33,998 nt of DNA from Hyphomonadaceae bacterium (GTDB lineage Bacteria; Pseudomonadota; Alphaproteobacteria; Caulobacterales; Hyphomonadaceae), in contig JALEGE010000126.1 of assembly GCA_022760335.1 (NCBI GenBank), forward strand, positions 1 through 33,998, written 5' to 3'. This document shows positions 1-33,998 of this stretch, piece by piece. Below the pieces are notes generated by a model. It searched no databases. It was not told where the DNA came from and worked only from the letters and a program-made list of their open reading frames with translations. The translations under genes and the position numbers were made by a program. The stretch's first letter is position 1. Each line of letters begins with the position of its first letter.

Positions 1-1479
1 GATCTGCGCAATCGACAGGTCAAGAGCGACGCGAAAAGGACCGCCCCCAGCTTCACCGAGCTGCGCCAGCTGGACATCGCGATGCGCCGCGCCATGAGCA
101 GCGTGCGCCGCGAGGCCGATGAGCTGCGCAAGACAGCCTTCAGCAATCCCCATAACGGTCTCCCAAATTATGCGGCCCTGACGCGCTATCTGGACCAGCA
201 TTTGAAGACGACCGACTTCGGTCATCCTCTGGCGCTGTATCGCCTTGATCTTGATCACTTTGACCGCGCCTGTGAAAGCTTTGGCAGTGATGTGGGAGAG
301 GCCCTGCTACGCGAAGCCGTTGCCCGAATTCGCAGGGAACTAAATGATCTTACAGAGCGCGGGCTGATCGAATGCTCAGGCTATTTCCTGGCGCAAATCT
401 GGGCCGACAATCTCTTCCTCGTATTGCCCAATATTGGCGGGCGCGGCGATGCCTCAGCCGTCGCCCGTGCTCTTCGCAGCGCTTTTGTCGCCCCAGTCAA
501 ACTGGGCAATTATGACATCACGCTCGGCCTCAGCGGCGGCATCGTGATGGCGCCCGAGGATGGAACCCTGCGGACTGATCTCCTGCGCCGTTCCGAGACG
601 GCCCTGCGGGCTGTGCGTGAAGACGGTAAGCGCGGATTCCGATTCTATGCCCCACGCCTGGACCGTGTGGCCACAGGCCGCGCCCAATTGGAAACGGAGA
701 TGCGTGAAGGCATCGAAAAGGGTGAGTTCGTGCCCTATTTCCAACCCAAGATCGACCTGCGCAGCGGGCGAATCCAGGGCTGCGAAGCTCTCGCGCGCTG
801 GCAACGTCCGGAAGGGCGGTTCATCTCGCCCGCAGCCTTTATCCCAGTGGCCGAGGAAACCGGGCTGATTGAAAAGATCGGCCAGCAAATCCTTTTCGCC
901 TCGTGCCAGCAAGCCGCCAACTGGTTGCGCGATGGCCTGCCCATGACAGTTGCGGTGAATGTATCCCCACTGGAACTGCGAAATCCCGGCTTTCGCAATC
1001 AGGTATTAAGCGCCCTGACCGAGACCGGCCTTCCGCCATCCTATCTGGAACTTGAGATCACCGAATCGGTGGCTGTGGAAGATCCAAAAGCCTTCCGCGA
1101 GATGTTCAATCCACTGAAAGCCATGGGCGTGCGCCTGGCTGTTGACGATTTCGGCACAGGTCACTCCAATCTGGCAACGCTGACGCAACTTCACTTCGAT
1201 GTCTTCAAGATCGACCGTCAGTTCGTCCATAGTCTGGGCCAGGAAAGCTCCTCCCAGCCAATTGTCGAGATGATCCTGGCCATGGCCGATTCCATCGGCA
1301 TGGAAACAGTTGCCGAGGGCGTGGAAACGCCCGAACAGGCCCGCTTCCTGCGCGAGCGCGGCTGTACTTTCGCCCAGGGTTTTGTGTACAGCAAGGCTCT
1401 GGAAGGGCGTGAATATGCCGACTTCGCACGCAGTTGGGAGGCTCGCCGCCGTCAACGCGCTACCCGCATGAGCGCCTGA
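1..1479 (+). CDS. GGDEF-EAL domain protein, 5' end cut off by the window (probable c-di-GMP phosphodiesterase)
   Basis: The reading frame is open from base 1, so the true start lies upstream. The first internal ATG is at 82, and residue numbers here count from it. A GGDEF-like domain covers about residues 22-190 and begins with a GLPN signature. The catalytic GGDEF motif is replaced by WADNL (117-121), so diguanylate cyclase activity is unlikely. An EAL domain follows (about 203-455) and keeps the residues expected of an active c-di-GMP phosphodiesterase: E235 of EAL, N293, E325/E328 of EITE, the D355-D356 pair of DDFGTG, K376 and D378, E412, and Q432. The visible N-terminus is charged and probably helical, as in linkers following a membrane or sensor region, but that part is outside the window. 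It ends 49 bp before hslV. The predicted role is c-di-GMP hydrolysis, with the degenerate GGDEF acting as a regulatory domain. Domain assignment is confident; activity is inferred. Confidence 0.93.
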
Positions 1480-1492
1480 TCTCGCAAAAGGG

Positions 1493-1522
1493 CTTGAAAA
1501 CCGCCGCGACCTACGCCATTCT
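1493..1522 (+). promoter_or_regulatory. Candidate heat-shock sigma-32 (RpoH) promoter of hslV
   Basis: CTTGAAA at 1493-1499 is followed after 14 bp by CGCCATTC (1514-1521). This closely matches the RpoH consensus CTTGAAA-N(11-16)-CCCCATNT. Transcription would begin around 1528-1530, at the hslV ATG at 1529. No Shine-Dalgarno sequence precedes that ATG, so a leaderless transcript is likely. HslVU is a classical heat-shock protease, which fits the promoter type. Confidence 0.6.
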
Positions 1523-1528
1523 TATCGT

Positions 1529-2086
1529 ATGTCGATAAATCATGGCGATCCGAACACTTGGTATGGTACCACGATCCTGGCGGTGAGAAAGCCGGGCCAG
1601 GTGGTGTTGATTGGAGACGGTCAGGTCTCGCTGGGCCAGACTGTGATGAAGGGCAATGCCCGCAAGGTACGCCGGTTGGGCGGAGGCAAGATCCTGGCGG
1701 GTTTTGCCGGGGCTACTGCGGATGCCTTCACCCTTTTCGAGCGGCTGGAGGAAAAGCTGGAGCGCTTTCCTGGCCAGCTGATGCGCGCGGCGGTGGAACT
1801 GGCCAAGGACTGGCGCACGGAGAAATACCTGCAAAAGCTCGAGGCCATGTTGATCGTGGCCGATGCCGAGGTCACGCTGGTCATCACCGGCACGGGCGAT
1901 GTGCTTGAGCCGGAACACACTGTTGTCGCCATCGGCTCGGGTGGCAGTTTCGCCCAGGCCGCCGCGCTTGCCATTACCGAATATGAAGAAGACGCGGAAA
2001 CCATCGGCCGCAAGGCGATGGAAATCGCTGCATCGATCTGTGTCTACACCAACACCCAGTTCACTGTGGAAACACTGGATGTTTGA
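1529..2086 (+). CDS. hslV: HslV, ATP-dependent protease peptidase subunit
   Basis: This is the proteolytic subunit of the HslVU (ClpQY) protease, which forms a double hexameric ring and degrades unfolded and regulatory proteins in the cytoplasm. The 185-residue length is normal for the family. The N-terminal propeptide ends at G13, leaving the catalytic threonine at T14 in the motif GTTILAVR. The conserved lysine corresponding to mature K33 is K46, and the [22 protein letters not shown] block is typical. No other in-frame start lies before GTT, so the ATG at 1529 is used. It has no ribosome binding site and coincides with the predicted start point of the heat-shock promoter. The 3' end overlaps the next gene by 8 bp, and hslU follows after that gene. 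The call is certain. Confidence 0.98.
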
Positions 2087-3182
2087 CCGCAACGATCTGC
2101 GCGCCGCGGTCGAGGCCGGGGTTCTCAGTGAGAGCGCGGCGCGCGATCTTGAGCGGTTTCTCACCCGGCGCAGCGGTGCCGATGCCAGCGGAGATCCGGA
2201 ATCCCTGCGATTTCTCGCAAATCTCAATGACATCTTTCTCTCCATCGGGATCCTTCTTCTGTTGGCCGGCACAGTTGCCTTTTCGGCCAATCTGATCCTG
2301 CCTGAGGAGCCGACCCCCCTGCGGGCGGCTCTGGCCCTGGTGCCAGCAATGGCGCTCTCCTGGGGGTTGGCCGAATATTTCTGCCTGCGCCGGCGCCTGC
2401 TTTTGCCCTCCATTGTGTTGTGCGCGGCATTCTGCCTGCTCACAGGGTTGGCCGCCTCGCTGATTGTGGGCAATGCTGCGGCTGAGGACATCCGAAATTC
2501 CAGCGATATCTTCTATGCTGCCGGCAATCTCGGCATGTTGGGCGGACTGACCACCGGGGCGGGTGCGCTCGCCTTCTTCCTGCGGTTCCGTCTGCCTTTC
2601 GGCCTCTTTGTCCTGGCGCTCGCGCTGGCCGTAACCGCCTATTCCGGCGTGGCTTTCTTTGGCAATACTGGCTTGGTGATTGGTGGCACGCTCAGCCTCA
2701 TCATCGGGCTCATCACCCTGACTGTCGCGGTGTTTCTGGATGCCGGTGATCCCCAGCGCCTGACCCGCCGCTCCGACCATGCCTTCTGGCTGCACCTGGC
2801 CGCCGCGCCGCAGATCATTCTCGGCCTGCGCGGCATGACGCTGGGCTTTTTCGGCGGCAGCGCGCAGACCATGCCGGCCTCGCTCTTGCTGGTCTCCCTG
2901 CTCGGCTTTGCGCTCCTGTCCCTCGCGCTCAATCGCCGCGCACTGATCGTTTCCAGCCTCTTGACCTATGCCATCGCGCTCACCGCCCTGATCGGCAATA
3001 TGGGCCTCGGCGTCGTCAACACGACCATTTTCACCCTGTTGGTGCTCGGCAGCGCGGTGGTGTTGATCGGCGGTGGCTGGTCGACAGCGCGCCGCATGGT
3101 GCTCACCATCCTTCCACGCGGCGGCATATTCTCGCGCATCTTCCCCGATGAACTTGCATCGCCAGGCCTTGCGCGCGCATGA
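2079..3182 (+). CDS. Polytopic membrane protein, DUF2157-like, between hslV and hslU
   Basis: This 367-residue protein starts with a short soluble helical segment (about residues 1-50: [20 protein letters not shown]) resembling the N-terminus of DUF2157-type predicted membrane proteins. About ten hydrophobic segments follow from residue 50 to 345, ending in a short basic cytoplasmic tail. The ATG at 2079 overlaps the hslV stop by 8 bp (ATGTTTGA). The stop overlaps an ATG in the hslU frame at 3179, so the three genes look translationally coupled. The frame stays open further upstream, but that part is the shadow of hslV. The function is unknown. Co-transcription with a heat-shock protease suggests a stress or envelope link, which is inference only. 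The family assignment is tentative and rests on overall architecture. Confidence 0.85.
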
Positions 3183-3202
3183 GCACGTGCCAAATACCGA
3201 AA

Positions 3203-4507
3203 ATGACTGATCTCACGCCCCGGGAAATCGTTTCCGAACTCGACCGCCACATTGTCGGCCAGTCCGGCGCCAAGCGCGCCGTTGCCATCGCGCTTCGAAA
3301 CCGCTGGCGCCGCAAGCAGGTCGGCGGCGAGCTCGGCCAGGAGATCACCCCGAAAAATATCCTGATGATCGGCCCCACCGGCGTCGGCAAAACGGAAGTC
3401 TCCCGGCGTCTCGCCAAGCTCGCCAAGGCGCCCTTCCTGAAAGTTGAAGCCACCAAATTCACCGAGGTCGGCTATGTCGGCCGCGATGTCGAACAGATCA
3501 TCCGCGACCTGGTGGAAAGCGCCATCGCCATGATCCGCGACACCAAGCGCGAGCAGGTGAGCCAGCGCGCCGAAGACGCCGCCGAGGAGCGCCTGCTTAA
3601 CGCCCTGGTCGGCGAAGATGCCCAGTCCTCAACCCGCGAGGCCTTCCGCCGCAAACTGCGCGCCGGCGAGCTGGATGACAAGCCGGTCGATCTCGACCTC
3701 GCCGACCAGTCCAACCCCATGCAGATGATGGACATTCCCGGCGCCGGCGGCTCCATGGGCATGGTCAATCTCGGCGACCTGTTCGGCAAGGCCATGGGTG
3801 GGCGCACGCGCCAGGTGCGCACCACGGTGAGCGAGGCCTACAAGCCGCTGCTCGACGAGGAAGCCGACCGCCTGCTGGACGAAGAACAGATCATCCGCGA
3901 AGCCGTAAATGCGGTCGAGCAGGACGGCATCGTCTTCCTCGATGAAATCGACAAGGTTGCGGCGCGCAAGGATCGCGGCGGGGCCGATGTCTCGCGCGAG
4001 GGCGTGCAGCGCGACCTGCTGCCCCTGATCGAGGGCACATCGGTCACCACAAAGCGCGGCGTGGTGAAGACCGACCATATCCTCTTCATCGCGTCCGGCG
4101 CCTTCCACATCGCCAAGCCGTCAGACCTGCTGCCGGAACTCCAGGGCCGCCTGCCGATCCGCGTGGAGCTCGACGCGCTCACCCGCGATGATCTGCGCCG
4201 CATCCTGGTCGAGCCGGAAGCCAGCCTGATCAAGCAGCACATCGCCCTGATGGAAGCGGAAGGCGTGACGCTTACGTTCACGGAAGACGCTGTGGACGCC
4301 CTCGCCGACATTGCCGTGAAAGTGAACGACACGGTGGAAAATATCGGCGCCCGCCGCCTGCAAACCGTGCTCGAACGCCTGGTAGATGAAATCAGTTTCG
4401 AAGCCCCAGACCGCTCCGGCGAGACCATCGAGATCGATGCCGCCTATGTGGAGAAGATGGTGGCCGGCCTCGCGGGGAACGCGGATCTGTCGAAGTTTAT
4501 TTTGTAG
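3203..4507 (+). CDS. hslU: HslU, ATPase and unfoldase subunit of HslVU
   Basis: This AAA+ unfoldase feeds substrates into HslV. With the ATG at 3203 the protein has 434 residues and begins [20 protein letters not shown], the usual start of the family. An in-frame ATG at 3179 would add eight residues and overlap the preceding stop (ATGA), so coupling through that codon is possible. Visible motifs are Walker A GPTGVGKT (57-64), the pore loop GYVGRD (90-95), a variable I-domain (about 95-230), Walker B IVFLDEID (243-250), and a C-terminal domain with [12 protein letters not shown]. The C-terminus DLSKFIL is the tail that docks into HslV. It is the third gene of a tightly overlapping operon, presumably heat-inducible from the promoter at 1493. 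Confidence 0.97.
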
Positions 4508-4518
4508 AGTGGCTTCTG

Positions 4519-4558
4519 GCCCACCCTGTGCCCTACTATTGTAGGGTAATTCCTGGGC
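4519..4558 (+). terminator. Nested hairpin downstream of hslU (possible terminator)
   Basis: A perfect inner hairpin CCCTAC-TATT-GTAGGG (4531-4546) lies inside weaker outer arms GCCCA (4519-4523) and TGGGC (4554-4558), 11 bp after the hslU stop. There is no T-run, so it is not a canonical intrinsic terminator. The GTAGGG arm resembles the outer arm of the repeat at 4925-5006, so it may be a decayed repeat copy. Confidence 0.35.
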
Positions 4559-4577
4559 AAGTGATTAGAGATGTACA

Positions 4578-4919
4578 ATGACAGAGAGCGCGCCAATATT
4601 TGATTGGTACAAAGATGAGTTAAGCCGCCTCTTGCAGAGACTTGATGTCGCTCAAGATATAGATGTACATGCTATAGAACGGTTTGAATCCGCAAGTCGG
4701 GAATTTACAAAACAAGTTAAAGGCGAGCTGTTTATCCCTAAATTAGTTTTATGGATGATGCGATCCGCAATGAAGACCCTTCGTGCCGAAGCGCAGTACG
4801 CGCCAAACAAACAAAAAGCGATGCTTGAAATAGCCGATGATTTGGAGATGACGTTCGATCTTGTCTTGTTGGGCGAAGATCATAGTGATCGAATCCCAGG
4901 TGTTCCTCGAGTCATCTAG
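4578..4919 (+). CDS. Hypothetical protein, AT-rich orphan gene
   Basis: I do not recognise a family for this 113-residue soluble protein. It begins MTESAPIFDWYKDELSRLLQ and appears mostly alpha-helical and acidic, with no membrane segment or obvious catalytic motif. The ATG at 4578 follows a weak purine-rich stretch (TTAGAGATGTACA). Base composition is clearly more AT-rich than the flanking housekeeping genes and it uses many A/T-ending codons, which suggests recent acquisition. Its stop is followed after 5 bp by a palindromic repeat (4925-5006). The same repeat type follows the other AT-rich orphan gene near 31654. It could encode a small accessory or immunity-type protein, but nothing in the sequence proves that. 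Confidence 0.7.
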   Translation: MTESAPIFDWYKDELSRLLQRLDVAQDIDVHAIERFESASREFTKQVKGELFIPKLVLWMMRSAMKTLRAEAQYAPNKQKAMLEIADDLEMTFDLVLLGEDHSDRIPGVPRVI

Positions 4920-4924
4920 CAAGC

Positions 4925-5006
4925 GTAGGGTGGGTTGGGGCGGAGCCGATACCCACATTCCGGTGTCTGGAAAAGGTGGGTATCGCCAAGGCTCAAGCCA
5001 CCCTAC
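4925..5006. repeat. REPIN-like element: two inverted copies of a ~32-bp palindromic repeat
   Basis: The outer arms GTAGGGTGG (4925-4933) and CCACCCTAC (4998-5006) are perfectly complementary. The inner arms CGATACCCAC (4947-4956) and GTGGGTATCG (4976-4985) are also perfectly complementary over 10 bp. The element therefore consists of two roughly 31-32-bp units in opposite orientation around a 19-bp spacer. This is the architecture of REP doublets (REPINs) mobilised by RAYT transposases. A third unit lies at 31625-31654. No RAYT gene is in the window. Confidence 0.8.
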
Positions 5007-5007
5007 T

Positions 5008-5080
5008 CATCCCGAGCGAAGTCGAGGGATGGCGGCTCGGAACGGCGCGGGTTGCCCATGGTTCGACTTCGCTCACCATG
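5008..5080. repeat. Second palindromic repeat family: two hairpins sharing an inverted 12-mer
   Basis: CATCCC (5008-5013) pairs with GGGATG (5026-5031), and CATGGT (5057-5062) pairs with ACCATG (5075-5080). Their loops are exact reverse complements: GAGCGAAGTCGA (5014-5025) and TCGACTTCGCTC (5063-5074). Palindromes containing TCGACTTCGCTC are common intergenic repeats in proteobacterial genomes, from memory. The element directly abuts the first repeat and fills most of the gap before the gene at 5129. Confidence 0.7.
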
Positions 5081-5128
5081 AGAGCGTGCTTATCCGACCC
5101 AGTTGCCGCCCATGACAAGCTCAAGCGC

Positions 5129-5575
5129 ATGGACGCGAAAACGCACTCTGCCCTTGAGCTCGGCTGGCGCCTTGTGATCGCCACGCTGGAGCGGCTCTCG
5201 GCCCTGGCGGGGCGGAACTGGCTCACGGGGCCGATTTGGGCGCGGGCCTTTGCCGAGCTCAGGCGCGCCGAGGGCGCAGCGCGGCGAATGCTGGTGGTGC
5301 TGGCGGCGGGTGTCACGGTGGAGGCGGTCAGGCCGTGCCGCAAGAAACGGAGACGGATTACGAAAACCGCGCCAAACGCGCCGAAAAGGCTCGGATTCGC
5401 GCTGTTCGACCCGTTACCGGAGCTGAGCTTTGGCGCGCGCCACGAAGCCCCACACCCGTGTGCGGCATGGCGCTTTGGCTGGCGCGTGCAGGCAAAGGGC
5501 GAACTTCACCGCTGTGCCCTGGCGCGCCGCCAGGCTTGGGCCAGCTCGGCTGGCTCAGCCGGGAAGGGGACGTGA
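5129..5575 (+). CDS. Small hypothetical protein, possibly a conserved alphaproteobacterial family
   Basis: The frame encodes 148 residues from the ATG at 5129 (MDAKTHSALELGWRLVIATL). The frame is open further upstream to 4976, but that portion translates palindromic repeats and should not be coding. The N-terminal half is helical with a moderately hydrophobic stretch (about residues 42-58), followed by a basic patch and an FALFDP segment. This recalls short uncharacterised proteins of sphingomonads and relatives that carry an F-x-LFDP motif, a resemblance from memory only. An overlapping plus-strand frame (5236-5628) is also open, so the C-terminal part could be shifted. No clear ribosome binding site is visible. 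Function unknown, and the gene may not be real. Confidence 0.45.
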   Translation: MDAKTHSALELGWRLVIATLERLSALAGRNWLTGPIWARAFAELRRAEGAARRMLVVLAAGVTVEAVRPCRKKRRRITKTAPNAPKRLGFALFDPLPELSFGARHEAPHPCAAWRFGWRVQAKGELHRCALARRQAWASSAGSAGKGT

Positions 5576-5737
5576 TCTGGCAGTGTGACACCGCGGCGCG
5601 GGCCGTGCTGAATGGCGTGCCGCCATGACCTGAGCGTGTTAGCCACGCGGGGGCGCGGGGCATAAATGCAGCCCGACCAAGCCTGCAGCCCATGAAGGGC
5701 TTGCGGTCCATAACGCCATGTGAGCGTATGCTCAATC

Positions 5738-6592
5738 ATGTTTGGCCGCTCCGCATTTTGTCTCTTGTTTCTGCTTTCCGGCTGTATCAACCCGGTGCCC
5801 TCCGGCCCGCAAGACGCCTCGCAGGCGCCGACCATGTCGGCCGGCCTGGATAGTATGGCGCGCTGGGCAGGCACGCTTCCAGGCTATTGCGATTACAGGT
5901 TTGAAGGCCGGGCCTTTCTTTTTCCCACAGGGTTTCAAGGGCTTATCCAATGCGAAGGGGATATCCGCCTGTCAGACCATGGCGACACACTCTTGATGTT
6001 CGATGCCTCGGTCGATCGCGATCGGGTTATTCATATGGATCTGACCTCCAATGAAGACACAGAATATGCTGGCCGGCGCTCTGGCGCGGCGGCATTTCCA
6101 AGCGTGACGCTACAGGGCCGCTATGTGCCAGTACATGAAGCGGCCGTCTGGGACCTTGAAACAGGGCAGATACTGGAAGACGAAGCCCTGCCTGAGGCGA
6201 TGACCGACGCCGCGTTCAGTCAGAAAGTCTATGGCAAGGGTCAACCGGTTTGGATCTTCCGTCCCAGCCTGGATGCGCAGACGCACAGCTTCGACTTTTC
6301 CATTCCCGGGGCTTTGCGATCACAAGGCTATTATTGCAATGCGAGCCTGCAGCGTCCCTGCGATGAAACGGCAAAGTTCTTCGCAGTTTATAGCGTGAAT
6401 TATGATACGCGCACGGGCAAACTGGCCATATTCGCCAAGGATGATTTCGCTTTGCTACGTGAAATCCCACTGGAGTCGGAGATCCACACACGCGCGCAGA
6501 CAGCGCGCAAAGTCTCTGTTTCCCTGGCCCGCGCGAGCCGGCGTGTGGCCGTTTTGTCCACGGACGGGATGGTACGCGTGTTCGATTTTTAA
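5738..6592 (+). CDS. Putative secreted lipoprotein, unknown function
   Basis: From the ATG at 5738 the product has 284 residues. It begins with a very short lipoprotein signal (MFGRSAFCLLFLLSGC), the lipobox cysteine being C16. A GTG at 5720 in the same frame would add six residues but moves the signal away from the N-terminus, so the ATG is preferred. The mature part is rich in beta-type sequence with paired cysteines (for example CDYRF, QCEGD, YYCNASLQRPC). It ends in a segment like a propeller blade (VAVLSTDGMVRVFDF), so a partial beta-propeller is possible. I do not recognise a family. It is a single gene bounded downstream by a strong hairpin shared with the convergent sucB. Confidence 0.8.
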   Translation: MFGRSAFCLLFLLSGCINPVPSGPQDASQAPTMSAGLDSMARWAGTLPGYCDYRFEGRAFLFPTGFQGLIQCEGDIRLSDHGDTLLMFDASVDRDRVIHMDLTSNEDTEYAGRRSGAAAFPSVTLQGRYVPVHEAAVWDLETGQILEDEALPEAMTDAAFSQKVYGKGQPVWIFRPSLDAQTHSFDFSIPGALRSQGYYCNASLQRPCDETAKFFAVYSVNYDTRTGKLAIFAKDDFALLREIPLESEIHTRAQTARKVSVSLARASRRVAVLSTDGMVRVFDF

Positions 6593-6598
6593 GCGGCT

Positions 6599-6630
6599 CC
6601 CATGGATGCGCCAGCGCGGGCATCCATGGG
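6599..6630. terminator. Bidirectional hairpin between the lipoprotein gene and sucB
   Basis: CCCATGGATGC (6599-6609) and GCATCCATGGG (6620-6630) form a perfect 11-bp stem around a 10-nt loop. It lies 6 bp after the lipoprotein stop and 12 bp after the sucB stop on the other strand. Transcription is convergent here, so it probably stops both transcripts, although neither side has a strong T-run. Confidence 0.65.
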
Positions 6631-6642
6631 AATTGAAAGCCC

Positions 6643-8160
6643 CTAAACGTCGAGCAGCAGACGCTCGGGGTCTTCCAGGTTTTCCTTCACGCGCACCAGG
6701 AAGGTGACCGCTTCCTTGCCGTCGACGATGCGGTGGTCATAGGAGAGGGCGAGATACATCATCGGGCGGATTTTCACCTCGCCATTCACCGCCACCGGGC
6801 GCTGTTCGATGCGGTGCATACCGAGCACGCCCGATTGCGGGGGATTGAGGATCGGGGTGGACATCAGCGAGCCATACACACCACCATTGGAGATGGTGAA
6901 GGTGCCGCCCTGCATGTCGGCAATGGCCAGTTCCCCGTCGCGCGCCTTGCGACCGAGCTCGGCAATGCCGCCTTCGATGCCGGCAATGGAGAGCTCATCG
7001 CAATCGCGCACCACAGGCACGACCAGGCCCTTGGGCGTGCCGACCGCGACGCCGATATCGTAGAAATTCTTGTAGATGATGTCGGTTCCGTCAATCTCGG
7101 CATTCACCGCCGGGATTTCCTTCAGCGCATTGACGCAGGCCTTCACGAAGAAGCCCATGAAACCAAGGCGCACGCCGTGGCGTTTCTCGAAGTCTTCCTT
7201 GTAGCGTTTGCGCAGGTCCATCACCGCGCCCATGTCCACATCATTGAATGTGGTCAGCATGGCGGCGGTGTCCTGGGCCTCCTTGAGCCGGCGCGCAATG
7301 GTCTGGCGCAGGCGGGTCATCTTCACCCGCTCCTCGCGCGGGCCGAGATCGCGTGGAGCTTTGGCGGCGGCCGGGGCGCTGGCCGGTTTCGCTGCGCTGG
7401 CGCCGGAATTGATATAGGTCAAGGCATCCCCCTTGGTGACACGATCGCCCTTGCCCGAGCCGGGAATATCCGCCGGATTGACGCCCGCCTCGGTGGTCAC
7501 GCGGCGCACCGCTGGAGAGACCGGACGCTCGGTGCCTGCACCGCTCGCGGCAGGTGCGGGCGTGGATGCGGTGGGCGCAGGCGGCGCGCTTGCAGGCGCA
7601 GCCACCGCGCCGGCACCAGCGGCAATCCGCGCTATGACCTGGCCGGGCTGGACACTGTCACCCTCGGCAACAAGGTATTCCGCGATGGTGCCCGACGCGC
7701 TGGCCGCCACTTCAAGCGCCACCTTGTCGGTTTCGATCTCGACGATGATCTCGTCTTTTTCCACCGCATCGCCGGCTTTTTTCAGGAAGCTGCCGATCGA
7801 GCCTTCAGCAACGCTTTCGCCCATGTCCGGCACCACCACATCGACCGTGCCACCCGACGCAGCGACCGGCGCGGGCGCCGGCGCAGAGGTCCCGCTCGAT
7901 CCATTGCCAGCCGGAGCCGCCGCGCTGCCTTCACCCAACTTGGCCAACAGGGCGCCGATCTCTACCGTATCGCCTTCCTTGGCGACGATCTCAGACAGCG
8001 TACCGGCTTCTGGCGCCGGCACTTCGACCGACACCTTGTCGGTTTCCAACTCCACCAGCACTTCATCCTTGGCTACAGCATCGCCAGGCGATTTCAGCCA
8101 CTGACCGACCGTGGCCTCGGTGACGCTTTCGCCCAGTGTGGGCACCATAATATCCGTCAT
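6643..8160 (-). CDS. sucB: Dihydrolipoyllysine succinyltransferase, E2 of 2-oxoglutarate dehydrogenase, with two lipoyl domains
   Basis: E2 transfers the succinyl group from E1 to CoA and forms the core of the complex. The 505-residue protein has two lipoyl domains with lipoylated lysines at K42 (ETDKVSVE) and K146 (ETDKVALE). They are separated by an Ala/Pro linker (about 78-103). A second linker, an E3-binding domain (about 213-250, [13 protein letters not shown]) and the catalytic domain (about 275-505) follow. The catalytic motif SYDHRIVDG supplies H476 and D480. Most bacterial SucB proteins have a single lipoyl domain and about 400 residues, so this is a long variant. It is the last gene of the suc cluster, 47 bp after sucA, with a GAGGAAG-type ribosome binding site upstream. 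No lpd (E3) gene lies in the window. Confidence 0.97.
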
Positions 8161-8207
8161 GGCTCTCTATTCTTCCTCGTTTTCACAGTCGGGGCGAGTG
8201 TTCTGCC

Positions 8208-11200
8208 TCAGGCCCCGATGACACTGTCCTCGACCGGTTTTTCACCCAGCGCGGCATCGATCAGATTGTTGCGTTCCTCGACATGCTTGGCCATCAGACC
8301 GGTGGCCGTGGAGGCCGATGGCGGCCGGCCGGCATATTTCGGGCGCGACTTTTCCATCTTGATCTGGTTGGCGCACCACTCGATTTCATCGCGGATGAAG
8401 GTCCAGCCGCCCATATTGCGCGGCTCTTCCTGGCACCAGACCAGCTCGGCCTGCTTGAAGCGCTTCAGCTCTTTCATCAGCGACTTGCGCGGCACTGGAT
8501 AAAACTGCTCGACACGAAGGATGTAGATATCATCGATCCCCCGCTCCTCACGCGCCTCGAAGAGTTCGTAATACACCTTGCCGGAACACAGAACGACGCG
8601 GCGGATCTTCTTGTCCTCGACCAGTTTCACCTGGCCTTCGCGACCAGCGGTTTCGGCATCATCCCACAGCACACGGTGGAAAGTGCTCTCCGGCCCCATA
8701 TCCGCAATCGTGGACACCGCCAGCTTGTGCCGCAGAAGCGATTTCGGGGTCATGATGATCAGCGGCTTGCGGAACTCGCGGTGAATCTGGCGGCGCAGCG
8801 CATGGAAATAGTTTGCCGGGGTCGTCAGGTTGCAGACCTGCATATTGTCCTCGGCACACATTTGCAAAAAGCGTTCGAGACGGGCCGAAGAATGCTCTGG
8901 GCCCTGGCCTTCATAGCCATGCGGCAAGAGGACGACCAGGCCAGACATACGCAACCATTTGCGCTCAGCCGAGGAGATGAACTGGTCGAAGAAAACCTGG
9001 GCGCCGTTGGCGAAATCGCCAAACTGGGCCTCCCAAAGAGTGAGCGTATTCGGATCCGCGAGTGAGTAGCCATATTCATAACCAAGCACCGCCTCTTCCG
9101 AGAGGAGGGAATCAATCACCTCGTAAGGCGCCTGATTCTCACCGAGATTGTTGAGCGGTGTGTAGCGCTCACCCGTTTCCTGATCGACGATATGGCTGTG
9201 ACGTTGCGAGAAGGTCCCGCGGCCGCAATCCTGGCCAGACAGGCGAACCGAGTAGCCCTCATCGACCAGGGCCCCGAAGGCGAGATGCTCGGCAGTGGCC
9301 CAGTCGATGTTTGCGCCTTCCGAAATCGCCGTTCCACGGGCATCGATGACGCGCTTCAGCGTACGATGTGGAGTGAACCCCTCTGGAATTGTCGTCAATG
9401 TCTTGCCGAGACGCTGCAGGCGCTCGCCCGAAACGCCGGTAACACCGCGCCGGTCATCATCATCGGGCAGACGAAAGCCTTTCCACTTGCCGTCCAACCA
9501 GTCAGCCTTCTGTGCCTCCAGCTTCTTGCCGGCCTCGAATTCACGGTCTAGGAAGGCATCAAACTCCTCAACTTCCTGGTTGATCCGTTCGCGCGTCATG
9601 AGGCCTTCGGCGATCAGGCGCCGGGCATAGATCTTCCGCGTTGAAGGATGATCCTTGATCTTCTTGTACATGAGGGGCTGGGTGAACATCGGCTCGTCAC
9701 CCTCATTGTGACCGAACCGGCGATAGCAGAACATGTCGATGACAACATCCTTGCCGAATTTCTGGCGGAACTCAGTCGCAACCTTGGCGGCATAGACCAC
9801 CGCTTCGGGGTCATCGCCGTTCACATGGAAGATCGGCGCTTCCACCATCAGCGCGACATCTGAGGGGTAGGGCGAAGAGCGCGAATACATCGGGCTGGTT
9901 GTGAAGCCGATCTGATTGTTGATGATGAAATGGATCGTGCCGCCGGTGCGGTAGCCCTGCAGACCCGACAGGGCAAAGCACTCCGCCACAACGCCCTGAC
10001 CCGCAAACGCCGCATCGCCGTGCAGCAGCAGAGGCATGACACGCGCGCGATCAAGCTTGCCCTCATTGCGCGCATGCATGGCCTGTTTCGAGCGCGCCTT
10101 GCCAAGCACCACAGGGTCCACCGCCTCAAGGTGAGACGGGTTGGCGTTCATGGACAGGTGCACCTTGTTGCCGTCGAACTCACGGTCCGAGGACGCGCCG
10201 AGATGGTATTTCACATCGCCGGAGCCGAACTCCTCCGCGCCCTGGGTCGAGCCACCCTGGAATTCGTGAAAGATCTTCTCATACGGCTTGCCCATCACGG
10301 CCGCGAGCATGTTCAGACGGCCGCGATGGGCCATGCCGATGACGATCTCTTCCACACCGAGCGCGCCGCCGCGCTTGATGATCTGTTCAAGCGCCGGGGC
10401 CGCCGCCTCACCGCCATCCAGGCCGAAGCGCTTGGTGCCGGGATAGCGCTTGTGCAGGAATTTCTCGAAGCCTTCGGCCTCCACCAGCTTGGCGAAAATG
10501 GCCTTCTTGCCCTCGGGGGTGAACTGCACACCCTTGTCCTTGCCCTCAATCCGCGACTGCAGCCAGCCTTTCTCCTCCGGATTGGAGATGTGCATGAACT
10601 GGATGCCGATTGTGGAACAATAGGTGCGCCTGAGAATCTCCAGCATCTCGCGGACGGTGGCGTATTCCAGACCCAACACAAAATCGATGAAGATCGGTCG
10701 ATCAAGATCCTCTGCGCCGAAGCCGTAAGTGCCCGGTTCGAGTTCGGGATGATCGGCCATCTCCTCCATGCCGAGCGGATCAAGCTGGGCCGCTAGATGA
10801 CCGCGAATTCGATACGCACGGATCATCATCAGGGCACGAATGGAATCCTTGACCGCTCCGGCAATACTTTCCGGATCCGTGGCAGGCGAAGCGCGGTCCT
10901 TGAGCTTGGCTTCAAGCTTGGGTTCGAGTGCCGACCAGTTGCCGTCGAAAACCGCGATCTCCTCGTCTGGCTGAGCCGGCCAAGTCTCACGTTTCCAGCT
11001 GGCGCCGGCCGCATTGCGCGTGGCATCTCCAGCTTCATCGCCAAGCTCACTGAAAAAGTCTCGCCAGCTTTCCGGAACGGAGTTCGGATCACGCGCAAAG
11101 GCCGCCTGCATCTGTTCGACATAAGTCGCGTTCCCGCCATACAGGAACAAAGTGTCGAGCATGGCAGCATTCATGTCGCTGCGGGCCTGGTCGTCTACTG

Positions 11201-11219
11201 GGCGAGCATCGTCTGCCAT
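8208..11219 (-). CDS. sucA: 2-oxoglutarate dehydrogenase E1 component
   Basis: This thiamine diphosphate-dependent enzyme decarboxylates 2-oxoglutarate and succinylates the lipoyl group of SucB. The 1003-residue protein begins with the E1o N-terminal segment (LYGGNATYVEQMQAAFARDP, about residues 27-46) that anchors E1 to the complex. The transketolase-like region includes MAHRGRLNML, HGDAAFAGQG and the IHFIINNQIGFTT block expected near the cofactor. The C-terminal half carries the pyrimidine-binding transketolase domain. The start at 11219 is supported by AAGGA about 8 bases upstream; an internal ATG at 11174 is less likely. It lies 116 bp downstream of sucD, with competing hairpins in the gap, and 47 bp upstream of sucB. 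Length and motifs match the family throughout. Confidence 0.98.
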   Translation of the reverse strand: MADDARPVDDQARSDMNAAMLDTLFLYGGNATYVEQMQAAFARDPNSVPESWRDFFSELGDEAGDATRNAAGASWKRETWPAQPDEEIAVFDGNWSALEPKLEAKLKDRASPATDPESIAGAVKDSIRALMMIRAYRIRGHLAAQLDPLGMEEMADHPELEPGTYGFGAEDLDRPIFIDFVLGLEYATVREMLEILRRTYCSTIGIQFMHISNPEEKGWLQSRIEGKDKGVQFTPEGKKAIFAKLVEAEGFEKFLHKRYPGTKRFGLDGGEAAAPALEQIIKRGGALGVEEIVIGMAHRGRLNMLAAVMGKPYEKIFHEFQGGSTQGAEEFGSGDVKYHLGASSDREFDGNKVHLSMNANPSHLEAVDPVVLGKARSKQAMHARNEGKLDRARVMPLLLHGDAAFAGQGVVAECFALSGLQGYRTGGTIHFIINNQIGFTTSPMYSRSSPYPSDVALMVEAPIFHVNGDDPEAVVYAAKVATEFRQKFGKDVVIDMFCYRRFGHNEGDEPMFTQPLMYKKIKDHPSTRKIYARRLIAEGLMTRERINQEVEEFDAFLDREFEAGKKLEAQKADWLDGKWKGFRLPDDDDRRGVTGVSGERLQRLGKTLTTIPEGFTPHRTLKRVIDARGTAISEGANIDWATAEHLAFGALVDEGYSVRLSGQDCGRGTFSQRHSHIVDQETGERYTPLNNLGENQAPYEVIDSLLSEEAVLGYEYGYSLADPNTLTLWEAQFGDFANGAQVFFDQFISSAERKWLRMSGLVVLLPHGYEGQGPEHSSARLERFLQMCAEDNMQVCNLTTPANYFHALRRQIHREFRKPLIIMTPKSLLRHKLAVSTIADMGPESTFHRVLWDDAETAGREGQVKLVEDKKIRRVVLCSGKVYYELFEAREERGIDDIYILRVEQFYPVPRKSLMKELKRFKQAELVWCQEEPRNMGGWTFIRDEIEWCANQIKMEKSRPKYAGRPPSASTATGLMAKHVEERNNLIDAALGEKPVEDSVIGA

Positions 11220-11286
11220 CGGATCTGTCCTTGCCGGGGGCGTGGAGCTTTGCTCGCGCGCCCCGTCCTGAAATTGCCTGCTCCGG

Positions 11287-11320
11287 GGCCGTCGGTTTTC
11301 CGGCGGCCCGGTCTCGGGCC
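11287..11320 (-). promoter_or_regulatory. Two mutually exclusive hairpins in the sucD-sucA intergenic region
   Basis: GGCCGTCGG (11287-11295) can pair with CCGGCGGCC (11300-11308) around TTTT. GGCCCG (11305-11310) can pair with CGGGCC (11315-11320) around GTCT. They share bases 11305-11308, so only one can form at a time. This might tune RNA stability or readthrough between sucD and sucA; no function is proven. Confidence 0.3.
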
Positions 11321-11335
11321 AGATATAGGGCTCTT

Positions 11336-12238
11336 CTAGCCTTTAAGAACCTCTACCATGGTCGTGCCCAAACGGGCAGGGCTTGGCGACACTTTGATGC
11401 CAGCCGATTCCATGGCCTCGATCTTGGACTCCGCATCGCCTTCACCGCCCGAAACAATGGCACCGGCATGACCCATGGTGCGCCCGGGAGGCGCGGTACG
11501 GCCTGCGATGAAGCCGGCCATCGGCTTCTTGCGGCCCTTGGCGGCCTCATCCTTGATGAATTGCGCGGCCTCTTCCTCGGCACTGCCGCCGATCTCGCCG
11601 ATCATGATGATGGATTCGGTCTCATCATCGGCCAGGAACATTTCCAGCATGTCGATGAACTCGGTACCCTTCACCGGATCCCCGCCAATGCCGACGGCGG
11701 TCGACTGGCCGAGGCCTTCATTGGTTGTCTGGAACACCGCTTCATAGGTCAGCGTGCCCGAGCGCGAGACGATGCCGACATTGCCCTTCTTGAAGATCTT
11801 GCCCGGCATGATGCCGATCTTGCACTCTTCCGGGGTCAGCACGCCGGGGCAGTTCGGGCCGATCAGGCGCGAGGAGGACTTGTCGAGCTTGGCCTTCACA
11901 CGGACCATGTCCATGACGGGCACGCCCTCGGTGATGCAGATGATCAGCTCGATGCCGGCATCGATGCTCTCTTCAATGGCGGCTGCCGCGCCTGCCGGCG
12001 GGACATAGACCACGGATGCGTTGGCGCCGGTCGCCTCGCGGGCCTCACCGGCACTGGCAAAGATGGGCAGTTCGACGCCCTGGTCGGAGACCCAGTTTGT
12101 GCCGGCCTTTTTCGGATGCGTGCCGGCGACCATCTGGGTGCCGAAATATTCCAGCGCCTGATTGGTGTGGAAGGACCCGGTCTTGCCGGTCAGGCCCTGA
12201 ACAATGACTTTGGTGTCTTTGTTGACGAGAATGGACAT
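11336..12238 (-). CDS. sucD: Succinyl-CoA ligase (ADP/GDP-forming) subunit alpha
   Basis: This subunit binds CoA and carries the histidine phosphorylated during conversion of succinyl-CoA to succinate with NTP formation. The 300 residues include the N-terminal CoA-binding Rossmann domain ([21 protein letters not shown]) and the ligase domain. The active-site histidine is about H257 in [25 protein letters not shown] lies just upstream of the ATG. The gene normally follows sucC directly, but here it starts 18 bp after the stop of a VapC-like toxin gene. Its transcription therefore probably depends on readthrough across inserted genes, or on a promoter within them. Confidence 0.98.
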
Positions 12239-12256
12239 GGGGGAGGTTCCTTTTGC

Positions 12257-12676
12257 CTAGGCAAGAAAGTCTTCGATGAAAGGGTTGCACACACGGACAG
12301 AGCCATAGGTCTGTCCGTGGTTGAGGTCTTCGGTGTAGACAAGGTCGAGATCGGCGCGCTCGGCAGCGCGAAGGATCAGCCCATCGAAATGCGAAATTTC
12401 GTAGCGCCGCGAAATCATGATGCCTTCCAGAACATCCGTCGGCGAAAGCATGATGACGGTTTCATCTTCAAGCGAAGAGATCCACCGATAGGCTGTATCG
12501 GCAGCGTAGTTCAGTTTCTTCAGCATCACGCCGTAAAGCTCCAGCATGACCTGCGTGGACACGACAATGGCCCGCGATTGCAGGAGAGCACGGGCGATAT
12601 CGCGCTTTTCGGGCTCCGGCCCGTCGCTCTCTGCCGCATAGGCAAAGATATTCGTGTCAAAGAAGGCCGCGTTCAC
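12257..12676 (-). CDS. vapC: PIN-domain toxin of a VapBC-type toxin-antitoxin pair
   Basis: The 139-residue protein has the PIN-domain ribonuclease fold signature: D7 in FFDTNIF, E46 in QVMLELYGV, D98 in HFDGLI, and E116/D117 in VYTEDLNHG. These acidic residues coordinate Mg2+ in VapC toxins, which usually cleave tRNA or rRNA. The active site looks intact. The start overlaps the end of the antitoxin gene by 20 bp, typical of translational coupling in such pairs. It sits 18 bp upstream of sucD, in the same direction, inside the suc operon. The exact RNA target cannot be read from the sequence. Confidence 0.9.
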   Translation of the reverse strand: MNAAFFDTNIFAYAAESDGPEPEKRDIARALLQSRAIVVSTQVMLELYGVMLKKLNYAADTAYRWISSLEDETVIMLSPTDVLEGIMISRRYEISHFDGLILRAAERADLDLVYTEDLNHGQTYGSVRVCNPFIEDFLA

Positions 12677-12941
12677 GCATCACCTCCTCATAGAATTCCT
12701 CGCGGTCGAACAGGCGCTCGCCTTCCTTGCGGCGCTGCCGGCGAGGGGCATAATTGTCGGATTCCTTGAAATGGTTCGCCCAGACTTCGGCACGCGAGGC
12801 TTGGCGCCGTTCGGCATCCACCTGCCCTTGCAGGAAGCCACGCACCATCTCGTTCACACTGGTATGACGCAAGGCCGCAAGCACCCGCGCCTTGGTCAGC
12901 AGGTCTTCATCAATCGCGAGGGTAATGTTCTTGGTCGTCAT
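12657..12941 (-). CDS. vapB: Ribbon-helix-helix antitoxin, partner of the PIN toxin
   Basis: The product has 94 residues from the ATG at 12941 (MTTKNITLAIDEDLLTKARV). Another possible start at 12956 adds five residues. The first 45 or so residues look like a ribbon-helix-helix DNA-binding domain: a short strand NITLAIDE followed by two helices with the HTSVNEMVRGFL pattern. The charged C-terminal half (about 46-94) would wrap the toxin. It overlaps vapC by 20 bp, so the pair is co-translated. Upstream are three spaced TGTGTA-like boxes that could be its autoregulatory operator. Together with vapC it forms a standard type II toxin-antitoxin locus. Confidence 0.85.
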   Translation of the reverse strand: MTTKNITLAIDEDLLTKARVLAALRHTSVNEMVRGFLQGQVDAERRQASRAEVWANHFKESDNYAPRRQRRKEGERLFDREEFYEEVMRERGLL

Positions 12942-12947
12942 GTCGAA

Positions 12948-12984
12948 AGTGTACACGGGTTATGTGTAGCACACAATATGTGTA
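12948..12984 (-). promoter_or_regulatory. Candidate VapBC operator: three TGTGTA-like boxes and small palindromes
   Basis: AGTGTA (12948), TGTGTA (12963) and TGTGTA (12979) recur at 15-16-bp spacing. The first lies in a GTGTACAC palindrome (12949-12956), the second in TGTGT-AGC-ACACA (12963-12975). The array is immediately upstream of the antitoxin start, where ribbon-helix-helix antitoxins autorepress. An internal promoter here would also help to express sucD. Confidence 0.5.
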
Positions 12985-12996
12985 TGATGCTCTGAG

Positions 12997-13719
12997 CTAT
13001 GGGATCAACTCTTCCGCAATCTGAAGAACCATTTCCGCTTTGTTGATCCCCGCAACTCGCCTGAACACCCCCATATTGCGCATAAGATCTTGAAGCTGGC
13101 TGCCTGTTAGGTTTTGTAGCATCCAAGTGCGCTTCATGTTGGCAGAAAGGATGGCCTTAACCAATTCAGGTTTGTTCAGGGTCGAAAAACCGCTGATCTC
13201 GCAGGTTCGGCACAAGTCTTTCAGATCGTCCTTACTCATCAAATCCAAGAGCTCCGTTATAGAAAACGGCGCAGCTGATAAAGTCGAAGCTGGTTCATCT
13301 TCCTTAGAGATAAGAGAAGGCATCGAAAGTCGGTCCGCAAGACGCATGATCAACTTCGCCCACATCTTGGACATACTTAACGTAAGTCCCTCTTCTAGAG
13401 TCAAAAAATTGACATTGACAAAACTCAAAGGGAGATCTTTGGGATCGATAGATTCAATAGCAATTGGAATCAGTTTTTGGTGGTTTTGTGCCATATGACA
13501 CTCTCGCACGCACCATTCCTTTTTAAGAGATGCCGCGCTCCACAAAGCTAACACGATTTTAGAATCTCGAATTGCCTTATCCAGAACATCAGGAAATATA
13601 TCACCAGCTTCTATACGCTCGACATCAAAAAAGACCTTCAGTCCCCGCCTTTCGAGGTCTTTCTTCATTTCTTGCGCTATTTCGCCATCATTCCTTGAGT
13701 AGGAAATAAAGACATCCAT
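12997..13719 (-). CDS. TIR-domain protein with two C-terminal SAP-like helical repeats
   Basis: The 240-residue protein opens with a TIR domain (about residues 1-130): DVFISYSRND, KVFFDVERIEAGD, and VLALWSAASLKKEWCVRE. E73 in the W69-C-x-x-E73 pattern occupies the position of the catalytic glutamate of NAD+-cleaving TIR enzymes. After a linker (about 131-152), two related helix-rich segments follow: LKDLCRTCEISGFSTLNKPE (166-185) and its surroundings, and LQDLMRNMGVFRRVAGINKA (209-228). Both look like SAP or Rho-N-type helix-extended-helix units that can bind nucleic acid. That resemblance is by eye only. GGGGGAC upstream serves as ribosome binding site. Base composition is much lower in GC than the suc genes on either side, indicating transfer. 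TIR effectors commonly serve in anti-phage immunity. No Thoeris ThsA or other known partner is adjacent; vapBC follows after 55 bp. Confidence 0.88.
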   Translation of the reverse strand: MDVFISYSRNDGEIAQEMKKDLERRGLKVFFDVERIEAGDIFPDVLDKAIRDSKIVLALWSAASLKKEWCVRECHMAQNHQKLIPIAIESIDPKDLPLSFVNVNFLTLEEGLTLSMSKMWAKLIMRLADRLSMPSLISKEDEPASTLSAAPFSITELLDLMSKDDLKDLCRTCEISGFSTLNKPELVKAILSANMKRTWMLQNLTGSQLQDLMRNMGVFRRVAGINKAEMVLQIAEELIP

Positions 13720-13753
13720 GACCGTCCCCCGCTAGTTAGTTATTTTTTGTCCT

Positions 13754-14947
13754 CTACCCCTTCACTGCCGCCACAATCTTCTGGGCGGCATCGTCCAGGT
13801 CATCCGCCGGGATCACGTTGAGGCCGGAATTAGCGATGATGGCCTTGCCGGCATCGACATTCGTGCCCTCAAGGCGCACGACCAGCGGAACCTGGAGATT
13901 GGTTTCCTTCACCGCCTGCAGGACGCCCTCGGCGATGACATCGCATTTCATGATGCCGCCGAAGATGTTGACAAGGATGCCCTTCACGTTCGGGTCCTTC
14001 ATGATGATCTTGAAGGCCGCGGCCACTTTCTCGGCATTGGCACCACCGCCGACATCGCAGAAGTTCGCCGGCTCCTCGCCATAGAGCTTGATGATGTCCA
14101 TGGTCGCCATGGCGAGCCCTGCGCCGTTCACCATGCAACCGATCGTGCCATCCAGCGCGATATAGGCGAGGTCCCATTCAGAAGCCTCGATTTCCTTCTC
14201 GTCTTCCTCGGATTTGTCGCGCAGTTCCATCATGTCCGGGTGGCGGAACAGGGAATTGCCGTCAAAGGAAAGCTTGGCGTCGAGCACGCGCAGATGGCCG
14301 TCCTTCATGATGATCAGCGGGTTGACCTCAAGCATGCTCATATCCTTCTCGACGAAGGCCTTGTAGAGGATCGGGAAGAGCGCCATGCCGTCGGTGCGCG
14401 CGGCATCGGCCAGCTCCAGCGCGTCGCAGACTTTCGCGGCATCGGCATCGGTCATGCCGGCCAGCGGATCGACATTGATGGTGTGGATCTTTTCCGGCGT
14501 GTCATGGGCGACCTGCTCGATATCCATACCGCCCTCGGTGGAGACCACGAAGGCCACAGTACCGGTCGAACGGTCGACCAGCAGGGAGAGATAAAGCTCG
14601 CTCTCGATGTCCGCGCCATCCTCGATATAAAGGCGGTTGACCTGTTTGCCGGCCGGGCCGGTCTGGGCGGTCACCAGCGTGTGGCCGAGCATGGCCTTGG
14701 CATGGGCGACGGCCTCATCACGCGAGAAGGCCAGGCGCACGCCGCCCTTTTCGCCGGCTTCCGGCTCAATGAACTTGCCCTTGCCGCGCCCACCGGCATG
14801 GATCTGGCTTTTCACGACCCAAAGCGGACCGGGCAGACTGTCGACTGCGCCTTCAATGTCATCGACGGAAAGAACCGGTGCGCCATTGGCGACCGGAGCA
14901 CCAAAGGATTTCAGGACCGCTTTTGCTTGGTATTCGTGAATGTTCAT
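13754..14947 (-). CDS. sucC: Succinyl-CoA ligase (ADP/GDP-forming) subunit beta
   Basis: The beta subunit binds nucleotide and succinate and completes succinyl-CoA ligase with SucD. The 397 residues begin [16 protein letters not shown], the standard start, followed by an ATP-grasp domain with [16 protein letters not shown]. The C-terminal ligase domain has [15 protein letters not shown] and the [14 protein letters not shown] segment. Length and motifs are normal. It is the first suc gene of the cluster; a possible promoter lies about 75-100 bp upstream (15022-15049) and a GAGG ribosome binding site precedes the ATG. The next gene is not sucD but the inserted TIR gene, 34 bp downstream. Confidence 0.98.
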
Positions 14948-15021
14948 GGAAGTTCTGCCTCGCGCGCTCGTCTGGGCCTAGCCTGGCGCGGCGATCGGTC
15001 GCCCCACCATATCTCCCTCGC

Positions 15022-15049
15022 CTTATAACAGGCTGCAAACCCGTCGCAA
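15022..15049 (-). promoter_or_regulatory. Candidate housekeeping promoter of sucC
   Basis: On the minus strand TTGCGA (15049-15044) and TATAAG (15027-15022) are separated by 16 bp. They resemble sigma-70 -35 and -10 boxes and place a start point about 65-70 bp before the sucC ATG. The match is moderate. Confidence 0.35.
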
Positions 15050-15079
15050 TACATGGAAAAGGTATAAGTGACGCACTTG

Positions 15080-15096
15080 AGTACATTGAACGTACT
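15080..15096. promoter_or_regulatory. Inverted repeat AGTAC-N7-GTACT upstream of sucC
   Basis: Perfect 5-bp arms AGTAC (15080-15084) and GTACT (15092-15096) flank a 7-bp spacer. It lies just upstream of the candidate sucC promoter and 13 bp beyond the MFS stop. It could be a regulator binding site; no regulator is known. Confidence 0.3.
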
Positions 15097-15109
15097 TAGA
15101 CTTGCACTC

Positions 15110-16372
15110 TTACATGCCAGATTGGTCTGGTTCGAGCGGCTCCACGCGGGGATCGATTTCCATGCCTGTGACCGCTGTTGGCTGGGCCAGTTCCCAATTG
15201 CTGCGGTCTTCCTCTTCAACACTGGCGCGCACTTTGAGCCGCACTAGCATGGCCAAAATCAAAGCCACGGTGAACAGGCCAGCAAAGGCAAACAATCCGC
15301 CTGGGCCAAGCGGCGTCGCCATTGCCAGACCGGCCAGAGGCGGCCCGATCACCGAGCCTGCCGCCCAGACAAAAAGCAGACCCGCCATCAGACCGGAAAT
15401 CTGGTCCTGCCTGGCCCGGTCTACACCATGGGCCACGGCAATGCCGTAAAAGGAGAGCGACCCCGCCCCCCAAACCGCAAGCAGAAAGAGGACTGTCCAG
15501 GCCGGAATCCGTCCCGCACCCAAAGTAAGACCAATCGCGGCAACCAGAGCGATCCCCGCCATCCCGGCCACAACAAGACGTCTGTCCATATGATCGGAAA
15601 TCCGCCCGGCCGGCCACTGGCTGACCATCCCGCCGATCCAGGCCACGGCCATGGCAAGCGCCGCAGCTCCGGTCGCGGTTTCACCAAGATGCAAGCGCTC
15701 TGCAAATAGCGGCAGCAGTGCCAACAGACCGGAATTGATCACCCCAGCCAAGAAGGCGGCCGCCACAGCCGATGGCGCAAGTTTCAGGAAATCGCGCCAT
15801 GGCAGATAGACATCCTGATGGCTAAGTGGCTGCTGCATCCGCGTCATGCAGACCGGTACGAGGGCCAGCGCGAAGAACAGGGCCGTCCAGATAAAGGCAT
15901 GCGGCTGCAGCGCGGCATACCCCACCACAAGGAAAGGCCCGGCCATCAACGCCGCCTTGGCGATGACATGATAAAAGCCAAGCACACCGCCGCGCGAGGT
16001 CGACGGCGTGGCTGAAGACATCCAGGCCTCAGCGCTGGCAAACATCCAGGCAATGGAAAGCCCCTGGATCGGACGCAGCACGGCCCAGGCCCACATGTCC
16101 GGCAACAGCCCCATCACCAGACTGGTCGCCGCCGCACCGGCCGCACCCGCTGAAAAGACGCGGATGTTTCCAACGCGCATGATGGTGCTGGGCGCCATCA
16201 CCGCACCCGCCATGAACCCAGCGGCAAACAGGGCCGCAATCACACCGATCAGGGTCGCCGGCGTGCCCATGGCTTCCAGCCCGATGGGCGTAATCACGCC
16301 GAGTATTCCGCCGGAGATCTGGAGCAGGCCAACAGCCAGGATCAGAACGCCAACATTGCGATAATCTGCCAT
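15110..16372 (-). CDS. MFS transporter (YcaD-like)
   Basis: The 420-residue protein has about twelve hydrophobic segments typical of the major facilitator superfamily. The N-terminus runs straight into TM1 (NVGVLILAVGLLQISGGILG). A short positively charged loop and the LRPIQGLSIAWMFASAEAW region resemble YcaD-type transporters of unknown substrate. The two halves are separated by a cytoplasmic loop near residues 190-205, and the last about 35 residues are a soluble acidic tail. The substrate cannot be predicted. It is transcribed toward sucC and separated from it by about 160 bp, and probably has its own promoter in the gap at 16373-16449. Confidence 0.88.
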   Translation of the reverse strand: MADYRNVGVLILAVGLLQISGGILGVITPIGLEAMGTPATLIGVIAALFAAGFMAGAVMAPSTIMRVGNIRVFSAGAAGAAATSLVMGLLPDMWAWAVLRPIQGLSIAWMFASAEAWMSSATPSTSRGGVLGFYHVIAKAALMAGPFLVVGYAALQPHAFIWTALFFALALVPVCMTRMQQPLSHQDVYLPWRDFLKLAPSAVAAAFLAGVINSGLLALLPLFAERLHLGETATGAAALAMAVAWIGGMVSQWPAGRISDHMDRRLVVAGMAGIALVAAIGLTLGAGRIPAWTVLFLLAVWGAGSLSFYGIAVAHGVDRARQDQISGLMAGLLFVWAAGSVIGPPLAGLAMATPLGPGGLFAFAGLFTVALILAMLVRLKVRASVEEEDRSNWELAQPTAVTGMEIDPRVEPLEPDQSGM

Positions 16373-16449
16373 GCGCGCGCCTTAATATTCTGGGAGCCAA
16401 GAGAATGAGGGTTTACTTGGCGGCCCCTATCATAAGCGCAGTGTCAGTC

Positions 16450-17637
16450 CTAGCGCGGAATGGCAAAGCTGGTTTGACGAAGAACAAGGCCTTGATTGGA
16501 AAGGATCTGGAAGGTCACTTCCTCAGTTTCCCAATCAATGTCCACCGCGCCGAAATTTTCCAGAGAAACCCCAGGGCCGATCTGCGCGCTGTCCATCTCG
16601 GGCGTTTCCTCCCGGAAAGACGCATTCAAAGAAGATGTGGTCAGCTCGTATAGCGGGTAATCCACCAGGCCATCCTTGCGATACATGAAGGCCGCATGGC
16701 GGTCGCCTGAGACCAGCACCACACCACGAGCACCAGTGCTGTCGATCAGATCGATGAGGCGATCCCGCTCGGCCGGCAGATTGTCCCAGTGCTCATAGCC
16801 ATGGCCATCCGTGGTCAGCACCTGAATGGAGGAAACGATCAGGCGAAGATCGGCCGGCTGTTGCAGCTGGTTTTCCAGCCAGGTCCATTGCGCCGCGCCA
16901 AGCATGTCCTGCATGGAGCCTTCAGGAGCGGGCATATAGCGTTCCTTGCCGGGCGTGTTCCATTCATCCGTCGGGGTCAGCGCAGAGCGGAACATGCGCG
17001 TATCGAGCATGATGATCTGGGTGCGCTGGCCTTCCGGGCCGAAGCTGCGCGCATAATATGTGCCCGGCCATTTGCCCACATCCTGGTCATCCAGACCCCA
17101 GAAGGTTTCGTGGATGCGTTCGGCAAATTCGCGGAACACAAAATCACCGCCGCCATCATTGACGCCATAATCATGGTCGTCCCAGGCGACCATCATTGGA
17201 AACTTCGCCCGCACGGCCTGGAACTCCGAGCGCGAGGCAAGCTCGGCAAAGCTCTCGCGCAGTTCGTCCAGTTCCGGCTGGTTATTGGCATAGGCCGATC
17301 CGTCGCGATCACCATATACATTGTCGCCAATCATCAGGAACAAGTCGCCTTCCTGCCCGGCAATCGTTTGCAAGGTCTGGCTTTCCTTTTCCTCGTCATT
17401 ACATGACCCCACCAGGATACGGGTGAGAACCGCGTCCTCTGCGGGCAATGCGCGTCCTGCCGGAGCGATGGGCAGGACCTCATCTGACACGGTGGCATAG
17501 TAGAGTGACAATGCCGCCTCCGGGCTGGCTGGTGCCGGGGCAGGCTCCACAACCGTTTCGACAATTGTGCGTTCGATGGTTGTGGTACAGCTGGCCAGGA
17601 AGGTGGCAGCCAGCAGGCTCGCAGCAAGAAGGCGCAT
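16450..17637 (-). CDS. PhoD-like metallophosphatase lipoprotein
   Basis: The 395-residue protein starts at the ATG at 17637 with a lipoprotein signal (MRLLAASLLAATFLASC), so the mature enzyme is membrane-anchored outside the cytoplasm. An upstream in-frame start at 17658 would hide the signal. A linker rich in Pro, Ala and Glu leads to a metallophosphatase domain. Metal-binding motifs typical of PhoD-type alkaline phosphatases are visible: GSCND, MIGDNVYGDRDG, MVAWDDHDYGVND and SGDRHAAF. Members hydrolyse phosphate mono- or diesters; the exact substrate is not readable here. No phosphate-starvation (Pho) box was identified. It stands between the MFS gene and the carotenoid oxygenase gene, and its relation to either is unclear. 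Confidence 0.92.
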   Translation of the reverse strand: MRLLAASLLAATFLASCTTTIERTIVETVVEPAPAPASPEAALSLYYATVSDEVLPIAPAGRALPAEDAVLTRILVGSCNDEEKESQTLQTIAGQEGDLFLMIGDNVYGDRDGSAYANNQPELDELRESFAELASRSEFQAVRAKFPMMVAWDDHDYGVNDGGGDFVFREFAERIHETFWGLDDQDVGKWPGTYYARSFGPEGQRTQIIMLDTRMFRSALTPTDEWNTPGKERYMPAPEGSMQDMLGAAQWTWLENQLQQPADLRLIVSSIQVLTTDGHGYEHWDNLPAERDRLIDLIDSTGARGVVLVSGDRHAAFMYRKDGLVDYPLYELTTSSLNASFREETPEMDSAQIGPGVSLENFGAVDIDWETEEVTFQILSNQGLVLRQTSFAIPR

Positions 17638-17727
17638 GAAATCAGTCTCCAATGGCAAGAGGCCCAGTTCTGCCCTTTCCTAACACGTTGCGTTTGACAT
17701 TTTCACGACGTCGCCCGTGCAAGCATC

Positions 17728-19200
17728 TCAGCCCGGGGCAAAAGTGCCATGAAAGCCAAGTGGCCAGGCATACCGGGCGGCAAAGCTCGCCACCGGGCCT
17801 TCGGAAATATCGGCAACATCGAAGACATGCACCTCGCTGCGTCCACTGGCGATGTTCAGTGCAGTTCCAACAAGCCAGGCATCATGCTCGCCTCGTCCTC
17901 CGGGCTTGGCAACGAAGAGATGTTCCTCCGGCACGCGCGAGGCGCCATAGTCGAAATGGCTCGTCTTTCCGGACCGCCAGTCCATCAGCGAGACCTTTCG
18001 CGCGCCAGGGCGCCCCGGAGAACTCCCCCCGACCAGAGCTGTCAGGCGCCGACCCAATCCATGGAAGGCAGGGTGCACGACGGGAAACTCGCCATCAATA
18101 TCGGTCTTCTGAATTCGCGCGCGACCATCAGCCTCCACAATGATGCGAGACAGCACGCCATTGGCATCATCCTCAGCGGCGATATAGCGCCCCTGCATCA
18201 GATTGGTACCACCGCCAGACCCCAGAAAGGGTTCATCATAAAGCGCCACATCAATATGGATCGCGCCAGAGGCATCTTCCCAGGCCGCACCGGTGTGGAA
18301 GAAGGCATGGCCCTCAACCTCGGCGCTACGCCGGGAACTCATATCCGCCTTGTCGATGATGAGGAGTTTCAGGCCCTCTTCCGGACGCCATTGCAACGTA
18401 TCGACAAAGGGTGGAATAAACTTGGTCATCAGCCAGGGCTGGATCATCAGGATGAGATGCCGCTCGGTGATCGCCCAGTCATGCAGGTATGGCGTGACAC
18501 CAAGATCAAGCATGTCGAAGCTCTGAACCGCACCTTTCGGCGAGATCCGGTAGATTCCGACTTTCGAACCCGCCACGGCAAGATTCCAGACTGTGCCGTC
18601 AGGTTCCACTTTGGGATGGGCAAGAAAGGGCATGCCTTTCAGATCCTCGCGCCAGCTGCGTGCCCCGAGCGTTTCCAGTGTGATGGGATCCAGCTCCATG
18701 GCTGAGCCGGCCTCCCAAAGCGCATGCAAGCGCCCATCCACCACCAATACGGAGGTGTTGGCCGCATTGGCATCGTCCACACCCATTACCGGATAGCTCT
18801 CATCGCCAGCACTGCCGAAGCCGGGCGCGAGGAAGCGCCCAGCCGCCTGCTCGGAACGGTGCTTGTTTGTCGCGACGAACTTGCCGGTATGAACGGCTTG
18901 GCCATCCCTCAGAGCGATGCGCTGGACCATGCCATCGCCATCGAACCAATGGTCCAGGGTTTCCCCACCATAGCTGAACCAGGCTGGGCCATTGCGATAG
19001 AGCGTACCTGAAAACCCATCCGGCAAGCGGCCAGAAATCAGGTCCATGCTTCGAGGCGCAAACCCACCTGCCGGAGCATTGGCATATCCAATTTGCCAGT
19101 TTGGCGCGCCAGGTCCGGTGGTAAAGCCATGGCCGGCCAGGGCGGCGGCACCTGCTGTGGCACCAAGCGCAGCGAGAAGAGAGCGGCGGGACATCTGCAT
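17728..19200 (-). CDS. Tat-exported carotenoid oxygenase (RPE65/CCD family)
   Basis: Members use non-haem iron to cleave a double bond in carotenoids or related compounds. The 490-residue product starts at 19200, with AGGAGA about nine bases upstream; the longer upstream frame runs over the preceding gene. A twin-arginine signal (SRRSLLAALGATAGAAALAG, about 4-23) predicts export. The four iron-binding histidines are likely H195 (FLAHPKVEP), H240 (YLHDWAIT), H302 (HAFFHTGAAW) and H484 (GFHGTFAPG at the very C-terminus). A second-shell glutamate is likely in GEFPVVHP. It follows the DUF2141 gene by 31 bp, so the two probably form an operon. The substrate is unknown; lignin-stilbene-type dioxygenases are also in this family. 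Confidence 0.93.
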   Translation of the reverse strand: MQMSRRSLLAALGATAGAAALAGHGFTTGPGAPNWQIGYANAPAGGFAPRSMDLISGRLPDGFSGTLYRNGPAWFSYGGETLDHWFDGDGMVQRIALRDGQAVHTGKFVATNKHRSEQAAGRFLAPGFGSAGDESYPVMGVDDANAANTSVLVVDGRLHALWEAGSAMELDPITLETLGARSWREDLKGMPFLAHPKVEPDGTVWNLAVAGSKVGIYRISPKGAVQSFDMLDLGVTPYLHDWAITERHLILMIQPWLMTKFIPPFVDTLQWRPEEGLKLLIIDKADMSSRRSAEVEGHAFFHTGAAWEDASGAIHIDVALYDEPFLGSGGGTNLMQGRYIAAEDDANGVLSRIIVEADGRARIQKTDIDGEFPVVHPAFHGLGRRLTALVGGSSPGRPGARKVSLMDWRSGKTSHFDYGASRVPEEHLFVAKPGGRGEHDAWLVGTALNIASGRSEVHVFDVADISEGPVASFAARYAWPLGFHGTFAPG

Positions 19201-19231
19201 CGGTCTGGTCTCCTGTCTGAATTGAAGCGGA

Positions 19232-19681
19232 TTAGTCGCCGACTGTGATTGTCTGAGCGTTTTCACCGGCGACGATCTCGAAGCTGGCCGCATCCCATTT
19301 CGCCGGGCCGAAGCGACCAGGCGCATTGTTGGAAAAGGCGAAGGGCTCAGTCGGCATGCCAAAAGGGTTGGTATCCATCTCACCATTGCCGTTGACGTCA
19401 TGGTAAAGCTTGATGCCATATGCGCCTGGCGCGAGGCCTTCCAATGTCACACTCATGGTCTCGTCCTCGACGGTGACATTTGCGCCACCAATGCCGGGGC
19501 CGGACGTATAGTCTTCCTCACCGGCATAAAGGCCCAGGCGGATCGTTCCCGTGAGAGTTTCAATTCCAGTAAGTGTGACCGACAGAGTTGCAGTGTCGCT
19601 CTCCGCGTCGGCTTCACTGGTGCAAGTCGACACGAGCGTGAGCGCAACAATTGCAGACAGGTGAATGGCAGAACGGATCAT
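19232..19681 (-). CDS. Secreted DUF2141 protein
   Basis: The 149-residue protein begins with a signal peptide (MIRSAIHLSAIVALTLVSTC), possibly a lipoprotein signal or one cleaved after EADA. The rest matches the DUF2141 pattern: GTIRLGLYA, LAPGAYGIKLYHDVNGNGEM and GMPTEPFAFSNNAPGRFGP. AGGAGA lies about 12 bases before the ATG. It is the first gene of a two-gene operon with the carotenoid oxygenase, and I recall such pairing elsewhere in alphaproteobacteria. Function unknown; a periplasmic or outer-membrane role in lipid or carotenoid metabolism is inference. The operon is divergent from the LytTR regulator gene. Confidence 0.9.
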   Translation of the reverse strand: MIRSAIHLSAIVALTLVSTCTSEADAESDTATLSVTLTGIETLTGTIRLGLYAGEEDYTSGPGIGGANVTVEDETMSVTLEGLAPGAYGIKLYHDVNGNGEMDTNPFGMPTEPFAFSNNAPGRFGPAKWDAASFEIVAGENAQTITVGD

Positions 19682-19788
19682 CTTGATTTCTCCTACAGTG
19701 TGAATGTACGGCCAGGCTCGGCCGGTGCTTCAGTCCTGTCGGGCAATCGGCATCGGTTCGAGCGCGTTTCCATGAGCGCACTGGAATC

Positions 19789-19822
19789 CTTCGTGAGTTG
19801 CGGGCAAGTTCACTTCACGAAG
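19789..19822. promoter_or_regulatory. Inverted repeat upstream of the LytTR regulator gene
   Basis: CTTCGTGA (19789-19796) and TCACGAAG (19815-19822) are perfect 8-bp arms with an 18-bp spacer. They end 22 bp before the LytTR start and lie in the divergent gap with the DUF2141 operon. It could be an operator or an RNA hairpin. Confidence 0.4.
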
Positions 19823-19844
19823 CGCGAAATGCAGGGGGAGATGC

Positions 19845-20597
19845 ATGCCTGACTATCTGGTGGAGTTCGGGCGCGGCGTGGCCATCGTTCTGGCACTTGG
19901 CTTGGTCTTCGCCTTTCTTGGTGTTTACGGCACCAATGGGCAGCCCTTTCTGGAACGATTCATCCTGTGGACCTTCACCATGGCCGTCGGCGCATTGGCT
20001 TCGGTCTTCATCACACCCATCGTTTTCGAGCGCGAGCCGTACGCAAGCTGGTCACTCTGGATTCAGCTGCCTGTCACCGCAGCGATCATCGCCCTGCCTG
20101 TCACCATTGCCATTATCTTGATGGAGGCCAGTGACGGCCAGGTGATGTCGGCAAAATACTGGCCGCTTCAATTCTTCTATGTCTTCGTGATTTCACAGGT
20201 CATCACGATTGGCGGGTATCTTCTGCAATACCGAAGCAAAACTGCCGAAACATCCCCCGGCATACAGGCAATTGAGGACCCGGCCTCAAAGTTTCTGCAG
20301 CGCCTGCCCGCACGCTATCGCGGCGCGGTTCTGTATGGCGTTTCATCGGAAGATCATTACTTGCGTGTCCACACCAGCCTCGGTGAAGAACTGATCTTGA
20401 TGCGACTGGCCGATGCCATTTCCGCGCTTGAGCAAGCCGACGGCTTGCAGGTGCATCGCTCCTGGTGGATCGCGCGCCAAGGCATCGCGGATGTGAAACG
20501 CGAAAACGGCAAGCCCCTGATAGAATTGAAATCGGGTGGCACGGCTCCAGTTTCGCGAACCTATCAGAAAGCCGCACGCGATGCGGGCCTGATCTAG
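19845..20597 (+). CDS. Membrane-anchored LytTR-domain transcription regulator
   Basis: The 250-residue protein has four predicted membrane helices in its N-terminal half (about 7-27, 38-58, 70-92 and 104-126). A C-terminal LytTR DNA-binding domain follows (about 150-248). LytTR hallmarks are YGVSSEDHYLRVHTSLGEELILMRLADAI and the VHRSWWIARQGI segment. GGGGGAG lies five bases before the ATG. Such proteins regulate genes from the membrane, possibly sensing a membrane or small-molecule signal. The divergent DUF2141-carotenoid oxygenase operon is an obvious candidate target, though this is inference from placement. An inverted repeat lies in the shared upstream region. No kinase gene is adjacent and no receiver domain is present. 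Confidence 0.93.
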   Translation: MPDYLVEFGRGVAIVLALGLVFAFLGVYGTNGQPFLERFILWTFTMAVGALASVFITPIVFEREPYASWSLWIQLPVTAAIIALPVTIAIILMEASDGQVMSAKYWPLQFFYVFVISQVITIGGYLLQYRSKTAETSPGIQAIEDPASKFLQRLPARYRGAVLYGVSSEDHYLRVHTSLGEELILMRLADAISALEQADGLQVHRSWWIARQGIADVKRENGKPLIELKSGGTAPVSRTYQKAARDAGLI

Positions 20598-20604
20598 AAC
20601 AGGC

Positions 20605-21903
20605 CTACATGGAGACGGGCTCAACCTCCTGGGCCGGATCAAGATTGCCAAGCAGCTGATTCACAAAGGTAACATGGCTGCGCAGGCGATAGAGGTCGTC
20701 GGTGTAAGATAGTGGCACTTCCAGCTGGCCGATCTCTTCCTGCAGATTGCGCAGCTGGGTGCGTATGCGCTCGCGCGCCTCGCCGCTATCGGCTGCCCGG
20801 CCCTCTGCCTCCAATTGGCGCAAATCCTCATACCAGACATAGATCTTGCGGCGCACGCGCCAGCGATAGATTGGCGGCGCAGCCCGCACCAGTGGGAAGA
20901 GCAGCGTTAGCAATGGAATGGCCAGAACCCAGGCGCGCTCCAGGAAATTGGCCATGCCGAAAGAGAAATAGCGCCGCAAGGCCGAGGGACCATCGCGGTA
21001 ATACCGACGCGCCTCCGCAGACAGCGGCAAGTCGGTGCGCGCGCCCGAAGGGAATGTGTCTGGCGGGGACAGCTCTGTTCCAGGCGTGTGTATGGCATTG
21101 GCCGCATCCAGCAGAATGGCATGAATGGCCGGGTGCAGCTCGCTATCGACGCCCAGCTGCGCGACCGAGGCGATCATTTCCACATCCCGGGCTGGCAGAT
21201 CCCCGCCAATATCGACAACCCCGCGCAAGAGCGTGATTGGTGCAAGGGCTGGCGTGTGGCGGCTAAGCGCCGGGGCGCGCGGAAAGTCCATCAGGTCAAT
21301 ACCCTCAGCACGCACCAACTGCTCAACATAAGGTGCGTCAATGCCGGCGGAGAAAGTGGCAACATCAACCTCACCGGCAAGCAAGGCATCGGCTGCGGCC
21401 TGACCGCTGAGTGGCAGGCGGGTGGTGTCAGGCCAGGTGCCGCCATATTCGCCCTGCAAATGCAGGCTCAGCGCGCGCGTGCCCGAGCCTTCGGCCCCGA
21501 TGGTCATGCGCAAGGTGCGCAGATCAGCATAGTCTTGGGCGCCGGCTTCCGTGCGCACAAACACCCAATAGGGTTCATAGAACAGTCCGCCCAGGGCCAG
21601 GAGGCGTTCAGCATCCCCCTCGCTTGCGAGCCCGCCCTGGATCAAGGCGACATCGGCATCACCAACCGTCAGCAAGTGCAGATTTTCGATACTGCCTGCG
21701 GTGGAAAGCACTTCAACCTCCACGCCATGGTCGGCCAGCAAGGTCTTGTAGCGCTCGGCATAGGCGGCATAGGCCCCGCCGGGACTTCCTCCCGCAAACA
21801 CGATCTGTTTCGGCGGCGGCGGCTCTACAAAGCGCAGCGCGACAATCAAACCCAACACGGCCACCAGGGCCAAGGGCCAGTAAACCTTCAGGAAATCCTT
21901 CAT
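20605..21903 (-). CDS. TAXI-family TRAP-type solute-binding protein, membrane-anchored
   Basis: The 432-residue protein has an uncleaved N-terminal membrane helix (about 7-25). A TAXI-type periplasmic binding domain follows (about 33-320), with KQIVFAGGSPGGAYAAYAER, the glycine-rich opening typical of the family, and IGAEGSGTRALS. A second membrane segment (about 330-352) comes after the domain. The cytoplasmic tail (about 355-432) is basic and helical, likely a coiled coil (RERIRTQLRNLQEEIGQLEV). Standard TAXI proteins are soluble and paired with DctQM-type permeases, but no permease gene is visible here. It may therefore act as a ligand-sensing or adaptor protein rather than a transporter subunit. 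It ends 8 bp from the stop of the convergent LytTR gene. Confidence 0.9.
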   Translation of the reverse strand: MKDFLKVYWPLALVAVLGLIVALRFVEPPPPKQIVFAGGSPGGAYAAYAERYKTLLADHGVEVEVLSTAGSIENLHLLTVGDADVALIQGGLASEGDAERLLALGGLFYEPYWVFVRTEAGAQDYADLRTLRMTIGAEGSGTRALSLHLQGEYGGTWPDTTRLPLSGQAAADALLAGEVDVATFSAGIDAPYVEQLVRAEGIDLMDFPRAPALSRHTPALAPITLLRGVVDIGGDLPARDVEMIASVAQLGVDSELHPAIHAILLDAANAIHTPGTELSPPDTFPSGARTDLPLSAEARRYYRDGPSALRRYFSFGMANFLERAWVLAIPLLTLLFPLVRAAPPIYRWRVRRKIYVWYEDLRQLEAEGRAADSGEARERIRTQLRNLQEEIGQLEVPLSYTDDLYRLRSHVTFVNQLLGNLDPAQEVEPVSM

Positions 21904-22093
21904 CCCTGATCACCCAAACAATCAAAACTGCCAATGGCTATCGCGCCGCCGGGCCAGAGGCAAGCATTGCCCGGCCTTCATTCACTGCCCACAAATTGCC
22001 TCATGCGCGCCCTGCATGGCGCTTATTCCGAGCCGACAGTCGCAATCAGGCAAGGGGTTCCCACATTTCTTGCATAGCCAGATCAAGACCCAC

Positions 22094-22099
22094 AGGAGG
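22094..22099 (+). promoter_or_regulatory. Consensus Shine-Dalgarno AGGAGG of the small ORF
   Basis: AGGAGG lies five bases before the ATG at 22105. It is among the strongest ribosome binding sites in the window and decides the start of the 37-codon ORF. It is exactly complementary to CCTCCT in the downstream hairpin loop (22289-22294). Confidence 0.7.
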
Positions 22100-22104
22100 C
22101 GAGA

Positions 22105-22218
22105 ATGATGAATGGACAGACACTGACGCGTAGTTTCTCTCTCGCCGTGATGGCCAGTGCCGCTGTCATTCTGCTGGCAATGAGTTTGGCGCCCGGCGCA
22201 AGTCTTTATGCCGGATAA
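22105..22218 (+). CDS. Small hydrophobic peptide, 37 residues
   Basis: This ORF is too short for usual gene finders. It reads MMNGQTLTRSFSLAVMASAA and continues VILLAMSLAPGASLYAG before TAA. The middle (about residues 12-30) is hydrophobic enough for one membrane span or a signal peptide. Evidence for reality is the perfect Shine-Dalgarno AGGAGG at optimal spacing, the ATGATG start and the two strong hairpins that follow on the same strand. It is an isolated plus-strand unit between the divergent TAXI gene and the convergent purH gene. No homologue is recognised. It may be a leader peptide for the structured RNA downstream or a small membrane protein. Confidence 0.65.
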   Translation: MMNGQTLTRSFSLAVMASAAVILLAMSLAPGASLYAG

Positions 22219-22270
22219 ATAATTTCACAGCCCATGGATCCAATGACCGGCTCCATGCGTATTCTAGACA

Positions 22271-22304
22271 GGGTGCTGCCAAATCCCCCCTCCTCGCAGC
22301 ACCC
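22271..22304 (+). ncRNA. Hairpin with anti-Shine-Dalgarno (CCTCCT) loop, part of a putative sRNA or 3' UTR
   Basis: GGGTGCTGC (22271-22279) pairs perfectly with GCAGCACCC (22296-22304). The 16-nt loop is C-rich and contains CCCCCCTCCTC, including CCTCCT (22289-22294). Together with the next hairpin it resembles alphaproteobacterial sRNAs with CCUCC-type loops, for example the CcsR/cuckoo RNAs that lie downstream of small ORFs. That comparison is by memory of architecture, not by alignment. Confidence 0.5.
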
Positions 22305-22309
22305 TTCAA

Positions 22310-22364
22310 GGCCCCGCTCGACAGCTGCCCCCCCTCACCCCCGTCGAGCGGGGCCATTATATTT
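22310..22364 (+). terminator. Intrinsic terminator ending the small ORF/sRNA transcript, C-rich loop
   Basis: GGCCCCGCTCGAC (22310-22322) and GTCGAGCGGGGCC (22343-22355) form a perfect 13-bp stem. The 20-nt loop is almost entirely C with a central TCA. ATTATATTTT follows as a T-rich tract. It may also help to stop the convergent purH transcript. Confidence 0.75.
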
Positions 22365-22379
22365 TCGGGGGAGATTTTC

Positions 22380-23963
22380 CTAATGCCGGAAATGGCGCAT
22401 GCCAGTGAAGACCATGGCGAGGCCAGCCTCATTGGCTGCAGCGATCACCTCGTCATCGCGTATGGAGCCGCCGGGTTGAATCACCGCCGTGGCCCCAGCC
22501 GCCGCCGCCTGTAACAGACCATCCGGGAAGGGGAAGAAGGCATCAGAGGCGGCCACGCAGCCCTTGGTCATCGGCTCAGCCCAGCCGGCGACTTCAGCGG
22601 CATCCTCAGCCTTTCGTGCGGCGATGCGCGCGGAATCGATACGGCTCATCTGGCCCGCGCCGATGCCGGCAGTAGCACCGTTTTTCGCATAAACGATGGT
22701 GTTGGATTTGACATGCTTGGCCACGCGCCAGGCAAACAGCATGTCGTTCAGCTCAACCTCGGTGGGGGCTTTTTCCGTTACAATCTTCAGATCGCTGCGC
22801 ATGATCCGACCATTATCGCGTGATTGCACAAGCAGGCCGCCAGCCACGGTTTTCACGAATGTGCCGGGCGCGGCCGGGTCCGGCAGGCCTTCTGTGAGAA
22901 GCAGGCGGAGATTTTTCTTCTTCGCAAAGATTTCCAGCGCGGCCTCATCGGCGCCGGGCGCGATGACAACCTCGGTGAAGATCTTGGTGATCTCTTCCGC
23001 CAATGGGCCAGTGAGCGCGCCATTGAGCGCGACAATGCCGCCAAAGGCCGACGTGGAATCGCAGGCCAGCGCCGCGCGATAGGCCTCAAGCAGATTCGTG
23101 CCGAGCGCGACGCCGCAGGGATTGGCATGCTTGATGATCGCCACGGCGGGCTTTTCCCCACCCAGCTCGCCGATCAGCTCATAGGCCGCATCGGTATCAT
23201 TGATATTGTTGTAGGAGAGCGCCTTGCCCTGCACCTGCTGCGCGGTAGCCACGCCGGGGCGCGCCTCGCCGGTGGTGTAGAAGGCTGCGGCCTGGTGCGG
23301 GTTCTCGCCATAGCGCAAGGCCTCGGCGAGCTTGCCGCCCGCGGCGAACCAGTCCGGCGCGGTGTCTTCCAGCTGGCGAGCATACCAGCCGGAGATCGCC
23401 GCATCATAGGCGGCCGTCCGCGAATAGGTCTTCATCGCCAATTTGCGCTTCAGCGCCAGCGAGACCATGCCCGCATTTGCCTCCATCTCCTCCAGCGCCG
23501 CATCGAGATCCCCGCCATCGGTGCAGACAGCGACAAAGGCGCCATTCTTTGCCGCCGCGCGCAGCATGGCCGGGCCGCCAATATCGATATTCTCGATACA
23601 AGTATCGAAATCCGCACCCGAGGCCACTGTGGCCTCGAAGGGATAGAGATTGATGTAGACGAGATCTATCGGCTGGATGCCGTGCGCCTCGGCATCGGCG
23701 ACATGGGAAGCATCGTCGCGCAGATACAGGAGGCCGCCATGCACCGCCGGGTGCAGTGTCTTCACCCGGCCATCCATCATTTCCGGATATCCCGTCAGGT
23801 CGGCCACATCGGCGACCTCCAGCCCGGCCTCCTTCAGGGTGCGCGACGTGCCCCCGGTGGAAACCAGTTCCACACCCAGTGCGGCGAGGCGCTGAGCCCG
23901 CTCGATCAGGCCGGACTTGTCGGAAACGGAAATCAGCGCGCGGCGCACGGGCGCGTCGGTCAT
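22380..23963 (-). CDS. purH: Bifunctional AICAR formyltransferase / IMP cyclohydrolase
   Basis: This enzyme performs the last two steps of de novo IMP synthesis, formylating AICAR with 10-formyl-THF and closing the ring. From the ATG at 23963 it has 527 residues, the usual length; a GTG three codons upstream (23972) is an alternative. The N-terminal MGS-like cyclohydrolase domain ([49 protein letters not shown]) covers about residues 1-195. The formyltransferase domain follows, with [10 protein letters not shown] and [11 protein letters not shown] holding the catalytic Lys-His. The C-terminus [11 protein letters not shown] is typical. It lies downstream of the sugar dehydratase gene and may share a transcript with it across a 61-bp gap. 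Confidence 0.98.
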
Positions 23964-24024
23964 GGCAGGCACCTGTCGGCAATGAAAAAAGATGCGCCTC
24001 GGCTAGAGCGCGGCGCGGTTGCGG

Positions 24025-25923
24025 TCAAGCACCCTCGGCACCCACTTCGCTGGCCCGCCGGCTTTCGCCATATTCAGGCACAAGCCGCCCGAGCAGGTGC
24101 AAGGCCTCTGTGCGCTCGCGGCGGTCTGCCGCGCGCAACAGCTGTTTCAGCATCAGATCGAACCGGTCATCTACCTTGACCCCACCGCGCACTTTCAACA
24201 GGCCATCGACATTGGTTTCCTGCAGCGCCTCGAAGTCATAGGTCAGCACTTCAGACAGTTTTTCGCCCGGTCTAAGACCGGTGTGCACGATCTCGACATC
24301 CTTGCCCGGCACCTTGCCATGCATTCGGATCATCGCTTCGGCCAAGGCCTCGATGCGGATCGGGTCGCCCATGTCCAGCACGTAAAGGCCGGTTTCCTCG
24401 CCGCGCTCGGCCTGGGCGGCCGCCTGCAGGACAAGAGAGGCGGCCTCTTCCACTGTCATGAAGAAGCGGGTGACATCAGGATGCGTGACGGTGACCGGCC
24501 CGCCGGAATCGATCTGTTCCTTGAACAAAGGCACAACCGAGCCGGAAGAACCAAGGACATTGCCAAACCGCACCAGCGCCGGGATCATGGTGCCATATTG
24601 GGCATTGCGGGTGACAGTGAGTTCAGCCAACCGCTTGGTCGCACCCATCACATTGTCCGGATCGACCGCCTTGTCAGTGGAAACAAAGACGAACCGCCGG
24701 GTGCGATACTTCACCGCCGTGCGCGCGACATTCATCGCCCCTTCGACATTGGTGAGAATCGCTTCGCAGACATGTTTTTCCATCAGCGGCACATGTTTCA
24801 GTGCGGCGGCATGAATGACTACATCGGGTTGGAATTCACCAAAGGTCTGCTCGAGGCGGGCCGTGTCACGCACATTGCCCAGGATGGAATGGAGCTTCAG
24901 CTCGGGAAAGTCCCGGCGCAACTGCAGATCCGCACTGTAGAGATTGTACTCGGAGGCATCGAACAAGATCAGCTGTTCCGGTTTCAGCGCGGCGCACTGG
25001 CGCGCCAATTCCAGCCCGATGGTTCCGCCACCGCCAGTCACCAGGATCTTCGCACCCTGCACCAGGGCCTCCACCGGCCCCTTGTCGAGATTGCGCTGGC
25101 GCCGGGAGAGAAGGTCCGCCGGGCGGATCTCCTTCTGGTCCGCACCATCCTCGGAAGCTGAAAAGGCAATCACCTTGGTCTTAAGCCGGGCGGCAATTTC
25201 CAACACATCTGACATGGTTGACGGCTCACGCGCATCGCCAGCGACGGCAACCCAAGGCACTTCACCATAGCGCGCCTTCAGCATCTGCAAGACATAGTCG
25301 AGATCGTCCAGATCGCCGAGAATCGGAACGCCCTTGATCGCACGACCGGGTTCGGCCTCAGTTGTTGGCAAAAGGCCCAGAAGCCGTACTTTCGCCCCGC
25401 CATTCTGATTGCGCAGCTTGCCGATCACGATGGCGGCCGCCGCCTCATCACCGACCAAAACTGCCATGGCCGCGTCCTTTGGCAAACGTTGGAAGAATTG
25501 CAGAGGCTGCTGGGTCGAACGCGCAAGAGCGATCATCCGACCCGTAAACAAGGCCGCAATCCACAGGCCCACAGCGATGAGAATACTCGACCGCGGCAGG
25601 CCAACCAGGCGATTCCAGAGAAAGATGGTCGGCAGGAAGATCAAGGAGGCGACCGCAACACCCTGCAGAACACGCACAGCGTCGGTGGCGCCCATATGCC
25701 GCCAGACCTGGCGATGAATGCGCAGGATATAGAAGGAGACAAGCGCCGAGCTTGCAAACATCAGCGAGGAAATGAGAATCAGAAGCGGGAAATCTGGCGG
25801 GCCACCTTCGACCGCCCACCAGCGAAGCGTCACAGCCATGGCCATGGCAATCCCTGCTGTGACGACATCGAAAGTCAGGGTCAGAGCCATGGCGCGCTTG
25901 GCTTGGCGAGTCGCGTTCATCAT
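24025..25923 (-). CDS. WbpM/CapD-type nucleoside-diphosphate-sugar 4,6-dehydratase
   Basis: These membrane enzymes convert UDP-N-acetylglucosamine-type sugars to 4-keto-6-deoxy intermediates for surface polysaccharides. From the ATG at 25923 the protein has 632 residues. Four N-terminal membrane helices (about 10-135) and a CoA-binding-like Rossmann region (about 140-270) lead to the SDR domain (about 292-600) with the NAD(P) motif VTGGGGTIGLELARQ. The catalytic motif STDKAVDPDNVMGATKR has methionine where the usual SDR tyrosine would be, the SMK triad described for WbpM-like enzymes. The ATG overlaps the heparinase stop (ATGA), so the two are translationally coupled. The exact sugar is unknown, and no glycosyltransferase cluster is nearby. 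Confidence 0.94.
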   Translation of the reverse strand: MMNATRQAKRAMALTLTFDVVTAGIAMAMAVTLRWWAVEGGPPDFPLLILISSLMFASSALVSFYILRIHRQVWRHMGATDAVRVLQGVAVASLIFLPTIFLWNRLVGLPRSSILIAVGLWIAALFTGRMIALARSTQQPLQFFQRLPKDAAMAVLVGDEAAAAIVIGKLRNQNGGAKVRLLGLLPTTEAEPGRAIKGVPILGDLDDLDYVLQMLKARYGEVPWVAVAGDAREPSTMSDVLEIAARLKTKVIAFSASEDGADQKEIRPADLLSRRQRNLDKGPVEALVQGAKILVTGGGGTIGLELARQCAALKPEQLILFDASEYNLYSADLQLRRDFPELKLHSILGNVRDTARLEQTFGEFQPDVVIHAAALKHVPLMEKHVCEAILTNVEGAMNVARTAVKYRTRRFVFVSTDKAVDPDNVMGATKRLAELTVTRNAQYGTMIPALVRFGNVLGSSGSVVPLFKEQIDSGGPVTVTHPDVTRFFMTVEEAASLVLQAAAQAERGEETGLYVLDMGDPIRIEALAEAMIRMHGKVPGKDVEIVHTGLRPGEKLSEVLTYDFEALQETNVDGLLKVRGGVKVDDRFDLMLKQLLRAADRRERTEALHLLGRLVPEYGESRRASEVGAEGA

Positions 25924-27647
25924 GTCTCTGCGTCCCTCAAAAATGCCCACCGTACACAATTTGGCGGAAGCGACCCGTCCCCATTTGGATCTGCCCTGCC
26001 ACTGATCACTATTTGCTCGGGATGCTCAATCGCCCCGCGCGAAAGATAGAGAGATTTTTCCAGTCTTGTGCCTGCATGGCTGGTTTTGAAGCGCCAGCGC
26101 GCACCAGATTCGCATTCCAGGAGAATTGCACCGCGCCCCATCAGAGCCGTCACCGTGGGATGAAGATGGAACCGGATCTCGAAGCCGATTGGGCGCTCAT
26201 CACTAAGATCCTGCTGAGAAACCGGGCGCACCAGACTGTCTTCACCAGTCAGACGCGAGCCATCACCCGCCATGAACAGGCGCCGGCGATGCAGGAGGCC
26301 GAATGTGGCCTTGTAGCCGGAATGCTGGGCATCCAGCCAGATCTCGTCTTCCTCTTCCAGGCGCTTGGCGGAAATTCCGTCGGGCCCGACCGGCGAGAGC
26401 AGCCCTGTGGCATCATTGGTGGCGAAATCGGCATTGTCGCGCCCGCCCAGGACGAGCGTGGAATGCGCCCCGGTTCGGCGCACAGCGGCCTGCATATCCA
26501 CATCCACCTCGCGGGAGAAACCGCAGGACGTCACGATCCGCGCCGGGCCGTCATGCAGCTCGAAGCCCAAAGCGCCCGCATGCGCCATGTCGGCAAAGGG
26601 TGGATCGGGCGCGGCCCCAACATCCAGAACCAGGCGCAAACTGCCGCGTTCCAGCTTCTGAAACCCCGATTTCGGCGAGAAGGTGAAACGGCGCGGCGGC
26701 ACATCCAATTCCGACAGGGCGGCAGAGACATCCTGCGGGCGCGCCTCTGCGCCGTCATTGAAGGGCAGGAGGCCGCCATCCGGGCTCGTGTGGAAATTCA
26801 GCATGGCGCCCATGCGTGGCAGCCATTTGCCCAGAAAATCCGGCTCTGGCGCATCTATCCGGCGCAGGAGATTGCGCACGCTGACAAGATCCAGGAGGAT
26901 GCGCAAAAGCCGCTCGGGGCTGCGGCTGACATGGCCGCCGTCTGGCAGGATCTGCGCGGTGCACTCTGCGTCCAGCCGGTCGAGCCCGCTGCGCAGCCTG
27001 TCCATGTCCCCCGCAAGTCCGCCCATAACGCAAAGAATGATGGCCAGACGGAATCGCGCTTCCACATCGGGCGTGGCATCGGCCAGCGCCTCAAGGTGCA
27101 TCACCTGTCGCCGCAGAGCCTGCATACGCGGCTTGGCCTCTTCGCCGTCAGGCTCTGCAAACAGAATCTGGCCACAGCGAATCCAGTTCCAGACCCGGTC
27201 TGCAACCGGGCCGGCGCGCCAGGAAAACCCGTCAAATTGGCCATGGGTCTCGACCCACTCGTCCACCAGCCAGAGTGCCCTGTCGACCCCGTTCTCACCT
27301 TGCCCGGCAAGATGGGGCAACCAGTCAAACCGGTGCACTCGATCCTGGAAATGCAACGAAGCTCCCTCGATCTTCCAGGGAACTGTGTCGACACCAAAAT
27401 CATACCGCTCCGCTCCGGTACGCCAGATGCCACGCGACAAGGCTTCCCCGCGCAATGGATCGAGCGGGCCGGGATGGGAGAACAAGGACCAGTCATATTC
27501 CGGCGAAGGCGTGGTGATGACTTTCAACCACTGGCTGGCACTAGGCTTCACACTGTCGCCAAGTGCGCCGCGGAATCGCCGCCATAGCGCCGCGTCCTGC
27601 TCGGGCGTGCGGCGCGGGGACCTGATTTTTCCAACTGGGGCGCTCAT
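25920..27647 (-). CDS. Heparinase II/III family protein
   Basis: The 575-residue protein begins MSAPVGKIRSPRRTPEQDAA with no signal peptide. It has an alpha/alpha-toroid-like N-terminal half and a beta-rich C-terminal half (from about residue 330), as in heparinase II/III-like polysaccharide lyases. Recognisable stretches include LWLVDEWVETHGQFDGFSWR and the HSTLVLGGRDNADF segment. In alphaproteobacteria such proteins often sit near rpe, rsmB and purH, as here. Their substrate is unknown, and they probably act on a cell-surface polysaccharide; the lack of a classical signal peptide leaves export unexplained. It ends with a 4-bp overlap with the dehydratase gene and follows rpe by 36 bp, so the four genes rpe to purH may form one operon. 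Confidence 0.88.
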   Translation of the reverse strand: MSAPVGKIRSPRRTPEQDAALWRRFRGALGDSVKPSASQWLKVITTPSPEYDWSLFSHPGPLDPLRGEALSRGIWRTGAERYDFGVDTVPWKIEGASLHFQDRVHRFDWLPHLAGQGENGVDRALWLVDEWVETHGQFDGFSWRAGPVADRVWNWIRCGQILFAEPDGEEAKPRMQALRRQVMHLEALADATPDVEARFRLAIILCVMGGLAGDMDRLRSGLDRLDAECTAQILPDGGHVSRSPERLLRILLDLVSVRNLLRRIDAPEPDFLGKWLPRMGAMLNFHTSPDGGLLPFNDGAEARPQDVSAALSELDVPPRRFTFSPKSGFQKLERGSLRLVLDVGAAPDPPFADMAHAGALGFELHDGPARIVTSCGFSREVDVDMQAAVRRTGAHSTLVLGGRDNADFATNDATGLLSPVGPDGISAKRLEEEDEIWLDAQHSGYKATFGLLHRRRLFMAGDGSRLTGEDSLVRPVSQQDLSDERPIGFEIRFHLHPTVTALMGRGAILLECESGARWRFKTSHAGTRLEKSLYLSRGAIEHPEQIVISGRADPNGDGSLPPNCVRWAFLRDAET

Positions 27648-27683
27648 GGACAGGCCGCCTCTACAGGTACTCGGATACTCAAA

Positions 27684-28352
27684 CTAAACGAGGCGTTTCG
27701 GCCTCAAACTTTCAATATTGGACTTGTACTGCGAAGGCCCGCCCTTGAACACCGCCGAACCGGCGACAAGTACAGTGGCGCCTGCATCGATGCACTGACG
27801 GGCGGTCTCCGGATTCACGCCACCATCCACTTCCAGCAGGATATCACGCCCTGTTGCATCGATCATCGCACGCAAGGTTTCGATCTTGCGCAGCTGAGAA
27901 GAAATGAAACGCTGACCGCCAAAGCCGGGATTGACGCTCATTACCAAAATCAGATCGGCCAGGTCGATCAGCGGCTCCACTAGCGCTGCGGGTGATCCGG
28001 GATTGAGCGAAACCCCCGCCTTCATGCCAGCGGCCCTGATCGCCTGCAGAGTGCGATGGGTATGCGGCCCGGCTTCGGGGTGCACGGTCAGGATATTCGC
28101 TCCGGCCTCGGCAAAGGCGGGGATATAGGGGTCCACCGGCGCGATCATGAGATGCACGTCAAAGGGCTTGTCAGTGTGTGGGCGCAGCGCCTTCACCACA
28201 GGCGGACCAATGGTGAGATTGGGCACGAAATGCCCGTCCATCACGTCAACATGAATGAAATCGGCCCCGGCCGCGTCAATTGCGCGGATTTCCTCACCCA
28301 AAGTGGCGAAGTCCGCCGACAGAATCGACGGCGAAATCAAGACACTGGTCAT
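27684..28352 (-). CDS. rpe: Ribulose-phosphate 3-epimerase
   Basis: This enzyme interconverts ribulose-5-phosphate and xylulose-5-phosphate in the pentose phosphate and Calvin cycles. From the ATG at 28352 it has 222 residues; a TTG three codons upstream is less likely. The TIM-barrel signatures are complete: [26 protein letters not shown], the DVHLMI metal-ligand histidine, [10 protein letters not shown] and LEVDGGVN. It heads a tight gene run with the heparinase gene. An intrinsic terminator hairpin lies only 14 bp upstream of the ATG, so its expression needs readthrough or a promoter overlapping the hairpin. Confidence 0.98.
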
Positions 28353-28366
28353 GCCGCTCAATAAGC

Positions 28367-28396
28367 AAAAAAAAGCGCCCGCACAAGGCAGGCGCT
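28367..28396 (-). terminator. Intrinsic terminator after the glycine-zipper lipoprotein gene, just upstream of rpe
   Basis: On the minus strand AGCGCCTGC pairs with GCGGGCGCT (nine pairs, one G-U) around a CTTGT loop, followed by eight T residues. It ends 14 bp before the rpe ATG and begins 37 bp after the lipoprotein stop. It is the best canonical terminator in the window. Confidence 0.85.
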
Positions 28397-28433
28397 CTCT
28401 CGTGATCAGAGAATTAATCTACGCAGCTTCGCC

Positions 28434-28931
28434 TTAATAGGTTGCTGCTGGCACCACGCGGGCGCCATCCTCGCGATAGACCACCTGCACGCGCGAACCC
28501 GGTGCGAGATAGACATCGGCGCCCTGGTAGATTTCCTTCACCTGGCCATTGTCATACTCGACTGTATAGGCATAGCCGGGACGCGTGTTGAGCGCCTTGC
28601 CGGCCTCGTTGCCTGCCATGCCGCCAAGAACTGCGCCGGCGATACCACCCGCTGTCTGGGCCTTGTCGCCGCCGCCAATCTCTGACCCAGCAATACCGCC
28701 AAGCACCGCACCCGTAGCCGCACCGATGATAGAATTGTCCGGACGGATCTGGATTTCACGCACGGCCACGACCGTTCCGCGATAGATTGTTGCGGCCTGG
28801 CCAACCGATTGCGGGTTGGTGGTGTTGGCGCCGTAGCTGCTGGCACAGCCTGCGAGTGTCAGGGTCAGCGCCGCGAAAATGCCGGCCATGGCACGATTGC
28901 CCTGGCGAATGGCGGGACGAGACTGAGTCAT
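28434..28931 (-). CDS. Glycine-zipper outer membrane lipoprotein (SlyB/Pcp-like)
   Basis: From the ATG at 28931 the protein has 165 residues, with AAAGGAG upstream; the longer frame to 28985 is not needed. A lipoprotein signal ends in LTLAGC, giving cysteine about residue 30. The middle (about 70-115) contains glycine-zipper repeats (IIGAATGAVLGGIAGSEIGG, then AGGIAGAVLGGMAGNEAG), the Rick_17kDa/glycine-zipper 2TM family. The C-terminal part (VEYDNGQVKEIYQGADVYLA, then PGSRVQVVYREDG) is the small beta domain of SlyB-like proteins. Its role is probably outer-membrane integrity under stress. It ends in a strong terminator and appears to be its own transcription unit. Confidence 0.93.
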   Translation of the reverse strand: MTQSRPAIRQGNRAMAGIFAALTLTLAGCASSYGANTTNPQSVGQAATIYRGTVVAVREIQIRPDNSIIGAATGAVLGGIAGSEIGGGDKAQTAGGIAGAVLGGMAGNEAGKALNTRPGYAYTVEYDNGQVKEIYQGADVYLAPGSRVQVVYREDGARVVPAATY

Positions 28932-29051
28932 ACTGATGTGCTCCTTTGCACGAAAAACCACGCTGCCCTTATGACGAGATGACATTGAATGTCAGATGAA
29001 CCTCTCAAGGTCATTTCGTGGCAATTTCGCGTCGGACACGAAACTGTACTC

Positions 29052-30338
29052 TCAGCTCTCCGCAGGCGTGAGCCGAGCTATATAGAAAGCGTCATGGCGC
29101 CGGCCCGGCCCCGGAAGAGTTAGCAAGTCACCTGGATCGGTTGCACAAGCTTCAAACCCCGGTGCTTCTTTCAGATGGATCGGAATCCGCCGGGCAAGCC
29201 CCTCTTTTAGCACCAAATTCACGACCTCAAGGCCTTCCGCCTTCAGCGGCGTGCAAACGCAATAGACCAGCCGGCCACCCGGCTTCAAAAGCGCCATGGC
29301 AGCGCGCAATATCTCTGCCTGCAACTTCGGAAAACCTTCCAGATCCTGAGGCCGCTTGATCCAGGCGCCCTCTGGATGGCGTGCCAGCGTGCCGAGTGCT
29401 GAGCAGGGCGCATCCACCAAAATGGCATCAAAGCGCGCGGTCGTGGTAAACTTGCGGGCATCCGCGCAGACTACCTCAACCTGACCGGCGAACCCCGTAC
29501 GCGCGAGATTCTCATGCACACGCGTCAATCGGCTCGCAGCGCGATCCACGGCCGTGACATGCGCACCTGCTGCTGCCAGCTGCAGCGTCTTGCCCCCCGG
29601 TGCAGCGCAAAGATCCAGCACATGCTCCCCAGCTTGTGCATTCAGAATGCGCGCGGGCAGGGCGGCGGCAGCATCCTGAACCCACCAGCCACCTTCACCA
29701 TAGCCCTCCATCTCCGAGACACGGCCCATGGGCACAGCCACGCTGCCGGAGGGCAACAAAGTGCCTTCCAAACTTTCCGCGGTGGCCGCCGGGTCCAGCG
29801 CTGTCAGATGAAGCGCGGGCAGTTCCAGCTGCGCGTCAGCCAGGGCAGCCGCGCGATCAGGGCCAATAGAAGCCTTCATTTGCGCCCAGAGCCAATCCGG
29901 CCAGATCCTTGTGGCGGACACGCCATCAAGCCGCGCGGGGTCCTCACTCATCCGGCGCAGCACAGCATTGATCAGCCCAGCCGCCCGCGCACTGCCGGGC
30001 TCTGCCTTGGCGGCGGCAACCGTCTCGCCAACCGCTGCATGCACCGGAGCGTCCAGCCGCCAGAGCTGCACCGCGCCAATGCGCAGGAAGGCCAGGACCA
30101 GCGGATCAAGCTGCTCGACCGGGCGTTCCACAAGACCGGCAAGCGCGTCGTCAATCCGCCCCAATTCCCGAAAGGCGCCCGTCACCATGGCGCGGACAAA
30201 GCCGGCATCGCGGCGCTCCAGCTCGGCCAGCTCCGCGCTGGCGCTGAAGATCTGGTCCAGCGTCTGACGCTGTTTGAGAGTCTGGGCGAGCAGTCGGGCT
30301 GCCAGCCGGCGCGAGAGCGCGCCCGGACCTAACCCCAT
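29052..30338 (-). CDS. rsmB: 16S rRNA m5C967 methyltransferase, RsmB/Fmu family
   Basis: This SAM-dependent enzyme methylates C967 of 16S rRNA. The 428-residue protein has an N-terminal NusB-like RNA-binding domain (about 1-140). A Rossmann methyltransferase domain follows, with SAM motif [20 protein letters not shown] and [10 protein letters not shown]. The two cysteines of RNA m5C enzymes are in DAPCSALGT (motif IV) and VYCVCTPLK (motif VI, the likely nucleophile). The ATG lies inside the end of htpX, overlapping it by 10 bp, so the two are co-translated. An RsmF-like specificity cannot be fully excluded, but the NusB-like domain favours RsmB. Confidence 0.95.
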
Positions 30339-31243
30339 GGTCCGCCCGATGCGCGGCGCGTGTCATTGGCTGCCGGATCTTCGCCCTGTTTCGCACGCAG
30401 CTCACCGGCCAGTTTCTGTAGGGCCGCCACCCGATTTGCCGTAGACGGGTGAGTGGAAAACAGATTGTCGCCACGCCGACCATTCAACGGGTTGATAATA
30501 TACATATGCGCCGCTGCGGGATGACGTTCGGCATGCAAATTGATCTGGCTGCGCGCGCCGCGTTCAATTTTTTGCAAGGCCGAAGACAGCCAGGCCGGAT
30601 TGCCGCAAATCTCCGCCCCGCGCCGGTCGGCCTCATATTCGCGCGAGCGGGAAATCGCAAACTGGACAAGCGATGCCGCCAGCGGCGCGAAGATCATGAT
30701 CGCAATGGAAGTGATCAGCCCGCCCCGATCGCGGTTCCCGCCGAAGAACAGCGCGAAATTCGCCAGCATGCCGATCGCACCGGCCAGGGTGGCGGTAACC
30801 GTCATGGTCAGGCTGTCGCGGTTTTGCACATGGGCCAATTCGTGCGCCATAACACCGGCCACTTCCTCGCGCGTCAGCATGGAGAGCAGACCCGTTGTCG
30901 CCGCCACCGCCGCATGCTCGGGATTACGTCCAGTGGCGAAGGCATTGGGCTGGGCGGTCTCGATAATGTAGATTTTCGGCTTGGGCAGACCGGCATGTAA
31001 GGCCAGGGTCTGAGTGTCGGAAACGAAGGTGCGGATCACAGGGTTACGCTCTGCCCCGGTCACCTCGCGCGCGCCCTGCATGCGCAACACCACCTTGTCG
31101 GCATTCCAATAGGCAAAAGCATTCATGCCCGCGGCAAGGACGAAGGAAATGATCAGGCCGAACATGCCAGCCGTGAGATAGCCGATGGCCAGGAACAGTC
31201 CGGTCATCGCCGCCATCAAGAGATATGTTTTACTCGCACCCAT
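30329..31243 (-). CDS. htpX: HtpX-family membrane zinc protease
   Basis: HtpX degrades misfolded membrane proteins in the inner membrane. From the ATG at 31243 it has 304 residues; the frame continues further upstream only through a non-coding shadow of the divergent gene. Two N-terminal membrane helices (about 7-46) precede the M48 metalloprotease domain, with the zinc motif HELAH (134-138) in [13 protein letters not shown]. The third ligand glutamate lies in [13 protein letters not shown]. Two further hydrophobic stretches (about 145-165 and 175-195) complete the topology. The last 25 or so residues are polar. It is co-translated with rsmB and diverges from the SdhAF4 gene across a 108-bp gap. 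Confidence 0.97.
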
Positions 31244-31351
31244 CTTGGCCGCTCCAGAACACGGGAGATTGCCGCGTTCGCCACGTTTTGCAATCGCCGC
31301 TGGTGACCTATGTGGTACTCTATCCTGCATTTTAGGAGTCGCGAACCGCAG

Positions 31352-31567
31352 ATGGATGATCTGGACCCGGAAGAAATCGCCCGCCGCGCCGCCCTGCCGG
31401 AGGCCGCACGCCGCGCCCTGGAAGAAGCCGACGCCCGCCGCGCCGAACAGGCCGAAGCGCTGGCACGCCTGGAGGCTGAACGCGAACATGAAAGAGGCGG
31501 GCCGAAGGCGATCGAGCCAACCCGCTTCGGAGATTGGGAGCGGAAGGGGATTACGTATGATTTTTGA
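31352..31567 (+). CDS. DUF1674 protein, succinate dehydrogenase assembly factor 4 homologue
   Basis: The 71-residue protein ends in [22 protein letters not shown]-like residues (about 50-71, core [12 protein letters not shown]), the C-terminal signature of DUF1674/SdhAF4. Members help flavinylate and assemble the flavoprotein subunit of succinate dehydrogenase. The N-terminal part is a charged Ala/Glu/Arg-rich helix. The ATG at 31352 is preferred; AGGAG lies 13 bases upstream, slightly far. It stands divergent to htpX, a neighbourhood I recall in other alphaproteobacteria. No sdh genes are in the window. Confidence 0.9.
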
Positions 31568-31624
31568 GGATGTGGCGCGTGGCTAAGGCGTAGCTTATAC
31601 TCACCGCTCAAGCGTGGCGAATTG

Positions 31625-31654
31625 GTGGGTATCGTTTCACTCAACACACCCTAC
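31625..31654. repeat. Third copy of the palindromic repeat, single unit
   Basis: GTGGGTATCG (31625-31634) and CACCCTAC (31647-31654) match the ends of the unit at 4976-5006 exactly, and CTCAA in the middle is also shared. The unit lies 10 bp after the stop of the AT-rich gene at 31665. It has the same orientation relative to that gene as the copy following the gene at 4578. Confidence 0.75.
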
Positions 31655-31664
31655 CGTTCTAGGA

Positions 31665-32879
31665 TTATTCTTTCGGGACCTCTATGGCGGCCAAGTCTAC
31701 GGTTTCATCAACCCATAGAACTGAATAAACGTCAGAATTTCGCATTCCCCTGGCGAGTATCTGTTGATGTGTAATATAAAATGCCAAATCAATTGGGTCT
31801 AATTCGGACCTCGCGTCTAGTATTTCAGAAATATCGGAACAATTCCAACTTTTAGTATTGTCCCATTCTTTTATGACCCCAGAATCTCTAGTGGTTCTGA
31901 GGTGCCAAAAATGTATACCGTAACTTAAATTGCCCAGTTTATCCTTCTCTAAATCCCTGATCGACAGATACCGAGAAGTTATATCCGCCTCAGTATTGCC
32001 TTGAAACTGCTCCTCTAAAACATTCGATGTGCCGGTCAATTCAGCCCTTTGAATTGAATCGAAGATTTGCTTTTTCACCAATAGGAGATCATCAGGCCAC
32101 GGGCGCCGGTCATACTGGGATGTTCCTGGAACGAGAGGAGCTAGCGTTACGGGCGAATGGCACGGCCATCTATCGTTTGTCCAATCAGAAAAATAGTCCG
32201 ACTCGAACTGAGCAATCTCGATAAGCGTTTCAGTTGGCACCAAAACAGCCCGGCTGCGAATTTCGTAGTCAACCCAAAAAGAGAGAGATGCAACAACTCT
32301 GTTCTTTGAGCGTCCATATGGCTCGTCCCAAATGACATTTTCCAGAAACGTTCGAGCAATGGCTTCTAAAACCAAATCTGGATCATTTTGCGCCACAAAT
32401 GAGAGGTAGTCACATCTCAGATCGTCTTCACAGTTTGCAACCTTCTTTGAGACATGAACCACTCGTCTGAGGAAGCGTTCAAAGGTAATCGACTCAGAGT
32501 GTTCGGCGACACTATTGTATATGTCGCTAACGGTTGAACCAATTTCAATCGTTATATCCGCCGCCGTCTCCAACACGTCTGCGAAGTCGATCCTGTTGCT
32601 ATCCTCAAAATTACTCCGGACCAGCGCGTAATCTTCAAAAAGTGCCGCTCCTACGAAATCCAATTCTTCGACAGAAATTTCTCCCGCTTTTGACAAAACG
32701 GTGACCGCATCTTCCGTCAAAGTAATGGAGTTGCTACTGATCCTTGCTGCCGGTGGTACCCCTTTTGAGATAGGCCCAGCCGCATCTTCACTAAACTTAA
32801 TGAGACCGGCGATAGCAACACCCAAAAATAGTCCGACCCTTGTCAGATTTGATGCAACACTCATGGTCAATCTCATCAT
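31665..32879 (-). CDS. Hypothetical membrane-anchored protein, AT-rich orphan gene
   Basis: I do not recognise a family. The ATG at 32879, with AAAGAAG upstream, gives 404 residues; a TTG at 32939 would add twenty. A hydrophobic segment near residues 9-26 (SNLTRVGLFLGVAIAGLI) suggests an N-terminal anchor or signal. The rest is acidic and soluble, mainly helical, with cysteines in VANCEDDLRCDYL, DRWPCHSP and SWNCSD. The stretch VVASLSFWVDYEIRSRAVLV may be a hydrophobic core. GC content is clearly lower than in its neighbours, and codon use differs, suggesting recent transfer. It stands alone between the SdhAF4 gene and the kinase gene, and its stop is followed by a palindromic repeat. A defence or accessory role is possible but unsupported. 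Confidence 0.78.
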   Translation of the reverse strand: MMRLTMSVASNLTRVGLFLGVAIAGLIKFSEDAAGPISKGVPPAARISSNSITLTEDAVTVLSKAGEISVEELDFVGAALFEDYALVRSNFEDSNRIDFADVLETAADITIEIGSTVSDIYNSVAEHSESITFERFLRRVVHVSKKVANCEDDLRCDYLSFVAQNDPDLVLEAIARTFLENVIWDEPYGRSKNRVVASLSFWVDYEIRSRAVLVPTETLIEIAQFESDYFSDWTNDRWPCHSPVTLAPLVPGTSQYDRRPWPDDLLLVKKQIFDSIQRAELTGTSNVLEEQFQGNTEADITSRYLSIRDLEKDKLGNLSYGIHFWHLRTTRDSGVIKEWDNTKSWNCSDISEILDARSELDPIDLAFYITHQQILARGMRNSDVYSVLWVDETVDLAAIEVPKE

Positions 32880-32961
32880 AATAGCTTCTTTGAGTTGACC
32901 GTCGATTTCAAAAACCGGCAGGTCAAGGCCTACACTCAATCTTTGTGCTGGCTACTCTCCC

Positions 32962-33957
32962 CTAAGCCTCAATTCCCGCCTTTCTTGCAAGCTCCGCATA
33001 GCTCACTTCCGGGCGGGGGCCGTAATGGCTTATGACTTCGGCGGCTGCGATATGGCCCAGCCGGCCACAGACAGCCAGCGGCAGGCCGCGCGCGAGGCCG
33101 TAGAGGACGCCGGCGGCGTACTGGTCGCCCGCGCCGGTGGTATCGACCACGCGGCCCACAGGCTCAGCGGGAAGCGCGATCGGCTCGCCATCACCGATGA
33201 TAACCGAGCCCTTCTCGCTGCGCGTCACCGCCGCCACGCCCGTATCGGCCTGCAGGGCAGCAAGTGCGGTGTCGAAATCCTCAATCTCATAGAGCGAAAG
33301 CAACTCATCTTCATTGGCGAAGACGAAATCAACATGGCCGCGGATGAGATGCAGGAAGCTTTCCCGGTGCCGGTCGACGCAGAAATTGTCCGACAATGTC
33401 AGCGCCACTTTGCGCCCGGCAGCCCGCGCGATTTCCGATGCATGCACAAAGGCGGCCTTGGCGTCTTCCCGGTCGAACAGATAACCTTCCAGATAAAGAA
33501 TGGTGCCATTGCGCACAGCGTCTTCGTCCACATCCTCAGGCGAAAACATCACCGAAGCGCCGAGAAAGGTGTTCATGCTCCGCGCGCCATCCGGCGTGAC
33601 GAAAATGATCGAGCGCGCAGTGGCCGGCCCACCAACCAGGGGGGATGTCTTGAACTCTACGCCCTCAGCCAGGGTTTCGCGGCGGAAGACCTCACCCAGC
33701 CTGTCATCGGCGACCTTGCCGATATAGGCGGTGCGCCCGCCAAAGCTCGCCACGCCGGCAATGGTGTTGGCACCCGAACCGCCCGATTTCTCCTGTCCCT
33801 GGGCCGCCTGGGTCAGCGTTTCCGCGCGGGGCTCCTCAATCAGCGTCATGCCATTCTTGCGGATGTCCCATTCCTCCAGGAAGGCGTCCCCGACCGGAGA
33901 AATCACATCGACAATGGCATTGCCGAGACCGACAACATCGAAACGCGGCTCTGACAT
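32962..33957 (-). CDS. PfkB-family carbohydrate kinase, adenosine-kinase-like
   Basis: The 331-residue protein is a complete ribokinase-fold sugar or nucleoside kinase. It begins FDVVGLGNAIVDVISPVGD and has the GGSGANTIAGVASFGG substrate-binding region of adenosine kinase-like members. PfkB signature 2 is VVDTTGAGDQYAAGVLYGL, with catalytic base about D278 in GAGD. GGGAG lies about eight bases before the ATG. Likely it phosphorylates adenosine or a related nucleoside with ATP, although sugar-specific relatives exist. It is the first gene at the right edge; the remaining 41 bases upstream show nothing clear. Confidence 0.95.
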   Translation of the reverse strand: MSEPRFDVVGLGNAIVDVISPVGDAFLEEWDIRKNGMTLIEEPRAETLTQAAQGQEKSGGSGANTIAGVASFGGRTAYIGKVADDRLGEVFRRETLAEGVEFKTSPLVGGPATARSIIFVTPDGARSMNTFLGASVMFSPEDVDEDAVRNGTILYLEGYLFDREDAKAAFVHASEIARAAGRKVALTLSDNFCVDRHRESFLHLIRGHVDFVFANEDELLSLYEIEDFDTALAALQADTGVAAVTRSEKGSVIIGDGEPIALPAEPVGRVVDTTGAGDQYAAGVLYGLARGLPLAVCGRLGHIAAAEVISHYGPRPEVSYAELARKAGIEA

Positions 33958-33998
33958 TTCCGCTCCCTGATTAATTGACCGCCTTGTCGCCTATCCCC

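Follow-up and report, generated by a model that had tools for sequence, protein, structure and literature searches.

What lies between a short open reading frame (ORF) and the convergent gene behind it in a Hyphomonadaceae genome: an RNA cut from the ORF transcript, a pair of terminators, a device acting on the ORF itself, or a small RNA gene of its own? We addressed this question at a locus within a 33,998-nt stretch of DNA (hereafter, the window), for which an earlier note had described a 37-codon ORF preceded by AGGAGG and followed by two hairpins with C-rich loops. All of these elements are present (Table 1). We think it probable that the locus comprises two adjacent plus-strand genes, one for a 37-aa membrane microprotein and, behind it, a predicted and separately transcribed small RNA gene. 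Regulators of this type are already known; the present example in Hyphomonadaceae is new.

Table 1. Features of the locus, followed by comparable hairpin tandems elsewhere in the family
Feature	Position	Strand	Basis and remarks
Conserved promoter-region block GCATGGCGCTTATTCCG (putative promoter role)	22014..22030	+	By eye; GCATGGAACCTATTCCG in Hyphomonas
Shine-Dalgarno AGGAGG of the ORF	22094..22099	+	Sequence; also in G002, absent from Hyphomonas homologues
37-codon microprotein gene, MMNGQTLTRSFSLAVMASAAVILLAMSLAPGASLYAG	22105..22218	+	Homologues, pN/pS; one membrane-spanning segment
ECF-sigma-type promoter-like site GGATC-N17-CGTA	22236..22261	+	Sole motif match in the window; 8/8 tandem-hairpin loci
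Candidate small RNA gene, ~95 nt (putative ends)	22268..22365	+	Bounds deduced: -10-like site on the 5' side, hairpin 2 on the 3' side
Hairpin 1, loop CAAAUCCCCCCUCCUC, anti-Shine-Dalgarno type	22270..22305	+	Predicted fold; stem double change in G002; Hyphomonas counterpart covaries
Hairpin 2, terminator-like, loop AGCUGCCCCCCCUCACCCCC	22310..22355	+	Predicted fold; near-identity in G002; Hyphomonas counterpart covaries
Stand-alone C-rich-loop tandem, T-rich tail	L085 925-1010, contig C25 of the window genome	-	Scan
CCUCC-type-loop tandem with T-run	L138 3686-3760, contig C79 of the window genome	-	Directly 3' of ompW-like gene
Tandem with CCCUCCCCCUC-type loops and T-run	L196, L197, L198, L200 (genus g4)		Behind hemerythrin-like gene

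The microprotein gene

Judged by comparison of homologous sequences, the 37-aa ORF is a real, previously undescribed microprotein gene of Hyphomonadaceae, conserved and under purifying selection. A single-sequence query found homologues in 46 of 105 genomes of the family (E ≤ 0.1), and a profile search gave matches down to E 1e-20; in other families of the order, the profile matches were weak (~1e-3) and mostly lay in much longer frames. The pN/pS ratio was 0.10–0.45 in 13 within-genus pairs, and 0.70 in the only cross-genus comparison (G000, the window genome, with G086), where synonymous sites were near saturation. The product has a single hydrophobic segment and a C-terminus of the form P-x-[PA]-S-L-[YF]-A-G, with P30, S33, and G37 invariant in the alignment. 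Searches of Pfam and NCBIfam with the microprotein matched no family. That both its position and its sequence are conserved argues against a type I toxin. Translation may start at the second ATG (22108), because another species of the window genus, G002 (UBA5336, contig DHQO01000004.1), also has ATGATG and the other homologues align from there.

By eye, a block GCATGG..CCTATTCC was recognized 5' of the ORF at a similar distance in genera g1, g4, g6, and g9; a sigma-70 site was looked for near the ORF and none was found. The gene for an NMT1/TAXI-like protein (window 20605-21903, minus strand) is divergent from the ORF in the window, G002, and G001, a third species of the genus; G001 and several Hyphomonas encode relatives of this protein. 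The peptide in the same divergent position in G001 is more distant and ends in VHAG.

Hairpins and promoter-like site downstream of the ORF

Hairpin 1 has a stem of 10 bp, including an outer A-T pair, and the loop CAAATCCCCCCTCCTC; hairpin 2 has 13 bp and the loop AGCTGCCCCCCCTCACCCCC. Of 200 shuffles of 22085-22366, 199 folded less well than the native sequence (z −2.8). Hairpin 2 had been labeled a terminator, and its stem-loop is indeed terminator-like, but its 3' tail, ATTATATTTT, is a weak U-run, so that a terminator role is plausible rather than strong. Eight genomes have tandem C-rich-loop hairpins 3' of the peptide ORF: G000 and G002 from the window genus, and six Hyphomonas (G086, G088, G090, G095, G109, and G110). 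The layout of the small RNA is kept in G002 and these six. Most homologous ORFs are without this layout downstream; in the remaining Hyphomonas, the ORF abuts the convergent gene almost directly, without such hairpins.

A site of the form GGA[AT]C-N17-CGTA is present at all eight tandem-hairpin loci, 17–21 nt past the ORF stop and 8–9 nt before hairpin 1, with varying spacers, and at none of the 31 other peptide loci; the motif was defined after viewing these same sequences, so this co-occurrence is a pattern and not a blind test. Three of the 31 (G010, G067, and G079) lack the site but do have C-rich-loop hairpins downstream, which makes site and hairpins separable. The variant in the window and G002 is GGATC, not GGAAC. 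Within a 1.50-Mb sample, about 43% of the window genome, the motif occurs 11 times, and the 10 occurrences besides this locus fall in open frames of at least 179 codons. In three genomes, the strict GGAAC motif showed no enrichment relative to the reversed motif used as control, and strict GGAAC-N17-CGTA outlined no regulon genome-wide. The EcfG form, GGAAC-N16-CGTT, adjoins the nepR/phyR locus of G001 and one of the two in G002; it was not seen at the nepR/phyR locus of the window genome, and where it was sought at the present locus, the other form (GGATC-N17-CGTA) was found. The site is likely an ECF-type promoter. We make this assignment at the level of promoter type, because the site differs from the nepR/phyR form and that form is absent at the nepR/phyR locus of the window genome.

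This site bears on how the RNA would be made. The earlier note, by its comparison with CcsR/cuckoo RNAs, hinted at processing from the ORF transcript. In that case, a single RNA from the ORF promoter would have its hairpins released by RNase, as for CcaF1-CcsR1-4. The ORF and the hairpins do share a strand, with about 50 nt from stop to hairpin 1; CcsR1-4, made from the ccaF1 3'UTR, provide a precedent (PMC8625941), and other C-rich tandems in the family are directly behind genes (ompW-like in L138, hemerythrin-like in g4). Nevertheless, a conserved ECF-type site at fixed spacing before the hairpins makes processing unnecessary and indicates separate transcription, and we regard an origin by processing as unlikely. 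Both routes could also operate together.

For a separately transcribed RNA, the comparison of relatives is informative. In G002, one stem pair of hairpin 1 has changed on both sides, from U-A to C-G, and the loop is still C-rich, and hairpin 2 has a stem identical to that of the window and one extra C in its loop; within the window genus, covariation thus comes from two species only, with one double change. In Hyphomonas, all six tandem loci share the same C-rich loop of 22 nt, TCCCTCCCGACTGAACCCTCCC, while the stems vary, and five base pairs show two-sided changes. Here, 96.9% of cells were paired, vs 31–55% in slid structures; with five distinct Hyphomonas sequences, 58 of 500 shuffles reached the two-sided pair count and none of 500 reached the covariation score. 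A Hyphomonas covariance model matched the six Hyphomonas loci strongly and did not report the window; its weak matches in g4 led to tandems in the hemerythrin 3'UTR. Alignment with MAFFT left the hairpins of the window and of Hyphomonas out of structural register, and no joint model was therefore made. Compensatory changes, proposed in the earlier note as a check in related genomes, are thus present in the hairpins of both G002 and Hyphomonas, and with loops conserved and stems covarying, the plus-strand anti-Shine-Dalgarno small RNA that it predicted is probable.

The same observations weigh against the hairpins being mere terminators, for the ORF, for the convergent gene, or for both, with C-rich loops incidental. 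Such a role would suit the terminator-like hairpin 2, the single C-rich-loop terminators seen elsewhere (e.g., L130, and, in Hyphomonas, behind other genes of L199/L201), and a TTTTT after the hairpin on the minus strand of G002, usable by purH. However, two hairpins side by side whose C-rich loops are conserved while their stems change, a promoter-like site immediately 5' of hairpin 1, and a layout that stays the same despite a different convergent gene (which we take to be purH in the window genus and rlmH in Hyphomonas, from our own reading of the frames rather than a family search) render this explanation quite improbable.

Working model and known small RNAs

In the model we favor, the microprotein gene would have its own promoter region, and an ECF-type sigma factor would start the small RNA at GGATC-N17-CGTA. 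Hairpin 1 would stand at or just past the RNA 5' end with its loop CCCCCCUCCUC exposed, and hairpin 2, with a loop that is C-rich too, would end transcription. We infer a trans-acting anti-Shine-Dalgarno activity of these loops: they may pair with G-rich or AGGAGG-type ribosome-binding sites of other messengers, which would block translation or, as in GsrN, sometimes raise it. Self-regulation in cis, in which the CCUCCU loop would cover the AGGAGG of the ORF itself, had been suggested from six complementary bases in the window and is hardly credible, as pairing of loop 1 with its own ribosome site ranks sixth among 25 window genes (five others pair better), loop 1 of G002 holds CCTCC only, and Hyphomonas ORFs with the same layout have no AGGAGG in their start regions.

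The nearest working model is GsrN, which we liken to the present RNA by build and not by sequence. GsrN is a Caulobacter small RNA activated by sigma-T (EcfG); its 5' loop is C-rich, it has a terminator hairpin, and its BLASTn matches were reported only within Caulobacteraceae (PMC5869019). As modeled, the present RNA shares with GsrN an alphaproteobacterial host, a stand-alone length of ~100 nt, a promoter of likely ECF type, an exposed 5' C-rich loop, and a 3' terminator hairpin, the last two being found here in the predicted structure. The site differs, being GGATC/GGAAC-N17-CGTA here vs GGAAC-N16-CGTT beside the relatives' nepR/phyR, and the present RNA lies away from the ecfG-nepR-phyR locus, behind a microprotein gene, and with a second loop that is also C-rich.

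RNAs of the CIN1/CcsR-cuckoo type are released from a messenger 3'UTR by RNase E, and in 2015 Reinkensmeier and Giegerich reportedly defined them by CCUCCUCCC in their hairpin loops. That motif in hairpin loops is used as a cuckoo-type criterion (PMC10746234), and CcsR1-4/cuckoo RNAs accompany a DUF1127 protein at the CIN1 locus (PMC10253847). The likeness to these RNAs drawn in the earlier note extends to a short ORF with adjacent hairpins behind it, whose loops are C-rich and of anti-Shine-Dalgarno type and whose stems vary; cuckoo RNAs have two to four such hairpins, and the present locus has only two, with stems that differ among G000, G002, and Hyphomonas. Beyond this, the comparison does not hold. 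The peptide is not a DUF1127 protein (no member of peptide set A3 matched DUF1127 in Pfam), PF06568 was absent from G000 and eight relatives, CCUCCUCCC was absent from both loops (CAAAUCCCCCCUCCUC and AGCUGCCCCCCCUCACCCCC), and the locus has its own promoter-like site. Lacking DUF1127 and the loop motif, the locus does not qualify as a member of CcsR/cuckoo, and its small RNA is better read as a separate gene than as a 3'UTR product of that kind. In addition, G000 has no more copies of CCTCCTCCC than the control (14 vs 14). Rfam at the gathering score returned no relevant match in the whole window, and relaxed searching gave best matches of E 0.66 and 1.5, far below the cut-offs.

Two other families share parts of this architecture. 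NfeR1 of Sinorhizobium (alpha-r14 family) silences messengers through anti-Shine-Dalgarno hairpin loops and likewise has adjacent hairpins with differing stems, but it has three, each with CCUCCUCCC, whereas the two here have other C-rich sequences (PMC10746234). Members of alpha-R8 (SisA-D, MmgR) combine an anti-Shine-Dalgarno pyrimidine motif with a Rho-independent terminator; their motif, UUUCCUCCCU, is single-stranded after a weak hairpin, whereas that of the present RNA is in the loop of a strong one (PMC12559287). Rfam gave no match to the present RNA.

It is doubtful that the PSLYAG microprotein works together with the C-rich-loop RNA as a functional pair, like CcaF1 with CcsR, in which an unrelated membrane peptide would replace DUF1127 and a dedicated ECF sigma would drive the RNA. 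For Hyphomonadaceae, without DUF1127/CIN1 in the tested genomes, the locus adds a candidate small RNA of stress type as well as a microprotein family that is conserved and unannotated. Only some relatives have the RNA, though the locus is otherwise conserved, which allows close species to be compared for gain or loss of a C-rich-loop regulator.

Other C-rich-loop tandems and neighboring observations

A loose scan for sibling tandems found five places on both strands of the 1.50-Mb sample. Random sequence matched in composition yielded 1, 5, and 1, so five is not significant as a count by itself. The evidence for function is the strength of both stems and their conservation in relatives, not rarity. 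Two of the five (L097 and L131) are weak and lie within frames of 376 and 397 codons; the three solid tandems are the present locus, L085:925-1010, and L138:3686-3760. Hairpin 1 of the L085 tandem, CACCGGTCCCTTCCCCTCCCGGTGAA, is identical in G000, G001, and G002, three species of the genus. The gene before the L138 tandem, ending in GIGFGYKY, is presumably ompW, and that before the g4 tandems presumably encodes a hemerythrin-like protein, both names coming from our reading of the frames rather than a family search. Tandems of this sort at unrelated genes within one bacterial family suggest that C-rich-loop RNAs form repeatedly.

L085 also carries a TPP riboswitch (Rfam RF00059) at 18292-18402 on the minus strand. 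In the window itself, genes on the minus strand for a PIN-domain protein (12257-12676) and for a TIR-domain protein with a Rho_N segment (12997-13719) sit between sucC-like (13754-14947) and sucD-like (11336-12238) genes.
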